A stretch of DNA of 57,794 bases from Anaerolineae bacterium (GTDB taxonomy: Bacteria; Chloroflexota; Anaerolineae; B4-G1; SLSP01). The notes beneath the pieces are model-generated. The model searched no databases. It was given only the letters and a program-made list of their open reading frames with translations, and had not been told where the DNA came from. Shown one piece after another: positions 1 through 57,794 of the stretch. A program made the translations under genes and the position numbers. Position 1 is the stretch's first letter. Each line of letters starts with the position of its first letter. The stretch covers positions 1 through 57,794 of the forward strand of contig JALXBP010000073.1 of NCBI GenBank assembly GCA_026991395.1, written 5' to 3'.

Positions 1-375
1 GGGTAGGGGTGGGCGTCGGGGTCGGGGTCGGCGTTGATGTCGGGCTGGGTGATGGCGTCGGGGTGGGGGTTGGCGTCGGCGTTGCGGTGCCGGTCGGCGT
101 CGGCGTGGCAGTCGGGGTCGCCGTGCCGGTCGGCGTTGCGGTGCCGGTTGGGGTCGCCGTGCCGGTCGGGGTCGCTGTGGCGGTACCGGTGGCCGTGGGC
201 GTCGGCGTTGCGGTCGGCGTCACCGTGGTGATGGGGACGGTCGGCGTGATCGTCGGTGTGGCCGTCGGGGTCCACGTCGGCGGTACCGGCGTCGCCGTGG
301 GCGGTACGGGCGTGGCCGTGGGGACAGGTGTGGGCAAGGGGGTTGCCGTCGGGGTTGAGCTGGGCGGTACGAGCA
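1..375. repeat. Degenerate GC-rich minisatellite coding a Thr-Pro tail
   Basis: On the plus strand the stretch is built from variants of GGTCGGCGTTGCGGTGCC-like units of 6-18 bases. On the minus strand they read T-P-T-A-T-P-T-G-T-A and similar. It lies wholly inside the LysM gene, and such tracts usually vary in length between strains by slippage. The apparent plus-strand reading frames of alternating Gly-Val are shadows of this repeat. Confidence 0.8.
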
Positions 376-964
376 TGACCGGCGGGACGTAGAGAGCTTG
401 CCCGGCGTAGATGGTGTAGCCGGGGAGGCAGTTGGCGCGGCGCAGCGCCTCGACCGTCGTCCCGTAGCGGACGGCCAGCGTGTAGAGCGTCTCCTTCGGC
501 CTGACGTAAACGATCTTCCAGGTGGGCGGTGGCCCGCACTGGTAAGCCGGTGTGGCTTCCGGCTGTGCCGAAGTGGGCAGGTAGAGCGTCTCGCCCGCCC
601 TGACCTCCAGCGTCCCCAGACAGTTGGCGCGGGCGAGCATGTAGGGGCTGAGACCGGCGCGCCAGGCAATCTCGAGCAGCGTCTCGTTGGGGTGGACGCG
701 GTAGGGCTGCCATCCGGGCGGCGGCGTGCAGTGCCGCACCAGCGCCGGGGGCATCGTCGGCGTGGCCTCGAGTGTGAGCGGCGGGGTCGGCGGCAGGGTG
801 GGGAAGAGGGTGGGCGTGAGAGGCAGGGGATAGGTGTTGATGGCATGCTGCAGCTCCGGATCGAGCATCGCCATCCACAGGCTGCCGAAGACGATCAGCA
901 GGAGGAGAAATCCGCTGGCGAAGGCTTTGATCAGGCGGCTGGGGTTGGCGGTTCCTTCGTTCAC
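1..964 (-). CDS. Membrane-anchored double-LysM protein with Pro/Thr-rich tail (partial)
   Basis: This reading frame is open from a GTG at 964 to the window edge, so the C-terminus is missing. It encodes a short cytoplasmic start, one hydrophobic segment (about residues 13-30), a Pro/Thr linker, and two LysM modules. The first contains YRVHPNETLLEIAWRAG and the second IVYVRPKETLYTLAVRYG, each followed by an R-A-N-C-L and a G-x-x-L-Y-[LV]-P core. After residue ~195 it becomes an almost pure Thr-Pro repeat. LysM modules bind N-acetylglucosamine in peptidoglycan, so an extracytoplasmic wall-binding role is likely (inferred). The GTG lies 3 nt after the stop of the upstream kinase homologue with no clear Shine-Dalgarno, so it is probably translated by coupling. 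An ATG about 28 codons in would delete the anchor and is less likely. Confidence 0.8.
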   Translation of the reverse strand, partial: MNEGTANPSRLIKAFASGFLLLLIVFGSLWMAMLDPELQHAINTYPLPLTPTLFPTLPPTPPLTLEATPTMPPALVRHCTPPPGWQPYRVHPNETLLEIAWRAGLSPYMLARANCLGTLEVRAGETLYLPTSAQPEATPAYQCGPPPTWKIVYVRPKETLYTLAVRYGTTVEALRRANCLPGYTIYAGQALYVPPVMLVPPSSTPTATPLPTPVPTATPVPPTATPVPPTWTPTATPTITPTVPITTVTPTATPTPTATGTATATPTGTATPTGTATPTGTATPTATPTPTGTATPTPTPTPTPSPSPTSTPTPTPTPTPT

Positions 965-967
965 GCT

Positions 968-3634
968 TCAGACCGTGGTTCGCACATCTTGATAGGCGGG
1001 GAGGATGAAGGTGAAGGTGCTGCCTATGCCCGGCTCCGATTCGACCCAGATGCGTCCGCCGTTGGCCTCGACGAGGGTCTTCACCATCGCCATGCCGATG
1101 CCGCTTTCGCCCATTCCCTGGATGAGGGGCTGTTGGGCGCGGTAGAAGCGGCGGAAGACGCGGGGCATATCCTCCGGTGCGATGCCGCCGCAGGTGTCCG
1201 TGATGGAGATGTGCACGAAGGCGGTACCCTGCTCGACCTTCTGGTCGCGTGCCCGAATGACGATCTCGCTGCCCTCGCGTGAGCAGAGGACGGCGTTGGA
1301 GAGCAGGCGCAGGATGATCTGGTAGAGCGCGTCGCGATTGGCGCGGACGGGTGAGAGTTCGTCCGGCATATCCATCCGCACACCGACGCGCCGTTCGCGG
1401 AAACGGGCGGCCATACCGACGATGGCTTCCTCGAGCACGTGGAGGAGATCGACCGGCTCCGGCTCGGTAATGTCGCGCGTCTGCTCCGGCGAGACGATCT
1501 TCACCAGGTCGTCGAGCATCTGCCCCATACGCTCGATGTTGGCCTTGACGCGCTCCAGGAACTGCGTCTGCATCGCGTTGAGGATGCCGACTTGCTCGGT
1601 CAGGAGGAGGTCGGTGTAGCCGATGATGGAGGTCATCGGCGTGCGAAGTTCGCTGACCATCCCCAACAGGGCTTCGCGTTCCTCGGCCATGCTCTCGTGG
1701 GAGTTGAGTGTTACGGCGAGGGCGTCGGGCATGCCGGAGGCGTCGAGGAGCGTCATCATCTCCGCCTCGATGATGTTGTCTTTCACTTCGAGGGTGATGT
1801 GGGCGCGTCGCAAGGTGGAGTTGGCGGCGAGGAGGTTGTTGATCGCCTCGACCCATTTGCGGTCGGCGTAGAGCCCGTCCAGCGGCATACCGATGACGTT
1901 GTCGGCAAGGCCGAGCATCTGCCGCGCGATGGAGTCGGCCATCACGATGCGGCCTTGCGCATCGGTAACGATGAGGCCGGCGATCGTCTTCTGCGGCTGA
2001 TCGAGTTGCTGCAGATGGGCGCGGAGTTGTTCGATCTGACGGGCGGCCTTTTGGAGTTGGCCCTGGAGGCGGTCCCGCTCCTCCCGCAGGCTGTCGTAGC
2101 GGCTCTTGAGATCGGTGAGCTCCTTCATCAGGCGCGTGCGCTCGCGGATGAGCATGTCCCGATCTTGGACCAATTCCTTCATCTCGTTTTTCCAGAAGGC
2201 CAGCTCGGTTTCGTGGATGCGCGGACGCTGGTTCAACTCCTTGCGCAGGCGTTCGAGTTCGCGTTCGCGCGTGCGGGCTTCGCGCTCCAGTTCGGCGATG
2301 CGTTTCTGCAGGATATGGGCTTCCTCCTTCAGGCGGGCGATCTCCGCGTCGTCCTCCTCCAGGGTGAGGATGGAACTGCCGCGCTGCTGGGAGCGGTGGA
2401 TGACGGCGGCGAGGAGGGCGGCGACGAGGCGGAAGAGCAGGATGCTTTCCTTGTCCCAAATCTGCTGCGAGGTGGGCGTGCTGAAGAAGAGCATGCCGAT
2501 GGTGTGCCCTTCGACGCGCATCGGGACGGCGAGCAAGGGGCCGCTGCCCTCGATGCCCAGTGCCTCGTAGAAGAGGGGGAGCCAGTGGGCAGCCTGGCGA
2601 TCGGTGAAGAGATGGGTGGCCCCGGCTTCCAGCAAGGCGAAGAGGTCCGGATAGTGGGCGGCGGTCAGTTGCGGCAGATCGAGTTGCCCGGTTGGCGGGT
2701 GGATGGCGGTCAGTTGCAGGGCGGGTATGCCGTCGTGCGTCTCATCGCTCAGGGCAATGGCGCAGAGGTCGGCGCGGAGGAGGGTGGCCAGTCGCGAGGA
2801 GGCCAGGATGAGGGCCGGTTCCAATTCGCGAGCTTCGCTGATGCCGCGCAGCAAGGACTGGAGCGCCCCGACGTTCAACTGGGCGAGCAGGCTGTTTGGC
2901 CGCTTCTTCCGGGGACGGAGGGGATAGGTCGAGAGGGCGGCCTCGTGGAGGGCCGTCTCGATGGTATGGCGCTGGAGGGTGAGGGCCAGGAGCGGCGCCC
3001 ACACGAGCGCCGCCGCCCGTTCCCACGGTGCGAAGTCCAGATCGTGAACTACCCATCCGATCTGGGCGATATGGCCTCCCAGCCAGAAAGCCAGGATGGC
3101 GAGGTACCATTCCCAGTTGCGCGGACGGGCGATGAGGGCCCAGAGCAGGGCCAGGCCGAGGATCACCGCCGTGCTGCCTTCCCAGAGCAATTCGGTGAGT
3201 GTGCCGTTGTAGGGGCGTTGAGCGGCCATCGACGGCCAGTTGACTGCGTCGTAGAGGTAGAGCGCCAGCGCAAGGGCGATGACGATGCCCATCAGCCCCG
3301 TCTGTAGGGGGCGCTGCCGGACCTCGCCAACAACGGCCCAGAAGAAGAGCGCCGCGCTGACGGTTTCGACGAAGTGCTCGGCGGGCGGGATGACGGCGTT
3401 GGGGGCGAGGAGATCGACGTTGCTCAGCAGGCCGAGGAGAAGCAGGAGGAGCCGTCCGCCCAGCATCGCGCCGATGGCCCATTGCCAGCGGCGGTGATTG
3501 TATGAGCGGATGGTCGGTGGAATGTTGTAGAGGGCGGCCATCGCCTGTTGCAGGGCAAAGAGGACGACGAGGAAATAGACCAGGTCGCCGGGGGGTTGGG
3601 CCAGCAGTTTGATCAGGTTGTTCAGGAAGTTCAT
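968..3634 (-). CDS. Seven-TM/GAF/coiled-coil/PAS histidine-kinase homologue lacking the phospho-acceptor His
   Basis: The 888-residue protein has about seven N-terminal hydrophobic segments (residues ~15-225), a GAF-like sensor (~275-445), a long charged coiled coil (~455-580), a PAS-like fold (~585-640), and HisKA plus HATPase regions (~655-880). The HisKA motif reads M-V-S-E-L-R-T-P-M, where kinases normally have S-H-E-L-R-T-P, so residue 661 is Ser instead of the phosphorylated His. The N box (LLSNAV) is kept, but the G1 box is D-T-C-G-G-I rather than D-x-G-x-G-I. It is therefore probably a pseudokinase or allosteric partner (inference). ATG 3634 was chosen because GAGGGG sits 7 nt upstream and the predicted membrane segments start soon after. 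Longer versions of the frame run into the promoter. The LysM gene follows 3 nt downstream. Confidence 0.85.
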   Translation of the reverse strand: MNFLNNLIKLLAQPPGDLVYFLVVLFALQQAMAALYNIPPTIRSYNHRRWQWAIGAMLGGRLLLLLLGLLSNVDLLAPNAVIPPAEHFVETVSAALFFWAVVGEVRQRPLQTGLMGIVIALALALYLYDAVNWPSMAAQRPYNGTLTELLWEGSTAVILGLALLWALIARPRNWEWYLAILAFWLGGHIAQIGWVVHDLDFAPWERAAALVWAPLLALTLQRHTIETALHEAALSTYPLRPRKKRPNSLLAQLNVGALQSLLRGISEARELEPALILASSRLATLLRADLCAIALSDETHDGIPALQLTAIHPPTGQLDLPQLTAAHYPDLFALLEAGATHLFTDRQAAHWLPLFYEALGIEGSGPLLAVPMRVEGHTIGMLFFSTPTSQQIWDKESILLFRLVAALLAAVIHRSQQRGSSILTLEEDDAEIARLKEEAHILQKRIAELEREARTRERELERLRKELNQRPRIHETELAFWKNEMKELVQDRDMLIRERTRLMKELTDLKSRYDSLREERDRLQGQLQKAARQIEQLRAHLQQLDQPQKTIAGLIVTDAQGRIVMADSIARQMLGLADNVIGMPLDGLYADRKWVEAINNLLAANSTLRRAHITLEVKDNIIEAEMMTLLDASGMPDALAVTLNSHESMAEEREALLGMVSELRTPMTSIIGYTDLLLTEQVGILNAMQTQFLERVKANIERMGQMLDDLVKIVSPEQTRDITEPEPVDLLHVLEEAIVGMAARFRERRVGVRMDMPDELSPVRANRDALYQIILRLLSNAVLCSREGSEIVIRARDQKVEQGTAFVHISITDTCGGIAPEDMPRVFRRFYRAQQPLIQGMGESGIGMAMVKTLVEANGGRIWVESEPGIGSTFTFILPAYQDVRTTV

Positions 3635-3661
3635 CCGTGTTCCCCTCACGCTTTCATACCG

Positions 3662-3689
3662 ATTATAGACTAAAGGGGAAGTGGGACAA
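3662..3689 (-). promoter_or_regulatory. Sigma70-type promoter for the kinase-homologue/LysM operon
   Basis: Reading on the minus strand, TTGTCC (3689-3684) and a perfect TATAAT (3667-3662) are separated by 16 bp. The predicted start point is about 20 nt upstream of the ATG at 3634. The -10 is followed by CGGTATGAA, a segment repeated after the -10 of the ABC-transporter promoter at 49.3 kb. Confidence 0.65.
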
Positions 3690-3698
3690 GAGGCGGCC

Positions 3699-3731
3699 AA
3701 AAAAAGCGCCTCACACCGGTGCGAGGCGCTT
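3699..3731 (-). terminator. Rho-independent terminator of tRNA-Phe
   Basis: On the minus strand, AGCGCCTC (3730-3723) pairs with GAGGCGCT (3712-3705) around a 10-nt loop and is followed by seven T residues. It begins 3 nt after the tRNA 3' end, so the tRNA transcript stops before the promoter of the next minus-strand operon. Confidence 0.85.
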
Positions 3732-3732
3732 G

Positions 3733-3806
3733 TGCCGAGGCCCAGATTTGAACTGGGGACACAGGGATTTTCAGTCCCCTGCTCTACCGAACTGAGCTAC
3801 CTCGGC
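3733..3806 (-). tRNA. tRNA-Phe (GAA)
   Basis: The 74-nt cloverleaf is complete. The acceptor stem is GCCGAGG/CCTCGGC with discriminator A, the D arm is GCTC..GAGC, and the anticodon stem GGGGA/TCCCT surrounds the loop CTGAAAA with anticodon GAA. The T arm is CCCAG-TTCAAAT-CTGGG. The CCA end is not encoded (the genome reads CAAG after the discriminator), so it must be added by the CCA-adding enzyme. It lies 40 nt downstream of the GAF kinase gene and may be co-transcribed with it, since I see no separate promoter. Confidence 0.97.
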
Positions 3807-3845
3807 AGGTGGGGCGATTGTACCGCAAGGGATGATTTTGTCAAG

Positions 3846-5120
3846 CTATGGGAGCAGGTCGCCGCCACCGGAGCCGATTTCGATACTGTTGCCCCACGTG
3901 GCGATGCTTTGCTTGGCGGCAATGGGAAGGGTGAAGGAGAAGGTTGCGCCGCGCCCCTCCTCGCTTTCGACCCAGATGCGCCCGCCATGGGCTTCGACGA
4001 TCTGGCGGCAAAGGTTCAGGCCGAGCCCGGTTCCCTGGGCGACATCCTCGCTGCCGGGAACGCGGAAGAAGCGGCTGAAGAGGCGATCCTGGTACTCGCG
4101 GGGGATACCGGGGCCGTTGTCGCTGACGGAGACGATCACCTCTTGCTGGAGACTGTCCGTTTTGACCGAGACGCGGATGCGCACGCCGTTACCGCCGTAC
4201 TTGACGGCGTTGGAGAGCAGGTTGAGGAGGACCTGCTGGATGCGTTCCTTGTCGGCGAGCACAGGGGGGATGTCGTGAGGCATCTCTACTTCCAGTTGCA
4301 TCTGGTGCTTGAGCGCCTGGGCGCGGATGGTGTCTACGGTATTGGCGACGACGGCATCGATCATCAGCGGCTGCAGGTTGAGTGTTACCCGTCCCGACGA
4401 GAGGCGTGCCAGGTCCAGGAACTGGTTGACCAGCGTCATAATCCGTTCCGATTCCTGCTGAATGATGTTGAGGAAGTGATGCCGCATATCGGGGGGCAGG
4501 TCGGGGCGGTTGAGCAGTTCGGCATAGGAGATGATCGCAGTCAGCGGCGTGCGGATTTCGTGGACGATTTCGGCGATCCAGTCGTTCTGCTGGAAGGTCT
4601 GGATGTTCTGGACGGCGATGGCTGCGATGCTCGCCAAGGTCTCCAGCGTTTCGACATCCTGGGGAGTGAAGCGGTGCTTGGTGCTCTGCGTCAGGCTCTC
4701 CAGGACGCCGATGATCTTGTCTCCGAGGAGCATCGGCACGGCGACGATGGATTGCGTCGTGTTGCCGTCGGGCAGGGAGAAGAGACGGGAGTCACGCGAG
4801 GCATCGTTGACGACAGCGGTCTTGCGTTGCTTGACCACCCACCCGGCCAGGCTTCCCTCGATGGGGACTTCCAGGGAGGAGAGGTGGCTGGAATCCGGCC
4901 CGGAGAAGGCGGCGAAGTGCAGTGCCCCCTGGTCCACGAGGAGGATGGAAGCAGCCTCTCCGCCTGTCAGGTCGCGTGCAGCCTCCACGATCTGGCGCAG
5001 CAACTTGTGCATATCCAGCGTGGAGGTGAGCTGGCGGCTGATGGCCAGAAGCTGTTCCATACTTTTGACCCTTTCGTCTAAATTCGTACAACGATCCTGC
5101 TGGTCCCTGTCCTTACTCAT
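3846..5120 (-). CDS. Soluble GAF-domain sensor histidine kinase
   Basis: The 424-residue protein has no membrane segment. A GAF sensor occupies residues ~35-175, a HisKA dimerisation domain with the H-E-I-R-T-P-L box puts the phospho-acceptor at His187, and a HATPase domain carries N box [11 protein letters not shown]1 DNGPGIP and G2 GTGLGLNL. These residues indicate an active kinase, unlike the homologue at 968-3634. ATG 5120 is supported by GAGGAAAGCT directly upstream. The gene lies 31 nt downstream of the receiver-ATPase gene and is probably in one transcript with it, so that protein is the likely phosphotransfer partner (inference from position). Confidence 0.9.
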
Positions 5121-5151
5121 AGCTTTCCTCGTGGATGAGATGTACCGTGGT

Positions 5152-6291
5152 TCATACGGTCACGATGGTCGAGACGATGAGTCGCAACTGTCTGACGAAG
5201 AGGCTGTCCGGATGGCGCAAGGCCAGAGGGAGCTCTTCGTCGGGGCCGCTCTCGGTCATACGCGGCTCGGCGGGCAGGATGCCGAGGATGGGCTGCCCGA
5301 TGGCCATCTCGATGGCGGAACGGTTCATCGCCGACGGTATGGATGTCCGTTCGTTCACCACGATGCCCGTGTTGTACTGCCCGATGCTCAACTCGGTGAG
5401 GGCGCTCAACATGGCGCGTCCCTGCTCGATGGCGATGCGGTGAGGCTCCAGCACGATGAGGAGATGATCGGCCTGCCGCAACACCTCGACGGCGGCCTTG
5501 TCCAGCGCCGGCTTCATATCGAGGATGACATCGTCGTAGTCGCGGACGAGCACGCGCAACAGGCGGCGCACGAAGTCCATCGTCAGCGGGGTCCCGCTCA
5601 GCCCCTCGGGGCGGATGCTCGCCGGTAGCAGGTGAAGCTGTTCCCGATATTCGAGGATCAGGCCCTCCACCGCGTCGTGATTGACCGCTGCGGCTCCTTG
5701 TTCCAGCAGGATGGAAAGGTGCTTCTTGGGGCGGACGACTCCCGCCTGGATAGCCAGTGAGCCGACGCCCTCCCGTAACTCGACGAGAGCGATGCGATGC
5801 TGCGGATGGATGTCGTGCAGCGTCAGGGCCATATTCAACGCGATGGTTGTCGTCCCTGCGCCGCCTTTCACGGGCAGGAGCGCGATGATTTTCCCCTGTT
5901 TTCCCTCCTCCTTCCAGCGGCCCCGACGTTGCAGGAGCGCCTCCACGCGGTTGATCAGTTCCGCCGGATGGACCGGCTTGGTCAGATAGTCGTCCCCGCC
6001 GGCCTGGAAACCGGCCAGCCGGTCGTCGATCGAGCTGCGGGCGGTGAGGAAGAGGATGGGGATCTGGTCCGTTTCCGGCGAATTGCGCAGTTTCTCCGCA
6101 ACGCTGTACCCGTCCAGACCGGGCATCATCACGTCGAGGATGATAAGGTCCGGTTTGCCGTTCTTGATGGCCTCGAGTGCTCGTTGCCCGTTGGCAACAG
6201 GGATGATCTCATAGCCTCGCCGCTTGAGAACCAGGCCGATCAATCGCAAGGCTTCGATGTCATCGTCAACTAACAAAACGCGCCAGCTCAT
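5152..6291 (-). CDS. Response-regulator receiver fused to CpaE/MinD-like P-loop ATPase
   Basis: This 379-residue protein starts with a canonical receiver domain (~1-120: acidic DDD at 9-11, phospho-acceptor Asp53, conserved Thr and Lys in FLTAR and TKP). After a linker comes a MinD/ParA-type ATPase (~133-370). Its Walker A reads K-G-G-A-G-T-T-T (142-149), so the signature Lys at the front is kept but the usual GK[ST] Lys is Thr, as is known for CpaE/TadZ proteins, which position pilus machinery at the pole. No other tad pilus genes are in the window, so that role is only suggestive. No DNA-binding domain is present. It is first in the operon, with the GAF kinase next, and has its own strong promoter. 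Confidence 0.88.
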
Positions 6292-6335
6292 TGGCCGCTG
6301 CCCCCTCTTGTATTTGCACTTGTGCGAGCATGCTT

Positions 6336-6364
6336 ATTATACGGTCAAGCGGCTTTTCTTTCAA
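6336..6364 (-). promoter_or_regulatory. Strong sigma70-type promoter for the receiver-ATPase/GAF kinase operon
   Basis: On the minus strand, TTGAAA (6364-6359) and TATAAT (6341-6336) are separated by 17 bp. The start codon at 6291 follows a leader of about 38 nt. This is one of the closest matches to consensus in the window. Confidence 0.75.
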
Positions 6365-6426
6365 GCGGCGTCTCATTGCGAAGCAGTTGCAAATGCGCTA
6401 CTGTGGAGTTAGCGTGAGACGGCTCT

Positions 6427-6453
6427 GTGAAGGAAGACCAATCGTGGTATAAC
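6427..6453 (+). promoter_or_regulatory. Possible promoter upstream of the aminotransferase
   Basis: A good -10 (TATAAC, 6448-6453) lies 31 nt before the ATG. The best -35 at suitable spacing is only a weak CTGTGA-like hexamer. It is listed because no other promoter is visible between the two divergent operons. Confidence 0.35.
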
Positions 6454-6484
6454 GGGCACAACGAAATCCTTGGGAGGAACCTGT

Positions 6485-7675
6485 ATGAAGATTGCGCGTC
6501 GCATCGGTGATTTGCCAACCTATCTCTTCGCGGCTCTGGGAAAGAAGATCGCCGCGCTGCAAGAGCGCGGTGTGGATGTCATTCGCCTCGACATCGGCAG
6601 CCCCGATCTGGCACCCCCGCCGGAGGTGATCGAGCGCCTCGTCGAGGAGGCTCGCCGTGCCGATCGGCACGGTTACGCCGGTTTCTACGGCATCCCCGAA
6701 TTCCGCCGGGCGGTGGCCGACTTCTACCGGCGGCGATTCGACGTTCCCGTCGATCCGGAAAGGGAGGTGCTGGCGCTGATCGGTTCGAAGGAAGGCATCC
6801 AGCACCTGCCGACCGCTTTCGTCGATCCGGGAGGCGTCGTCCTCGTGCCCGATCCCGGCTATCCCACCTACCGCAATCCCGCCATCCTCGTGGGGGCGGA
6901 GCTTTACCGCATGCCTTTGCTGCGCGAACACGGCTTCCTGCCCGATCTCGGCGCGATCCCGGAGGCGGTCGCCCGTCGGGCGCGCGTGCTCTGGCTCAAT
7001 TACCCCAACAACCCGACGTCGGCCCTCGCGCCGCGTGCCTTCCTGGAGGAGGCCGTGGCCTTCGCCAGGCACTACGACCTGCTCATCGCCTACGATAACC
7101 CCTACAGCGAGATCGTCTGGGAGGGCGGCCCCGCGCCGAGCATCCTGCAGATTCCGGGGGCGCGGGAGGTAGCCGTCGAGTTCAACTCGCTCTCCAAGAT
7201 GGCGAATATGGCCGGCTGGCGCGTGGGGATGGTCGTCGGCAACGCCCAGGCCGTGGCCGCGCTGGCGCGGGTGAAGACGAATGCCGACAGCGGCATCTTC
7301 AAGCCGATTCAGTACGCGGCGACGGTCGCGCTGGCCCTGCCGGAGCGCTGGCACGCCCAACGCAACGCCATCTACGCCGCCCGTCGCCGTGTCGTGACGC
7401 GGGCGCTCGACCGGATGAACCTCTGGTACGCCCCCTACGGGGCGACGCTCTACGTCTGGGCGGAGATGCCGCCGGCCTTCACCTCCAGCGTGGCGTTCAC
7501 CGATCGCTTGCTGGAAGCGACGGGCGTCTCCCTCTCCCCCGGCGCAGCCTTCGGGCCGCACGGCGAAGGCTATGTGCGCATCTCGCTCGTGCAGCCCGAA
7601 GCACGGCTGGAAGAGGCGATGGAGCGCTGGGAGCGCTGGTTGATCGGTCGCTCTCTCGGTGTCGAGATGAAATGA
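6485..7675 (+). CDS. Class I/II PLP-dependent aminotransferase (LL-diaminopimelate-aminotransferase-like)
   Basis: The 396-residue fold-type I aminotransferase carries the expected motifs: LDIGSPDLAPP near the N-terminus, GYAGFYGIPEFR, the P-D-P-G-Y-P-T-Y loop, N-Y-P-N-N-P-T, Asp204 for the pyridine nitrogen, and the PLP Lys238 in FNSLSKMANMAGWRVG. The last motif closely matches LL-diaminopimelate and related aspartate/alanine aminotransferases. DapL makes LL-diaminopimelate for lysine and peptidoglycan in one step, but substrate specificity cannot be read with certainty here. ATG 6485 was chosen because GGGAGG is 7 nt upstream. The following lipoprotein gene begins 10 nt after the stop, so co-transcription is likely. 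Confidence 0.85.
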   Translation: MKIARRIGDLPTYLFAALGKKIAALQERGVDVIRLDIGSPDLAPPPEVIERLVEEARRADRHGYAGFYGIPEFRRAVADFYRRRFDVPVDPEREVLALIGSKEGIQHLPTAFVDPGGVVLVPDPGYPTYRNPAILVGAELYRMPLLREHGFLPDLGAIPEAVARRARVLWLNYPNNPTSALAPRAFLEEAVAFARHYDLLIAYDNPYSEIVWEGGPAPSILQIPGAREVAVEFNSLSKMANMAGWRVGMVVGNAQAVAALARVKTNADSGIFKPIQYAATVALALPERWHAQRNAIYAARRRVVTRALDRMNLWYAPYGATLYVWAEMPPAFTSSVAFTDRLLEATGVSLSPGAAFGPHGEGYVRISLVQPEARLEEAMERWERWLIGRSLGVEMK

Positions 7676-7684
7676 GGTGAAGCG

Positions 7685-8779
7685 ATGAGATGGATGGCGG
7701 CGGTGATGGTGCTCCTTGGACTGGTGGCGGCCTGTGCAGCCCCGACCGCCTCGCCGCCTGCCGCGACCCTCCCGCCGACCGCCGCCCCGACCCTGTCGCC
7801 TTCCCCGACGCCCGTGCCGACGGCGATACCGACCCCTACGGTGGACGCCGCTGCCTTGGCCGACCTGGCCGGGCAGGGCGTGGAGGTGGCGGGCGGCGAT
7901 GAGGCGGGCGTCATCACGCTGCGCTACGAGGATATGGACGCGGACGGCCTGCCGGAGTGGCTGGCCGTCGTCCAGCCGGAAGAGGGCGCGGCGCTGCAGG
8001 GCTTCGTCCTCGACGGCGAGACGAGCTTCCCGCTGGAGGGCACCAATCCGCGCAGCGACCTGGCCGGTTGGGGGCTGGGCCTCTACCCCGACTGCGAGGT
8101 GCAGATCGCCGATCTGAACGCCGACGGCGTGCCGGAGATCGCCCTCTTCGGGCACGGACCGCGTCAGACCACGCTGCTCCACCTCTACGAGTGGGACGGG
8201 ACGACCTATCGGCTGCTGGGGGCCTTCGCGGGCGATGGCGGCGTGACCATCGAGGATCGCGACGGCGACCTCACCGCCGAGATCGTCGAGGGCTACCACG
8301 ATGATCGGGTCGATGATCTGGTCTGGCAGATCGTCTTCACCTGGCAGGAGGGAAGCTACGGCTGGACGTCCGACCGCTGGACCTGGTACTATCGTCAGCG
8401 CCCTCACGTCTACCCCGACCAGGCCCCCGATTACGCCGTCATTGCCTTCTACCTGGCGCTCGACGACCGCGATATGCCCGCCGCTTACGACCTGCTCAGC
8501 AGACGGGCACGCGCCGAACAGGACTATGCCTCGTGGGTCGTGGCCTTCGATACGCTGCTGCGCGTGGAGGTGGGCGATCTGCACGCGGTGCCGGGCGTGG
8601 GGACGGAGACGACGAAGCGGATCACGGCGATGGTGCTGACGTGGAACAACATCCACGGCGAGGTCATCGCCCGCTCGTGGAATGTGGAATGGGACGTCGT
8701 GCGCGAGGACGAGGGCTGGCGGCTCGACCGGCTGGAGGCCGTGCAGTTGGATAGCTGGCCTCTGCCCTACTGGCCCTGA
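7685..8779 (+). CDS. Lipoprotein of unknown function with Pro/Thr linker and FG-GAP-like region
   Basis: The 364-residue protein has a signal peptide with lipobox L-V-A-A-C (Cys17) and then a Pro/Thr/Ala-rich linker (~20-55). A globular part follows with repeated acidic D-x-D-x-D-G-x-P-E loops (for example DMDADGLPE, DLNADGVPE, DRDGDLTAE), resembling the calcium-binding loops of FG-GAP/VCBS propellers. The C-terminal ~120 residues look like an NTF2-like fold (inferred from W-rich strands and a DDRDMPAAYDLLS helix). It should sit on the outer face of the cytoplasmic membrane. AGGTGAAGCG precedes the ATG. It lies between the aminotransferase and uvrC with short gaps, which gives no clear functional hint. 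Confidence 0.75.
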   Translation: MRWMAAVMVLLGLVAACAAPTASPPAATLPPTAAPTLSPSPTPVPTAIPTPTVDAAALADLAGQGVEVAGGDEAGVITLRYEDMDADGLPEWLAVVQPEEGAALQGFVLDGETSFPLEGTNPRSDLAGWGLGLYPDCEVQIADLNADGVPEIALFGHGPRQTTLLHLYEWDGTTYRLLGAFAGDGGVTIEDRDGDLTAEIVEGYHDDRVDDLVWQIVFTWQEGSYGWTSDRWTWYYRQRPHVYPDQAPDYAVIAFYLALDDRDMPAAYDLLSRRARAEQDYASWVVAFDTLLRVEVGDLHAVPGVGTETTKRITAMVLTWNNIHGEVIARSWNVEWDVVREDEGWRLDRLEAVQLDSWPLPYWP

Positions 8780-8796
8780 GCGGAGGCGGTGCGTCG

Positions 8797-10755
8797 ATGG
8801 TCCCGACGGTGGAGGCGGTAGCCCGCAAGCTGGAGGCGCTCCCCCATCACCCCGGCGTCTATCTGATGCGCAACGCCAGGGGGGAGGTGATCTACGTCGG
8901 CAAGGCGATCGACCTGGCGCAGCGCGTCCGCTCCTACTTCCACCGCTCCTCGCAGGAGCAGCCGAAGGTCCGCCGCTTGGTGCGCGAGATCGCCGACCTG
9001 GAGTGGATCCTCACCGACTCCGAGGTCGAGGCGCTCATCCTGGAGGCCAACCTCATCAAGCGCTACCGCCCGCGTTACAACGTCCGCCTGAAGGACGACA
9101 AGCGCTACCCCTACCTCCAGATCACCGCCGAACCCTTCCCCCGCGTGCGCATCACGCGCCGCTTCGTGCGCGACGGGAGCCGCTACTTCGGCCCTTACAC
9201 CTCCACCTCCGCCCTGCGCGAGTCGCTCGATCTGCTGCGCCACCTCTTCCCCTTCCGCACCTGCAACCGCACCATCACCGGGGAGGACCGGCGGGCCTGC
9301 CTCTACGACGATCTGCACCTCTGCCCGGCCCCCTGCATCGGCGCGGTGAGCGAGGCGGACTATCGGCGGACGATCGGGGAACTGGAGCGCTTCCTGGAAG
9401 GGGAAGGGGAGAGCGTCCTGGCGGCGCTGCGTGAGCAGATCGAGCAGGCGGCGGCGGCGCTGCAGTTCGAGCGGGCGGCGTTGTTGCGCGACCGCTACCG
9501 CGCGTTGCAGCAGGTGATGGAGCACCAGGCGATCATCTCGACAGCGGCGCTCAATCAGGATGTGATCGCCATCGCCCGCGACGAGGCGCATGCCTGTGTG
9601 GAGGTCTTCTTCGTGCGCCATGGCAAGCTGCTGGGACGCGAGCACTTCGTCCTGGAGGGGGCGGCCTACGCTGACGAGGAGGAGATGGTGCGGGCCTTCC
9701 TGCAGCAGTTCTACACGCGGGCCTCCACCGTCCCCCAAGAGATTTTGCTGCCGGAGCAGATCGCCGAAGCAGAGGTGCTCGAATCGTGGCTGCGCACGCG
9801 GCGCGGCGGGGCCGTCTATCTCCGCTTGCCGCAGGAGGGGGACGAGGCCAGGTTGCTGCAGATGGCGACGGAGAACGCCGCCGAGACGTTGCGCCTGCTC
9901 AAGGCGCAGTGGGCCTTGGACAAGCACCGCGCCGAGGAGGCGTTGGAGACGCTGGCGCAGGTGCTGGGGCTCGAGCGGCCTCCCGTGCGCATCGAGGGTT
10001 ACGATATTTCCACGACGCAGGGCGTGGAGGTCGTGGGGAGCATGGTCGTCTTCGAGCACGGCGTACCGCGCAAGAGCGACTACCGCCGCTTCCGCATCCG
10101 CACCGTCAGCGGACAGGACGATTTCGCCAGCATGCGCGAGGTGCTCACGCGGCGCTTCGCCCGCTGGGAGCGCGTTCGGCGGGGGGAGTTGAAGGGGACG
10201 CGGGGAAGTCGAAGCTGGGGCGCACGGCCCGATCTGCTCCTCATCGACGGCGGCAAGGGGCAGGTGGGGGAGGCGCTGGCCGTCCTGCGGCGTTTCGGGC
10301 TCGACGGGAAGGTTGCCGTGATCGGCCTGGCCAAGCGGCACGAGGCGATCGTGATCCCCGGACGGCGTGCGCCACTGCGCCTCGATCCGACCTCTCCGGC
10401 CCTGCTCCTGCTCCGTCGCATCCGGGACGAGGCCCACCGCTTCGCCATCACCTACCACCGGCAGCGCCGCCGGAAGCGGGGGCTGGCCTCCGTCCTGGAG
10501 GAGATTCCGGGTATCGGGCCGGTGCGCCGCAAGGCACTGCTGCGTCATTTCGGGTCGCTGGAGGCCATCCGCCGGGCCGACGAGGCCGCTCTGATGGCCG
10601 TGCCGGGAATCTCGCGCTCGCTGGCCGCGGTCGTGCGCGACTATCTGCGCGATGCCTCGGCTGAGGAGGCCGCGGGTGAGGCGGCACCTTGTCGCCCTGC
10701 TCACTCAAGGTATAATGAAAACGATACGTCCCCGCAGGATGAAGAGCAGCTTTGA
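8797..10755 (+). CDS. uvrC: Excinuclease ABC subunit C
   Basis: UvrC makes both incisions flanking a lesion in nucleotide excision repair with UvrA and UvrB. The 652-residue sequence has the full domain order: N-terminal GIY-YIG nuclease (PGVYLMRNARGEVIYVGKA, residues ~18-38), Cys-rich linker (CNRTITGEDRRACLYDDLHLCPAPC), UvrB-binding UVR helix pair (~208-240), RNase H-like nuclease (GYDIST, LLLIDGGKGQVGEAL), and a tandem helix-hairpin-helix (EEIPGIGPVRRKALLRHFGS and VPGISRSLA). Length is typical for the family. The start at 8797 is the only one preceding the GIY-YIG domain, with GGAGGCGGTGCG upstream. The last 20 or so codons overlap the promoter of the next gene. Confidence 0.96.
   Translation: MVPTVEAVARKLEALPHHPGVYLMRNARGEVIYVGKAIDLAQRVRSYFHRSSQEQPKVRRLVREIADLEWILTDSEVEALILEANLIKRYRPRYNVRLKDDKRYPYLQITAEPFPRVRITRRFVRDGSRYFGPYTSTSALRESLDLLRHLFPFRTCNRTITGEDRRACLYDDLHLCPAPCIGAVSEADYRRTIGELERFLEGEGESVLAALREQIEQAAAALQFERAALLRDRYRALQQVMEHQAIISTAALNQDVIAIARDEAHACVEVFFVRHGKLLGREHFVLEGAAYADEEEMVRAFLQQFYTRASTVPQEILLPEQIAEAEVLESWLRTRRGGAVYLRLPQEGDEARLLQMATENAAETLRLLKAQWALDKHRAEEALETLAQVLGLERPPVRIEGYDISTTQGVEVVGSMVVFEHGVPRKSDYRRFRIRTVSGQDDFASMREVLTRRFARWERVRRGELKGTRGSRSWGARPDLLLIDGGKGQVGEALAVLRRFGLDGKVAVIGLAKRHEAIVIPGRRAPLRLDPTSPALLLLRRIRDEAHRFAITYHRQRRRKRGLASVLEEIPGIGPVRRKALLRHFGSLEAIRRADEAALMAVPGISRSLAAVVRDYLRDASAEEAAGEAAPCRPAHSRYNENDTSPQDEEQL
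10689..10716 (+). promoter_or_regulatory. Promoter for the YtxH-like gene, inside the uvrC 3' end
   Basis: TTGTCG (10689-10694) and a perfect TATAAT (10711-10716) are separated by 16 bp. The promoter overlaps the last codons of uvrC, giving the small gene downstream its own transcription start about 43 nt before its ATG. Confidence 0.65.
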
Positions 10756-10766
10756 AGGAGGATCGT

Positions 10767-10988
10767 ATGCGCAAGGTATTGGCATTTGTCGCAGGGCTTT
10801 CGGTCGGCCTCGTCACGGGCGGTACGCTGATGGTGCTCTTCGCGCCGGAAGAGGGTGCGGCGTTGCGTGCCCGTCTGCGTGCGGAGCTCGATCGTTTGAT
10901 CGCGGAGGGCAAGGCGGCTGCGGAGGCGCGTCGGGCCGAATTGCAGGCCCAGTTGGAGGCTTTGAAGCAAGGGCAGGTCGCAGCCTGA
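10767..10988 (+). CDS. Small YtxH-like membrane-anchored protein
   Basis: The 73-residue protein has an N-terminal hydrophobic segment with Gly-rich turns (LAFVAGLSVGLVTGGTLMVLFAPEEG), followed by an Ala/Arg/Glu-rich amphipathic helix. The G-x-x-x-G-x-L-x-A-P-x-x-G pattern is the hallmark of YtxH-type small proteins, found near stress and envelope genes in Gram-positive-like bacteria; the molecular function is unknown. ATG 10767 has a strong AAGGAGGA seven bases upstream, so the in-frame TTG fifteen bases earlier is not the start. It is monocistronic, with its own promoter and terminator. Confidence 0.8.
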   Translation: MRKVLAFVAGLSVGLVTGGTLMVLFAPEEGAALRARLRAELDRLIAEGKAAAEARRAELQAQLEALKQGQVAA

Positions 10989-11000
10989 GAAAGTCTCGCG

Positions 11001-11036
11001 GGCGGCGGTGGGGAGTTCCTCACCGCCGCCTCTTTT
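11001..11036 (+). terminator. Rho-independent terminator after the YtxH-like gene
   Basis: GGCGGCGGTG (11001-11010) pairs perfectly with CACCGCCGCC (11021-11030) around a 10-nt loop, followed by TCTTTT. The next gene is convergent and its stop codon touches the T tract. Confidence 0.85.
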
Positions 11037-11769
11037 ACTTCGAGCAGGCCGCCTCGACGAAGGCGGCGAAGAGGCGATACATCAGGGGATAGCGGGGCAC
11101 CATCGCCTCGGGGTGCCATTGCACGCTGAGGCAGAAGGTGTGCCCCGCGGCCCACGTGGCCTCGATGACGCCATCGGGGGCAGTGGCGATGACCTGCATT
11201 CCTGTGCCTGGGCGGCGTACCGCCTGGTGATGAGCGCTGTTGACCATCACGGTTGTCGTGCCCAAGATGGAGGCCAGGGGGCTCTCGGCATCGATGGTCA
11301 CGGGGTGGACGGGCTCTTTGATCGTGTGCGTGGGGAAAGCGGCGTGGTCGAGTGCGCCTTCGTATTCGCTCGCCAGGTCCTGGTAGAGCGTGCCCCCGCA
11401 GGCGACGTTGAGGAGTTGGTGGCCGCGGCAGATGCCCAGCATCGGGATGTCGCTCGCCATCGCTGCGGCGACGAGGGCCAGTTCCGAGGCGTCGCGCCGC
11501 TCGTCCGTCCCGCCGAGGTGGAGGGAGGGGGAGGCGTTGTACCGTCGCGGCGCGATGTCCTCCCCGCCCGAAAAGAGGACGCCGTCGAGATGGGCGATGA
11601 GAGCCTTTGCCTCGTCCTCGGTCATCACCGGCGGGATGATGAGGGGGATGCCGCCGCTGTGGAGAATCGCTTCCACATAGGTCTGACCGACGGAGTACAT
11701 CGGGTAATTGTGCAACCGGGCGGAGTTGTCCTTCCGCCCGGTGATGCCGATGATCGGCGTGCAGCCCAT
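11035..11769 (-). CDS. Class I glutamine-amidotransferase-like hydrolase (peptidase C26, gamma-glutamyl-GABA hydrolase type)
   Basis: The 244-residue protein matches the stand-alone peptidase C26 family, which hydrolyses gamma-glutamyl amides such as gamma-Glu-GABA in putrescine breakdown. Visible features are GITGRKD at the N-terminus, FSGGEDIAPRRY, the nucleophile elbow LGICRGHQ with Cys114, and the His-Glu pair in VQWHPE (His219, Glu221). Length is normal. The gene starts 2 nt after the rplS stop, so it is translated from the rplS transcript. No other putrescine genes are nearby, so the physiological substrate is open. Confidence 0.88.
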   Translation of the reverse strand: MGCTPIIGITGRKDNSARLHNYPMYSVGQTYVEAILHSGGIPLIIPPVMTEDEAKALIAHLDGVLFSGGEDIAPRRYNASPSLHLGGTDERRDASELALVAAAMASDIPMLGICRGHQLLNVACGGTLYQDLASEYEGALDHAAFPTHTIKEPVHPVTIDAESPLASILGTTTVMVNSAHHQAVRRPGTGMQVIATAPDGVIEATWAAGHTFCLSVQWHPEAMVPRYPLMYRLFAAFVEAACSK

Positions 11770-11771
11770 CG

Positions 11772-12122
11772 TTACTTGCGCAGCTCCTTGAGCCGAGCCG
11801 CCTTGCCGCGGCGCTCTCGCAGGAAATAGAGCTGGGCGCGGCGCACCTTGGCGCGGCGGACGATCTCGACCTTCTCGATGCGCGGCGAATGGAGCAGGAA
11901 GGTGCGCTCGACGCCGATGCCATGGGCGGCGATGCGGCGCACGGTAAAGTTGGCATTGACGCCACCCTTGCGCAGGCGGATGATGGTCCCCTGGAAGACC
12001 TGCACGCGCTCCCGTGTCCCTTCGACGATGCGGACATGGACTTTGACGGTATCCCCGGGCCGCAGCGCGGGAATGTTCGGATTGGGTTCCAACTGGCGTT
12101 CTAAGGATTCAACCAGATTCAT
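11772..12122 (-). CDS. rplS: 50S ribosomal protein L19
   Basis: L19 sits at the 30S-50S interface. The 116-residue sequence has the usual length and motifs: FRPGD-like [43 protein letters not shown], and a basic C-terminus [22 protein letters not shown]. The start [10 protein letters not shown] at 12122, with GGGAGAAA upstream, matches L19 N-termini; the ten codons before it would be an artefact. In many bacteria L19 follows rpsP/rimM/trmD; here it is the first gene of a two-gene transcript with the C26 hydrolase. Confidence 0.96.
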
Positions 12123-12165
12123 CGTTCTTTCTCCCCAGAGATTTAGCCGCATTCAGCAAGGGCAA

Positions 12166-12193
12166 ATTATACCACAAGGGCGCACAATGGCAA
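12166..12193 (-). promoter_or_regulatory. Promoter of rplS
   Basis: On the minus strand, TTGCCA (12193-12188) and TATAAT (12171-12166) are spaced by 16 bp, giving a leader of about 35 nt before the L19 start codon. I see no L19-leader hairpin in this short leader. Confidence 0.7.
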
Positions 12194-12212
12194 CGGGGTG
12201 GAAGGAGAGGAA

Positions 12213-12240
12213 TTTGCCCGTTGTGGGATGTGTCTATAAT
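12213..12240 (+). promoter_or_regulatory. Promoter of the alpha/beta hydrolase, with a 160-nt leader
   Basis: TTTGCC (12213-12218) is followed 16 bp later by a perfect TATAAT (12235-12240). The predicted transcript has a leader of about 160 nt (12247-12407). I looked for a riboswitch or attenuator in it and recognised none. Confidence 0.55.
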
Positions 12241-12407
12241 GGGCGGGTGTCGCATATCTCTCTTCCGCTCAACCTCGGCTCTACTGCCCGGCCTTTGGCA
12301 GTAGATGAGCGGTGCGGAGTTGCAAATTTGGGCTACACAGTGGTAGCGGAGGGGGGCGAGTTCCCCTATCTTGGCCCACAGGCTAACGGTTAGGAGGTAA
12401 CACGTTG

Positions 12408-13295
12408 ATGGAGGGACAGACCTTCACATTGCCGGATGGCCGTCGTTTGGGATACACCGAATTGGGAGACCCAGACGGCTTTCCCTTGTTCATTTTCCAC
12501 GGTACCCCCGGCTCTCGTTTGGCGCATGGGCCGGATGAGCCTGTTGCCCGGATACCGGGCTTGAGGATTATCATGACCGATCGCCCCGGCTATGGCCTCT
12601 CTGATCCGCAGCCCAAACGCACGCTCCTCGACTGGCCGGACGACGTGGCGGCTTTGGCCGATCACCTTGACTTCCGCCGCTTTGCCGTGGCCGGCGGTTC
12701 GGGGGGAGGTCCTCATGCAGCGGCGTGTGCGTACAAGTTGCCGGATCGAGTATCGGTTGCTATCTTATTCAGCAGCCCCGCCCCGGCAAACTTCGCCGGT
12801 GCAGCGAAGGGGCTATCTATGGGTAACTTGGTGAGTGTCGTGGTGAGCAAGTATGCGCCCTGGCTGAGGCGGATGCTGATGAACCGCTACAGAAAGATTT
12901 TCCTGAAGAATCCAGAGGGGTATATCGACGCCATAGCTGCGCAGATGAGTGCTTGCGACCGGCAGATCATGCAGCAGCCCGAAATACGGGAACGCATTAA
13001 AGCAGATCTACGGGAAGCCTACAGGCAGGGGGTAGAAGGCCATATCCGGGACAGCCAGTTAGTGATGACGAGCAGAGGGTGGGGATTCGATTTGAGCCAG
13101 ATTACCGTTCCTGTACATGTGTGGTACGGCGAGCAGGACAGGCTGGTTACCAAAGCTATGGCTCAATACCTGGTGAGAACTATCCCGACGGCTCGGCCCC
13201 ATTTCTTGCCCGAGAAAGGGCACTTGCTGTTGAGCGACCCGGAAATCGTGCCGGAGATGATGAAACCGGTGTTGCAAAGCCGATTGGGGGACTAA
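12408..13295 (+). CDS. Alpha/beta-fold hydrolase
   Basis: The 295-residue alpha/beta hydrolase has FHGTPGSR (oxyanion-hole HG), the nucleophile elbow A-G-G-S-G-G-G with Ser98, the acid in WYGEQDRLV, and the His in PEKGHLLL. Overall it resembles haloperoxidase/esterase-type hydrolases of unknown substrate. There is no signal peptide, so it is cytoplasmic. ATG 12408 follows AGGAGGT at 12392-12398. Base composition is slightly lower in GC than the flanking housekeeping genes. It stands alone, bounded by its own promoter and a 590-nt gap. Confidence 0.88.
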   Translation: MEGQTFTLPDGRRLGYTELGDPDGFPLFIFHGTPGSRLAHGPDEPVARIPGLRIIMTDRPGYGLSDPQPKRTLLDWPDDVAALADHLDFRRFAVAGGSGGGPHAAACAYKLPDRVSVAILFSSPAPANFAGAAKGLSMGNLVSVVVSKYAPWLRRMLMNRYRKIFLKNPEGYIDAIAAQMSACDRQIMQQPEIRERIKADLREAYRQGVEGHIRDSQLVMTSRGWGFDLSQITVPVHVWYGEQDRLVTKAMAQYLVRTIPTARPHFLPEKGHLLLSDPEIVPEMMKPVLQSRLGD

Positions 13296-13307
13296 TCCGC
13301 GTGTAGC

Positions 13308-13479
13308 ATGAAAGGACAATGAATCGCAGCGAAGAGCACACCCGCTGCGACTGATCAACCTGAAGCTGCGCACCCGCGGCTGGACGGAAGAGCTGATCCG
13401 CGTCGAATTGTGGGCACCTCACGAAGCGGCGAATCGGCTCGCGGGACCTCAAGGGGAGCAGCCATCCGCGCCGTTCTGA
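13308..13479 (+). pseudogene. Unidentified coding relic (C-terminal fragment)
   Basis: A 56-codon open stretch ends at a TGA and reads like protein (balanced hydrophobic and charged residues, LRTRGWTEELIRVELWAPHE). It has no start codon with a ribosome-binding site and a stop immediately upstream. I do not recognise the family. It could equally be chance, since GC-rich DNA keeps long open frames. Confidence 0.3.
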
Positions 13480-13634
13480 AAAGGATCGCCCCAGAAGACC
13501 CTCTTCTGCATCGGTACGCAGGCAGTGGCCTTGCCGCGGCCTCCTTCCTGACACTGCTTTTTCCCCATTGATGCTGGAGGTATTGTCCAGACCGATCGCC
13601 TTGCTTGCTTTCCTTCTCATGACTGTCGGCCATC

Positions 13635-13729
13635 CCCGGTCATATATCCCGCCTCGCAAATTGCCCCCAAGGTATAGGTCGATTGGCAGATGACAGAGGC
13701 CCTCTTTCGGTGCTAAGGTGACATCAGGA
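13635..13729. repeat. 95-bp direct repeat, copy A
   Basis: It aligns without gaps to 22336-22430 at roughly 80% identity, with a 30-bp core (13667-13696) that is identical. It lies at the left edge of the 8.7-kb block of three extracellular-protein genes. At the position where copy B has a TATGAT -10 box, this copy has TAAGGT, so promoter activity may be reduced here. Confidence 0.85.
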
Positions 13730-13885
13730 GGCGTGAAGGGGTTCCTTTGTAACTGTTCGCGGCGGGCGGTGCGGAGCTTGACGCGCCGACACGCGAGGCC
13801 CACTCCCTTGTGCCTGACTTCGAGCCGAGCAGTTACCCGGTTTTCGGGTTCACGTCGTTACTTCTTTAGGGAAGGAGGACAAGCC

Positions 13886-16429
13886 ATGAAACTCAAGCGG
13901 TTACTCATGCCTCTTGGCGTAGCGTTGGGGCTAACGATGGCCCTGATGTGGTTTCTGGGTACTGCGCCGGATTTGCATGCCCAGGGTGGCGCGAGGATCA
14001 TCCGCGTCTCTATGAGCGGTATGGATGTTCCCAACTGTGGCGAGGCGAGCATACCATGCCGCACGGTCCAGTACGCCGTGGATCAGGCCGAGGCCGGTGA
14101 CGAAATCCTCATCGCCGCCGGGGTTTACAACGGTGTGCAGGAGCGGACGGCTCCCTCCGGCTATCCCGGCACGGCGGTCGTGACCCAGGTGGTCTACATC
14201 AGCAAAACGCTGACGATGCGCGGCGGCTACACCACCTCTGACTGGAGCAACCCCGATCCGCAGGCTAACCCTACCGTCATCGACGCGCAAGGGCAGGGAC
14301 GGGGGCTTTTCATCGGCGGGGACATTACCGTTACCGTCGAGGGGCTGTCCATCATCGATGGGGACGCGACCGGCCTCGGCGGCGGCTACTCGAACGGCGA
14401 TGCTGGCGGCGGGGTCTACATCTACCGGAGCACGGCCATCATCAGCGCCACCACGATCTACAGCAACGTGGCCCAGAGCGGAGGGACAAGCCAGACGGGC
14501 CACGGTGGCGGACTGTACGCCCATACCGCCCACGTTACCTTGCTCCGCAACCAGATCGTCTCCAACACGGCCTCGGCCACCGGCGCCGGATATGGCGGAG
14601 GGGCCGGGTTCTACGGCTACAACGGCGGAGCGGCCACCTTGATCAGCAACACCGTGCTGGGCAACCGGAGCAGCCTGGGCGTTGCTGCTTACCGGTACGG
14701 CTACGGCGGCGGTCTCTCCTTCCGCTCGATGGAGCAGGGAGCCGTCTTGCTGGAACGCAACTTCATCCAGAGCAACACAGCGATGCTCGGCAATGAGAGC
14801 GGATACGGGGGCGGGCTATACTTCTCGGAGGTTTTCTCGGGTGCGTTGATCAGCAACACGATTCGGGAGAATATCGCCAGCCGCTCGACCGCCGGTACTT
14901 TCAAGGGCGGTTACGGCGGCGGAATTTGGGTACAGAATAGCCCGCTCACGCTGATGCACAACACCATCCTCGGCAACACGGGGTGTATGGGTTGTTCCGG
15001 TTCCGGTGGAGGGATGTGGGTCGATGCAAATATCGGCTTGAGCGACAACACGATCGGCGGGAACATTGCCAGTCTGACATCGAGGGGCAAGGGCGGCGGG
15101 CTATACTTCTCGCGAGGGGCCGACGTGGTGCAGGGCAACGTCATCACCGGGAATACCGCTAGCCGTGATAACTTAGGTTACGGCGGAGGCGTCTACTTTG
15201 CCCAGTGGTCTGCGACCTTCGGCGGCAACACCGTGGCCGACAACATCGCCAGTTGGAACAACGAGGGCTGGGGCGGCGGGCTGTATGTGGGTGGAACCAC
15301 AGGTGGCCAGCCTGCGCTGGCGGGCAACCAGGTGTTCAGCAACACGGCAAGCGTGGCTTCCACCGGGCACGGCGGCGGGCTTTTTCTGCTCAACAGCTAC
15401 CTTTCGCTGATGACCAACACGATCGCCTTCAACGTCGCAGGCGGGGGCGAGGGCGACGGCGGCGGGGTGCATGCCGAGGTGAGTGATCTCGTCTTTTCCG
15501 CCAACCGCATCTACAGCAACACGGCCACGTCGAGCGATGCCGCCACCGGTCTGGGCGGTGGACTTTACGGCGATCGGGGCAGCATCGCGCTGGTCAACAA
15601 CCTCGTCGCCGACAACCACGCCACCACCGCCGGGAGCGGCTTGTACTTCGTGGGCCGATCCTCCACTCCCTTCTCCGGCCACCTCGCCCACAATACCATC
15701 GCCGACAATCACAGCAGCGGAGAGGGGGTCTACGCGGGCGACTACGCCACGCTGCTCTTCACCAACACCATCATCGCCGGTCACGCTACGGCGGGCGTGA
15801 CCACCACTGCCGGGGCGGTCGTCACGATGACGGCGACCCTCTGGCACGGCAACGGCAGCGATGTGGCCGGGCCGGGCAGCTTCTACACCGCCACGAATCT
15901 CTACGGCGACCCGGCCTTCGCCGACCCGTCGGCCCTGGACTATCACCTCCGCGCCGGTTCACCGGCGATGGACGCCGGGGTGGATGCGGGCGTGACGACA
16001 GATTTCGAGGGCGATCCCCGCCCGGCAGGGAGCGGCTACGATCTGGGAGCGGATGAGTACTACATCATCGGCGTCCAACTCGCCCCCGATCACCACGGCG
16101 TGGGCAGCCCGGTTCGGGCCACCATCTACACCCACACGCTGACCAACACCGGCAACTACACCGACACCTTCGCCGTAACGTGGCAGGCTCCACCCGGCTG
16201 GACGGTGCAGGTCGTCCCGAACCCCGTTACGTTAGGGGGCGGGGCCACGCGGACGCTTTCGGCCACGATCACGCCGCCGAGCGATGCCGTCAGCGGCACG
16301 GTGGGGAGCGTCGTCATCACCGCCACCTCACAGGCCGATGTGAGCGTCGCCGCCACGGTAACCGATACGACCTTGCTGCGAGTATGGCACATCTACATCC
16401 CGATGACGCTGGCCGACTACGGGCCATAG
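13886..16429 (+). CDS. Secreted right-handed beta-helix (polymorphic-repeat) protein with NEW3-like domain and YIP tail
   Basis: The 847-residue protein begins with a Sec signal peptide (KLKRLLMPLGVALGLTMALMW, cleavage near A-Q about residue 33). A pectate-lyase-like start (A-I-P-C-R-T-V-Q-Y-A-V-D-Q-A) leads into about ten coils of a parallel beta-helix, each marked by G-x-G-G-G-[LIV]-[YW] and S-N-T-I/N-x-A-S motifs. This pattern is typical of chlamydial-Pmp-like and choice-of-anchor proteins. Residues ~735-830 form a NEW3-like immunoglobulin fold with TNTGNYTDTF and PPGWTVQVVPNPV. The C-terminus is W-H-I-Y-I-P-M-T-L, a variant of the tail shared with three other sequences in this window. ATG 13886 has GGAAGGAGGA upstream. 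Probable role: surface adhesin or polysaccharide interaction (inferred). Confidence 0.85.
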   Translation: MKLKRLLMPLGVALGLTMALMWFLGTAPDLHAQGGARIIRVSMSGMDVPNCGEASIPCRTVQYAVDQAEAGDEILIAAGVYNGVQERTAPSGYPGTAVVTQVVYISKTLTMRGGYTTSDWSNPDPQANPTVIDAQGQGRGLFIGGDITVTVEGLSIIDGDATGLGGGYSNGDAGGGVYIYRSTAIISATTIYSNVAQSGGTSQTGHGGGLYAHTAHVTLLRNQIVSNTASATGAGYGGGAGFYGYNGGAATLISNTVLGNRSSLGVAAYRYGYGGGLSFRSMEQGAVLLERNFIQSNTAMLGNESGYGGGLYFSEVFSGALISNTIRENIASRSTAGTFKGGYGGGIWVQNSPLTLMHNTILGNTGCMGCSGSGGGMWVDANIGLSDNTIGGNIASLTSRGKGGGLYFSRGADVVQGNVITGNTASRDNLGYGGGVYFAQWSATFGGNTVADNIASWNNEGWGGGLYVGGTTGGQPALAGNQVFSNTASVASTGHGGGLFLLNSYLSLMTNTIAFNVAGGGEGDGGGVHAEVSDLVFSANRIYSNTATSSDAATGLGGGLYGDRGSIALVNNLVADNHATTAGSGLYFVGRSSTPFSGHLAHNTIADNHSSGEGVYAGDYATLLFTNTIIAGHATAGVTTTAGAVVTMTATLWHGNGSDVAGPGSFYTATNLYGDPAFADPSALDYHLRAGSPAMDAGVDAGVTTDFEGDPRPAGSGYDLGADEYYIIGVQLAPDHHGVGSPVRATIYTHTLTNTGNYTDTFAVTWQAPPGWTVQVVPNPVTLGGGATRTLSATITPPSDAVSGTVGSVVITATSQADVSVAATVTDTTLLRVWHIYIPMTLADYGP

Positions 16430-16462
16430 GCAGAGACAAGCGCACGGCCGTCTTCCGTCCCT

Positions 16463-16483
16463 CCGCAGGTTCCTGACCTGCGG
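16463..16483. other. Short perfect hairpin in the intercistronic gap
   Basis: CCGCAGGT and ACCTGCGG form an 8-bp perfect stem with a 5-nt loop, ending 9 nt before the AAAGGAGAA ribosome-binding site of the lipoprotein gene. There is no T tract, so it is not a classical terminator. It could stabilise or process the mRNA between the two coding regions. Confidence 0.4.
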
Positions 16484-16506
16484 GACAAAGAAAGGAGAAC
16501 GACACG

Positions 16507-17490
16507 ATGATCAAGAGAATCCTGTTTCTGACGATGTTGCTCGCCATCCTCGCAAGCGGGTGCAAATCCGAAGCCTCTGCCCCTGCGACCGAGACCGCCC
16601 CCGCCGTCCCCACCAGCACCCCCGTCCCGACGGCGACGCCTCTCCCGCCGACGCCGATCCCGACGGCAACGCCTATCCCGTCCACACCGACGCCCGAACC
16701 GCCGCAGGAATCCGGCCTGGAGGCCAATCCCCAACGGGTGGAGTTCCAGGCCCAGGACGGCACGCAGTTGGTAGGGTACTACTACCCCTCCCGCTTCGCC
16801 GACGCCCCCATCATCGTGCTGGCGCACTGGGCAGGCGGCAATCAGCGGGACTGGGTGGAGATTGCTCTCTGGCTCCAGAACCGCCGGGATGAGGTTACCG
16901 ACTATCCCCGTCCAGGCGAGAACAACATCCCCGGCCCCTGGCTCGATCCCTCCTGGTTCCCCCCGATGCCCGCTAATCTCTCGTTTGCCGTCTTCACCTT
17001 CGACTTCCGAGGGTACGGCGAGAGCGCATCAGGAGCGATGGAGGGCCTGTCGCAGGATGCCCAAGCCGCCTTCGAAACAGCAGCCGGAATGGAGGGAGTC
17101 GATCCGCAGCGGATGGTGGGGATCGGGGCGAGCATCGGCGCCGACGGCGCGCCCGACGGCTGTCTGCTCTACAATCAGGCGCGGGGCGGCGGTTGTTTGG
17201 GGGCGATGGCCCTTTCGCCGGGCAATTACCTGGGGATGGACTTTGCCCCGGTGGTGGAGCAACTGGAGGCCCTCGACCCGCAGGGCGAGGTCTGGTGCCT
17301 GGCGGATAAGGAGGACCCTGCCGCTTACTCGACCTGCGAACCTGTCGAGGGAGACCTCTATCAGTTCTACGCCTTCCAGGATGCCGGGCACGGGATGATG
17401 CTCATCAAACCCGAAGTGGAGCCGCAGCCGCTGGAGCTGATCCAGCAGTTTCTGGGGAAGCTGTTGGGGATTCCCGCCCTGGAATCTTGA
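16507..17490 (+). CDS. Lipoprotein alpha/beta hydrolase (dienelactone-hydrolase-like)
   Basis: This 327-residue lipoprotein has the lipobox L-A-S-G-C (Cys19), then a Pro/Thr linker (~25-70) to hold the domain off the membrane. The catalytic fold shows IIVLAHWAGG near the oxyanion hole, FTFDFRGYGES, the nucleophile elbow G-A-S-I-G-A with Ser209, and a likely catalytic His295 in DAGHGM. Extra cysteines (CLLYNQARGGGC, VWCLAD, YSTCEP) may form disulfides outside the cell. It resembles membrane-anchored esterases of unknown substrate. AAAGGAGAA precedes the ATG. It follows the beta-helix gene by 77 nt and may be co-transcribed with it. Confidence 0.82.
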   Translation: MIKRILFLTMLLAILASGCKSEASAPATETAPAVPTSTPVPTATPLPPTPIPTATPIPSTPTPEPPQESGLEANPQRVEFQAQDGTQLVGYYYPSRFADAPIIVLAHWAGGNQRDWVEIALWLQNRRDEVTDYPRPGENNIPGPWLDPSWFPPMPANLSFAVFTFDFRGYGESASGAMEGLSQDAQAAFETAAGMEGVDPQRMVGIGASIGADGAPDGCLLYNQARGGGCLGAMALSPGNYLGMDFAPVVEQLEALDPQGEVWCLADKEDPAAYSTCEPVEGDLYQFYAFQDAGHGMMLIKPEVEPQPLELIQQFLGKLLGIPALES

Positions 17491-17496
17491 GAGACA

Positions 17497-17561
17497 ATAG
17501 CGTACGGGAGGTGACGGTCCCCTTCCGCATCTACCTGCCGCTGGTGCTGCGCAACCGGTAG
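17497..17561 (+). pseudogene. Orphan C-terminal YLPLVLRN tail of a lost secreted protein
   Basis: Immediately after the lipoprotein stop, a different frame reads SVREVTVPFRIYLPLVLRNR and then TAG. This is the same tail that ends the secreted proteins at 22251 and 28540. It has no start codon or body, so it is most simply the 3' end of a deleted or replaced surface-protein gene. It is followed directly by a terminator, which would have been that gene's own. Confidence 0.6.
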
Positions 17562-17576
17562 CGCAACAAAACGCAG

Positions 17577-17606
17577 AGGCCCGGCCAGAGCGGTCGGGCC
17601 TCTTTT
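17577..17606 (+). terminator. Rho-independent terminator
   Basis: AGGCCCG (17577-17583) pairs with CGGGCCT (17595-17601) around an 11-nt loop and is followed by CTTTT. It ends the lipoprotein transcript and sits 16 nt after the orphan tail. Confidence 0.8.
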
Positions 17607-17648
17607 CGTGGCACATAAACACGACTTCGGCGTCGAAGCGAGAGCCAT

Positions 17649-17680
17649 TTGACAGTTTTTTGACACCCTTCTTCTATCGT
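17649..17680 (+). promoter_or_regulatory. Tandem TTGACA boxes 11 bp apart before the large surface gene
   Basis: TTGACA occurs at 17649-17654 and again at 17660-17665, exactly one helical turn apart, with a TATCGT at 17675-17680 nine bases later. The usual 16-18-bp spacing is not met by either pair. The layout resembles an activator-dependent promoter in which direct repeats replace the -35. The transcript would have a leader of about 90 nt. Confidence 0.4.
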
Positions 17681-17775
17681 TCTGCTTAAGGCGTGTACCC
17701 CCCTGGGTCGTTTCGCCAATCTCCAGTTCGGTTCCCGTGTGGAGGACAGATTTTGCTACAGTAAGGAGGCCAATG

Positions 17776-20700
17776 ATGAAGACGCACATAGGGAAAAGTA
17801 CGTGGCTGCTCGTCTCGGCCGCGTGGGCCGTTATCCTGCTCCTGATCATCCTCGCCGGTTTGAACACCTCGACGCCCACCCTCTCCGCTCCGACGGTAAT
17901 TTACACCCTCTCCGGGCGTGTCTATGTTGGGGAAACAGGTGCGGAGCCGCCGGTCAGTACGCCTCTGAGCGATGTCGTCGTCAGTCTCTATTGTGCCTAC
18001 AATGCCGACGAAGTCGGGCGTTTCGTCCTCAGCACGACGACGGATAGCACGGGCTGGTACGGGTTGGATGCCGACAGCACCACCGGCTGCGGCTGGTTCA
18101 ACATCATCGAGACGGACCCGCCGGGGTATACTTCGAACGGGGCCACGACCGTCAGCGGCTCGGTGCGCAGTGCCAACTGGATCGCGTACGATGCCTCTTC
18201 GCTCGATCAAGCGACGCTGACCGGCAACAAGTTCTGGGACAACCCACCGCCCACGACGATAACCTGTACCTCCTGTGCCGACTGCCAGGCCAAGCTGGAC
18301 GGGACGTACAGGGTGGTCAGCCTGACCAACGACATCAATACTTCCTCCAGTTCCTGCATCGTGTTTGGAGGGGACAATGTTACCTTCGACTGCCAAGGGC
18401 ATGCCATCCGCACCCAAAGTCACGGCGAGTTCTCCTACGGCATTCGGCTGACCAACCGCCAAAGCGATACGGTGCGGAACTGTACGATCTCCGGCTTTCA
18501 CACCGGCATCGATCTCTATGGCACCACCCATTCTCACTTTTTGACCAATACCATCACCGGCACGGTGCAGGGTATCGCCCTGCACAACTCGCTGACCAAC
18601 ACCTTCAGCGGCAATCAGATCACCAATACGACGACCGGCATATGGATCGGGGGCTCGAACGGCAACACTTTGACGCACAACCGGATATGTCATCAGAGCA
18701 GCGGGGACATATACGTATCCGGGATAACGTCCGGCAACGTCAGGATGGCGAACACCTGCGACTCCATCTACAACTGGAACGGGAGCAACAGCGTCAGCCT
18801 CTGTGACTCGGTCTGCACGCCCAACACCTCGACCACCTGCTCCACCGCGTCCGACTGTGAGGGCAAGCTGAACGGCAGTTACGGCACGGTCATTCTCGGA
18901 GCCGATGTGCACGACGCGGATGGGTTGACTATCGGCGGCAACAACCTCACGCTGGACTGCAACTATCACGCCATCCGGGGCAGCGGCCAGCCGAACTCGG
19001 TCGGTATTCTGCTGCGTAATCGAGTCGGCGTCCACATCCGGCGATGCAATATCTACAGCTACACCGTCGGCATCGACCTTGATTCGTCATCACTCAATAC
19101 GATCACGGGCAGCAAGGTGATGAGCAATGCCATCGGGGTACGCATCTTTACGACCACGCTCCCGTCCCAGCAGAACGAGATCAGGGAAAATACCATCCAT
19201 CGTAACTCGCTGTACGGCGTCGAGTTGATCGATGTCAGCAACAATACGATCCAGAGCAACAACTTCGCCGACAACGGTGAATACGCGCTGTGGGTAGACC
19301 ATGCCTGCAGCAACGATGTCGAGAGCAATATGATCGACATCAAGCCACTGCTCTACTGGAGCGACAGCACGATCTCCAGGACGCTCAGCTCCGATCAGTA
19401 CGGCTTGATCTTCTTCTGTAATGTGCGGAACGCCACGATCCGGGGGACGACCGTCGCCAACTCGGCCCACCACAACAATAACGGCGTCCTCATCGTCGAT
19501 TCGGGCAACATCACGATGACCAACAACCTCGTGCGATACAGCAACGGTATCTACGTGCGCGGCTCGGATCACGTCAGGGTGTACACCAATACGGTCGAAC
19601 ACAACAGGCATGCGGGTATCCTCTTCGAGAACTCGCCGGTTGGCGAGATACGCAACAACCGCGTTCAGCACAACAACCTCCTCAGCGACAGCTTCGGTAT
19701 CTCGGTCATCGGCGGCTCGGATTGGACCGTGGTCGTGAGCAACACTCTCACCGACAACAGCCAGGGGATCGGCGTGCAGGACTCGGACGCGGTGGTTCTG
19801 AATCAAAATCTCGCCTACTCGAACCACGGGGACGGGATGGCGATTCGGTACAGCAACGGCGGTCACATCGAAGGGAATACCGTCGTCGCCAATCAGCACG
19901 GTCTCTACATGGACGCGCACACGAGCAACTACTGGCTCCAGGGGAACGAGGTGTGCCGCAACCAGGGCCAGGATATTTTCAACGACGGCACGGACAACAC
20001 CGGCAGCAACAACACCTGCGCCTTTACCTGGTGGTGGCACGACAACGGCGTCTCCTCAGGCTGCAACAGCCGGTGCGTCGGCTGGTACAATCGCGGTTGG
20101 GGCTTTGGCTTCCACAATATCTCTGTGGACGATCTCCCATGGAGACGTTACGAGGAAACCTTCGGCAAGGACGAAGTCGATGTGACGGTCAAGCTCTGTA
20201 TAGGCGTCCCCGTTTGTATCCCCTTCAAATGCTGGTGTTTGGGGAAGAAAGTGGACATAGAGACCCCTGTCCCCGATCCGTTCGCCGCATTATTGTATGC
20301 CTTCTTTTACCAAGACATAGCCGAACCAGGCTCCTGCTTCGGGATGAGTGCCAAATCGCTCCAGTTCTTCTATGGCGACGACAACGTCTCCAATTACGAC
20401 AGTTCGGCGGCCTTCGTCCGTGACCTGCACAGCGATAACGGCAGCCTGGCAACCCGCCGAGAGATACTCCAGGGCAGCCAGATGTCTACCGAGGCGATCG
20501 ACTTCTACATCGCCGAGTTGCTCGCCGGCCATGATTCGGCGAATTACGTCCTCGAAGCAGCGCGGAACGGCTTGGCCGCCGATCACCCCAACTTCGTCAT
20601 CATCAAGAACGGCCTGACCGATGGCCATGCTATGAACTACGATACCGTCGTGGATGTGAATGCCAACACCTCCCGCATCTACGTCTATGACAACAACAAG

Positions 20701-22251
20701 GAGCAATACGTCAACAACGTCTATCCCTGGGCCAGTTCCTACCCCGCGATCGTCATCGACCGCGCCGCCGATCAGTGGAGCTACGATATGGGATCGACCA
20801 CCTGGAGCGGGGATGACCCGATCTTCGACTTTCCTTACAGTCTGGTCAACCGCACGGACTGGACCCTGCCCGGCTCCGCCAACGGCATACTCAACTATCT
20901 CGTCGGCGACAGTGCCTACGGCAACATCGAGGATATGAGCGGCAATCTCCTGGGCTATGACGAGTCCGGTACGCCGCACGAGGAGATCCCGCATGGGATG
21001 GGGTACCCGCTCGTGGGGGCAACACTCTCGATGACCCGCTCGATCTTCCTGGTGCAGCCGGGCGACTATAACATGAACGTCTATGGCGGCGGTACGTACT
21101 CGATGTACATCACCGGCCTCAACGGTGGCTACATCCTGGGCGGCATCCCGCTCGGCAGCGGCGCGCACGACTACCTCGAACTGCGCACCATCAACGGCAA
21201 CCCGTACAATCACGAACTCTCTTTCGAGACAGCCGACCCTGCCAAGCCGCTCGATGTGCTCCTCTTCAGAAGCTGGGACCCCGACGCCGACCGGCGTTAC
21301 TACCACATCACGAACCTCGATCTGGACAACGATGGGCGCGTCTTGGTCAAGGTACTCGCCGACCACAGCGGCATCGCCATCTCCAACAGAGGCGCCGATC
21401 CCTTTACCTATGATGCCGAGTTCAGCAACGAGATGGTGCGGGCGGGCGGCTCTCCCCTCGGTCAGGTGCCGACCGTTCAGATTACCGGCTTGGCACTCGA
21501 TCCGGGGAAGACGGCAACGCTCGTTCCCACCGACTGGGGGGACTTGAGCAGCGCGGGGGTAGAGGTTCAGGTCACGACGTGTGGCGACGCGGTTTGTGAG
21601 GGCGGGGAGGATCACATCAACTGCCCGGCGGACTGTGCGCCGCTCGCTTGCCAGGAGCCGCACGACGATATGCACGTTACCGGCACGACGCTGCTGTGCG
21701 GCGGTACCTATGAGCTTGCCGACCAGGGTGAAGCGGGGGTGATCATCGTCGATGACGGCGCAACGCTGGACTGCAACGGTGCTCACTTGATCGGCGATGG
21801 AGGCGGCATCGGCATCCTCAGCGAAGGCACGCAGAGCGTCACGATCGAGAACTGCTATGTCGAACGGTACGCTACCGGCATCGTCATGCAGGGGGTCGGC
21901 GACGGGACACTCTCCGACTCGATGATGACGGCCAACAGCGACTGGGGCCTGGTGGCCGAGAATGCCCCGAACCTGAGCGTCCGGCAAAACTATATCGTGG
22001 AGAACGCTGGCGGTATCCACCTCCTCGACACGGACGGCGTGGCCGTGGAGCGCAACTACATCTGCGCCAATGACAGCATTGACATCCACAGCGAGGTCAA
22101 TGGGGCGAGCAGCGGCGCGCAGAACGCCTGCGGCACCGCCGAAGGATGGCTCGACGAGGGCGGCACGCCGTGCGAGTTCCAATGCACCGTGGCGGGCCAG
22201 ATCCTGAACCCGTCGATCTATCTACCCCTGGTGATACGCAACGACCACTAA
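17776..22251 (+). CDS. Giant secreted beta-helix protein with embedded papain-like cysteine-peptidase domain
   Basis: The 1491-residue protein has a membrane-spanning signal (~10-32) and a Cna-B/SdrD-like domain (~42-150: YTLSGRVYVGETG..PLSDVVVSLYCAY). Two NosD-like parallel beta-helix blocks follow (~160-770), each opened by a T-C-x-x-C or T-C-S-T-A-x-D-C motif. The middle (~800-990) departs from the helix and has G-S-C-F-G-M-S (Cys854), D-G-H-A-M-N-Y-D (His951) and D-N-N (972-974), the order expected of a papain/C39-like peptidase. A beta-sandwich, a CGDAVCEGGEDHINCPADC metal-binding-type repeat and a third short beta-helix lead to the tail I-Y-L-P-L-V-I-R-N-D-H. ATG 17776 is 6 nt from AAGGAGG. 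A 17773 start is also possible. Confidence 0.85.
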   Translation: MKTHIGKSTWLLVSAAWAVILLLIILAGLNTSTPTLSAPTVIYTLSGRVYVGETGAEPPVSTPLSDVVVSLYCAYNADEVGRFVLSTTTDSTGWYGLDADSTTGCGWFNIIETDPPGYTSNGATTVSGSVRSANWIAYDASSLDQATLTGNKFWDNPPPTTITCTSCADCQAKLDGTYRVVSLTNDINTSSSSCIVFGGDNVTFDCQGHAIRTQSHGEFSYGIRLTNRQSDTVRNCTISGFHTGIDLYGTTHSHFLTNTITGTVQGIALHNSLTNTFSGNQITNTTTGIWIGGSNGNTLTHNRICHQSSGDIYVSGITSGNVRMANTCDSIYNWNGSNSVSLCDSVCTPNTSTTCSTASDCEGKLNGSYGTVILGADVHDADGLTIGGNNLTLDCNYHAIRGSGQPNSVGILLRNRVGVHIRRCNIYSYTVGIDLDSSSLNTITGSKVMSNAIGVRIFTTTLPSQQNEIRENTIHRNSLYGVELIDVSNNTIQSNNFADNGEYALWVDHACSNDVESNMIDIKPLLYWSDSTISRTLSSDQYGLIFFCNVRNATIRGTTVANSAHHNNNGVLIVDSGNITMTNNLVRYSNGIYVRGSDHVRVYTNTVEHNRHAGILFENSPVGEIRNNRVQHNNLLSDSFGISVIGGSDWTVVVSNTLTDNSQGIGVQDSDAVVLNQNLAYSNHGDGMAIRYSNGGHIEGNTVVANQHGLYMDAHTSNYWLQGNEVCRNQGQDIFNDGTDNTGSNNTCAFTWWWHDNGVSSGCNSRCVGWYNRGWGFGFHNISVDDLPWRRYEETFGKDEVDVTVKLCIGVPVCIPFKCWCLGKKVDIETPVPDPFAALLYAFFYQDIAEPGSCFGMSAKSLQFFYGDDNVSNYDSSAAFVRDLHSDNGSLATRREILQGSQMSTEAIDFYIAELLAGHDSANYVLEAARNGLAADHPNFVIIKNGLTDGHAMNYDTVVDVNANTSRIYVYDNNKEQYVNNVYPWASSYPAIVIDRAADQWSYDMGSTTWSGDDPIFDFPYSLVNRTDWTLPGSANGILNYLVGDSAYGNIEDMSGNLLGYDESGTPHEEIPHGMGYPLVGATLSMTRSIFLVQPGDYNMNVYGGGTYSMYITGLNGGYILGGIPLGSGAHDYLELRTINGNPYNHELSFETADPAKPLDVLLFRSWDPDADRRYYHITNLDLDNDGRVLVKVLADHSGIAISNRGADPFTYDAEFSNEMVRAGGSPLGQVPTVQITGLALDPGKTATLVPTDWGDLSSAGVEVQVTTCGDAVCEGGEDHINCPADCAPLACQEPHDDMHVTGTTLLCGGTYELADQGEAGVIIVDDGATLDCNGAHLIGDGGGIGILSEGTQSVTIENCYVERYATGIVMQGVGDGTLSDSMMTANSDWGLVAENAPNLSVRQNYIVENAGGIHLLDTDGVAVERNYICANDSIDIHSEVNGASSGAQNACGTAEGWLDEGGTPCEFQCTVAGQILNPSIYLPLVIRNDH

Positions 22252-22263
22252 GAGACTTGTGGC

Positions 22264-22300
22264 AAAGCCCCTCGAAGGCCCTGAGCTTTCGGGGGGCTTT
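22264..22300 (+). terminator. Terminator hairpin of the giant surface-protein gene
   Basis: AAAGCCCC-T-CGAA (22264-22276) pairs with TTTCG-G-GGGGCTTT (22287-22300), interrupted by single-base bulges. The tail after the stem is short (the T's are part of the stem), so efficiency is uncertain. Confidence 0.6.
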
Positions 22301-22335
22301 CACGACTTCCCCTGCCTCCGCCTTCCTCTCAGATG

Positions 22336-22430
22336 CCCGGTCATATGTCCCACCTTGCAAATTCTCTCCAAGGTATAGGTCGATTGGCAGATGACAGGCA
22401 TCCTCTGCCTGTGCTATGATGGCACCAGGA
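22336..22430. repeat. 95-bp direct repeat, copy B, carrying the NmrA-like gene promoter
   Basis: This is the partner of 13635-13729. It contains ATGACA (22391-22396) and TATGAT (22415-22420) with an 18-bp spacer, placed 41 nt before the NmrA-like start. It also contains an inverted repeat ACCTTG (22352-22357) / CAAGGT (22369-22374), which could be an operator. In copy A the left arm of this dyad is degraded (GCCTCG). The 30-bp identical core runs from the right arm through ATGACAG. Confidence 0.8.
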
Positions 22431-22461
22431 ATGGAGAGAGCCTCTTTTGGAAAGGACGGCT

Positions 22462-23331
22462 ATGGAGGGGAAGATTCTCATCTTGGGCGCGACCGGGACC
22501 TTTGGGCGACCGGTAACCCGCAGCCTTCTGGAGAAGGGCTTCGCCGTGCGCGTGCTGGCGCGCCTCCCCCAAAAGGCCCGCCGCTTGTTCGGGGCGACCG
22601 TGGATGTTGTTCCGGGGGACGCGGGTAACGAAGCCGATCTGCGGCGGGCGATGCGAGGGTGCTGGGCCGTGCATATCAGCCTGCCCTACCGGCTCGATCC
22701 CGTGGTTATGGAGCGGGTCGTCGGCCTGGGCCGCGAGACCGGCCTGCGGCGCATCACCTACGTCTCGGCCACCAATGCCCACGAGACAACCCGCCGCTTC
22801 GAGATGAGCGCCGCCAAGTTACGGGCCGAGGCGCGGCTGCGCAGCAGTGGCTTCGCCTGCACCATCTTCTGCCCCACCTGGGCGATGGAGACGCTGCCCC
22901 GTTTCGTCCGGGGAGGCTGGGGGCTGGCCATCGGCAGCCTGAAATCCACGCCCATCCACTTCGTCGCGGGGGAGGACTTTGGCCGTATGGTGGCCGCTTC
23001 CTACGAGGACGACCGCGCCCTGGGCAAGCGCCTCTTCATCCACGGGCCGGAAGCCGTTCCGCTCCCCGAAGCCCTGATTCGTTTCGTGCGTGCGTGCTAC
23101 CCCGACCTTCATATCCTGCGCCTGCTTCCCTGGCAGGTCCGCCTGATTGCCGCGCTGACCGGCCGCCAGGAACTGGCCGAGGTGGCCCGGTTGATTGCCT
23201 ATTTCGACGAGGTGGGCGAATTGGGCGATCCTTCGGAAGCCAACGCTCTCCTCGGTGGGCCGACCGTAACCTTGCAGCAGTGGATCGAGGGGCGGAAGGC
23301 AAGAGTCTTGGACACAAGGCACGAAAGATGA
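22462..23331 (+). CDS. NmrA/SDR-type NAD(P)-binding protein
   Basis: The 289-residue protein starts with the Rossmann motif I-L-I-L-G-A-T-G-T-F-G-R-P-V (G-A-T-G-x-x-G) and continues with VPGDAGNEADLRRAM, VSATNAHET and FCPTWAMETLP, as in the atypical short-chain dehydrogenase/NmrA-like group. These proteins bind NAD(P) as redox sensors or act as reductases; the usual catalytic Y-x-x-x-K is not evident (MSAAKLRAE stands in that place), so a sensor role is possible. ATG 22462 has AAAGGA upstream. Its promoter is inside repeat copy B. It stands apart from the surface genes on its left. Confidence 0.82.
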   Translation: MEGKILILGATGTFGRPVTRSLLEKGFAVRVLARLPQKARRLFGATVDVVPGDAGNEADLRRAMRGCWAVHISLPYRLDPVVMERVVGLGRETGLRRITYVSATNAHETTRRFEMSAAKLRAEARLRSSGFACTIFCPTWAMETLPRFVRGGWGLAIGSLKSTPIHFVAGEDFGRMVAASYEDDRALGKRLFIHGPEAVPLPEALIRFVRACYPDLHILRLLPWQVRLIAALTGRQELAEVARLIAYFDEVGELGDPSEANALLGGPTVTLQQWIEGRKARVLDTRHER

Positions 23332-23401
23332 GCGGCAGAGAGTGTGAGAGGAGTACCTCCCTCGAGGAAACTCCCTTCCTCCGAGCTTGGGGCAGATTCC
23401 G

Positions 23402-23626
23402 ATGAAACGAGAGACGGCGTACCTCTCTTTTTTGGTGCGTTTGTGGCACGCGCCTGAGGCCGACCGCGATTGGCTGGTTCAGGTGGAGCACATTCTCAGC
23501 GGGGAAACGCATTATTTCGGTTCACTGGAGGAACTGTTCGCCTTCGTTCGGGCCACGGTGGAAGGGTTGGAGGCGCAGGACGAGAACACGGCGGGGCCTC
23601 ATCCCGAGCTGGACGTCGGCGACTGA
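23402..23626 (+). CDS. Small conserved-looking hypothetical protein
   Basis: The 74-residue protein KRETAYLSFLVRLWHAPEA.. has a pattern of an L-[VL]-R-L-W strand, an H-I-L-S-G-E-T-H-Y-F hairpin and an S-L-E-E-L-F-A-F-V helix. I recognise it as a recurring small protein in Chloroflexota genomes, with no known function. There is no signal or membrane segment. The Shine-Dalgarno is weak. Its last 28 bases overlap the end of the convergent histidine-kinase gene, so antisense interaction between the two mRNAs is possible. Confidence 0.65.
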   Translation: MKRETAYLSFLVRLWHAPEADRDWLVQVEHILSGETHYFGSLEELFAFVRATVEGLEAQDENTAGPHPELDVGD

Positions 23627-24876
23627 GACCTCTCGGCTCTTTCCCCAAGGAAGGGCAAGGGAAGCTCCATAACCAGCCGGAAGCGCCCCTCCGATGTCGG
23701 CCCGGCGTGCAATTCGCCGCCCAGCGCCTCGGCACGCTCCCGCAGGCCGCGCAGGCCGAAGCCTTCCCGGAACGGTTCTCCCGTCTCCGGGAGGCTGTTC
23801 TCCACGATCATCTGCACGCGGTCCTCGCCGTAGCGCAGTGTGGCCGTTATCCGGGCGGCATCGGGGGCGTGGCGCTGCACATTGGTCAGCCCTTCTTGCA
23901 AAGCGCGGTACATCGCCAGTGCCTCGGCTTCGGGAAGTGGCCGGGGCTGCCCCTGAATTTCCCATCCCACCGGACGCCTGGCCCGCTGCACAAAGTTCGC
24001 CACCAGTTGCTTCAAAGCCTCGGGGAGGGCCAGGGTCTCCAGAGGTGGAGGACGAAGCGCCTGCACGGCCCGCCATACCTCGGCCTGTGCGTCGGCCACC
24101 AGCCGCCGCGCCCGCGCCAATGCGCGGCGGCGGGCCTCGTCCTCTTGCGGCGGCAGGCGGTGGAGAAGTTCCAGTTGCAATCCCAGCGCCGTCAGCGTGT
24201 GCCCCATAGCGTCGTGGATTTCGTGGGCCAAACGGGTCCTTTCCTGGGAAACGGCCAGCGCTTCGGCCTTGGCCGTGTAATCCTGCAACTGCCGGTAAGC
24301 CTCCTCCAGCTCTGTTGCCAGAGCCTCGGCATGTTCCCGCGCTTCCCAGAGGCGCACGACCAACTCCGCCACGCCCCAGACCAGCAGGTAGGTGGGGAGG
24401 TCTCTCACGAACAGGCTCATCCCTCTGGACCAGCCCAGCAAGGCCACGTGGGCCGGGATCATCGTCCCCATCAAAACCCCCACCCAGCCCAAAGCCCAGC
24501 GCCTGCCGTGAAAGAGAGCGAGGGAGGTATACTCATCGAACAGGGCCAGCGCGAAGTAGATCGCCGTCTCGCCGCGCAAAAGCCAGAAAAAGGCCAGTGC
24601 CCATGCCAGCGTCAGGAAGGAAGGTTGCAGGCGCACCGGCACACCCGGCCCGCGCGGGAGTTTGATGGTTTGCGGGATCACTACGATGTAGCCCACCGCC
24701 AGCGCCAGCGAAAGCAGGCCAAACGCCCCAACGGCCAGGGGGGACAGGGGCGGCTCCAGCGTCAGGGCATAGAAGACGAAGAGCGCACCGAACAACATCG
24801 CCGCGCCCAGCCCGAAGATTTGGGCCTCTCGGCGGGAAGCCTCGGAAAGCGGCGGTGGAGGGCCTTCAGTCATCAT
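23599..24876 (-). CDS. NarL-family membrane sensor histidine kinase (HisKA_3)
   Basis: The 425-residue kinase has about six membrane segments (~20-175) and no large extracellular sensor, so it may sense the membrane itself. A coiled linker (~175-210) leads to the HisKA_3 box R-T-R-L-A-H-E-I-H-D-A-M-G-H (phospho-acceptor His221) and an HATPase with ALQEGLTNVQRHA and GFGLRGLRERAEALGG. It overlaps the response-regulator gene by 8-11 nt (two consecutive ATGs at 24876 and 24873), so the pair is translationally coupled. The longer frame reaching 24999 would run deep into the regulator gene and is rejected. The overall layout is like DesK/LiaS-type systems. Confidence 0.9.
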   Translation of the reverse strand: MMTEGPPPPLSEASRREAQIFGLGAAMLFGALFVFYALTLEPPLSPLAVGAFGLLSLALAVGYIVVIPQTIKLPRGPGVPVRLQPSFLTLAWALAFFWLLRGETAIYFALALFDEYTSLALFHGRRWALGWVGVLMGTMIPAHVALLGWSRGMSLFVRDLPTYLLVWGVAELVVRLWEAREHAEALATELEEAYRQLQDYTAKAEALAVSQERTRLAHEIHDAMGHTLTALGLQLELLHRLPPQEDEARRRALARARRLVADAQAEVWRAVQALRPPPLETLALPEALKQLVANFVQRARRPVGWEIQGQPRPLPEAEALAMYRALQEGLTNVQRHAPDAARITATLRYGEDRVQMIVENSLPETGEPFREGFGLRGLRERAEALGGELHAGPTSEGRFRLVMELPLPFLGERAERSQSPTSSSG

Positions 24877-25531
24877 ACAAAAGTCCCCATTCCACGGCCA
24901 GGCGCGCGGCATGGGCGCGATCCCGCGCTCCCAGCTTCCCCAGAATGTGGCTGACGTGGTTCTTGACCGTGCCTTCGGAAACGCCAAGGCGCGCGGCAAT
25001 CTCCGCGTTGGACGCGCCTTCTGCCAGCAGGCCCAGCACTTGGCGCTCGCGGTCGGTCAGACGCTCGTGGAAAACCGGGGTCTCTTGCCCTTCCCGAAGA
25101 TGGGCGATCACCCGCCCGGTCACGGCAGGGTCGATGACCGATTCCCCCGCCGCCACCGCCTGGATGGCCGCCAGCAGCCGGTCGGAATCGGTGCGCTTGA
25201 GCAGATAGCCCCAGGCCCCGGCCCGCAGGCCCTCGATGACATACTCATCGTGGGGGAAGGTGCTCAATAGCAGCACTCGCACGGGGGAGTTTCGGGCGTG
25301 CAGCCGCCGTGTTACCGCCACGCCGTTCATACCGGGCATGCGCACGTCCAGCAAGAGCACGTCGGGAACCTGCTCCTCGGCGATTCGCAACGCCTCCCGC
25401 CCGCTGCGTCCTTGGGCAACCACCTCTACCTCCGGCATCAGAGAAAGCAGGGCGGCCAGCCCTTCCCGGATGAGCGTTTCGTCGTCTACGATAGCGACCC
25501 GGACTTTCGTGGGACCTCTCGGCGAGGGCAT
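24866..25531 (-). CDS. NarL/FixJ-family response regulator
   Basis: The 221-residue regulator has a receiver domain (~10-125) with acidic pair Asp16-Asp17, phospho-acceptor Asp62 in LLLDVRMPGMNG, and Lys in LLKRTD. A LuxR-type helix-turn-helix (~155-215: LTDRERQVLGLLAEGASNAEIAARLGVSEGTVKNHVSHILGKLG) binds DNA. Its partner is the overlapping kinase at 23599-24876. The start at 25531 is preceded by GAGGAAGAGGAG. It is divergent from the surface gene at 26039, so that gene is a natural candidate target (inference from position only). Confidence 0.93.
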   Translation of the reverse strand: MPSPRGPTKVRVAIVDDETLIREGLAALLSLMPEVEVVAQGRSGREALRIAEEQVPDVLLLDVRMPGMNGVAVTRRLHARNSPVRVLLLSTFPHDEYVIEGLRAGAWGYLLKRTDSDRLLAAIQAVAAGESVIDPAVTGRVIAHLREGQETPVFHERLTDRERQVLGLLAEGASNAEIAARLGVSEGTVKNHVSHILGKLGARDRAHAARLAVEWGLLYDD

Positions 25532-25572
25532 CTCCTCTTCCTCTTACGACTGCTGTGGGGAACCGCATCTTT

Positions 25573-25601
25573 ACGATACCCCTTTTCGGGCTTTTAGTCA
25601 A
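25573..25601 (-). promoter_or_regulatory. Promoter of the NarL-type two-component operon
   Basis: On the minus strand, TTGACT (25601-25596) and TATCGT (25578-25573) are separated by 17 bp, with a leader of about 35 nt to the regulator ATG. Confidence 0.65.
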
Positions 25602-25722
25602 TATCGTTAGCAGAGCAGGACCGCGCGATTGCCGGTTAAGCCGATGGCAAACGGGACTGAAGAGACGAGGCGGAGGACGGTTGTGTTGGTTAGAGAATGG
25701 TAATAAGAGTTGTTGTAACCGG

Positions 25723-25756
25723 TTTCTCCAAAATTCATCATTGAATTTTGGAGAAA
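25723..25756. promoter_or_regulatory. Perfect 15-bp-arm palindrome (operator candidate)
   Basis: TTTCTCCAAAATTCA (25723-25737) and its exact reverse complement (25742-25756) flank a TCAT spacer. No T tract follows on either strand, so it is not a terminator. Its right arm covers the -35 box of the plus-strand promoter, the classic place for a repressor dimer or tetramer site. The low GC content contrasts with the region around it. Confidence 0.75.
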
Positions 25757-25769
25757 AATAGTGTAAACT
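25741..25769 (+). promoter_or_regulatory. Promoter of the surface-protein gene, overlapped by the palindrome
   Basis: TTGAAT (25741-25746) and TAAACT (25764-25769) are exactly 17 bp apart. The leader to the coding region at 26039 would be about 260 nt and contains a possible 62-residue upstream frame. Confidence 0.55.
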
Positions 25770-25853
25770 GAGAGAGATGTAGCTCATCGATGTACCGACA
25801 TCTCTCTTCCTCTCGTCCATTTTCGTAGTTGCGTCGCGCGAGGAGGTGTGCAG

Positions 25854-26042
25854 GTGAATGCTCCGCGTTCTCCCTCGGCGGAAGGGGCATCCTGTGGCTT
25901 GTGTAGAGGCCCTCCCTCTCGTGACCTGTCTCGTTGTTGGCCTTTGGGGAGCGCCGTTATCGTCCATCGCTGCTTTCCCCACGTTGCACTTGCGAACTTC
26001 TCTGATTTTCACATTCACTTCACGAAAGGAGCATTGAGATGA
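25854..26042 (+). CDS. Possible 62-residue upstream frame coupled to the surface-protein gene
   Basis: A GTG at 25854 lies 7 nt after a strong AGGAGG, and the frame stays open until a TGA that overlaps the ATG of the next gene (ATGA at 26039-26042). The product has clustered Cys and His (C-G-L-C, R-C-W, H-R-C-F, H-I-H) but matches no family I know. The Shine-Dalgarno and the 4-nt overlap favour translation. The composition (Pro/Ser/Arg-rich) is also what untranslated GC-rich leader would give, so this is uncertain. Confidence 0.35.
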   Translation: MNAPRSPSAEGASCGLCRGPPSRDLSRCWPLGSAVIVHRCFPHVALANFSDFHIHFTKGALR

Positions 26043-28540
26043 AACGAAGATTGGCCGTTTTGATGACCACGATCGTGGTCGCTTTGCTGATGATGTCGGC
26101 CTTTAGCGTGATGGCACGCGACATGGCGAGTACCCGACACGCGCTCCCCTATCCCCCGCAGCCCGCGGGACCGGTCTCGAGACAGGCCGCAGGCTCTCAC
26201 GGGGCCTCGGTGAGCCAGCCTGTTCGGCTGACGCAAAGCAACTACTACGAGCGTGGAGAGGCCATTGTTTACGACGGCACGAACTATTGGCTCTTCTTCG
26301 GCCGTTCGACGACCGTAACCGGCACCTACGCCGATACGAATCCGGATGTCCGGGACTATGTGGTCTATTACAAGGTCGCCCCCTCCATCCCCGAACTGGT
26401 AACGGCCTCCGCAACCCTCATCTCCGGCGTCGCGCATAACGCCAACGGCTACCAGGGCGAAACCGGTGCGGCCTACTTCGACGGCGATGTCTGGGCTTTC
26501 GCGACGGTGGTTAGCGGCAGCGTGGCCGATCTCTACGGATGGTACACGAACGACGGCGGCGCGACGTGGACGGAGGTCGGGCCGATCATCGCGGGTCTCG
26601 GCAGCGGGCAAGCGCACCACGACGAGATCGCCTTCGACGGCGAACTGTGGGTCGTCGAAGGTTCTGGCAACTTCACTACCATCCATAGCGCTACCCCCAA
26701 AACGGGCGGGTGGACTTCGCCGCTGGATGTCGATAGCAGCCTCACGGGCGGACTGGCCCATTTCTTCGTCGATGGCAGCGAGCTTTATCTGGCGATCTAC
26801 AGCAGTAACGCCAACTACATCTACAAGTACAATCCGGCGACCCCCGCCTGGGAAGAGGTGGACACGATCACGCCGCCGGAAAAGTACGATCCGACCCTCT
26901 TCAAGGTTGGGGAAACCTACGTCTTCGCCCAGGCTCCCTGGGATGGCGTGCGTCAGTACATCATCGCCTGGTCCAACGACACGCTGGACGACACCTTCTT
27001 CGACGGCGGCTACACGCTCGTCACCGAGGGGCGCTACGGCTCCAATCCCTGGGTGGATATGTGGCCGATCGGCTTCACCACTCCCGGCGGCGACAGCTAC
27101 CTCTTCTTCACCTCCGAGAGGAACCCCGACGACCCCTCGCAGGAGATCAGCGGCAATATCTGGTACCTGAAGGTGGACTGGGACCTGGAGCACGACCACT
27201 ACACCTATGTCCAGGAGGCGGTGGATGGTGCCAACGATGGCGAGACGATCGATATTGCTCCGGGCACCTATGTGGAGCAGGTAGAGATCACCAAGACGAT
27301 CACGCTGAGCGGGGCGGGCGTCGGTGAAACGATCATCCGCTCACCGGACGTGCTTCTGCTCTACTTCACGACCAGCGCCGAGAATCACCCCATCATCTAT
27401 GTGCACGATGTGGATTCGACGACGGTGCGCCGTATGACGGTGGACGGCGCGGGCAAGGGCAACAATGCTTACCGTTTCTCCGGCATCGCTTTCCGCAATG
27501 CGGGGGGGACGGTCGAGGATGTGGAGATCAAGGATGTGCGTGATACGCCCTTCAGCGGGCGTCAACACGGCGTGAGCCTGTACCTCCTCAATACCGACGG
27601 CGTAACCCGCACCATCCACGTGTACGACAGCCGCTTCACCGGCTTCCAGAAGAATGCGATGGCCCTGAACGCTGCCTCGACGGCGTTGACCGTGGACGTG
27701 CGGCGCAATACGGTCATCGGCGCAGGAGCGATCGAAACGATAGCCCAGAACGGTATTCAGGTCTGGGCGGCACAAGGAAGCGGCGTCATCGCCGATAACA
27801 ACATCTCCAGGATCGCCTACGATAACACCAACGACTCCATCAAGTGGGTGGCCAGTTCGATACTCGACTTCTATGCCGGGCTGACCATCACGGGCAACAC
27901 GATTACCGAGGGCCATATGGGCATCTACAACTACGATGGCGCTTCGCAGATCGGCGGCAACGACCTCTCCATCGAAAAGGTGGGGGTCGAAGCGTGGGGT
28001 ATCGTGGCTTCCGACCCGCCCGACGTGCATCCCGCGCCGCTGGTCGATGCGGCGCTCCTTGCCTCGCCACGGCTGGCCCCGACGGCGGCGGATGCCGTGC
28101 TGACCGTGAATATCTACAGCAACACACTGGCCTTCAGCGGCGCGGTCACGACCAACACGCACGGCATCGAGGTCGATGCCGGATACGGACCGGACGACCT
28201 GGCCGTGACGATGACGCATAACATCGTCCGCGATTTCGATACGGGCATCGGCTTCATACAATGCGAAGGGAGTTGCGATGTCGGTACCTACACTGCGCTG
28301 GTGGTAAGCCGCAACTGTCTCTACGGCAACACCTACGGGATGACCTCCAACCTGACCAGCACCGTGGAGGCAACGGGGAACTACTGGGGGCACTTCTCCG
28401 GCCCCTATCATCCCACGTTGAACCCACGCGGGCAGGGGGATGCGGTCGATGACGGGATCGTCTTCGATCCCTGGTCGCTGGTGTGTGGCGGCGCGCCGAT
28501 CCAGCGCACCTACTTGCCGATTGTTCTGCGCAATCACTAA
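26039..28540 (+). CDS. Secreted beta-propeller/parallel beta-helix protein with YLPIVLRN tail
   Basis: The 833-residue protein has a signal peptide (KRRLAVLMTTIVVALLMMSAFS). Residues ~60-385 look like a five-bladed sialidase/GH43-like propeller, with repeated W/Y-[LV]-F-F-x-S and Y-D-P-T-L-F strands and D-G-G-x-T-W-like Asp-box YTNDGGATWTEV. Residues ~390-815 form a pectinesterase/DUF1565-like beta-helix starting TYVQEAVDGANDGETIDIAPGTY. The protein ends I-Q-R-T-Y-L-P-I-V-L-R-N-H. ATG 26039 has AAAGGAG upstream. Probably extracellular, binding or acting on a polysaccharide (inferred). Its control region carries the strongest palindrome of the window, and it is divergent from a two-component system. 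Confidence 0.85.
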   Translation: MKRRLAVLMTTIVVALLMMSAFSVMARDMASTRHALPYPPQPAGPVSRQAAGSHGASVSQPVRLTQSNYYERGEAIVYDGTNYWLFFGRSTTVTGTYADTNPDVRDYVVYYKVAPSIPELVTASATLISGVAHNANGYQGETGAAYFDGDVWAFATVVSGSVADLYGWYTNDGGATWTEVGPIIAGLGSGQAHHDEIAFDGELWVVEGSGNFTTIHSATPKTGGWTSPLDVDSSLTGGLAHFFVDGSELYLAIYSSNANYIYKYNPATPAWEEVDTITPPEKYDPTLFKVGETYVFAQAPWDGVRQYIIAWSNDTLDDTFFDGGYTLVTEGRYGSNPWVDMWPIGFTTPGGDSYLFFTSERNPDDPSQEISGNIWYLKVDWDLEHDHYTYVQEAVDGANDGETIDIAPGTYVEQVEITKTITLSGAGVGETIIRSPDVLLLYFTTSAENHPIIYVHDVDSTTVRRMTVDGAGKGNNAYRFSGIAFRNAGGTVEDVEIKDVRDTPFSGRQHGVSLYLLNTDGVTRTIHVYDSRFTGFQKNAMALNAASTALTVDVRRNTVIGAGAIETIAQNGIQVWAAQGSGVIADNNISRIAYDNTNDSIKWVASSILDFYAGLTITGNTITEGHMGIYNYDGASQIGGNDLSIEKVGVEAWGIVASDPPDVHPAPLVDAALLASPRLAPTAADAVLTVNIYSNTLAFSGAVTTNTHGIEVDAGYGPDDLAVTMTHNIVRDFDTGIGFIQCEGSCDVGTYTALVVSRNCLYGNTYGMTSNLTSTVEATGNYWGHFSGPYHPTLNPRGQGDAVDDGIVFDPWSLVCGGAPIQRTYLPIVLRNH

Positions 28541-28553
28541 CGAGACCGCTCGG

Positions 28554-28589
28554 ACGGGCCGTCGGGCAGCGCGCCCGGCGGCCCGTTTT
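28554..28589 (+). terminator. Rho-independent terminator of the surface-protein gene
   Basis: ACGGGCCG-T-CGGGC (28554-28567) pairs with GCCCG-G-CGGCCCGT around a 5-nt loop, and TTTT follows. It separates this gene from the murJ promoter 13 nt downstream. Confidence 0.85.
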
Positions 28590-28601
28590 CGTCGTGGGGG
28601 G

Positions 28602-28629
28602 TTGTCCCTCTCTTGATTGACGGTAGAAT
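28602..28629 (+). promoter_or_regulatory. murJ promoter, apparently giving a leaderless mRNA
   Basis: TTGTCC (28602-28607) and TAGAAT (28624-28629) are 16 bp apart. Transcription should start at about 28636-28638, and the GTG start codon of murJ is at 28638. Confidence 0.6.
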
Positions 28630-28637
28630 GCCCCATT

Positions 28638-30257
28638 GTGGATGAGCAGAGGGAGGCGCACGATCATCGGCACGCCATCGGGCAGGGCGCTCGGCGTGAG
28701 GTTACCAAGGCGGCGGCGATCATCTCCGTGGGGAATGTGACCAGCCGCCTCCTGGGGCTGGTGCGCGAAATGGTCAAGTCCTACTTCTTCGGCGCTGGGG
28801 GGGCGGTCAGCGCCTTCGATGTTGCCTCGCAGGTGCCGACGATGTTCTACGACCTGCTCGCCGGGGGGATGCTCAACTCGGCGATGGTGCCCGTCTTCTC
28901 GGACTACACGCCCATCGAACGCCGTGAGGCTTTCCGGCGTCTGCTCAGCTTGCTCCTCTCCCTGCTGGCCGTTGTCCTGGGGACGATCACCCTGCTCATC
29001 GAGGTGGCCGCGCCCCTCGTCGCACGGTTGCTCAGCGGCGGCCTGCCGCCGGCCGACCTGCGGCTGGCGACGCAGATGGTGCGCATCACCACACCGGCGA
29101 TCCTCTTCCTCAACGTGGCCGGGACGATGGCCGCGGCGCTCTATGCGCTGGGCCGCTTCGACCGCCCGGCGATGATGGCCGCCGTCTCCAACGCGACGCT
29201 CGTCCTCGTCGTCGTGCTCTTGGGACGGAGCCGCCTGGGGGCACGGAGCCTGGCGCTGGGCCTCCTGGCGGGGAGCATCGCGCAGGTGCTCATCCAATGG
29301 CCTGCGCTGCGCGATCTGCACGTGCACTTCGTCTCTCCTTTCAGCCGCCACCCGGCTCTGTTGACCATCGGCAAGCTCTACCTTCCTATCGGTCTGGGGA
29401 TGCTCGTCGATCAGGCGGCCGTCACGCTCAGCTTCAACCTCGCTTCACAGACGGGGCCGAGCGGCATCGCCTGGATGAAATACGCCGCCACGTTGATCCA
29501 GTTCCCCCTGGGCATGGTCGTGACGGCGATCTCCATCGCCATCCTCCCCACCTTGTCGCGCTTCAACCGCGGCGACGAGGGGGGGCGCTTCCGCGCGACG
29601 CTGGCGCAAGGGCTTCGGCTCGTGCTCATCCTGGTCATCCCCGCGGCGCTGGTGATGGCGGTCCTTGCCGAGCCGCTCGTCGCCCTCCTCTTCCAGCGCG
29701 GCAACTTCCTTCCAGCGGACACGATGGCCGTCGCCAAGGCGCTTCGCTTCAGTCTGCCCGGCCTGGTCTTCGCGGCCTTGGATCAGCCGCTGATCGTCGC
29801 TTTCTACGCCCGCAAGGACACGTGGGCGCCCGCCCTCGTCGGCGTAGCAGTGGACGGTTTGTACGCGCTGATGGTGCTCCTTCCGCTGCTCATCGCGCCC
29901 CCGAACCTCTGGCTCATCATCCTGGCGAATTCGCTGAAGCTCTCCTTCCACGCGCTGACGATGCTCTATCTCTTCGAGCACAAGGCGGGGACGCTGCGCG
30001 GCCACGGCGTGCGGCGGACGGTGCTCTTTTCCCTGGGTGCTTCGTTGCTGCTGGCCGGTGTGATGTGGCTCTTGCGTTGGCTCCTGTTGCCCGCGCTTCC
30101 GGGCGGCACGGAAGGGATGCTCGTCTTCTTCCTCCTCTGCGGTGCCGCCGGTCTCCTCGTCTACCTGCTGGCGATGCGGGCGTTGGGGGTGGAGGAAATG
30201 CTCTTGCTTCGTGATGCGCTGCTGCGGCGGGCTCATTCCATACACGGGGAAAGGTAG
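28638..30257 (+). CDS. murJ: Lipid II flippase MurJ (MviN family)
   Basis: MurJ moves undecaprenyl-pyrophosphoryl-MurNAc-pentapeptide-GlcNAc across the cytoplasmic membrane for peptidoglycan synthesis. The 539-residue protein shows the MOP-superfamily pattern of about 14 membrane segments and MurJ signatures near the N-terminus: AAAIISVGNVTSRLLGLVREM, SAFDVASQVPTMFYDLLAGGMLNSAMVPVFSDY. The essential Arg of the central cavity lies in this first segment. GTG 28638 was chosen because it coincides with the predicted transcription start; the TTG seven codons upstream overlaps the promoter. The solute-binding lipoprotein gene follows after only 5 nt. Confidence 0.92.
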   Translation: MDEQREAHDHRHAIGQGARREVTKAAAIISVGNVTSRLLGLVREMVKSYFFGAGGAVSAFDVASQVPTMFYDLLAGGMLNSAMVPVFSDYTPIERREAFRRLLSLLLSLLAVVLGTITLLIEVAAPLVARLLSGGLPPADLRLATQMVRITTPAILFLNVAGTMAAALYALGRFDRPAMMAAVSNATLVLVVVLLGRSRLGARSLALGLLAGSIAQVLIQWPALRDLHVHFVSPFSRHPALLTIGKLYLPIGLGMLVDQAAVTLSFNLASQTGPSGIAWMKYAATLIQFPLGMVVTAISIAILPTLSRFNRGDEGGRFRATLAQGLRLVLILVIPAALVMAVLAEPLVALLFQRGNFLPADTMAVAKALRFSLPGLVFAALDQPLIVAFYARKDTWAPALVGVAVDGLYALMVLLPLLIAPPNLWLIILANSLKLSFHALTMLYLFEHKAGTLRGHGVRRTVLFSLGASLLLAGVMWLLRWLLLPALPGGTEGMLVFFLLCGAAGLLVYLLAMRALGVEEMLLLRDALLRRAHSIHGER

Positions 30258-30262
30258 AAGGT

Positions 30263-31441
30263 ATGCTGAGAAAGGGTTTGGCTGCCGGGATGCTCGTTCT
30301 CCTCCTGCTGACGGCCTGTGCCGCGCCGATGCTGCAGGAGAACTCGCGCGTTGTGCTCCTGTGGTACGATGTGCACGGCCCGCGGGAAGCGGCGTTGCTC
30401 CGTCTCGTCGAAGCCTTCAATGCTGCCCACGATGGGGTGCAGGTGATCGCCGAGTATCAGGATGACCTTTTCCGGCGGACGACGATGGCCCCGGAAGGGC
30501 ATCGCCCCGATCTGGTGCTCGTGGGGACGGGGGGCAGTCTCCCCTACGTGGAGGCCGGCGTCGATCGGGCACCGGAGCGTGTGTCCGGAGCGGGCTTCGA
30601 TGCCGACGCCTTCACGCCGATGGCCGCTGCCGTCTTCCGTGGCGACGAGGGGTGGACGGCGATCCCGCTCGGACTGCGCACGTATGCTTTCTACTACAAC
30701 GCCGACCGGCTGCGGGAGGCCGGTCTCGAAGCGGGGCAGATCGCCGACCGGGCTTCGATGCAGGAGACCCTCTGCTCGCTTTCCGACGCGGAGAAGGGGT
30801 CCGTAGGGCTGGCGCTCCCCGCTCAGGCCGGGCTGTGCCTGGCGTGGTGGCGGGCCGGTGTCGACGGGGAGAGCCTGGCGCAGTTGAGCGCCCTCTTCAC
30901 GCAAGGGTGTGCCCGCCTCTACCCCCATCCGGCAGAGGCGATCGCGGCGCTGGTGCAGGGCGAAGCGGCGGCGCTCTACGCCTCCAACTCGGCCCTGCCG
31001 ACGATCGAAGCGGCGATGGATGCGGAGGAGCCGTTCGAACTGGGCGTCGTGCCGTTGGGCGGCGTGGAAGCCCTTTCCCCGACGGTATGGGAGGGCAGCG
31101 GTCTGGTGGTCGTGGAGGGCGGCGCGGCCTCGGAGCCATCGCTGGCCTCCGCGGTGGGCTGGTTCGCCGCGGCAGAGGCCGAAAATCTCTGGCAGGAGGC
31201 GACGGGGGAGCTTCCCCCTCGTTTCGACCTGCTGAAGGCCGGGCCGCCACAGGCGACCCCCGCCCGTCAGCTCTTCTACGCCATAGCGCTGGAGGCCGCC
31301 GCCTCCGATACCATCATCCCTGCGGCGATGCTGCGCAGCACCGAGGAGCAGATCGCCCTCGTCGCCGCGCTGCGTGCCCTCGCCGACGGTCAGCCGGTCG
31401 AGCAGGTGCTCGCCGATCTGCAGGCGGCTACATCACCATAA
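30263..31441 (+). CDS. Extracellular solute-binding lipoprotein (ABC family 1-like), without permeases nearby
   Basis: The 392-residue protein has lipobox L-L-T-A-C (Cys19) and a family-1 periplasmic-binding-protein fold: VVLLWYDVHGPREAALLRLVEAFNAAHDGVQV, PDLVLVGTGG, IPLGLRTYAFYYNADRLREAGL, and a C-terminal WFAAAEAENLWQEATGELPPR helix pair. This family usually binds oligosaccharides for an ABC importer, but no permease or ATPase gene for such an importer is in the window. It starts 5 nt after murJ and is surely co-transcribed. Its last 14 bases overlap the end of the convergent transporter gene. Confidence 0.85.
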   Translation: MLRKGLAAGMLVLLLLTACAAPMLQENSRVVLLWYDVHGPREAALLRLVEAFNAAHDGVQVIAEYQDDLFRRTTMAPEGHRPDLVLVGTGGSLPYVEAGVDRAPERVSGAGFDADAFTPMAAAVFRGDEGWTAIPLGLRTYAFYYNADRLREAGLEAGQIADRASMQETLCSLSDAEKGSVGLALPAQAGLCLAWWRAGVDGESLAQLSALFTQGCARLYPHPAEAIAALVQGEAAALYASNSALPTIEAAMDAEEPFELGVVPLGGVEALSPTVWEGSGLVVVEGGAASEPSLASAVGWFAAAEAENLWQEATGELPPRFDLLKAGPPQATPARQLFYAIALEAAASDTIIPAAMLRSTEEQIALVAALRALADGQPVEQVLADLQAATSP

Positions 31442-33146
31442 AGCGGATGACCAGCCAGAGGAGGGACAGCCCGACGGTAATCAGCACGGCGGGGAAGCCC
31501 TTCTTGAAGAAGTAGGCGTAGCTGATCGGATACCCGGCCCGCTCGGCGATCCCTGCCGTCACGAGGTTGGCCGATGCGCCGATCAGCGTCCCGTTGCCGC
31601 CCATCGCCGCCCCCACCGAGAGGCAGTAGAAGAGCACCTTCGATTCCGCGCCGGGCACGGTCAGCGTCAGGTAGCCGACGACGGGTAGCATCGCGGCGGT
31701 GAAGGGGATGTTCGCCACGATCATCGAGAGCACGGCGCTCATCCACGTCAGCACCCCCATCGCCAGGAGCAGGTTCTCCCCCACCAGCTTGCCGATGAAG
31801 TCGGCGATGACGCTGATGACGCCCACCTCCTGGATCGCGCCGACGAGGACGAAAAGCCCCATAAAGAAGACCAACGTCGTCCAGTCAACCGCCTCCATCA
31901 TCGCCTCCATATCGGGGCGTATCCAGAGGAGGAGCGCCGTCGCGCCGACGAGGGCGGTGATGGCGGGCACGAGGTGGATGTGCTCGCCGAAGATGAAGAG
32001 CAGCAGCATCCCCCCGCCGATGATCCCCGCCTTCTTGAGGTGCGCCGGTTGGGTGATCTGCGCGTGCTTGCCCAACTGCTTGAGGAGGGCGGGGGAGGCG
32101 CGATGACCGGCGGCCAGTTCCTTGCGGTAGGTCAGCTCACTGTAGACGATCAGGCCGATGAAGGCGAGGAGCACGCCGGGCGTCTGGTAGGCGAGGAAGT
32201 CGGAAAAGGTGATGCCGCTGTAGGAGCCGATGAGGATGTTGGTCGGGGTGCCGATGAGCGTGCTCACGCCGATGACGTTGGAGGCCATCACCTCCGGCAT
32301 CAGGAAGGCGAGCGGATTGACGCCGACGGCAATGGCGATCTCGACGGTGATCGGCGTCATCAGCAGCATCGTGGTAACGTTGTCGAGGAAGGCGGAGGCG
32401 ACGCCGGTAACGAGCATCAGGATGGGGAGGAGCAGCCAGAGCCGCCCGCCCGAAAGCCGGTAGGCCTGGAAGGCCAGCCACTGGAAAAGGCCGGTCTGCT
32501 CGACGACGGCGATGACGATCATCATCCCCATCACGAGAAAGATGACGCCCCAGTCGATGTAGGCCAGCGCATCGTCGAAGTGGAAGATGAAGAGCGATTC
32601 GTGGAGGAGCGGCCCCAGGTAGCTGACGAGGAGGACGATCGACATTCCCGCGAGTGCGGCCAGCGTGTTGTGCAGGCGCTCGGTGGCTATCGCGATGAGG
32701 ACGGCGGCAAAGGTCAGGGCGGCCACCCAGAAGGCGGCGTCGATGCGGCGGGTAAGCGGCACCGGTTCGAGGGCTACCGTTTCGCCTTGGGTCAGGCGGG
32801 CCTGTTGCGCAGCGGTGAGGGCGATCTCCGCCCCCTCGAAGTGGGGCCGTCCGATCGCCACGGTGAGCGTGGTGGCGTGCAGGGCGGCATCGGGCACGCG
32901 GAGCAGGAAGCGCCCGTCTGCCTGCGTCGTGGCTTCCGCCGTCGGTATCCCGTCGGCGTAGAGCACGACCTCCCCTCCGGCGATGGGGACGCCGTGGCTG
33001 TCCTCGACGAGACCGACAATCGAGGGGCCGAGCGGGGCCGAGGCTGCGGGGGATGCTGCCGTGAGCGCCGACCAGATCATCGCCGCCGCAGCGAGCATCA
33101 AGGCAAGTGCGATGAGTGTGCGGGTATGTTCGGCCTTACTGGACAT
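31428..33146 (-). CDS. ArsB/NhaD/SLC13-type ion transporter with N-terminal extracytoplasmic beta domain
   Basis: The 572-residue protein has a signal-anchor (~8-30) and a carboxypeptidase-regulatory-like beta domain (~40-125: IVGLVEDSHGVPIAGGEVVLYADG..DGRFLLRVPD). About eleven membrane segments of the ion-transporter superfamily follow. Conserved motifs are AFLDNVTTMLLMTPI, SNVIGVSTLIGTPTNILIGS, ANIPFTAAMLPVV and GGNGTLIGASANLVTAGIAERAG, typical of ArsB/NhaD/P-protein carriers with two inverted repeats. The ion carried is not readable. The start overlaps the UspA-like gene by 11 nt, so the two are coupled. It is last of a four-gene minus-strand operon. Confidence 0.85.
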   Translation of the reverse strand: MSSKAEHTRTLIALALMLAAAAMIWSALTAASPAASAPLGPSIVGLVEDSHGVPIAGGEVVLYADGIPTAEATTQADGRFLLRVPDAALHATTLTVAIGRPHFEGAEIALTAAQQARLTQGETVALEPVPLTRRIDAAFWVAALTFAAVLIAIATERLHNTLAALAGMSIVLLVSYLGPLLHESLFIFHFDDALAYIDWGVIFLVMGMMIVIAVVEQTGLFQWLAFQAYRLSGGRLWLLLPILMLVTGVASAFLDNVTTMLLMTPITVEIAIAVGVNPLAFLMPEVMASNVIGVSTLIGTPTNILIGSYSGITFSDFLAYQTPGVLLAFIGLIVYSELTYRKELAAGHRASPALLKQLGKHAQITQPAHLKKAGIIGGGMLLLFIFGEHIHLVPAITALVGATALLLWIRPDMEAMMEAVDWTTLVFFMGLFVLVGAIQEVGVISVIADFIGKLVGENLLLAMGVLTWMSAVLSMIVANIPFTAAMLPVVGYLTLTVPGAESKVLFYCLSVGAAMGGNGTLIGASANLVTAGIAERAGYPISYAYFFKKGFPAVLITVGLSLLWLVIRFMVM

Positions 33147-33594
33147 CGCCGCATGGCTCCTCGCTGAAGATGACGCGGGCACCGGAGGCTTCCTCGAAGC
33201 CGCGGGCGAAGTCGGCCAGCATCTCCGGCGTGAAGGCGTTGGCCTTGCCCCGCTTCACCGCTTTGGGACAGCCGAGGACGAGGTAATCGGCCTCGATCTC
33301 GCGGGCGAACTCGATGAGTGCCTCGCGCAGCTTCCCCTGCCGGACGACGCCGCGGGCTTCCACGCCCTGCTCGCGGGCCTCCTCCTGGGCCATCAGGAGG
33401 ATGAACTCCCCCATCTGCCGCATCTCCTGCGCGATGACCTGGATGCGGCTGCTGCTCGTGTACGAGAGGAAGTCGAGGTTGACGATGTAGAGGAAGTAGA
33501 GCGGCAATCCGCTCTCTTTCGCCAGTTCGATGGCTTTCTGGATGGTCGGGCGGCTTTCCGGGCCGCCGCGAATGGCACAGACGATACCGCTCAT
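33136..33594 (-). CDS. UspA-like universal stress protein
   Basis: The 152-residue protein has the Usp Rossmann-like fold: IVCAIRGGPESRPTIQKAIELAKESG at the N-terminus, a YFLYIVNLDF strand, and EADYLVLGCPKAVKRG in place of the usual D-x-I-V-[MV]-G-x-x-G ATP-binding loop. The altered loop leaves ATP binding unsure. Because it overlaps the transporter gene, it may regulate that carrier, as Usp domains do in some cation exchangers (inference). It sits 18 nt downstream of the nicotinate phosphoribosyltransferase gene. Confidence 0.85.
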   Translation of the reverse strand: MSGIVCAIRGGPESRPTIQKAIELAKESGLPLYFLYIVNLDFLSYTSSSRIQVIAQEMRQMGEFILLMAQEEAREQGVEARGVVRQGKLREALIEFAREIEADYLVLGCPKAVKRGKANAFTPEMLADFARGFEEASGARVIFSEEPCGDVQ

Positions 33595-33612
33595 AGCTGC
33601 CTCCTCCTGGGG

Positions 33613-35004
33613 TCAGTCGTCATCCCACAGCGACCAGTCGATGGGCTGGAGATCGGGATTGTCGCAGGCGCGGCGTCCCGCCTTGGCCATCTCGACCCAC
33701 GTGCCGTTGATCTTCACCCGCACGACGTCGGCGGTGAAGTCGGTATTCGTCCCGCGGATCGTGTCGTTGGACATCAGGGAGGAGCCGACGCCGTAATAAT
33801 CGGCGGGGACGCCCAGCCGCTCGAACAGGCGTATCTTTTCCGGCGTGAAGCCGCCGGAGACGGCGATCTTGACGTTGCGGCAGTACTGCTTCGCCCGCTC
33901 GTGCCATCCTGTCGGGAGGTCCCACTGCTTCCACGCCTCATCCAGCGCTTTGCGCACGGTGAAGACGAGGCGGGGTGTAACGCCCATATCCAGGCGCGGG
34001 TCGCCCAAGGGGGGGACGTTGACGTCGCGCAGGGCGCTGCTCGTATCCAGGCGGACGCCGCTGAGGATGTAGCGCTGCGCCTCCTCCTCGTGCCCGGCCT
34101 CGATCTGCTCGCGGTAGGCTTCGAACATCGCCCGCAGGGTGCGCACGCCGTCGGCCACCGAGTCGTTGTTGAAGTCGATGAGGGCGATGCGCGGAATCTC
34201 CGGCGGCAAGGCGGAGGCGAATCCCACCATCGCTTCCGCTGTATCTCCCAGGAAGCAGGCGATGACCGCGTGCGGCACCGTGCCGCCGCCTCGACCGCCC
34301 CACCAATCACCCTGCGCGTTGGTCGAGACGATCGAGGGGGCGTGCTGGCGGAAGTCGGCGTTGAAGCGCTGCACGGCGATGTCGTAGGCGTAGCCGTCGG
34401 CGGCTTGCACCTCGTGGGCGTCGAAGCGGGCGGGGAAGAAGAGGACCGGCTTGCCTCGCGCCGCCATCAGCGTCTGATAGACGTTCGTAGCAATGCGGCT
34501 GCCTCGGCTGAGCGCGCCTAAGATCGGCGTTTCCAGGAGAGCGAAATCGCGATAGCGACCGCGTATCTTCATCACCGGGCGGGCGTAGAGCGGGCTGGCC
34601 TCGCCCATCCCCTCCGGCGAGGGGTATTCGACCACGTCGCCATCGTGAACGGCTTCCACCTCTAACGAGCGGCAGGTTTCGACGAAGGTGTTGGCATCGT
34701 CCCAGTAACCGGCGCAATGGCGCAGCATCGTCAGGGCTTTGTCGATCCCCACGACGACGGTCTTGCCGGGTCGGCGGGTGAAGATCTGCATCTCCACCTC
34801 CATATTGCCGACGTCCAGGCCGCGCACGAGTGCCCGCGGCAGACGAGGATATTTGCCCGCATAGCGGTAATGTCGGGCGGCGAGGACGGTTAGCATCTGC
34901 TCCACGTTGACGAAGTACTTGTCCGAGTACCAGCCTTGCCGCATACGCTCGATGTCCAGCTTGAAGGTCTTGTTGGTCAATCGTTGCCCGTTGAAGCGAC
35001 TCAT
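33613..35004 (-). CDS. pncB: Nicotinate phosphoribosyltransferase
   Basis: The enzyme joins nicotinate and PRPP to nicotinate mononucleotide in NAD salvage. The 463-residue sequence shows family features: TFKLDIERMRQGWYSDKYF at the N-terminus (Tyr and Asp of the substrate pocket), ETPILGALSRGSRIATNVY, RRFDAHEVQAADGYAYDIAV-like PARFDAHEVQ, the His-containing GGTVPHAVIACF segment (His phosphorylated in ATP-coupled enzymes lies in this region), and VSGGFTPEKIRLFERLGVPADYYGVGSSL for the PRPP site. TTTAGGAGGCCAAG precedes the ATG. Next to a lipoate-ligase-like gene it suggests a cofactor-salvage operon. Confidence 0.88.
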   Translation of the reverse strand: MSRFNGQRLTNKTFKLDIERMRQGWYSDKYFVNVEQMLTVLAARHYRYAGKYPRLPRALVRGLDVGNMEVEMQIFTRRPGKTVVVGIDKALTMLRHCAGYWDDANTFVETCRSLEVEAVHDGDVVEYPSPEGMGEASPLYARPVMKIRGRYRDFALLETPILGALSRGSRIATNVYQTLMAARGKPVLFFPARFDAHEVQAADGYAYDIAVQRFNADFRQHAPSIVSTNAQGDWWGGRGGGTVPHAVIACFLGDTAEAMVGFASALPPEIPRIALIDFNNDSVADGVRTLRAMFEAYREQIEAGHEEEAQRYILSGVRLDTSSALRDVNVPPLGDPRLDMGVTPRLVFTVRKALDEAWKQWDLPTGWHERAKQYCRNVKIAVSGGFTPEKIRLFERLGVPADYYGVGSSLMSNDTIRGTNTDFTADVVRVKINGTWVEMAKAGRRACDNPDLQPIDWSLWDDD

Positions 35005-35013
35005 CTTGGCCTC

Positions 35014-36018
35014 CTAAAAGTCGGGCAGGTTGAGGGCTATGAGCCAATCTTCCGCCGAAATTCCCGGCGTTTCCAACGGCATGAAGCTATAGACGCGCCG
35101 AATGGCCGCTTCGACCTCATCACGAGGGCAGTTCTCCAGTGCATTCTCCAGCCAGGAGAGGCCGTCGGGCGGGAAGACGAAGAAGTCGCCGCTGAGGACG
35201 ACGGAGAGGATGCGTCGTGCGTCCTCATCGTACTGCACGCTGGCGTAGATGGTCCCCCCTTCCGTGCTGTGCCGTCCGCCTGTTGGCAGGATGCCGGTAT
35301 GGGCCAGCGGGGATTTGCGCCGCGTGCTCCGCCCGCCGTCGAGCACCCAGGCAGGGGAAAGCATCCGTATGGCGATTGCCTCCGCTTCCTGCCGCAGCGC
35401 GGGCTCGATCTCCGCAAGCGGCATCGCTCCGAACTGCAGGGCGGCCTCGGCCTGGATGTGGCGTGCCAGGGCCTCGCGCTCGGCCCTGATGCCTATCTCG
35501 CTGAGCGTCAGGGAGAGGGCCTTCGTGTGCAGCGTGGCCTGCAGCCGTTTGGAAAGGGGCCGCAGTTGCAGATAGCCCGCCGCGCTGAAGAAGCCGTAGC
35601 TTTCCATCAGCGTCCCGCGAAAGAGCGAAAGCCCCTTCGTGGCAAAGTGTCCAAAGGTGCTGTGTTCCACTTCGAGCCCCAGTGCTCGACAGGTTTGCAG
35701 CAGAGGGCGCAGCAACTCGGCGAGGATCGTCTTGCGGTCGCTCTGGGTGATACGGCTTCGTTCCACGGTGATCGTGTAGAGGAGCGTCCCCTCGTCCATC
35801 GGGAGGAGGGGGCCGCCGCATTCGCGCCGCAGCAGCACGATCCCTTCCGCCGCGCAGGCTCCGGGGTCGAGGCTGCGCTCGATCTCCTGATGGACGCCGA
35901 GGCAGCAGAGCGCCTCATTGGCCCACGCGAGCATCACCCCCTCCACGCCGATGCGGGGCATCGCGTGGAAGAGGAGCCAGCTCTGCGTCCACGATTGTGC
36001 CGATCGATAGCTTTTCAT
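35014..36018 (-). CDS. Divergent lipoate-protein-ligase/octanoyltransferase-like protein
   Basis: The 334-residue protein begins like LplA/LipM enzymes: SWLLFHAMPRIGVEGVMLAWANEALC and then GIVLLRRECGGPLLPMDEGTLLYTITVERS, matching the R-R-x-S-G-G-G-x-x-x-H-D-x-G-x-x-x-Y core. The usual catalytic Lys motif (G-x-K-I-x-G) is not visible; the equivalent stretch reads HFATKGLSLFRGTLMES. It may therefore be an inactive or altered acyl/lipoyl transferase. A C-terminal accessory domain (~250-334) is present. ATG 36018 was chosen because homology begins there; the 112 upstream in-frame codons are Arg/Ser/Thr-rich antisense to the next gene. It is first in the four-gene operon. Confidence 0.7.
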   Translation of the reverse strand: MKSYRSAQSWTQSWLLFHAMPRIGVEGVMLAWANEALCCLGVHQEIERSLDPGACAAEGIVLLRRECGGPLLPMDEGTLLYTITVERSRITQSDRKTILAELLRPLLQTCRALGLEVEHSTFGHFATKGLSLFRGTLMESYGFFSAAGYLQLRPLSKRLQATLHTKALSLTLSEIGIRAEREALARHIQAEAALQFGAMPLAEIEPALRQEAEAIAIRMLSPAWVLDGGRSTRRKSPLAHTGILPTGGRHSTEGGTIYASVQYDEDARRILSVVLSGDFFVFPPDGLSWLENALENCPRDEVEAAIRRVYSFMPLETPGISAEDWLIALNLPDF

Positions 36019-36098
36019 ACTCGCTCTCGTACCCCTGCTACGTGTATTATGCCTGATTAGGCGATTTTGGGTAGTAGCCCTTGTGGCGAGAGCGCCGT

Positions 36099-36127
36099 TT
36101 GACAAAGCGGGGCAATTGGCATACCTT
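36099..36127 (+). promoter_or_regulatory. Promoter upstream of the 163-residue envelope protein
   Basis: A perfect TTGACA (36099-36104) is followed 17 bp later by TACCTT (36122-36127), a weak -10. The start codon is 30 nt beyond. Confidence 0.45.
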
Positions 36128-36157
36128 GGTCCCATCATCGCGGCGAGGAGGTGAACG

Positions 36158-36649
36158 ATGGGGAAATGGGAACGGCGGACACTCTGGGCCTGCGTGGCCA
36201 TCTTGCTGCTCTTTGACATTGCGCTGGTCGTCGGCCTGCGTCTTGCTGCCGACAAGGCCATCGTCGAGGCCCGCGCGGCACTGGATGCGGTCGCCGCCCG
36301 GCCTGTGCATCTGGACATCCAACTGGATACGGATGTTCCCATCTCCGCAACCATCCCCCTCCACCGGCGTTTTACCGTGCCTATCGAAACAACCTACCAT
36401 CTCGACACGGTTGTGCAGACGACGGTACAGATTCCCATCATCGGTGCCCAGGAGATCGGTATCCCCGTTGCCGGAGATATTCCCATCCGGCTCGATGTCG
36501 ATGTGCCGGTGGATACAGCGTTGCCCGTCGCCTTTACCTACCACCTGCAGACGACGGTCCCCGTCGAGGTGCTGATCCCGCAGCAGGCGCTGGCGCCGCT
36601 CTACGCGATGCTGAGTAAGCTCGAGGCTCTCTTGCGGCTGCGGCGGTGA
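36158..36649 (+). CDS. Small signal-anchored protein of unknown function
   Basis: The 163-residue protein has one N-terminal membrane segment (TLWACVAILLLFDIALVVGLRLAA) and an extracytoplasmic part made of alternating short strands with [IV]-P-[IV] repeats (DVPISATIPL, TVPIETTYHL, VQIPIIGAQEIGIPVAGDIPI, DVPVDTALPV, TVPVEVLIP). The regular pattern suggests a beta-sheet or beta-solenoid strip of about 12-residue units. I do not recognise the family. GAGGAGGTGAACG precedes the ATG. It is followed by an independent promoter. Confidence 0.75.
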   Translation: MGKWERRTLWACVAILLLFDIALVVGLRLAADKAIVEARAALDAVAARPVHLDIQLDTDVPISATIPLHRRFTVPIETTYHLDTVVQTTVQIPIIGAQEIGIPVAGDIPIRLDVDVPVDTALPVAFTYHLQTTVPVEVLIPQQALAPLYAMLSKLEALLRLRR

Positions 36650-36654
36650 AAATC

Positions 36655-36682
36655 TTGCTCTTCTTTGAGAGGTGTGTATAGT
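36655..36682 (+). promoter_or_regulatory. Promoter of the 155-residue membrane protein; probable leaderless start
   Basis: TTGCTC (36655-36660) and TATAGT (36677-36682) are 16 bp apart. The predicted start point (36688-36690) coincides with the two ATGs at 36687 and 36690, and no Shine-Dalgarno is present. Confidence 0.5.
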
Positions 36683-36686
36683 AGAG

Positions 36687-37154
36687 ATGATGGTGAGTCC
36701 TCTCGAGCATCGGCGAAAGGCTATCCCTCCTGTGTTGAGGTCCCTTGCCTCTGTCTTGTTGATTATTTTCATCGTTTTTATCATCGGGGGAACTGGCTGT
36801 GGTCTGCTACTCATGACAATCGACTCCGGATTATGTGGCAATGAGATTTCCCAAGAGGTTTTTTCTCCCGATGGTGAATACAAGGTCGTGGTTTTTCAGA
36901 GAGACTGTGGGGCTACGACGGGTTTTTCGACACAAATATCCATAATGAGAGCAACGGACGAGCTGCCCAACAAGCCCGGTAATATTTTCGTTATGGACGG
37001 ACATCCAGACTGGACGGAAGTCCACGTACAATGGGAAACTGATCGCTCAGTAGTCATCTCATATTCTCCAAAATACGAGGTCTTCCAAGCTAAAGACAGA
37101 CTGCGAGACTTTCTCACAGTCATAGAGGTTAAGTATCAAGGTCATTCAGAGTGA
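36687..37154 (+). CDS. Membrane-anchored protein with CGATTGFST motif
   Basis: The 155-residue protein has a membrane segment (~20-48) and a small extracytoplasmic domain: CGNEISQEVFSPDGEYKVVVFQRDCGATTGFSTQISIM..GNIFVMDG..VHVQWETDRSVVISYSP. The R-D-C-G-A-T-T-G-F-S-T core with two Cys is a recurring motif of a small uncharacterised family spread across bacteria, so I regard it as a real gene of unknown function. GC content is clearly lower than its neighbours, which suggests recent acquisition. The start is ATG 36687 or 36690. Confidence 0.75.
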   Translation: MMVSPLEHRRKAIPPVLRSLASVLLIIFIVFIIGGTGCGLLLMTIDSGLCGNEISQEVFSPDGEYKVVVFQRDCGATTGFSTQISIMRATDELPNKPGNIFVMDGHPDWTEVHVQWETDRSVVISYSPKYEVFQAKDRLRDFLTVIEVKYQGHSE

Positions 37155-37261
37155 GCTCGGCTGGTTGGCACCGGTGGCTAACTCCGTTGCGGCGTTGGGG
37201 CTTCCAACGGACGCTCTGCGTCTCTAACGGTCAGCGGTGAGGCGAGGCAGGAGGCTATCCC
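37155..37261. other. Short gap with no recognised gene
   Basis: It contains a small hairpin, CGTTGG-GGCTT-CCAACG (around 37193-37209), without a T tract. AGGAGG at 37248-37254 belongs to the next gene. Confidence 0.4.
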
Positions 37262-37969
37262 ATACGCACAATACGCCGTCTCTGGCAGCTTTCACCCGTT
37301 GCGACCACGTTCGCCGGCCTCGTGGCGGCATACTGCGCATGGGTTCTCCTCTGGATCGTCCCGCAGTCCCTGTTCCTGGCTTGGCGCGTTGCCCGCTTGC
37401 CCGCGATGGACGCGGCCGCCGTGGCGGCGGCCTCTCCCGGCGATGACGTGCTGATCACCGGTCGGCTGGCCGACAACCCCGCCGCGGAATACGACTTCGT
37501 GTGCTACACCTCGGAACGCTGGGAGGTGAAGGCTTCCCCTGATTCGGCGGGGAAGCCCTACGGCCACTGGGAGGAGGCCGACAGCTATTTCCCTGATCTG
37601 CATCTCATCGTGGCCGGAGGGCGCGTCCTGGTGCGGGGCAATCCGGATGTAACGCTGCTCGGCGATGTGCATCTGGAGACGTATGAAGCGGGTTCGGGCC
37701 GCAGACTGCCGGTTGACGCCATCCACATGCCCGATGGCACTCTGCGCTACCACGGTCTGCGCAACGGAGACATAGTTACCGTATTGGGGCGCAAGACCGC
37801 ATCGGGCGACGTCGTACCTTCCCACCTGTTCGTCGGCGATCGGGAAACTTTTCAGGAACGCCTGTGGGAAAGTGCCAGAGGCATATTGCTGGCCGCATTG
37901 TTGCTACTGATAGCCTCTCCTCCCCTCGTCTATCTCCTGACCTTGCTCTTCACGGGGCGAAGAAGATGA
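37262..37969 (+). CDS. Two-TM protein with GIDE-like extracytoplasmic domain; probable non-standard ATA start
   Basis: The protein has an N-terminal membrane segment (VATTFAGLVAAYCAWVLLWIV), a soluble domain of about 140 residues beginning PGDDVLITGRLADNP and containing an FVCYTSERW strand, and a C-terminal membrane segment. This resembles the GIDE-type arrangement, though weakly. The frame has no ATG, GTG or TTG before the membrane segment except GTG 37322, which would cut it and has no Shine-Dalgarno. A perfect AGGAGG lies 7 nt before an in-frame ATA at 37262, which I propose as the start (235 residues). Otherwise the gene begins at GTG 37322 (215 residues) or is a start-codon mutant. Confidence 0.6.
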   Translation: MRTIRRLWQLSPVATTFAGLVAAYCAWVLLWIVPQSLFLAWRVARLPAMDAAAVAAASPGDDVLITGRLADNPAAEYDFVCYTSERWEVKASPDSAGKPYGHWEEADSYFPDLHLIVAGGRVLVRGNPDVTLLGDVHLETYEAGSGRRLPVDAIHMPDGTLRYHGLRNGDIVTVLGRKTASGDVVPSHLFVGDRETFQERLWESARGILLAALLLLIASPPLVYLLTLLFTGRRR

Positions 37970-37999
37970 AAAATCGTCGGTTCCGGCAATCGGAAGCCC

Positions 38000-38027
38000 T
38001 TGACAGCCCCTGTCGGTGGAGTAGAAT
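38000..38027 (+). promoter_or_regulatory. Promoter of the ferredoxin gene
   Basis: A perfect TTGACA (38000-38005) and TAGAAT (38022-38027) with a 16-bp spacer; the leader is about 60 nt and ends in CAGGAGGCTAAGT. Confidence 0.75.
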
Positions 38028-38093
38028 GTAAACGTCGTTATGCGACATCGGTTCGACCATGATCGATTGATACCTATTTTCAGGAGGCTAAGT

Positions 38094-38360
38094 ATGGCTC
38101 ACGTCATTACCAGTCTGTGCGAGCGTGTCGGCGCTTGTGTCGAAGTCTGTCCCACCGACTCCATCCACTATGTCGAGGGCGATAGCGAGTGGCCGCATTA
38201 CTACATCAACCCGGAAACCTGCATCGATTGCGCTGCCTGCGCCGCTGAGTGCCCCAATGAGGCTATCTTCATGGATGATGAGGTCCCCGAAGAGTTCCTC
38301 GATGACATCCAGAAGAACGCCGATTTCTTCACCAAGGGGCCGGGCAAGGACCTGGTTTGA
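38094..38360 (+). CDS. Ferredoxin with one three-Cys and one four-Cys cluster motif
   Basis: The 88-residue ferredoxin carries C9-x5-C15-x3-C19-P for cluster I and C43-x2-C46-x2-C49-x3-C53-P for cluster II, so cluster II is a standard [4Fe-4S] and cluster I has only three Cys and is probably [3Fe-4S] (inferred from Cys count). The acidic C-terminus (DDEVPEEFLDDIQKNADF) would suit binding to redox partners. ATG 38094 follows AGGAGG; the longer upstream frame is not used. It is monocistronic with its own promoter and terminator, and lies just before the tandem small RNAs. Confidence 0.93.
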   Translation: MAHVITSLCERVGACVEVCPTDSIHYVEGDSEWPHYYINPETCIDCAACAAECPNEAIFMDDEVPEEFLDDIQKNADFFTKGPGKDLV

Positions 38361-38375
38361 TGCGGAACCGACAGC

Positions 38376-38408
38376 AGGCCGATGGAGGCTTTCCATCGGC
38401 CTGTTTGT
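38376..38408 (+). terminator. Rho-independent terminator of the ferredoxin gene
   Basis: AGGCCGATGGA (38376-38386) pairs perfectly over 11 bp with TCCATCGGCCT around a 5-nt loop; GTTTGT follows. Confidence 0.8.
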
Positions 38409-38474
38409 CGTTAGGATAACGTCAGGAAAACGTCAGCTTGACGTCAAGCGAAGGAGCGGAAGCCGCGGTATCAT
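38409..38474 (+). promoter_or_regulatory. Activator-type promoter A: 11-bp-phased CGTCA repeats plus TATCAT
   Basis: CGTTA at 38409 and CGTCA at 38420, 38431 and 38442 are spaced exactly 11 bp apart, and a -10 TATCAT lies at 38469-38474. There is no acceptable -35 at normal spacing. Direct repeats phased on one helical turn and standing in for a -35 are typical of OmpR/PhoB-family activators (known example: PHO boxes), but the sequence here is different. Confidence 0.6.
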
Positions 38475-38480
38475 AGATGC

Positions 38481-38562
38481 GTGGGCACATGGAACGAGAG
38501 ACCAGCAGCGCAACAGTATCCTCCTTTGCACGACCGAGGGCCTGAAAAGGCTCTCGGTTCTG
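38481..38562 (+). ncRNA. Predicted small RNA A with anti-Shine-Dalgarno segment
   Basis: From the predicted start near 38481 the transcript is about 80 nt. It ends in an 11-bp hairpin (38533-38543 with 38548-38558, one G-U pair) closed by a GAAA tetraloop, followed by TTCTG. Just upstream, CCTCCTTT (38520-38527) is complementary to the AAGGAGG ribosome-binding sites used by many genes here. No coding frame with a ribosome-binding site fits. The T tract is weak, so the 3' end is less certain than for RNA B. Confidence 0.55.
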
Positions 38563-38576
38563 CATAGGTCTTGAAT

Positions 38577-38630
38577 CGTCAGGAAATCGTCAGATTGGCG
38601 TCAAGTATTCGATGAGCGACGGCGTATAAT
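38577..38630 (+). promoter_or_regulatory. Activator-type promoter B: 11-bp-phased CGTCA repeats plus TATAAT
   Basis: CGTCA occurs at 38577, 38588 and 38599, each exactly 11 bp apart. The intervening bases (AGGAAAT, GATTGG) closely match those of promoter A, and a perfect TATAAT lies at 38625-38630. The distance from the last repeat to the -10 is 26 bp against 27 bp in A. The promoter architecture is clearly duplicated. Confidence 0.65.
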
Positions 38631-38636
38631 AGAGAG

Positions 38637-38713
38637 CGTACAGGCCGCACTTGAGAATTCTCCTCCTTCTGTAGAGCCGAGGGCGTTGGGGACCGCCCTC
38701 GGCCTCTTTTTTA
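38637..38713 (+). ncRNA. Predicted small RNA B with anti-Shine-Dalgarno segment and strong terminator
   Basis: The predicted transcript is about 76 nt. CCTCCTT (38662-38668) lies just before a 10-bp perfect GC hairpin (38676-38685 with 38694-38703), which is followed by CTCTTTTTT. It is similar to RNA A in length, position of the CCUCCUU segment and the CCGAGGGC start of the hairpin, so the two look like paralogues. There is no coding frame. The RNA ends 30 nt before the promoter of the SufR-like gene. Confidence 0.65.
38676..38712 (+). terminator. Rho-independent terminator of small RNA B
   Basis: GCCGAGGGCG pairs with CGCCCTCGGC around an 8-nt loop; a tail containing six T residues follows. 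This is among the strongest terminators in the window, placed where no upstream gene needs one. Confidence 0.9.
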
Positions 38714-38741
38714 TCATCCCGCCCATTTTTAAGATATTCGT

Positions 38742-38769
38742 TTGACAATTCCATTGCCTCTTCTATAAT
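38742..38769 (+). promoter_or_regulatory. Consensus promoter of the SufR-like regulator
   Basis: A perfect TTGACA (38742-38747) and a perfect TATAAT (38764-38769) with a 16-bp spacer. A promoter this strong for a regulator gene suggests it is normally repressed, possibly by its own product. Confidence 0.8.
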
Positions 38770-38798
38770 GGTGAGTATCAGAGGTCGATGGGAGCAGC

Positions 38799-39422
38799 AT
38801 GCAGGAGACACGCCAGCGTATTTTGGAGATCATCGAAGAGCGGGGAGAGGTTACCGTTCAGGAACTGAGCGAGGCTTTGGGCCTGACCAGTGTGACCATC
38901 CGCCACCACCTGGAGGTGCTGAAGCGAAGCGGTTACGTAACCTCCCCCCAGGTGCGTCGCTCGTCGAAGCCGGGACGCCCACGCTATGTTTACACCCTCT
39001 CCCCGCACGCGAAGGACCTCTTCCCCAGCAACTACAACGGCCTTGCCGATTCGCTCTTGAGCGTCCTGGAAACCCATCTGCCGCGCGAAGAACGCCTCCG
39101 CCTGCTGGAATCGGCAGGCAAGGCGATGGCCGAGGCGGTCGTCGGCGATCTGCCGCAGGATGATGATGCCCGCATCCAGGCCGTGCTGGAGTATATGGAG
39201 CAACTCGGCTTCATAGCGCGGGTGGAGAAGATGGGCGAGAAGCGCTACAAGCTGATCATCAGCCACTGCCCCTATCGACGAGTTTCACAGGCACACCCCG
39301 ACACCTGCTACGTCGATGAGGTGATGCTCACGGTGCTCACCGGCGGCACACTGAACCGCACCGGCAACACGCGGGCCAGTCGCAATCAGCACTGCACCTA
39401 CGAGATCATCATCAAGACGTAG
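38799..39422 (+). CDS. SufR-like winged-helix regulator with three C-terminal cysteines
   Basis: The 207-residue protein has an N-terminal winged helix (EVTVQELSEALGLTSVTIRHHLEVLKRSGYV) and a C-terminal domain with C-P-Y, then a second Cys 12 residues later, and a third 28 residues after that. SufR, the [4Fe-4S]-dependent repressor of suf genes, has C-x12-C followed by further Cys in this region; here one intermediate Cys is absent, as in some actinobacterial SufR proteins. It should sense Fe-S or redox state (inferred). No suf operon is in the window; the ferredoxin gene and the two small RNAs are the nearest upstream units. Confidence 0.8.
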   Translation: MQETRQRILEIIEERGEVTVQELSEALGLTSVTIRHHLEVLKRSGYVTSPQVRRSSKPGRPRYVYTLSPHAKDLFPSNYNGLADSLLSVLETHLPREERLRLLESAGKAMAEAVVGDLPQDDDARIQAVLEYMEQLGFIARVEKMGEKRYKLIISHCPYRRVSQAHPDTCYVDEVMLTVLTGGTLNRTGNTRASRNQHCTYEIIIKT

Positions 39423-39428
39423 GCCGCT

Positions 39429-40277
39429 TTAGAGCGTCTCCCCTGTCAAGCGCCGGTAGAGATGCCGGAACTCCTCGTCGGAGTAGTAGTAGATGATGAT
39501 GCGTCCTCCCTTGCGCCCCGCACGGAGGGCGACGCGGGTCCCCAGCGCCTCCTGGAAGCGGTTCTCCAGCGCCTCCATCTCCGGGGATACCGGCTCCGCC
39601 TCGCCTTGCGCAGCAGCCCTTTCGCGCCGACGGCGCACCAGCGCCTCTGTCTGCCGCACGCTGAGCGCCAGCGCCAGCACCTCGTGCAGCGCCTCGACCT
39701 GAGCTTCCTCTGACTCCAGGCCGAGGAGGGCGCGGGCATGCCCCTCGCTGATGCGCCCCTCGACGAGCGCGGCCTGGACTTCGGGCGCGGCCTGGAGCAG
39801 GCGGAGCGTATTGGCGACCGCCGCGCGGCTCTTGCCGACCCGCCGCGCGATCTCCGCCTGGGAAAGACCGAAGGTTTCCGCGAGATGCCGGTAGGCCAGC
39901 GCCTCTTCCAGCGGATTGAGGTCGGCCCGCTGCAGATTCTCCACCAGTGCCAACTCCAGCATCTCCTGGGGCGTGGCCTCCTTGAGAAGGACGGGCACCT
40001 TCTTCAGGCCGACGAGCCGCGCCGCCCGCCATCGCCGCTCCCCGGCGATGAGCTGATAGCCGCCCTCCGCACGCCGCGTGACGATGAGGGGTTGGATCAG
40101 CCCGTGTTCGCGGATGGAAGCGGCCAGCGCCTCCAGCGCCTCCGGCGCGAATCGCTGACGCGGTTGGTGGGGATTGGGGACGATCTCCTGCGGATCGATC
40201 TCCAGCACCCCGCTGCCTGCCCCTTCCTCCACGGGGATGAGCGATGCCAGCCCTCGGCCCAATCCTCGCTTCGCCAT
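39429..40277 (-). CDS. parB: Chromosome-partitioning protein ParB/Spo0J
   Basis: ParB binds parS sites near the origin and spreads as a CTP-dependent clamp. The 282-residue protein starts [13 protein letters not shown], then has [12 protein letters not shown], the CTP-pocket motifs [16 protein letters not shown] and [17 protein letters not shown], a helix-turn-helix ([25 protein letters not shown]), and a C-terminal dimer domain. ATG 40277 is preceded by GGAAGGAGGG. No parA gene and no parS-like TGTTTCACGTGAAACA sequence is in the window. The end is only 6 nt from the convergent SufR-like gene. Confidence 0.94.
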
Positions 40278-40306
40278 CGTCCCTCCTTCCCTCCCGTGAT
40301 GCGTGC

Positions 40307-40334
40307 AGTATAGCATCCTCCGTGCGGGGGACAA
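40307..40334 (-). promoter_or_regulatory. Promoter of parB
   Basis: On the minus strand, TTGTCC (40334-40329) and TATACT (40312-40307) are 16 bp apart, about 30 nt before the parB start. Confidence 0.6.
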
Positions 40335-40341
40335 AGAACGC

Positions 40342-42975
40342 TCACGGGAGATCGAACGTCCAGCGGGCCTCATCGCCCTGCGGCGTGGCGAGCCGCCGAC
40401 CGTCGGCATCGTAGAGACCGACGGCTATGCTGTAGCGTCCGGGCGGCAGGGGATCGAGGGGGTGCGGGTCGGCAATGACCTCGCCTTCGACCCACGCTGT
40501 GGTTGGATGATCGCCCTGCTGAGGCCAGGCATCGGCTTGGGCGACTATGCGGCCATCCTGCGCGAGGATGTGGACGAAGACGCTGTAGGGCCTGTCGCCC
40601 GTCTGCCCGGCGCGCCAGTAGAGCGTGAGCGTGAGGGGGCGGTTCGCCACCGGAGGCGTCGGGGTCCAGCGGTAGCCTTCCAGCGTGGCGAAATGCCCGC
40701 CGAAGGGGACGGCCAGCGGCTCGATCCCTTGGGGCAGCGTGAAGGTGCGGTGGGCCTCCACGGTGATCGTGGCCGGTGTCCAGGAGGCTCCGCAGCACCG
40801 CACCTGCAGCGGCATCGTCCCCGACGGTGCGCGGCAGTCCAGGGGCAGTGTGAAGCGCGTGGCGAAATCGACCCCCGACGTGATGACCGCCCCCTCCCCG
40901 AAGGCGGGGACGCTCTGCGCGGCCTGCCCGACGGTCAGCGTTACCGTCGGCGCGGCCCGGAGGGCGGTCCGGCTTTCCCAGAAGAGCATACCTTCGAGCG
41001 GCTCGCACGGGGCGAGCGTCGTGCGCCCCAACGCGAAGCCGCGCAGGCGCAGCGGGGCGGAGGGGACGTCGGTCAGCGGCGTGGCCTCCGCAGGCAGGGG
41101 CAGCGCGGCCTCCCCGACGCCGAGCGCGACCGCCCCTAACGTCAGGGTGGCCTCCGTCTCCCCCTCGCTCACCGTGGCGAGGAGGGTGTAGCGTCCGGGC
41201 GGCGTCCACGGCAGCGGGGAAAGGACGACGCGCCCCAGAATCGGCCGATTGGGCGGCCATCGCTCCGGTCGGAAATCGCCGCCGCCGGGCGTGCTGTTGG
41301 CCCGTCCCCATTCCACGCCCTCCGCATCCACCAGCCGCAGGACGAGGAGGGCAAAACGCCCGCGGTGGAGATCGGGCGCGTCCGTTGACCACCAGAGCCA
41401 GAGATCGAGCGGGCGGTCGCGCCGCAGGGGCGGACGGGCCTCGTAGCCGAGCAGCCGGAGCGCGGGCAGGCTTTGCGCATCGAGGCGGCGGCTCAGCGGC
41501 GGGGTGGGCGGCAGCGCCTCCGCCGCCTCGCGGACGAGGTAACGGCGGAGGGTGATCTCCGTGAAGCGCGGCACCGGCAGGGGGTCCGCCACCCGTTCGA
41601 GGAGGGCAGGGACGAGGGCGGTCGGGTCGGTGATGGGCGCCAGCCATTCGACGAGCCAGACGTTGCCGCCGCGGCCCGGAAGCCGTGCGCGCAAGGCCGC
41701 CGCCGTCGGCCCGTAGGTGAGCAGGTGATCGACGTGGAGCACCTCGTCGCGCGGGAGGGGCAGCATAGCCGCGTCGTCGCCCGCGTAGTAGAGCCAGGCG
41801 GGGAAGGTCGAACCGGTCTCGATGATGACCAGATCGCCCGGACGGCGGTGGGCGCGGACGTAGGCGGCCAGGGAACGCCAGTCGGCGTGCCCCGGTTGGC
41901 CGATGAGGGCGATGGCGGCGGGGATGAAGAGCGCGGTCGTCCCCGCCGTGAGGAGGGCCGCGCCGTGGCGACGGCCAACGCTCCCGATCGCCAGGCCGAG
42001 CGCCAGCGGGAGGAGGGGCGCGAAGAGGATGAGGTGCCGCATCCCCAGCTTGGGCACCGTGCGGTAGAGCAGCATCTGCAGGACGACGGGAAGCGCCATC
42101 GTCAGCAGGAAGAGGAGCGCCTTCTTCTGCCTGCGCCACGCCAGGCCGAGCAGGGCTGCCACGCCCAGGCCGAGCGCGAGCGTGGCGGCGCGCTCTGGGC
42201 CGTAGCCGAAGGTCGTAACCGCCTCGCGCGCCGTCCGCCAGAAGGTGGCGGGCGGCAGGTAGCCCGGCCAGTAGGTCGCGTTGTCGTCCAGATGGGCGGC
42301 GGCCCCTGTCGCCCAGGGCAGGTAGAGCAGCGCGGCGACGGTGAAGGGCGGCACCACCGCGGTGAGCAGCGGGCGCAGCGGGCGGCGCTCCCGGACGATC
42401 ACGGCAAGGACGAAGAGCATCTGTCCCACGAACCAGAAGAAGCCGGTCACGACGGTGTAGGCGGTGAGGAGCACCATCGTCGCCCAGGCCCAGGCGTAGC
42501 GTCGGCGCGGGGAAGGCGCGGCATACAACCCGCCGAGCATGGCCAGATCGCCGAGGAGGGTGAAGGTGAGGGCGAAGCCGTACATCCGCGCCTCGCGGGA
42601 GGCCCAGAGGAGCGGCGTGGCCACAGTGAGCAGGGCCATCGTCGCCAGCCGGCCGCTGCGTCCTGCGCCGAGGTGCCGGGCCATCCCGCCGCCCGCGGCG
42701 ACGGCGAGCACCCCGGCGAGGAGGCTGGGGTAGCGGAGCGCGAACTCCGTCGTCCCCGCGGCGTGCATCCAGAGACGCAGGAAGAGGGTGTGCAGCGGCG
42801 GGACGATCTCGTACTGACTGAGGGCGACGAGATGGTCGAGGGGGAGATGGGAGGCCGCCCACCAGACGTAGGCCTCATCGTACCAGTAACTCGCGCCGCC
42901 GAGCCAGAGGAGGCGCAGGGTGAAGGCGGCAAGCAGCAGGGCGCAGCAGGGGCGGCGCTTCAGGACGAGGGTCAT
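40342..42975 (-). CDS. Family-39-type membrane glycosyltransferase with C-terminal beta-sandwich domains
   Basis: The 877-residue protein has about eleven membrane segments (~10-400), and the first extracytoplasmic loop carries the acidic pair in SYWYDEAYVWW, the catalytic motif of PMT/ArnT-like (GT39/GT-C) enzymes using polyprenyl-phosphate sugars. An outside domain (~410-500) follows. The last 370 residues form several beta-sandwich modules with repeated W-W, RPLTLTLYWRAG and PPGRYSIAVGLYD patterns, common in Chloroflexota glycosyltransferase-like proteins. It should glycosylate a surface protein or lipid (inferred). The ATG overlaps the stop of the upstream gene (ATGA), so translation is coupled. 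Confidence 0.82.
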   Translation of the reverse strand: MTLVLKRRPCCALLLAAFTLRLLWLGGASYWYDEAYVWWAASHLPLDHLVALSQYEIVPPLHTLFLRLWMHAAGTTEFALRYPSLLAGVLAVAAGGGMARHLGAGRSGRLATMALLTVATPLLWASREARMYGFALTFTLLGDLAMLGGLYAAPSPRRRYAWAWATMVLLTAYTVVTGFFWFVGQMLFVLAVIVRERRPLRPLLTAVVPPFTVAALLYLPWATGAAAHLDDNATYWPGYLPPATFWRTAREAVTTFGYGPERAATLALGLGVAALLGLAWRRQKKALLFLLTMALPVVLQMLLYRTVPKLGMRHLILFAPLLPLALGLAIGSVGRRHGAALLTAGTTALFIPAAIALIGQPGHADWRSLAAYVRAHRRPGDLVIIETGSTFPAWLYYAGDDAAMLPLPRDEVLHVDHLLTYGPTAAALRARLPGRGGNVWLVEWLAPITDPTALVPALLERVADPLPVPRFTEITLRRYLVREAAEALPPTPPLSRRLDAQSLPALRLLGYEARPPLRRDRPLDLWLWWSTDAPDLHRGRFALLVLRLVDAEGVEWGRANSTPGGGDFRPERWPPNRPILGRVVLSPLPWTPPGRYTLLATVSEGETEATLTLGAVALGVGEAALPLPAEATPLTDVPSAPLRLRGFALGRTTLAPCEPLEGMLFWESRTALRAAPTVTLTVGQAAQSVPAFGEGAVITSGVDFATRFTLPLDCRAPSGTMPLQVRCCGASWTPATITVEAHRTFTLPQGIEPLAVPFGGHFATLEGYRWTPTPPVANRPLTLTLYWRAGQTGDRPYSVFVHILAQDGRIVAQADAWPQQGDHPTTAWVEGEVIADPHPLDPLPPGRYSIAVGLYDADGRRLATPQGDEARWTFDLP

Positions 42976-44543
42976 GGCTCCTCGGCGGGTGATGCGGGCG
43001 TGCTTGGCCGACGCCAGGAGAAGCGGATGACCTCCCCGCCTTCGCTGAGCCGTCCCAAGGCCCCCGTTTCCGGGTCGAGGAGCGTGAGCATCCCCTGGTC
43101 GATGAAGAGAATCCGCTCGCCGTCCGGCGACCATTGCCAGAAGGGCAGGTCGAGGCCGTTTTCCTCCTTCGGCGGATAGAGGCAGCGGCGGTTGGAGCCG
43201 TCGGCATCCATCAGGCAGAGCGTGTAGCCGCCGCTCTGGCTTTCGTAGGGGATGCGGGCCTGTCCGAAGAGCAGGGCGCTGCCCTGCGGGTGGTAGACCG
43301 GCGCGGCCCACATACCGACCTCGGGGGCGAGCGTGGCACTGTAGCCGTCCGTCGCGCTCAGCAGGGCGAGGTCGAAGACGGGACTGTTCTCCGGTGGGCC
43401 GCCCGTCGGCGAGGGGCCGTGGAGGACGGTGGCGATGAAGCGTCCGTCGGGGGACCAGGCGAGCGACGGTGCCCAGGCCCAGCTACCGCGGGTGCGGAAA
43501 GGGGCGAAGCGGGCCAGCGTCTGCCGCTTGCCGCGCCTGAGGTCGAATAGCCCGATCGCATCGGGACGCGCCCAGGCCAGCCGTTCGCCGTCGGGCGACC
43601 AGGCGTAGCGCGTCCCCCACCAGCCGTAGCCGCCCCCCGCCTCGGCAGCGATGCGCCGCCGCCGATTGACGAGGGTTGCCTGCGCGGTCAGGTGGCCCGT
43701 CCACAGGTCGTTGTGGCCGCGCCAGCCGGGCGCTGCCTCCTGCGGCTCCGCCGTCGTCCAGGCGATCGTCTCGCCGTCGGGCGACCAGTCGGCCCAGAGG
43801 AGGTCGCTCACGCCCAGCGGGAGCGGCGTGGCATCGGCGCGGACGGTGGAGAGGAGCCACAGGTCGTTGAGGTGTTCGCTGCCGCTGAAGGAGCGGGTGA
43901 AGAGGAGGTGGGTACCCGCGGGGTCGAGCGTGAAGACGCGCCCGTCGAGGTCGCCCAAGGCGGTGAGCCGACGCGGTGTTTCGCTGGCCCGCACGATCCA
44001 GGCGTCCTGGGCGGCGAGGTAGGCCAGCGTCCCGCTGATCAGTTCGGTGCTCAGGGGTGGCTGGGTGCCGACGAGGATGATCTCGTCCTGCGGCTCGCGG
44101 CCGACCCGCTCCTGCACGAGGGTGCGTTCCACCTCGACGCCGTCCTCCAGGGTGATGCGGTAGACCTTCTCGCGGAGGCCGGGGGTGCCGCTCTGGAGCA
44201 GCCGCTGCTCGCCCTGGGGGAGCGAGGCGTCGCGCACGGTCTGCCGTCCGAAGGGGATCGTCTCGGTAACCGTTTCCGTCTGCTGGAGCACGCGGGTTAC
44301 GGTGATCGTCATCCCGTCCTCGATCTGCGCCGTCTCCGGCGGCTCCACGCGGTCCAGTGCTTCCAGCGTCAGCCCGGCTTCGTCCAGCAGTTCGCCGACG
44401 GTGGCGGCTTCTGTTTCGAGCACACGGCGCTCCCCGTCGGCGATGAGGATGACGCGGCGGGGTGGTTGCGGCAGGGGAGCGCAGGCGCTCAGCAGCGCTG
44501 CGGCGAAAAGGAGGATCGGGCAGAGCAGGCGAGGGGCTTTCAT
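42972..44543 (-). CDS. Lipoprotein with DUF348/G5 domains and TolB-like propeller
   Basis: The 523-residue lipoprotein has lipobox L-L-S-A-C (Cys21). Residues ~28-85 look like a DUF348 module (ADGERRVLETEAATVGELLDEAGL..RVEP) and ~85-150 a G5 domain (TETIPFGRQTVRDASLPQGEQRLLQSGTPGLREKVYRITLEDGVEV), both known in cell-wall-associated proteins such as YabE. Residues ~160-515 hold WD40-like/PD40 repeats (WSPDGE, WSPDGR, YHPQGSALLF) making a TolB-type propeller. It should bind cell-wall sugar and a partner protein. It is 4 nt downstream of malQ and overlaps the glycosyltransferase gene. Confidence 0.85.
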   Translation of the reverse strand: MKAPRLLCPILLFAAALLSACAPLPQPPRRVILIADGERRVLETEAATVGELLDEAGLTLEALDRVEPPETAQIEDGMTITVTRVLQQTETVTETIPFGRQTVRDASLPQGEQRLLQSGTPGLREKVYRITLEDGVEVERTLVQERVGREPQDEIILVGTQPPLSTELISGTLAYLAAQDAWIVRASETPRRLTALGDLDGRVFTLDPAGTHLLFTRSFSGSEHLNDLWLLSTVRADATPLPLGVSDLLWADWSPDGETIAWTTAEPQEAAPGWRGHNDLWTGHLTAQATLVNRRRRIAAEAGGGYGWWGTRYAWSPDGERLAWARPDAIGLFDLRRGKRQTLARFAPFRTRGSWAWAPSLAWSPDGRFIATVLHGPSPTGGPPENSPVFDLALLSATDGYSATLAPEVGMWAAPVYHPQGSALLFGQARIPYESQSGGYTLCLMDADGSNRRCLYPPKEENGLDLPFWQWSPDGERILFIDQGMLTLLDPETGALGRLSEGGEVIRFSWRRPSTPASPAEEP

Positions 44544-44547
44544 CGTC

Positions 44548-46074
44548 TCACATATAGCCGGGGATCGATGCCGCTTCGTCCGGCTCGATCCGCCCGTAGG
44601 TGAGGGCCATCTCGCGCAGGCGGTCGCGGATGCCTGCGTCGAGTGCCTGGGGTCGGTAACGCCAGCTCCAGTTGCCGCCCAACCGCCCCGGATGGTTCAT
44701 CCGCGCGCTGTTGTCCAGACCGAGCGCATCCTGCAGGGGGATGATCGCCAGGTCGGCGACGGAGCGATAGGCCAGGCGGATGAGTGCCCAGTGCAGTGGC
44801 TCGCCCGCCGGCCCCAGGTAGCGATGGAGGTTGGCCTTTTCGCGGGGGGAAAGGTGCCCGGCCCAGCCGACGAGTGTCTCGTTATCGTGCGTGCCCGTGT
44901 ACACGACGACGTTGGCCTCGTAGTTGTGCGGCAGGTAGGGGTTGCCCGCGTCGGTGCCGAAGGCGAACTGGAGTACCTTCATGCCCGGATAGCCCAGACG
45001 GCGGCGCAGGGCTTCGACCTCCGGTGTGATGAAGCCGAGGTCTTCGGCGATGATGGGGACGTCGCCCAAGGCGGCCTCGATGGCGCGGAAGAGGGCTTCG
45101 CCGGGGCCGGGGACCCATCGCCCGTTGACGGCGGTCGGCTCGCCTGCGGGGACTTCCCAGGCGGCGACGAAGCCGCGGAAGTGATCCAGGCGGACGATGT
45201 CCACCAGACGCAGGGTTTGGCGGAGGCGTTCCACCCACCAGGCGTACTGCTCCTCGGCGAGGACGTCCCAGCGGTAGAGCGGATTGCCCCAGAGTTGCCC
45301 GGTCTCGCTGAAGTAGTCCGGCGGCACACCGGCGACGACGGTGGGGAGCAGGTTCTCGTCCAGTTTGAAGAGGTGTGGATTGGCCCACACATCGACGCTG
45401 TCGTAGGCCACGAAGATGGGGACGTCGCCGATGATCTGAACGCCTTTTTCCTCGGCGTAGCGGTGCAGTGCCTGCCATTGCTCGAAGAAACGGAACTGGA
45501 TGTATTTGTGGGTGAAGACGGCATCGTCCAGCCGCTCGCGCCAGGCGGCGAGGGCCTCCGGTCGGCGCGAGGCGACCTCCCACGGCCACGTATTCCAGGC
45601 TGCGCCATTGTGGGCATCCTTCAGCGCCATGAAGAGGGCGAAATCGTCCAGCCAGGCGGCATGGTCACGGCAGAAATGCTCGAAGGCGGCGCGGGCCGTC
45701 TCGTCGGCCTGCGAACGGAAGCGCGTCGCCGCGTGCCGCAGGACGGCCATCTTGAAGGGAATGACCCGCCCGTAATCGACTCGCTCTTCGTCGAAGGCCG
45801 GGGCTTCCTGCAGGACTTCCGGATCGACGTCGCCCTCCGCCTCCAGCCAGTTCAGGTTGATGAGCAGGGGGTTGCCCGCCATCGAGGAAAAGGCCGCGTA
45901 GGGAGAGTCCCCGTATCCGGTCGGCCCCAGGGGGAGCACCTGCCAGAGCGTCTGCGCACTTTCGGCGAGGAAGTCGATGAAGCGGAAGGCGGCCTCCCCG
46001 ATCTCGCCGATGCCGAACGGGGCGGGGAAGGAGGTCGGGTGCAAGAGGATACCTGCAGAGCGTGTCAGCCTCAT
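44548..46074 (-). CDS. malQ: 4-alpha-glucanotransferase (amylomaltase)
   Basis: MalQ transfers alpha-1,4-glucan chains between maltooligosaccharides and releases glucose, in glycogen and maltose use. The 508-residue GH77 protein has SAGILLHPTSFPAPFGIGEIGE at the N-terminus, the nucleophile Asp in VRLDHFRGF, the acid/base Glu in IAEDLGFITPEV, and the third acid in YTGTHDNETLVGW. Length is normal. ATG 46074 has GAGGAGGCAACCT upstream; the in-frame ATG five codons earlier overlaps that ribosome-binding site. It is the first gene of a coupled three-gene operon with two envelope genes. Confidence 0.95.
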   Translation of the reverse strand: MRLTRSAGILLHPTSFPAPFGIGEIGEAAFRFIDFLAESAQTLWQVLPLGPTGYGDSPYAAFSSMAGNPLLINLNWLEAEGDVDPEVLQEAPAFDEERVDYGRVIPFKMAVLRHAATRFRSQADETARAAFEHFCRDHAAWLDDFALFMALKDAHNGAAWNTWPWEVASRRPEALAAWRERLDDAVFTHKYIQFRFFEQWQALHRYAEEKGVQIIGDVPIFVAYDSVDVWANPHLFKLDENLLPTVVAGVPPDYFSETGQLWGNPLYRWDVLAEEQYAWWVERLRQTLRLVDIVRLDHFRGFVAAWEVPAGEPTAVNGRWVPGPGEALFRAIEAALGDVPIIAEDLGFITPEVEALRRRLGYPGMKVLQFAFGTDAGNPYLPHNYEANVVVYTGTHDNETLVGWAGHLSPREKANLHRYLGPAGEPLHWALIRLAYRSVADLAIIPLQDALGLDNSARMNHPGRLGGNWSWRYRPQALDAGIRDRLREMALTYGRIEPDEAASIPGYM

Positions 46075-46139
46075 AGGTTGCCTCCTCATCGGTCTGGAGG
46101 CAAGTATACCTGAAACGGCCTGGCGCGACAGGGCGGGAA

Positions 46140-46168
46140 TTGCCTCGTGGCGGTAAAGGGGCTATACT
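46140..46168 (+). promoter_or_regulatory. Promoter of the cyclic-nucleotide-binding-fold gene pair
   Basis: TTGCCT (46140-46145) and TATACT (46163-46168) are separated by 17 bp; the ATG at 46208 is 40 nt downstream. Confidence 0.55.
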
Positions 46169-46207
46169 GGAGGTGAAGGGAAACTTCTAACGGAAGGGAG
46201 GATGTTT

Positions 46208-46660
46208 ATGGATATTCCCCTGGAGACCCTGCGGAGTACAGACCTTTTCGTCGGCCTGAGCAATGACGAGATCACGAAGTTGGTGGAGCGTGGCGAGTAT
46301 CGCACCTATCGTGCCGGTGAGACGATCCTCCACGCGGGGGAGACGGGGCGCAATCTCTACGTCATCCTCTCCGGGCAGGTCGCCGTGGAGTGCGAGGGAG
46401 ACGAGGCGCTTTGCCAAACGCCCATCGTCTATCTGGGTGCAGGGCAGAGCTTCGGCGAGATGGCGGCGTTGGATGCCGGCCCGCGTTCGGCGAACGTCCG
46501 TTGCGTCTCCCACGAGGCGGTGCTCCTCATCCTGCCGGGCGTGTTGCTCCGTCGGCTGTGCGATGAGGAGGGGTCCATCGGCTGCCGCTTGCTCTACAAC
46601 ATCGCCCGCGACCTGGCCTTCAAGCTGCGCCATCGCAACCTGACCGGTGGAGGTGGATGA
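46208..46660 (+). CDS. Cyclic-nucleotide-binding-domain protein without DNA-binding domain
   Basis: The 150-residue protein is a single CNMP beta-roll: LFVGLSNDEITKLVERGEYRTYRAGETILHAGETGRNLYVILSGQV, then the phosphate-binding cassette GQSFGEMAALDAGPRSANVRC (F-G-E-[ML] with the following Arg-Ser-Ala), and a C-terminal helix. The cassette looks able to bind a cyclic nucleotide. There is no helix-turn-helix, so it acts by protein contact. ATG 46208 is 7 nt from AAGGGAGG; the ATG at 46202 is too close. Its stop overlaps the next small gene (ATGA), which is the likely partner. Confidence 0.85.
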   Translation: MDIPLETLRSTDLFVGLSNDEITKLVERGEYRTYRAGETILHAGETGRNLYVILSGQVAVECEGDEALCQTPIVYLGAGQSFGEMAALDAGPRSANVRCVSHEAVLLILPGVLLRRLCDEEGSIGCRLLYNIARDLAFKLRHRNLTGGGG

Positions 46661-46866
46661 TGATCTACAAGGTCAGCTACGTCGTGTTGGGCGGGCTGCC
46701 GGGCATCATCCGCAACCAGACGAAGCCTCCCACGGTGGGCGAGCAGATCGAGATCGGCGGTCATCTCTGCGAGGTCGTGGAGATCGTCGAGTTGCTGCCG
46801 CCGCAGGGCGACTACGCCTACCTGCACGCAACGTGCCGCCCCGTCGAGGTGTCGTCAGCGGAATAG
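46657..46866 (+). CDS. 69-residue protein coupled to the cyclic-nucleotide-binding-fold protein
   Basis: The sequence IYKVSYVVLGGLPGIIRNQTKPPTVGEQIEIGGHLCEVVEIVELLPPQGDYAYLHATCRPV predicts a small all-beta fold with two Cys. I do not recognise the family. Its ATG overlaps the preceding stop by 4 nt, which is strong evidence that it is translated with that gene. The final 12 bases overlap the end of the convergent ABC permease gene. Confidence 0.75.
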   Translation: MMIYKVSYVVLGGLPGIIRNQTKPPTVGEQIEIGGHLCEVVEIVELLPPQGDYAYLHATCRPVEVSSAE

Positions 46867-48327
46867 GTAGCCGTTGATTACCCAGATGGCCAGCCGCGGC
46901 GTGATCGTTGCTTCGATGATCGCGGCGATGAGCAGGAGAGGGGCGATCAGGGCGGCGAAGAGCTTGACGAAGTGCCCCAACTCGCGCCCCAGGCCGATGA
47001 AGCCGCCTCCTTCGTGTGCCGGGGAGAGGAGGATCAGCCCCAGCCGCAGGCTCTGTGCCGTGGCGATGATGATCGCCGTCATCTCGAAAGGCCCGTGCGG
47101 TGCGAGCATGGCAGGCACGGCGGCGGGCATGCCCCAGTGCAGCGTCAGGAGCAGCGCGTAGCCGACGACGGCGGTAACGCCCATCACCATCAGTTGGAAG
47201 ACTATCCCAAGGGTGAAGATGGAGAGAAAGGCCCCGAGCAACACGGCCCCTGCATTACGGGTGAAGAGCGTCAGCGGCGAGAGAGGGGGGAGGAGGGGGA
47301 TATCCACGGCTCCCTGAGTGATCTGCTCCATCGTCAGGGGTTGGGAAAGGAGGGGGACGGCCGTGCGCGGCAGCGGGAAACGCCAGAAGCCCCAGAGTGC
47401 GATGAGCAGCCCCCCGCCGATGACGACGAGCGTAACGGTCAACTCGGCGCGCAGCACGCGGATCAGGGCAGGTATCTCCTCGCCGTAGAGCGCGCGCAGC
47501 GAGCCGGGCCACCTCAGCCCCTCCAGGAAGGCGCGGCCAAAGGCCCCGAAATCCAGGAAATCCAGTTCGCGCCCCAGCAGGTACTCGCGGTCGAACATCC
47601 GCAGGCCGATGCGCACGAAGAGCAGTGTTGCGACGAAGAGAAAGAGCGCGATCAGCCACAGGGCGGTGAAATCGGCGAAGAGCAGCAGTCCCGCTTCCCA
47701 CTGGAGCACGAGGGACATCGGGATGATGATGAAGCTGGCCAGGAGGTTGGCGGCGCGGACGCTCGTCGATTGGGCGGAGATGATCACAGCGACGGCGACC
47801 ATCACCAGAGCCTGCGTCGTCGCCAGGACAAAGGCCACGGCGAGCAGGTGGAGCGAGGGCCACCAGTGCAGCTTGAGGCCCAGCAGGAGGATGTAGAAGA
47901 GCATCCCCACATAGCTGGCGACCACCGGCGGGAGCGTTGCGGCGATGAGCTTGCCCACGTAGAGCTGTCCATCGGTCAGAGGTGTGGCGAGCAGCGGCTC
48001 TAGGCTGCGCCGTTCCTTTTCGCCGACGAAGGTCTCCAGGGCGATGACGAGGGAGAAGGTGCTGGGGAAGAAGCCAACGACGAGGATGAGGAAGGGGAAG
48101 AACCGCTCCATAATCAGCGCCGCCCCGTACTTGTTGAAGAACTTCAGTCCCTCCGCTGCGACGAACTCGGCGATGAAGGGGAAGGCCAGAACGAGCGTGG
48201 TGATCGGTGCGACGATGCGCCAATCGCGCAGGGTATCGACGATCTCGCGGCGGACGATGAGCGCGATGCCGCGCCACGTCTCTCGCCAGGCTGCGCGCCC
48301 GGCTTCGAGGTGTCGTCCTCGCTTCAC
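46855..48327 (-). CDS. ABC-2 permease fused to a SpoIIM domain
   Basis: The 490-residue protein starts with an ABC-2/NatB-like permease (~10-285: GIALIVRREIVDTLRDWRIV, GEKERRSLEPLLATPLTDGQLYVGKLIAA, six membrane segments). The remaining ~195 residues form a second membrane domain with the SpoIIM/DUF95 hallmark: the A-P-H-G-P-F-E-M segment and helices LGIVFQLMVMGVTAVVGY and EATITPRLAIWVI. Normally these are separate proteins encoded next to each other. GTG 48327 overlaps the ATPase stop (GTGA), so this is the true start; the longer frame is an artefact. With the ATPase it forms a complete exporter. Confidence 0.85.
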   Translation of the reverse strand: MKRGRHLEAGRAAWRETWRGIALIVRREIVDTLRDWRIVAPITTLVLAFPFIAEFVAAEGLKFFNKYGAALIMERFFPFLILVVGFFPSTFSLVIALETFVGEKERRSLEPLLATPLTDGQLYVGKLIAATLPPVVASYVGMLFYILLLGLKLHWWPSLHLLAVAFVLATTQALVMVAVAVIISAQSTSVRAANLLASFIIIPMSLVLQWEAGLLLFADFTALWLIALFLFVATLLFVRIGLRMFDREYLLGRELDFLDFGAFGRAFLEGLRWPGSLRALYGEEIPALIRVLRAELTVTLVVIGGGLLIALWGFWRFPLPRTAVPLLSQPLTMEQITQGAVDIPLLPPLSPLTLFTRNAGAVLLGAFLSIFTLGIVFQLMVMGVTAVVGYALLLTLHWGMPAAVPAMLAPHGPFEMTAIIIATAQSLRLGLILLSPAHEGGGFIGLGRELGHFVKLFAALIAPLLLIAAIIEATITPRLAIWVINGYLFR

Positions 48328-49259
48328 GATGCCACCTCCAGCGTCGTTGCGCCCTGAACCACGCGCAGGTAGAGTGATTCCAGGCTTTGCTGCTCCTCGA
48401 CCAGCATATCGACCTCCCATCCGTCGCGGAGGAGAGCGCGCAGCACGTCGGCGTTGCGCACGCCCTCCGCTTTGCGAAAGCGAACCCAGCGACGTCCGTA
48501 ATCGAGGACCTCGCCGAAGGCATCGAGCCTGGCCAGCAGCGCCGGGTCGATCCTCCCCGCGACTTGCAGCCGCAAGGGGGGCGGGCCGAGGTAGCGCTCC
48601 TTCAGCGCGGCGGGCGAGCCTTGTGCCAGGATGCGGCCTTTCCCGATGATGGCGATGCGGTCGGCCAGTTCCTCCGCTTCCGGCAGGTTGTGGGTGCAGA
48701 TGAGGACGGCGCGATGGCCATCGCGCAGGCTGTGAATGGCATCGCGCACCAGTCGGGCGCTTTCGGGGTCCATCGCCGAGGTCGGCTCATCGAGGAGGAG
48801 GACTGGCGGTTCGTGGAGCAGGGTGCGTATCAGCGCGATCTTCTGGCGCATGCCTTTGGAGTAGGTTCCCAGCCTTCGGGCAAGCGCCTCGCGCATCTTG
48901 AAACGCTCCGCCAGGGCGTCGATGCGCTGCTGCAGGCGCGATGATTCCACGCCCCGTACCTCGCCGAAGAAGGTGAGGTATTCCCGTCCGGTCATCCGCA
49001 GGTAGAGGCCGGGGGCCTCGGTGAGCACGCCGACGCGGCGACGAACCTCGCGCGGCTCTCTCACCGTGTCGTATCCCGCAACCCGCGCCCGGCCTGCCGT
49101 GGGGCGAAGCATGGCCGAGAGCATCCGGACGGTTGTCGTTTTCCCCGCGCCGTTGGGGCCGAGCAGGGCCATCACCTCGCCCGCCTTCACCTCCAGCGAG
49201 AGATGATCGACGGCGGTCAGCCCGTCGAACCGCTTGGTCAAGCCTTGGAGCACGATCAT
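48324..49259 (-). CDS. ABC transporter ATP-binding protein (NatA-like)
   Basis: The 311-residue ATPase has Walker A GPNGAGKTT (34-42), a Q-loop replaced by Thr-Glu (VGVLTEAPGL), signature Y-S-K-G-M, Walker B VLLLDEPTSAMDP and switch His in ICTHNLPEAEEL. The YSKGM signature and extra C-terminal domain (~225-311) are typical of NatA/drug-type ABC-2 exporters. Start ATG 49259 has GAGGAAG at better spacing than ATG 49265. It is first of two overlapping genes; the substrate is unknown. Confidence 0.92.
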   Translation of the reverse strand: MIVLQGLTKRFDGLTAVDHLSLEVKAGEVMALLGPNGAGKTTTVRMLSAMLRPTAGRARVAGYDTVREPREVRRRVGVLTEAPGLYLRMTGREYLTFFGEVRGVESSRLQQRIDALAERFKMREALARRLGTYSKGMRQKIALIRTLLHEPPVLLLDEPTSAMDPESARLVRDAIHSLRDGHRAVLICTHNLPEAEELADRIAIIGKGRILAQGSPAALKERYLGPPPLRLQVAGRIDPALLARLDAFGEVLDYGRRWVRFRKAEGVRNADVLRALLRDGWEVDMLVEEQQSLESLYLRVVQGATTLEVAS

Positions 49260-49294
49260 CGTCATCTTCCTCGAAAGTTAGTCTGTTCATACCG

Positions 49295-49322
49295 ATTATA
49301 ACGCAGCCGGAGCCGTTGTCAG
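49295..49322 (-). promoter_or_regulatory. Promoter of the ABC exporter operon
   Basis: On the minus strand, CTGACA (49322-49317) and TATAAT (49300-49295) are 16 bp apart. The bases after the -10, CGGTATGAA, are identical to those after the promoter at 3662-3689. Confidence 0.65.
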
Positions 49323-49396
49323 GGAGCGGATATCGGCGTCGGCTCCCGGAAGCGCATGCCGCGTGCTCGCCTCCTCCTCTTGCACGAGCGCGGGGC

Positions 49397-49425
49397 TTGC
49401 CACAGCCCGCCTTCTGTGGTATGCT
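49397..49425 (+). promoter_or_regulatory. Upstream promoter candidate for the metallo-beta-lactamase-fold gene
   Basis: TTGCCA (49397-49402) and TATGCT (49420-49425) with a 17-bp spacer. With the promoter at 49498 it makes a tandem arrangement. The region between contains no convincing gene. Confidence 0.45.
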
Positions 49426-49497
49426 AAGTACGGTGAATCGATGATGGCGTGGCCGGCATTCGGGCCGACCGCGGGCGATGAGGTAATTTGCAAAATC

Positions 49498-49525
49498 AAA
49501 ACTTATGTTTATAATGTCCACTGTA
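49498..49525 (+). promoter_or_regulatory. Main promoter of the metallo-beta-lactamase-fold gene
   Basis: TTGCAA (49498-49503) and a perfect TATAAT (49520-49525) with a 16-bp AT-rich spacer; the ATG is 26 nt downstream. An AACCGGTT palindrome (49535-49542) overlaps the likely start of transcription. Confidence 0.7.
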
Positions 49526-49550
49526 ACCGGTTAGATGAAAGGGGGAGATT

Positions 49551-50321
49551 ATGGCATTCGAGGTTTTCGACAACGGTGTGCATCGGATCATTCGCTTCGA
49601 TGATTTGGCGGGCGAAGGCGATGTACAGGCAAATCAGTATCTGCTCATCCGCGGAGGGCGTGCCATCGTGCTGGAGCCGGGAGGCAACCGGATGTTCTCC
49701 AGCCTCATTGCGGCCATCTCCTCCTATGTGCCCCCGCAGAAGATCGACTACATTATCGTTTCCCACCAGGACCCGGACGTGGCAGCCGGGTTGAACGGTT
49801 ATCTGCTGGTTACGGACGCGAAGTTCGTGATGCCCGCGATTTGGGAGCGATTCATCCCGACCTTCTGCTCCAAAGGCATTGCCCAGTCGCGCATCGTCCC
49901 TGTGCCGGACAAGGGGATGCGCTTCTCGTGGCAGGGGGTGGATTTCATCATCCTCCCGGCCCATTTCCTGCACTCATCCGGCAACATCCACGTCTATGAT
50001 CCTGTCTCCCATTCGCTTTTTAGCAGCGACTTGGGCGCGGCGATCTTCCCGCCGGAGGTGGAGGAGTATCCCGTCGTGCAGGACTTCGATGAGCACGTGA
50101 AGTATATGGAGGCGTTCCACAAGCGTTATATGCCCTCCAAGGCGGCATGCCGCGCCTGGGCGCGGATGGTGTGGGAGATGGACATCGAGCGCATCATCCC
50201 GCAGCACGGGGCTATCTTCGAGGGGCGCGAGATGGTCAAGCGGTTCATCGACTGGGTAGCGACGATGGATTGCGGCGTCGAGTTGATGGTGAAGGCGGGG
50301 GTTTTCGCCGTTCCGGAGTAA
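49551..50321 (+). CDS. Metallo-beta-lactamase-fold protein of the flavodiiron/oxygen-binding-diiron type
   Basis: The 256-residue protein resembles the N-terminal diiron domain of flavodiiron proteins without the flavodoxin part. Likely metal ligands are His72, Asp74 and Asp76 in S-H-Q-D-P-D-V, His138/His141 in AHFLHSSGNIHVYD, Asp160 in LFSSDLGAA, and His219 in IIPQHG. The Gln-Asp in place of the usual Glu-x-x-His is seen in oxygen-binding diiron proteins, so it may sense or handle oxygen (inferred from family). GGGGGAGATT precedes the ATG. Monocistronic with a strong terminator. Confidence 0.82.
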   Translation: MAFEVFDNGVHRIIRFDDLAGEGDVQANQYLLIRGGRAIVLEPGGNRMFSSLIAAISSYVPPQKIDYIIVSHQDPDVAAGLNGYLLVTDAKFVMPAIWERFIPTFCSKGIAQSRIVPVPDKGMRFSWQGVDFIILPAHFLHSSGNIHVYDPVSHSLFSSDLGAAIFPPEVEEYPVVQDFDEHVKYMEAFHKRYMPSKAACRAWARMVWEMDIERIIPQHGAIFEGREMVKRFIDWVATMDCGVELMVKAGVFAVPE

Positions 50322-50334
50322 GGCGAGATGATGC

Positions 50335-50367
50335 AAGGCGCAAGGCTGCTCTGCCTTGCGCCTTTTT
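50335..50367 (+). terminator. Rho-independent terminator of the metallo-beta-lactamase-fold gene
   Basis: AAGGCGCAAGGC (50335-50346) pairs perfectly over 12 bp with GCCTTGCGCCTT around a TGCTCT loop, and continues into a T tract. Confidence 0.93.
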
Positions 50368-50521
50368 GCTGCCCGCTGCATCCCTCGAGCCGCGCGAACG
50401 CTCTCTGTGGCGATGCCCGGCGATGTGTGTACAATGTGCAGCGTAGCGAATGCCGTCGTGGCGTTCGTCGATGTACCTTCACATCTCCGCAGACCATATC
50501 TGAAGAAAGGAGCATAGCTGT
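50368..50521. other. Leader/promoter region of the cDPG-synthetase-type gene
   Basis: A -10-like TACAAT (50430-50435) is present, but I find no good -35. No small gene is supported. AAAGGAG at 50508-50514 is the ribosome-binding site of the next gene. Confidence 0.4.
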
Positions 50522-51841
50522 ATGGAGAAGATTCGGGTTATCATTATGGGGGCCGCCGGGCGCGACTTCCACAACTTCAACACCTACTTCCGCGACAATC
50601 CCCGTTACGAGGTCGTTGCCTTCACGGCGACGCAGATCCCGAACATCGAGGGACGGCGCTATCCCCCGGCGCTGGCCGGCGACCTCTATCCTCAAGGCAT
50701 CCCGATCTATCCTGAAGCGGAACTGCCGGAGCTGATCGAGCGCTTCGAGGTCGGCCAGGTGGTCTTCGCTTACTCCGACGTTTCGCACGAGTACGTGATG
50801 CATCGCGCTTCCCTCGTCAACGCCGCCGGTGCCGACTTCCGGCTGATGGGCGGCGGGAATACGATGCTCGAGAGCAGCAAGCCGGTCGTCGCCGTCTGCG
50901 CCGTGCGCACCGGCTCCGGCAAGTCGCAGACGACGCGCTACGTCTGCGACCTGCTGCAGGCGATGGGGAAGAAGGTGGTCGCTGTGCGCCACCCGATGCC
51001 CTACGGCGATCTGGTCAAGCAGCGGGTGCAGCGCTTCGCGACGTATGCCGATCTCGATCGTTACGAGTGCACCATCGAGGAGCGCGAGGAATACGAACCG
51101 CACATCGACCGGGGGATCGTCGTCTACGCCGGGGTGGACTACGAGGCCATCCTCCGCGAGGCGGAAAAGGAGGCCGATGTCATCGTCTGGGACGGCGGGA
51201 ACAACGATCTCCCCTTCTACAAGCCCGACCTCTGGATCACCGTCGTCGATCCGCACCGCCCCGGCCACGAGGTGCGTTACTATCCGGGCGAGGCCAACCT
51301 CCGCGCCGCCGATGTGGTGGTCATCAACAAGATCGATACCGCCGATTATGAAGCCATCCGCACCGTGCAGGCGAATATCGCCCGTGTCAACCCCGATGCG
51401 GTGGTCATTCAGGCCGCCTCGCCGATCTTCGTCGAGGACCCGGCGGGGCTTCGCGGCAAGCGCGTCCTCGTCATCGAGGATGGCCCGACGCTCACCCACG
51501 GCGAGATGAGCTACGGGGCAGGCTACATCGCGGCGCAGCGTTTCGGCGCGGCGGAGATCGTCGATCCGCGCCCCTACGCGGTCGATTCCATCGCCGCGAC
51601 CTACGCCAAGTACCCCAAGACCGGCCCCGTCCTCCCTGCGATGGGCTACGGCGAGGCACAGATCCGCGATCTCGAAGAGACGATCAACCGCGTGCCCTGC
51701 GATCTGGTGATCGTCGGCACCCCCATCGACCTGAGGCGGCTCCTCAAGGTGCGGCATCCGATGGACCGCGTGCGCTACGAGTTGCAGGTCATCGGCCAGC
51801 CGACGTTGCGCTCGGTCATCGAGGACAGGTTCGGCGCGTAA
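50522..51841 (+). CDS. Cyclic 2,3-diphosphoglycerate-synthetase-type P-loop GTPase
   Basis: The 439-residue protein has an N-terminal Rossmann part (VIIMGAAGRDFHNFNTYFRDNPRYEVVAFTATQIP, VVFAYSDVSHEYVMH) and a P-loop part with Walker A GSGKSQTT (131-138), DVIVWDGGNNDLPF and VVINKIDTAD (N-K-x-D guanine motif). This is the architecture of the family named after the archaeal cyclic-2,3-diphosphoglycerate synthetase, whose product is a thermoprotectant; bacterial members exist but their reaction is largely untested. It is monocistronic and ends at a strong hairpin shared with the convergent gene. Confidence 0.88.
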   Translation: MEKIRVIIMGAAGRDFHNFNTYFRDNPRYEVVAFTATQIPNIEGRRYPPALAGDLYPQGIPIYPEAELPELIERFEVGQVVFAYSDVSHEYVMHRASLVNAAGADFRLMGGGNTMLESSKPVVAVCAVRTGSGKSQTTRYVCDLLQAMGKKVVAVRHPMPYGDLVKQRVQRFATYADLDRYECTIEEREEYEPHIDRGIVVYAGVDYEAILREAEKEADVIVWDGGNNDLPFYKPDLWITVVDPHRPGHEVRYYPGEANLRAADVVVINKIDTADYEAIRTVQANIARVNPDAVVIQAASPIFVEDPAGLRGKRVLVIEDGPTLTHGEMSYGAGYIAAQRFGAAEIVDPRPYAVDSIAATYAKYPKTGPVLPAMGYGEAQIRDLEETINRVPCDLVIVGTPIDLRRLLKVRHPMDRVRYELQVIGQPTLRSVIEDRFGA

Positions 51842-51855
51842 GTGCCCTTGCAGCG

Positions 51856-51884
51856 ACAAGCCCCCGCCGCGTGGCGGGGGCTTG
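51856..51884. terminator. Strong hairpin between convergent genes
   Basis: ACAAGCCCCCGCC pairs perfectly over 13 bp with GGCGGGGGCTTGT around a 3-4-nt loop. There is no T tract on either strand, so it may act as a bidirectional pause or block, or protect both 3' ends. Confidence 0.6.
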
Positions 51885-51897
51885 TGCGTGATGCGGC

Positions 51898-54720
51898 TCA
51901 TCGTCGCCAGCGCATATCCTTGAGCATAGCCTGGCTGAAATCATCCAGCGTTCTGGATTTGTCGTGCATCGCCCAGCGGTCGCCCTTCCAGCGGTAGAGG
52001 AGCACGCCCCAGATCTGCTGAGCGTAAGGGGCATTGTTCCAGCGGTCGATCTCCTCGTAAACGGCCCGTATCCAGCCGCTGTTGGCGTCGATCCACCCCT
52101 GGCAGTCGGCACGATCGCAGGCGGGGGCGCAGACGTGGCGGCAGACGTGGTTGGTCTCCGTGATGAGCACGGGCAGGTTCTTCCATTTGGCCGGGATGCG
52201 CTCGATGAAGAGCCGGTAGGTCTGGAAGTCGAAGTAGTGGTCGGCCATAAAGGGATCGTCGAAGGTGCGCAGCCAGGTGATGGCCTCGATGGAAGGGCCG
52301 TGCGTGTAGGCGTGGAGGACGAAGCCGTCGAGTGCCTCGATGTGATCGAGCATCGTCTGGAAGTAGTCCAGCGGGCGGTAGCGGCGGTAGCCGAGCCTGG
52401 GCATCGGCTGGGAGTTGTAGGGATCGATGGCCCCCGGGACGACGACGGCCTGCGGAAGGACGGCCTTGATGGCGCGATAGGCCAGGTTGAACGCCTGGGC
52501 GTAGAGTTCCGGCGTAATGTGCTCGTGAATGCCGCCTGCATCGCCGGGGTGCTCGCTCGGATTGTTCTGCTCGTTGCCGATCTGGATGATCCAGGTGTAG
52601 TAGCTCTGATCGATCTCCTCGTGCTTGAGGTACAGTTCCACCCAGCGGGCGCAGGTCTGCGCGAAAGCCTCGTAGTCGCGGGATTCGGGGAGCGTGCCGG
52701 AGGGATGGTAGCCGTTGTTTAGGCGCACGACGACACCGTAGCCCGCGTGCCGTGCCCAGTCCCAGAGCCGGTCGCGCAGCGCCTGCCGGAAGCCGATGTT
52801 TGGATTGTGCCCGATGCCTTCCGTGAAGAGAACCCAGCCCTTGCGCCCGCGTGCCTCGAAGAGGTGCCGCAGCCTGCGCCGATCCTCGTCGCTATCGTCG
52901 CCGATGCTCGCCGCGTGCATGCCGAAGAGCCACGCCGAGGTGCCGAAGGCCAGGCGGGCATCGTCCACCTTCTCGCGTCGGTCTTCGGCGGCGGGACGGG
53001 TGAGCGAATCGCCGCGGACATAGCCCTCCTTGTGCGAGGGCGTGCGCACGTGGAGCCAGAGGCCTGCCTGTCCTACCTTGGCTGCGGTGATGTGATCGTT
53101 CTCCAAAGTCTCGACGACCGTGTCGTTCGGTACCCACCAGATTTCCGTCCCGTTGGGGGCATCGTAGAGATGCAGGCGTCCGTCCGTGCCGTTGGCGACG
53201 AGGTAATGCACCCCCTCCGCCGCGGCTTCGACGTGGCGGCGGAGGTACCAGGCGGCGGCATACCCCTCCTTCCCGTCGGCAAGCCGCACTTTGAGCCACA
53301 TTTGCGGGTGGCCGAGCTTGCGCAGCACCTCTCCTTCGGCCTCTAACGCGGTCAGGACCTCGCCATCCTGTGCACGCGCGATGATCGGCGCGCCGAGGAC
53401 GGGCCGCTGGCGGATGTTGAGATAGCCGACGACGGGGCTGTCCACCTCGACGAGCATCCCTTCGACTGTCTCGGCGTGGGGATCGCTATCTGTAACGTAC
53501 CACGCCGCAACCCAGACGATGGGGCCGTTCGGTTCGATGCGCACGCGGTACCACTGCCCGACCTTGCCCAGTTTCTCGCGCGCGTGTGCCGTGTCCTCGA
53601 CGATCTGCAGGCGGCTGCCCTCGGGGATGCGGCCTGCCAGCGTCGCCGCACTGACGGTGGGTTGATCCCGCACGTTCAACTCCGTCGTCGTCCAGACGGT
53701 AACCAGGTGGCCGGGGGGCGGCGTAGGCGGCGGGTCGAGCGGCGGCCAGGGGCCAGGTTGGCTCGCGCTCAGACGGTCGGCCTCGATCCACCCCGGTTCA
53801 TCGCCGACCTGCGCCGGAAGCCATCGCTTGCCGTCGATTTCGCTTCCCTCCACACCTGCCTGGATGGCCGTGCCGTAGACGAAGGCTCGCCGTGCGCTGC
53901 TGCGGTCGCCCGCGATGTGGTAGAAGACCGCGCCGCGCAGGTCGCCGACCCACTGCTGCACCATCTCCGCCCCGATCGGCACACTTCGCACCACCGCGCT
54001 GTAGGAAGGCTCCATCGTCGCCGCCGTGTAGAGACTGAAGAAGGTTACGTTGTAGGGGCGCAGATGATCGAGCCACGCCCGCAGCGTCTCCGCCGTCATT
54101 CGATCGCGCCCGTACTCGTCGTAGTAGGGGCCGATGACGGGATAGATGGGCAGGTTCAGCCCTTGCTGGGCCATCCAGCGGCGGTTTTCCGCGAAGCTCC
54201 ACTGGTCGATGACGACCTCCGGCGGCAGGTGATAGGTACCGTAGGCCATCGGCATCAGCCCGCCGCGGCAGTAAGGCCCCATCTCGTTGAAGGGGATGGA
54301 CGAGTGCAGCGTCAGCGGGGTGGGGAAGGAGCAGAGATAGAGCCGGTCGAGGTCAACGCCCTTGGCAACCAGGGCATTGCCCATCGCGGTGGCCTCGTCG
54401 CGACGGTGGGCACAGCTTCCCTCGGCATCGAAGATGAAGCCCTCGTAGCCGTCGTGGAAGGCGCGGACGACCATCTCCGCTTCGAACTGGGGATCGCCCA
54501 AAGTGGTGAAGCTCCAGGCGAGGGGGACGAGGCCGGCCCTGCGGATGCGCTCGGCGATTTCCGCCGCTCCGTTGATGTAGAAGCCCTCTTTGTTGCGCCA
54601 CGGCCCTTGCCCGACCTTGTAGAGGATGTGGGTGATGCCCATTTGCGGCGCGATGCGCAGGGCCTCGTCCAGCTCCCAAAGACGATAAGCCCACAGACCT
54701 TTGCCCTTCAGGGGATGCAT
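51898..54720 (-). CDS. Multidomain glycoside-hydrolase-like protein with central SH3b repeats
   Basis: The 940-residue protein has an N-terminal TIM-barrel-like domain (~1-265: GLWAYRLWELDEALRIAPQMGITHILYKVG, GFIFDAEGS, LPIYPVIGPYYDEYGRD). About three SH3b modules follow (~335-560), each with L-N-[VI]-R-x-x-P or similar and W-[YL]-[KR]-V-R. The C-terminal glycosidase-like barrel (~580-940) carries acid/base Glu in QIGNEQNNPSEHPG and nucleophile Glu in PVLITETNH, as in clan GH-A. No signal peptide or membrane segment is present at ATG 54720, which has GAGGAGGTTCC upstream. A longer in-frame start would run through the glycosylase gene in another frame and is rejected. Confidence 0.82.
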   Translation of the reverse strand: MHPLKGKGLWAYRLWELDEALRIAPQMGITHILYKVGQGPWRNKEGFYINGAAEIAERIRRAGLVPLAWSFTTLGDPQFEAEMVVRAFHDGYEGFIFDAEGSCAHRRDEATAMGNALVAKGVDLDRLYLCSFPTPLTLHSSIPFNEMGPYCRGGLMPMAYGTYHLPPEVVIDQWSFAENRRWMAQQGLNLPIYPVIGPYYDEYGRDRMTAETLRAWLDHLRPYNVTFFSLYTAATMEPSYSAVVRSVPIGAEMVQQWVGDLRGAVFYHIAGDRSSARRAFVYGTAIQAGVEGSEIDGKRWLPAQVGDEPGWIEADRLSASQPGPWPPLDPPPTPPPGHLVTVWTTTELNVRDQPTVSAATLAGRIPEGSRLQIVEDTAHAREKLGKVGQWYRVRIEPNGPIVWVAAWYVTDSDPHAETVEGMLVEVDSPVVGYLNIRQRPVLGAPIIARAQDGEVLTALEAEGEVLRKLGHPQMWLKVRLADGKEGYAAAWYLRRHVEAAAEGVHYLVANGTDGRLHLYDAPNGTEIWWVPNDTVVETLENDHITAAKVGQAGLWLHVRTPSHKEGYVRGDSLTRPAAEDRREKVDDARLAFGTSAWLFGMHAASIGDDSDEDRRRLRHLFEARGRKGWVLFTEGIGHNPNIGFRQALRDRLWDWARHAGYGVVVRLNNGYHPSGTLPESRDYEAFAQTCARWVELYLKHEEIDQSYYTWIIQIGNEQNNPSEHPGDAGGIHEHITPELYAQAFNLAYRAIKAVLPQAVVVPGAIDPYNSQPMPRLGYRRYRPLDYFQTMLDHIEALDGFVLHAYTHGPSIEAITWLRTFDDPFMADHYFDFQTYRLFIERIPAKWKNLPVLITETNHVCRHVCAPACDRADCQGWIDANSGWIRAVYEEIDRWNNAPYAQQIWGVLLYRWKGDRWAMHDKSRTLDDFSQAMLKDMRWRR

Positions 54721-54737
54721 AGGAACCTCCTCATATC

Positions 54738-55382
54738 TCAAGGCGATGTCGTTGGACAGGGATGGACGCTTCCTCGGTTGAAGGTGGCGGAACCGCTCAC
54801 CCAAGGACTGTCGGCGACGAAGAAGCGCCACGGCGCGCGGATGGCGGTCTCGTCGCCGCGAACGCCGATCCGCGGCGAGCAGGCGATCGCTTCGTCCGCG
54901 TAGTGTCGGTCGAATTCCACCCAGAGCGTGCTCGTCTCGCTGCAGAGATCGACCCCGTTGAAGCTGCGGTCGATGCCCAAGGCACGGCAGAGCCGCCCCG
55001 GCCCGCGGGCCAGATTGCGAAGAGGCACGTTGCCGCGCCAGCGCTGCTGTTGTTCGATCCCTTCCACCGGTTCGAGCGCGCGCACGAGGATCGCAGCGGG
55101 GAAGCCCTCCTCTTCCGTGACCAGGTTCAGACAGGTGTGCACGCCGTAGATGAGGTAGACATAGGCGTGTCCGGGCGGACCGAACATAGCGGCATTGCGC
55201 AGCGTCGGCCCCATCCGTGCGTGCGAAGCGCGGTCGTCCTGTCCGATGTAGGCTTCGACTTCGACGATGCGTCCTGAGAGGCGCTGCCCTTCGTGCAGGC
55301 GAACGAGCCGTGCCCCCAAAAGCTCGCGTGCGACTCGGAGGGTGGGACGGTCGAAGAATGTGCGTGGTATCCTGACCGGCAT
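54738..55382 (-). CDS. 3-methyladenine DNA glycosylase (AAG/MPG family)
   Basis: This enzyme removes alkylated and deaminated purines from DNA. The 214-residue protein has family landmarks: FFDRPTLRVARELLGARLVR, RIVEVEAYIGQDDRASHARMGPTLRNAAMFGPPGHAYVYLIYGVHTCLNLV (with catalytic Glu in V-E-V-E-A-Y), RGPGRLCRALGI. Length is typical. AAAGGGGGCT precedes the ATG. The glycosidase gene follows 17 nt after its stop, so the two are probably co-transcribed without an obvious functional link. Confidence 0.94.
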   Translation of the reverse strand: MPVRIPRTFFDRPTLRVARELLGARLVRLHEGQRLSGRIVEVEAYIGQDDRASHARMGPTLRNAAMFGPPGHAYVYLIYGVHTCLNLVTEEEGFPAAILVRALEPVEGIEQQQRWRGNVPLRNLARGPGRLCRALGIDRSFNGVDLCSETSTLWVEFDRHYADEAIACSPRIGVRGDETAIRAPWRFFVADSPWVSGSATFNRGSVHPCPTTSP

Positions 55383-55479
55383 AGCCCCCTTTCGATGATG
55401 GCGTCCTTCTCGCCCTCATTGTAGCATAAAGCGTGCGGGAGCGGAAGCCCGGCAGCAAGGCGGCAACGCTTCGCGCTGC

Positions 55480-56700
55480 TCACTTGATGATCATCGTGAA
55501 AGAGGGCTGTGGCAGAATCTCCTTGACGCGGAGTCCCTCCGGCAGGACGACCTGCGGGGCGAGCGTGTACGTTCCCGGCTCGAGGCCGCTGGCGTCCAGG
55601 TAGAGATGGATGGTCGCCGGATCGATCTCGTTGATGCGGTCGAAGGGGCCGGTGATGACCAGTTGGGCGCTTTCCGGTCTGACCGTCGCCGTCAGTCCCG
55701 CGGCCAGTCCGGTGATGACGGGGGTAACCTGGAGGGTGAAGGTGCTCTCCAGCGGTTCGATCATCACCTTGACGAGCACCTTGGGCGTCACGAGCACGGA
55801 AAGCCCCTCCGGCACGTTCAGTTCCGCCGTCGCGCTGATGGGCCGTTGCGCTCCGTCGATGGCGATCGGCTTGGTTTCCAGATAGCCGGAGATGGACTGC
55901 ACGACATCGCGCCGTCCGATGACGGTTACGACCGGCGGCTGTACCTCGATACCCGTTACGGCGTAGCCGGGCGCGGGCTGGCCGGAAAGGACGACGCGGA
56001 CGGCCAGGTCGCGGATGTTGCCCAACTGTTCGATCGGCACCTGCACGGTGATCGCCTCCGGAATGAGCGTCAGGTAGGGGACGGGGTCGCCGTTCTTGTC
56101 CACCGCCGTGGGCTGGAAATCGCCCATAACGCTCTGCCGCTGGTCGGTTACATCGACCGTCACGACGGCGCGAGCGGCCGCCTCCACCTTCGAGCGCGGT
56201 CCGCGGATGAGGACGGTGCGCGGCGTGTAGATGGGAGCGCGGGCGACGAAGCCGAGAACCGGCGCTCCTTCCGTCTGGACGACGACGGGCACCTCCGCCT
56301 CGGCGATCGGTTCGACGTGGAGCGTCAGGCTCTCCGGCGATTTCTGCACCACCTGGATGGGGCGGCGGCGGAACTCGACGTGGACGGGGAGAGTTACGTC
56401 GCCCCCTTCCGGCGGGATGGTGGCGTCGGCGAGATCGACGTAGGGGATAATGTCTTCCTTCTGCAGGACGAGCCACAGGTCGTGCGGTGCGCGGAGCACG
56501 AGCCGCACGCGCACATCCTCCGCCCCGTAGGCCATCATCTCCTCCGGCACGTTGCGGACGTCCACGGGCAGGGCGTAGGGGTAAGGACGCTCCTCGGTGG
56601 GATTTTCCGCCTCCGTCGCCGCCGCCCAGAAGAAGAAGGCGAGCACGATGGAGAGCACGATCGTCAGCGCATTCTCGCGGAGCCAATGGGTGCGCTTCAT
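55480..56700 (-). CDS. cdaR: YbbR-domain protein, CdaR-like regulator of c-di-AMP synthesis
   Basis: The 406-residue protein has a single N-terminal membrane helix (ALTIVLSIVLAFFFWAAA) and about four extracytoplasmic YbbR repeats, each with a V-P-V-x-V-x and a G-x-x-x-[TS]-[VL]-x-[IV]-x-G pattern. In Firmicutes the same protein (CdaR) binds and controls the diadenylate cyclase CdaA. Its ATG overlaps the cdaA stop (ATGA), so the two are made together. GAGGTGAAACG is the ribosome-binding site. In Firmicutes glmM follows; here it does not. Confidence 0.9.
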   Translation of the reverse strand: MKRTHWLRENALTIVLSIVLAFFFWAAATEAENPTEERPYPYALPVDVRNVPEEMMAYGAEDVRVRLVLRAPHDLWLVLQKEDIIPYVDLADATIPPEGGDVTLPVHVEFRRRPIQVVQKSPESLTLHVEPIAEAEVPVVVQTEGAPVLGFVARAPIYTPRTVLIRGPRSKVEAAARAVVTVDVTDQRQSVMGDFQPTAVDKNGDPVPYLTLIPEAITVQVPIEQLGNIRDLAVRVVLSGQPAPGYAVTGIEVQPPVVTVIGRRDVVQSISGYLETKPIAIDGAQRPISATAELNVPEGLSVLVTPKVLVKVMIEPLESTFTLQVTPVITGLAAGLTATVRPESAQLVITGPFDRINEIDPATIHLYLDASGLEPGTYTLAPQVVLPEGLRVKEILPQPSFTMIIK

Positions 56701-57548
56701 CGTTTCACCTCGCGGCGGGGAGTGAAGGAGCGTTTCCACTGGGCTTGCCACTTGCTGAAGGGGGAGGTGGAGGGCTGGGGCGGCGGGAAGAAGGCGAGGA
56801 GGAGGGATTCGAGGCGGGCGCGGTCCAGATCGCGGATGATGCGCCCGTTGTAGGCGACGGAAACGCTGCCGCGCTCCTCCGAGACGACGACGGCGATAGC
56901 GTCGCTGTTCTCCGTCGTGCCGATGGCGGCGCGGTGCCGCAGGCCGAGGTGGCGGTCATCGAGGAAGGCCGTCGTCAGCGGCATGATGCAGGCGGCGGCG
57001 GCGATGCGCTCCCCGCGCACGATCACCGCGCCGTCGTGCAGGACGGTGTGGTGATCGAAGATGGTGGTCAGCAACTCCGCCGAGAGCAGGCCGTCGATGA
57101 GGACGCCGGTATCGATGAACTCCTGCATACTCGATTCCCGTTCCAGCACGATGAGCGCGCCGATGCGATGGGCGGCCATCTGCATCACGGCGTCGATCAT
57201 CGGCGTGAGGATGCGGTGCGTGTTGTGCTGGGCAGCGGGGACGAGCGAGAAGAAGGTGCCGCGCCCCAATTGCTCCAGCGCGCGGCGCAGTTCCGGTTGG
57301 AAGATGACGGGAATGGCGACGAAGAGCGCGGGCAGAAGCTGGGCGACGAGCCAGGAGAAGGCCCGCAGCCGGACAACGCGGCTCAGCAGCGTGAGGATGA
57401 CCAGAAGGGCGGCAATGCCGCGCAGGAGAGGAGCGGCGCGGGTCCCGCGAAGGGCGTAGAAGATCCAGAAGAATAGCCCTGCGACCAGCAGGATATCCAC
57501 CAGATCGAGCCAGGAAAGCCGTTGGATCAGCCAGGAAAGTTCCCACAT
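56697..57548 (-). CDS. cdaA: Diadenylate cyclase CdaA (c-di-AMP synthase)
   Basis: CdaA condenses two ATP into the second messenger c-di-AMP, which controls potassium and osmolyte balance and the cell wall. The 283-residue protein has three N-terminal membrane helices (~15-85) and a DAC/DisA_N domain with the catalytic D-G-A (172-174, HDGAVIVRG) and R-H-R (204-206, GLRHRAAIG). No c-di-AMP phosphodiesterase or potassium transporter is in the window. The Shine-Dalgarno is weak (GGAGGG 16-17 nt upstream of the ATG). It follows a partial gene whose stop is 33 nt upstream. Confidence 0.95.
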   Translation of the reverse strand: MWELSWLIQRLSWLDLVDILLVAGLFFWIFYALRGTRAAPLLRGIAALLVILTLLSRVVRLRAFSWLVAQLLPALFVAIPVIFQPELRRALEQLGRGTFFSLVPAAQHNTHRILTPMIDAVMQMAAHRIGALIVLERESSMQEFIDTGVLIDGLLSAELLTTIFDHHTVLHDGAVIVRGERIAAAACIMPLTTAFLDDRHLGLRHRAAIGTTENSDAIAVVVSEERGSVSVAYNGRIIRDLDRARLESLLLAFFPPPQPSTSPFSKWQAQWKRSFTPRREVKR

Positions 57549-57581
57549 GGCCGTCGTTGTCGTTCCCTCCTCACGCTTGCC

Positions 57582-57794
57582 TCAGTCAGAGGCAGTCTCC
57601 TCTGCTTGCGCTTCATCCCCGGCGGCCTCCTCCGCGGTCGGAGGCGGGGGCGGCTCTTTGCCCGTCAACTCGCGGTAGAACTGGGCGTAATCGTCGTAGT
57701 TCGGCGGGTTGAGCGACAGGAGTTGTTCCACCGTCTTGACGGCTTCCTCCGTCAGCCCTGCGTCGAGTTGCAGGCCGCCGAGAATGTCCAGCTC
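57582..57794 (-). CDS. C-terminus of an unidentified protein (partial)
   Basis: The frame is open from the window edge to a TGA at 57584-57582 and gives 70 residues. There is a helical part (ELDILGGLQLDAGLTEEAVKTVEQLLSLNPPNYDDYAQFYRELTGKE) and a Pro/Glu/Ala-rich acidic tail. It is translated in the same direction as cdaA and spaced to be in its operon. The helical pattern could be a tetratricopeptide-like end, but too little is present to assign a family. Confidence 0.65.
   Translation of the reverse strand, partial: ELDILGGLQLDAGLTEEAVKTVEQLLSLNPPNYDDYAQFYRELTGKEPPPPPTAEEAAGDEAQAEETASD

Follow-up and report, generated by a model that had tools for sequence, protein, structure and literature searches.

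Several kinds of C-terminal tag are described for the sorting of exported proteins. The PEP-CTERM, GlyGly-CTERM and MYXO-CTERM tags are tripartite and consist of a motif, a helix and a basic cluster (PMC11980579), and the partner of PEP-CTERM was identified through phyletic profiling (PMC1569441). In the type IX secretion system (T9SS), the C-terminal domain of the client proteins has a short conserved extreme C-terminus (motif C-t.) that is important for function, and PorU, too, has the C-terminal domain of the system to which it belongs (PMC11285876). Sorting tags have also been reported to function in mid-protein (PMC11980579).

A short tail found on exported proteins of Chloroflexota resembles each of these systems in part. 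As with LPXTG and sortase, the carriers have a signal peptide, are unrelated in their bodies and share a short proline-containing motif at the C-terminus, but the motif is located 7-10 residues from the end and is not followed by a hydrophobic helix or a basic cluster. As with PEP-CTERM and exosortase, a genome holds many copies, carried by exported proteins that are diverse in sequence, but the tail has no transmembrane helix. GlyGly-CTERM/rhombosortase and MYXO-CTERM/myxosortase are likewise systems of C-terminal sorting tags on exported proteins, and an ExeM/NucH-type nuclease is among the Chloroflexota tail proteins as well; the Chloroflexota tail, in contrast, consists of the motif alone, and the helix that these systems require is missing. 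The likeness to T9SS and PorU is that a C25-family peptidase bears the C-terminal signal of the clients and co-occurs with it in genomes. Unlike the T9SS signal, the tail is not a folded Ig-like domain of ~80 residues, as the last 26 residues are unfolded in an AlphaFold model, and copies of it are also found in N-terminal and internal positions. The tail differs from every known C-terminal sorting signal compared here in having neither a helix nor a folded domain. No Pfam or NCBIfam family matched over the tail in the proteins scanned, and literature searches found it nowhere described.

The tail is a real, phylum-restricted and previously undescribed tag of exported proteins, and it most likely functions in their surface retention or sorting. 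In its specific form, the proposal is that [VIL]-Y-L-P-[LIM]-[VI]-[LMV]-[RK]-(N-x) serves Chloroflexota as a portable tag for sorting proteins to the surface or retaining them there, and we give it an even chance of being correct. How Chloroflexota place proteins at the cell surface is largely unexplained, and tagged proteins, which include enzymes and adhesin-like ones, number in the dozens per genome. If the proposal is true, a C-terminal sorting signal that is specific to one phylum and has no helix would represent a class not described before. The tail would then offer a direct handle on its recognition factor through phyletic profiling and pull-down, and annotators could use it to spot surface proteins across thousands of MAGs from Chloroflexota.

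The tails of the window

The window is the whole stretch of 57,794 nucleotides that was analyzed. A six-frame scan for [YF][LIVM]P near a stop codon recovered all four tail copies that the preliminary description had reported there, three of which close long ORFs with N-terminal signal sequences (Table 1). That description attributed a shared R-N tail to these proteins, which is accurate for three of the copies. The first copy, at the end of the choice-of-anchor Q protein, is a variant that lacks R-N, and the end of this protein reads IYIPMTLADYGP directly before the stop codon; its N-terminal signal is MKLKRLLMPLGVALGLTMALMWFLG. A similar variant is found elsewhere, as YLPLTIADY closes a C25 peptidase of another family.

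Table 1. Features of the window that carry or adjoin the tail, and loci of a recurrent cassette (last row)
Feature	Position	Strand	Basis
Exported repeat protein, 847 aa, choice-of-anchor Q domain, variant tail	13886..16429	+	ORF; NF041518 choice_anch_Q, E 1e-9
Tail YIPMTLADYGP-stop, variant without R-N	16394..16429	+	six-frame scan
Lipoprotein-type (LASGC) alpha/beta-hydrolase-like protein, no in-frame tail	16507..17490	+	ORF, profile search
Orphan tail IYLPLVLRNR-stop	17532..17561	+	out of frame with hydrolase; terminator-like hairpin right after
Exported right-handed beta-helix protein, ~1490 aa, with tail	17773..22251	+	Beta_helix E 7e-51, NosD E 2e-45
Tail IYLPLVIRNDH-stop	22219..22251	+	six-frame scan
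Exported protein, 833 aa, beta-helix-type segment and tail	26039..28540	+	ORF, profile search
Tail TYLPIVLRNH-stop	28511..28540	+	six-frame scan
Cassette round ~90-aa tail proteins	L019:6232-15188, L016:3669-12149, L028:868-7360, L009:1766-3624, L021:9502-10972; also L110, L138, L170, L174

The remaining copy is an orphan that starts ~40 bases 3' of the stop codon of the lipoprotein-type hydrolase gene. In the interval 17501-17606 it is positioned between that stop codon and the terminator-like hairpin (gaggcccg...cgggcctctttt), and the interval contains no properly spaced start codon for it. It is possible that the orphan is the relic of a lost tail gene, or that it arose by chance. An origin by frameshift from the hydrolase gene is not backed by the single good homologue of the hydrolase, a protein of G494 with 46% identity that likewise has no tail at its end. 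A further tail-like orphan, YLPLVLRGH before a stop codon on the minus strand at L024:15078, is preceded by merely 7 codons, sits in a different frame where a glycosyltransferase-like gene begins, and is probably a product of chance.

Conservation and taxonomic range of the motif

In the assembly from which the window was taken (G000, 2.46 Mb), the tail pattern TAYHTNCCNNTNRTNNTN had 38 matches compared with 3 for the reversed pattern that served as the control. The corresponding numbers were 31 and 0 for G192 and 35 and 0 for G214, and relaxed tails are under-counted in figures of this kind because the counting relied on matching DNA patterns and on an in-house gene caller. When all 38 matches of G000 were read in context, 29 were found 7-10 residues from an in-frame stop codon, and all but two of these (27 of 29) close plausible genes. 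The DNA behind the tails is varied, with 24 different 18-mers encoding the 29 tails and 13 different 15-mers encoding 18 YLPLV tails, so what is under selection is the peptide and not a DNA repeat.

The consensus of 114 distinct tails is [VIL]-Y-L-P-L-V-[LM]-R-N-x, the core of which is conserved by construction since many of the tails were gathered with an exact DNA seed. Outside the seed, the tyrosine is preceded by [VIL] in 106 of the 114 tails and the arginine is followed by N in 47. The 29 tails of G000, which were gathered with the degenerate pattern, mostly read YLP[LMI]V, then one further residue, then R or K. The R-N ending noted in the preliminary description is typical of the window's order, where tails end in R-N-x(1-3), but it is often missing in other lineages, such as families f26 and f6, where a bare R or K frequently precedes the stop codon; YLPLVVR and YLPLIIK are examples of tails that stop straight after the basic residue.

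A strict DNA pattern applied to 84,980 named species genomes matched at least 115 stretches. Among the matches listed, in-frame terminal copies were present in 83 of 88 Chloroflexota stretches versus 0 of 27 from other phyla (Hymenobacter, Enterobacteriaceae and others), where all 27 matches fall within proteins, and the association with Chloroflexota suspected at the outset is borne out to this extent. The Chloroflexota groups with terminal copies among these matches are Anaerolineae, Thermoflexia/Thermoflexales, Caldilineales, Ardenticatenales, Oscillochloris, Viridilinea and Chloroflexaceae. The tail-rich groups inside the phylum are the window's order, families f25, f26 and f62, and part of f6 and f36, while many other families of the phylum have the pattern at control level. 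One genome, G011, has 87 pattern matches. The matches in two genomes, G080 and G332, and the majority of those inspected in family f23 were set aside as background-like, given that few of them are in-frame terminal endings.

Tail proteins and the position of the tail

Gene statistics were obtained with a codon-model gene caller from 720 kb of G000 that included all pattern matches together with background. Of the 113 complete proteins that have a hydrophobic signal at the N-terminus, 26 bear the tail, as opposed to none of 390 other proteins (p = 1e-18), a contrast that is conservative despite the choice of stretches by their tails; the resulting share of 23% among exported proteins is an overestimate because the stretches were picked for tails. 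Had the tail been equally common in cytoplasmic proteins, the idea of a sorting signal put forward in the preliminary description would have lost its basis, and the numbers bear out the restriction to exported proteins. In two further genomes, the few tail proteins called as non-exported were mis-called starts or fragments. A lipobox is rarer in tail proteins (2/63 versus 26/148, p = 0.004). A C-terminal hydrophobic helix was found in 1 of 63 tail proteins versus 12 of 148, a difference that is not significant, and the earlier statement that no helix follows the motif holds.

The bodies of the tail proteins are mostly unrelated to one another in BLAST comparisons and include beta-helix proteins, C25 peptidases, ExeM/NucH nucleases, metallophosphatases, GH8 proteins, beta-propellers, Calx-beta proteins and proteins of 90 aa. 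Some of the bodies belong to families that have other anchors elsewhere, such as choice_anch_Q (the first tail protein of the window) and ExeM/NucH.

The motif had been described as the extreme end of the protein, and on this point the description has to be amended. Among the copies in exported proteins of G000, G192 and G214, 73 are C-terminal, 4 follow shortly after the signal peptide and 7 are internal, a count that omits an internal match from one protein lacking an export signal. Roughly 13% of the copies in the three genomes are therefore near mature N-termini or internal, and the internal copies are mostly found at domain borders. Further N-terminal copies occur in L043, in L075, where the copy follows a Tat-type signal, and in L117, where it is ahead of a LysM-like sequence.

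In the mechanism proposed here, the short, unfolded and hydrophobic tail, which ends in or close to a basic residue, would be recognized on the outer side of the membrane by a factor that keeps or places the tail protein at the cell surface. The tail would act as a docking epitope for which the extreme C-terminus is strongly preferred. Such a role would predict tails near mature N-termini and between domains as well, and the N-terminal and internal copies thus favor a docking epitope over an obligatory C-terminal cleavage signal. We infer that the tail is recognized in trans and that it mediates surface retention; more broadly, a role in export, anchoring or processing would be in line with the preliminary description.

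Candidate partners and competing explanations

An alternative is that the tail is a processing signal at which a PorU-like C25 cysteine peptidase cleaves or transpeptidates, after or near the Arg/Lys, and thereby links proteins to a polymer of the cell surface, in the manner of a Por-type sortase that operates with no type IX translocon. The tail proteins of G000 include a PorU-related C25 peptidase (L003:2423-4984); the closest solved structure is PorU (PDB 6za2, 1.7e-10), and the catalytic His and Cys are retained in the homologous C25 domain. It matches the PorU model NF033707 at 2e-50, but its 171 bits are far below the equivalog cut-off of 420. C25 peptidases were found in 25 of 27 genomes preselected as tail-rich versus 6 of 43 preselected as tail-poor (p = 3e-11 with kinship ignored, the test not being independent of it), and over 400 genomes the strong C25 matches are mainly in tail-bearing families. 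In addition, 25 of 27 C25 proteins themselves close in a relaxed tail (VALPLVQR, YLPAIIK, FLPVVGR), and the C25 peptidase of G192 (L291, L242), which ends in FLPLVAGD, has an internal YLPLVLRN ~96 residues ahead of the catalytic domain. A processing signal is not refuted by the internal copies, since the tags of other systems are reported to work in mid-protein.

Several observations speak against processing by C25. Many Chloroflexales-type tails stop exactly at the Arg, so cleavage after this residue would remove nothing, and the copies straight after a signal peptide make no sense as C-terminal cleavage sites. A gene family with the same phyletic pattern as the tail, which the preliminary description proposed to look for, was found in C25 only in part, as no C25 was detected in G276 or G208, both of which have terminal tails, and several C25-positive genomes are tail-poor or tail-less (G361 and G382 have C25 without detected tails). 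We regard the processing signal as rather unlikely. The C25 peptidase is still, tentatively, the best candidate partner of the tail and the first to test, and it may be merely a widely kept client of the tail system. If it does read the tail, Chloroflexota could have a minimal surface-sorting system, in which an exported PorU-like C25 peptidase, itself tag-bearing, reads a tag of just seven residues that has no membrane helix, in the absence of a type IX translocon. Such a system might be related to the Por sorting step or have preceded it; we consider this scenario doubtful. SprA_N (PF14349) had matches in 0 of 17 genomes, a search that likewise returned no positive-control match.

Returning to the tail as a docking epitope, the specificity of its recognition may be questioned. 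The tail could be a sticky peptide or quality-control element with no receptor, with the hydrophobic, basic tail binding non-specifically to the membrane surface, an extracytoplasmic chaperone or a protease. The hydrophobic core between basic residues, the tolerance of relaxed variants and the several positions occupied in proteins would suit such a peptide. The conservation of residues, both in the G000 tails and at the position before the tyrosine, looks too tight for it, as does the restriction to a single phylum among the matches listed, and we find this explanation unlikely.

It is also conceivable that the tail completes the preceding domain, either as its last strand or as a stabilizing cap, given that it often follows directly after a choice_anch_Q or Ig-like domain. 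An identical tail is found on unrelated folds and on 90-aa proteins, and AlphaFold leaves the tail unplaced. In a model of a tail-bearing beta-helix protein, based on an alignment of 12 sequences in which the tail core is invariant, the body is mostly above 90 pLDDT and the tail is at 29-42, with the last 26 residues including the tail below 50 and unfolded. The tail is predicted to be no part of the fold of this protein, the one for which a usable model was obtained (a model of the 90-aa family, at pLDDT 52, was too poor), and together with the mostly unrelated bodies this agrees with the initial view that the motif does not belong to a longer folded domain. A structural cap is therefore very unlikely. 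Finally, a chance likeness of C-termini in a high-GC genome, for which the shortness of the motif could be cited, has a negligible probability in view of the excess over the control in G000, G192 and G214 and the terminal position of most G000 matches.

Two familiar enzymes were rejected as partners of the tail. Sortase (PF04203) is missing from G168, which has many terminal tails, and is present in 29 of 43 tail-poor genomes. Exosortase (PF09721) has the wrong distribution, with no match in G000, G214, G168, G335 and most other genomes and, among the tail-rich genomes tested, a strong match only in G011. The latter genome also has 8 C25 matches, and G361 has 5 C25 matches and an exosortase, with no detected terminal tails.

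No dedicated partner recurs in the gene neighborhoods of the tail genes, where the only recurrent arrangement is a cassette round one family of small tail proteins (Table 1). These proteins of ~90 aa are of a GGFW or CLGYWC type and are adjacent to an exported FTYQGRLL...CDFRFSLWDA protein. At some loci, the cassette also includes a large regulator-like protein of ~1200 aa and an ~80-aa RIWW protein.

What the first reader, a model, noticed from the sequence alone, without database searches (positions are those of the whole stretch)
38409..38713. Two tandem paralogous small RNAs with anti-Shine-Dalgarno segments, driven by 11-bp-phased CGTCA repeat promoters
Seen directly: two units, each with three or four CGTCA-type direct repeats at exactly 11-bp steps, a -10 box 26-27 bp after the last repeat, a non-coding stretch of about 80 nt containing CCTCCTT, and a GC hairpin beginning CCGAGGGC. 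The second ends in a textbook terminator. Such an RNA could pair with AAGGAGG ribosome-binding sites and block translation of many mRNAs at once. Known parallels are C-rich iron-sparing RNAs such as FsrA and PhoB-type repeats phased on one helical turn, but this combination is not one I recognise. The position between a ferredoxin and a SufR-like gene suggests a role in Fe-S or redox economy (inference).
Basis: partly seen in the sequence, partly recalled or inferred. Interest (0 to 1): 0.85.

Follow-up and report, generated by a model that had tools for sequence, protein, structure and literature searches.

The report
Class-wide ribosome-site-mimicking small RNA family
The window holds two neighbouring small-RNA genes that belong to a previously undescribed family found throughout one class of Chloroflexota; each is switched on from a regulator-type repeat promoter and carries an altered copy of the ribosome's mRNA-docking sequence, so it probably shuts off translation of chosen genes, as similarly designed RNAs do in streptococci.

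Summary
The unit is three CGTMAG/CGTCAG/CGTCAAG repeats at 11-bp steps, 19-20 nt, TATAAT, a short variable leader, [GATT]CTCCTCCTT[CTG], and a covarying G+C hairpin. It recurs 1-4 times per genome in the window's family. RNA models find it in 43 of about 55 genomes of the class, but in only 4 of about 345 genomes of other classes of the phylum; the two of those 4 I could inspect lack the promoter. Most class-level RNA hits carry the same phased repeats upstream, although the model knew nothing of them. In 19 genomes of the family the operator is almost confined to these RNA genes. No Rfam family matches. Neighbours differ between genomes (rlmN/dnaX in many), so the iron-sulphur idea falls. Best reading: trans-acting anti-Shine-Dalgarno sRNAs switched on by an OmpR/PhoB-type response regulator. 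They work like streptococcal CiaR-dependent csRNAs and Listeria LhrC but are not members of those families. The RNA differs from the 16S tail at one base (UCUCCUCCUU versus UCACCUCCUU), so it should prefer AAGGAGGAGA leaders. In relatives these often precede nutrient-binding lipoproteins and amino-acid genes; that enrichment is weak. No transcript or regulator has been shown.

The parts
38409..38448 (+). Operator of unit 1: four 11-bp-phased repeats (CGTTA, CGTCA, CGTCA, CGTCAAG)
   Evidence: the three downstream repeats match the family operator CGTMAG-N5-CGTCAG-N5-CGTCAAG with 0 mismatches
38469..38474 (+). -10 box of unit 1 (TATCAT), 20 nt after the operator; no -35 hexamer
   Evidence: spacing 19-20 is the mode across the family
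38481..38563 (+). Predicted sRNA 1 (divergent paralogue), ends estimated
   Evidence: model R1 33 bits, R2 21.7 bits at 38507-38564
38520..38526 (+). Anti-Shine-Dalgarno segment of sRNA 1 (CCTCCTT)
   Evidence: predicted unpaired probability 0.59
38532..38559 (+). Hairpin of sRNA 1, no T run
   Evidence: z = -5.5
38577..38605 (+). Operator of unit 2: three 11-bp-phased repeats
38625..38630 (+). -10 box of unit 2 (TATAAT), 19 nt after the operator
38637..38712 (+). Predicted sRNA 2, ends estimated
   Evidence: R1 60 bits at 38650-38724, R2 39.6 bits at 38649-38709
38657..38672 (+). Conserved block AATTCTCCTCCTTCTG with the anti-SD core CTCCTCCTT
   Evidence: alignments A1 and A2; unpaired probability of the core 0.68
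38676..38703 (+). Terminator hairpin of sRNA 2, covarying in relatives
38707..38712 (+). T run of the terminator

Best explanation
Two paralogous members of a class-wide family of trans-acting small RNAs. An OmpR/PhoB-type response regulator, still unidentified, binds the 11-bp-phased repeats on one face of the DNA and activates a promoter that lacks a -35 box. The 75-85 nt RNA exposes UUCUCCUCCUU, which pairs with AAGGAGGAGA-type Shine-Dalgarno sequences and blocks ribosome binding. The G+C hairpin ends or protects the RNA. Shown here: conservation, operator geometry and near-exclusivity, hairpin covariation, lack of coding constraint, predicted pairing energies. Inferred: transcription, the kind of regulator, repression, and the likely targets (nutrient-binding lipoproteins, tRNA synthetases, amino-acid enzymes).
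For: About 40 units in the window's family and order share operator, spacing, -10, CTCCTCCTT and hairpin. The hairpin covaries: 6 of 10 pairs change on both sides; 0 of 500 shuffles reach the observed score. A model of the RNA part alone finds class members of which 30 of 40 inspected carry the operator within 4 mismatches, 18 of those 30 at exactly 20 nt from the -10; further hits gave 13 of 14. Phylum draw: 43 of about 55 class genomes against 4 of about 345 others. In 19 family genomes the two-repeat operator gives 26 hits, nearly all at this RNA, against 5 for the reversed control. No consistent reading frame. Pairing energies favour the sRNA over the 16S tail at AAGGAGGAGA (-17.9 against -11.8 kcal/mol) and the 16S tail at AAGGAGGUGA.
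Against: No RNA data. The motif was part of my extraction filter, so its invariance is somewhat overstated. The core is only moderately unpaired in predicted folds (mean 0.53 over 40 units). Many members, unit 1 included, lack a clear T run. The target enrichment is weak and partly hand-picked. The regulator was not identified.
Confidence: 0.75

Rival explanations
1. The RNA works on protein or ribosome rather than on mRNAs: as a mimic of the 16S 3' tail it titrates a factor that binds GAUCACCUCC (for example Era or S1), or G-rich loops titrate a GGA-binding protein.
For: The conserved block GAUUCUCCUCCUUCU resembles the 16S tail GAUCACCUCCUUUCU (my knowledge of 16S); in the window's family the terminator loop keeps UGGGAC.
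Against: The GAU and the UGGGAC loop are lost in the rest of the class (UCUUCUUCUCCUCCUU, loop GGCG), while the extended purine-complement stays.
Confidence: 0.12
2. The units are cis-acting leaders or attenuators of the downstream gene.
For: The second hairpin is a textbook terminator upstream of a regulator gene.
Against: Downstream genes differ between genomes and the SufR-like gene here has its own TTGACA-16-TATAAT promoter after the terminator.
Confidence: 0.05
3. A global translation brake: the RNA binds essentially every SD (AAGGAGG) without selectivity.
For: The 7-nt core pairs with any AAGGAGG; several copies per genome.
Against: The conserved flanks extend beyond the core and one base differs from the ribosomal anti-SD, which would favour a subset of SDs.
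Confidence: 0.12
4. Operator and RNA are conserved by common descent only and the CCUCCUU is fortuitous.
For: The RNA is small and C-rich stretches are common.
Against: The core is kept across many families of the class while leader, loop and stem letters change.
Confidence: 0.03

Closest known systems
CiaR-dependent csRNAs of streptococci (PMC3091779, PMC8186281)
   Same: Several similar about 90-nt sRNAs per genome; promoter made of hexamer-N5-hexamer direct repeats (11-bp step) bound by the response regulator CiaR upstream of a TATAAT box; unpaired stretch complementary to Shine-Dalgarno sequences; terminator hairpin; transporter targets such as brnQ.
   Different: Operator here is CGTMAG-N5-CGTCAG-N5-CGTCAAG, three or four repeats, 19-20 nt from the -10 instead of TTTAAG-N5-TTTAAG at 10 nt; different phylum; RNA homology to csRNAs was not tested directly; operator almost confined to the sRNA genes.
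LhrC1-5 of Listeria (PMC4132741, PMC5880928)
   Same: Multicopy, CU-rich, all copies need one two-component regulator (LisR); blocks the SD of oppA and other surface proteins.
   Different: Three UCCC-containing sites per RNA; no LisR consensus was known in that paper, and no CGTCA operator is described.
NmsRA/NmsRB of Neisseria, Rfam RF02877 (PMC5362039)
   Same: Tandem sibling sRNAs with UC-rich anti-SD segments that repress central metabolism.
   Different: Only 26 bits against a gathering score of 52 in one class member; stringent-response control.
FsrA / IsrR and cuckoo RNAs (C-rich sRNAs)
   Same: C-rich single-stranded segment that pairs with SDs.
   Different: Iron (Fur) control or CCUCCUCCC loops (own knowledge); no link to iron seen here.

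Membership tests
streptococcal csRNA | CiaR site TTTAAG-N5-TTTAAG, 10 nt upstream of the -10 | tested here: not met
   Same hexamer-N5-hexamer format but CGTMAG/CGTCAAG letters and 19-20 nt spacing
streptococcal csRNA | Unpaired region complementary to SD between stem-loops, terminator hairpin | tested here: met
   (prediction only; the 5' stem-loop is not uniform)
streptococcal csRNA | Dependence on CiaRH | not testable with these tools
   no expression data; class-wide orphan regulator at G000:C107 is only a candidate
Pho regulon (PhoB box) | 11-bp direct repeats of the TGTCA type | tested here: inconclusive
   11-bp steps and GTCA core present, but no PhoU in this genome nor in two others that carry the RNA
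LhrC | Three UCCC motifs per RNA | tested here: not met
   single CTCCTCCTT block per unit
NmsR (RF02877) | Covariance-model score above gathering | tested here: not met
   no hit in window; 26 of 52 bits in L101
Any Rfam 15 family | Match at gathering score | tested here: not met
   only a tRNA in the window; no family above its gathering score in six homologous loci
FsrA-type iron-sparing RNA | Iron (Fur) control and Fe-S enzyme targets | tested here: inconclusive
   operator is a phased direct repeat, Fur box not searched; candidate targets are transport and amino-acid genes

The most novel reading that the evidence does not exclude
The RNA is a second, one-base-altered anti-Shine-Dalgarno that sorts the cell's mRNAs by the base after AAGGAGG: A-type leaders (nutrient uptake, amino-acid supply, tRNA charging) are silenced on signal while U-type leaders (Hsp20, PspC-like and other stress genes), which fit the ribosome best, are spared, in one whole class of bacteria through a regulator devoted to this RNA.
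Probability: 0.2. Interest if true: 0.88.

Novelty: new variant of a known kind. Interest (0 to 1): 0.66.

Why it matters
I found no described trans-acting sRNA family for this class in Rfam or in the papers searched. This one is present in most genomes of the class, has a readable operator, and predicts its targets from a single base difference to the ribosome, so a regulatory circuit in a poorly studied phylum becomes testable. It would also be an independent origin of the csRNA/LhrC design (two-component regulator, multicopy anti-SD RNA, transporter targets).

Tried and rejected
Fe-S or redox role from neighbours: rejected, neighbours vary. Phosphate regulon: no PhoU here or in two other carriers. 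Coding gene: 18 of 40 units have some frame of 15 or more codons across the motif, with no common peptide or frame. Spread outside the class: the two inspected out-of-class hits lack operator and hairpin. A first scan for response regulators by pattern failed and was replaced by position. The SD-type target comparison is weak: 12 of 48 against 2 of 37 lipoproteins (p = 0.014) with partly hand-picked loci, 8 of 28 against 2 of 22 (p = 0.086) for tool-chosen loci; in genomes without a detected RNA 0 of 10 against 1 of 9.

Full report
OBSERVATION. Two units lie head to tail between a ferredoxin gene and a regulator gene with an ArsR/MarR-like N-terminal helix-turn-helix. The three-repeat array at up to 2 mismatches is found only here in the window (3 matches, 0.21 expected) and, at up to 1 mismatch, only here in the 2.46 Mb genome.

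CONSERVATION IN THE FAMILY. A search of 60 related genomes with the DNA found short, separate matches to the operator and to the anti-SD/hairpin part lying together in many genomes of the same family. Reading those loci gave about 40 units with one plan: CGTMAG-N5-CGTCAG-N5-CGTCAAG, 19-20 nt, TATAAT, a leader of variable length, GATTCTCCTCCTTCTG, and a hairpin AACCGGGGGC...UGGGAC...GCCCCCGGTT. The last repeat is the strictest (CGT in 41 of 41). The hairpin covaries: 6 of 10 pairs have changes on both sides, the covariation score is 0.320 against 0.176 in shuffles, and sliding the partner destroys it. Genomes carry one to several copies; tandem pairs also occur in other genera (L076, L077, L079, L098).

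CONSERVATION IN THE CLASS. A covariance model built on the RNA part only (R1) hit 176 of 396 class genomes at E <= 0.01. Of 40 hits read with flanks, 30 have the operator upstream within 4 mismatches, usually as CGTAGG-N5-CGTAGG-N5-CGTCMAG, and 18 of the 30 have exactly 20 nt to the -10. The operator was not in the model, so this is independent support. There the RNA reads UCUUCUUCUCCUCCUUUUG followed by hairpins of differing sequence. A second model (R2) over 400 genomes of the phylum hit 43 of about 55 class members and 4 of about 345 others. Of 14 further class units read, 13 carry the operator within 4 mismatches; the two out-of-class hits that could be inspected do not. That the class is Anaerolineae is inferred from the titles of records that encode relatives of the neighbouring regulator.

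A DEDICATED OPERATOR. In 19 family genomes the pattern GTMAGN5CGTCAAGYA gave 26 hits against 5 for the reversed control. Nearly all can be placed at an sRNA gene or, at one contig edge, at what looks like its promoter. The repeats have the format bound by OmpR/PhoB-family regulators: PhoB uses two 11-bp direct repeats (PMC3978041) and CiaR uses hexamer-N5-hexamer (PMC3091779). No -35 hexamer fits, so activation is likely (inference). Which regulator binds is open. One orphan response regulator is a reciprocal best hit across the three compared carriers (67-78% identity, G000:C107, L239), in the same gene order beside an FHA-type protein in the two loci read; it is a candidate only.

HOW IT PROBABLY WORKS. 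The 16S tail reads UCACCUCCUU (general knowledge, not read from this genome); the RNA reads UCUCCUCCUU. Predicted duplex energies: AAGGAGGAGA with the sRNA -17.9, with the 16S tail -11.8; AAGGAGGUGA with the sRNA -13.5, with the 16S tail -17.0 kcal/mol. Genes preceded by AAGGAGGAGA and an ATG in this family include binding lipoproteins for peptides, branched-chain and polar amino acids, glutamyl-, methionyl-, valyl- and threonyl-tRNA synthetases, LysW, a TrpB-like enzyme and chorismate mutase (the synthetases other than glutamyl are my reading of the N-termini). Genes preceded by AAGGAGGUGA include Hsp20- and PspC-like proteins, again by my reading. The lipoprotein bias is suggestive at best and is not seen in ten genomes without a detected RNA, where numbers are tiny. 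I therefore hold 'conserved sRNA gene' as near certain, 'two-component-type control' and 'SD blocking' as likely, and the target set as a hypothesis.

COMPARISON. By plan this is the csRNA/LhrC design: csRNAs are about 90 nt, multicopy, driven from hexamer-N5-hexamer repeats, with an unpaired anti-SD segment and transporter targets; LhrC1-5 need LisR and block oppA. Membership fails on operator sequence and spacing, and on the number of C-rich sites. Rfam has no matching family. So: it works like a csRNA and is a separate family.

LIMITS. No expression data, unnamed draft genomes, transcript ends estimated, the core motif was used in extraction, and the core is only moderately accessible in predicted folds.

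Noticed in passing
L356:985-1140 (also L357-L362): Conserved structured-RNA-like element [76 protein letters not shown] in the window's family, without an Rfam match (E <= 0.5). It contains a perfect complement of the sRNA core, so it could be a cis element or a sponge.
   Followed up: partly
L097:1588-1760: In a relative without a detected sRNA (G006) the same operator precedes a short unit with AAAGGAGGTGGTGACATAA (an SD, not an anti-SD) and a strong terminator.
   Followed up: partly
L239:1015-1782: Orphan OmpR-type response regulator, 67-78% identical across the compared genomes, beside a zinc-ribbon/FHA protein; candidate regulator of the sRNA.
   Followed up: partly
38000-38027 and 38742-38769: Near-perfect and perfect sigma-70 promoters before the ferredoxin and the SufR-like gene, so both neighbours have promoters of their own.
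   Followed up: yes
L071, L074, L079, L083 and similar units: In the window's family a 5' stem-loop with a GGGG loop and the terminator loop UGGGAC could pair with CCUCC of the same or another RNA molecule; meaning unknown.
   Followed up: no
3733-3806: tRNA gene on the minus strand (Rfam RF00005).
   Followed up: no
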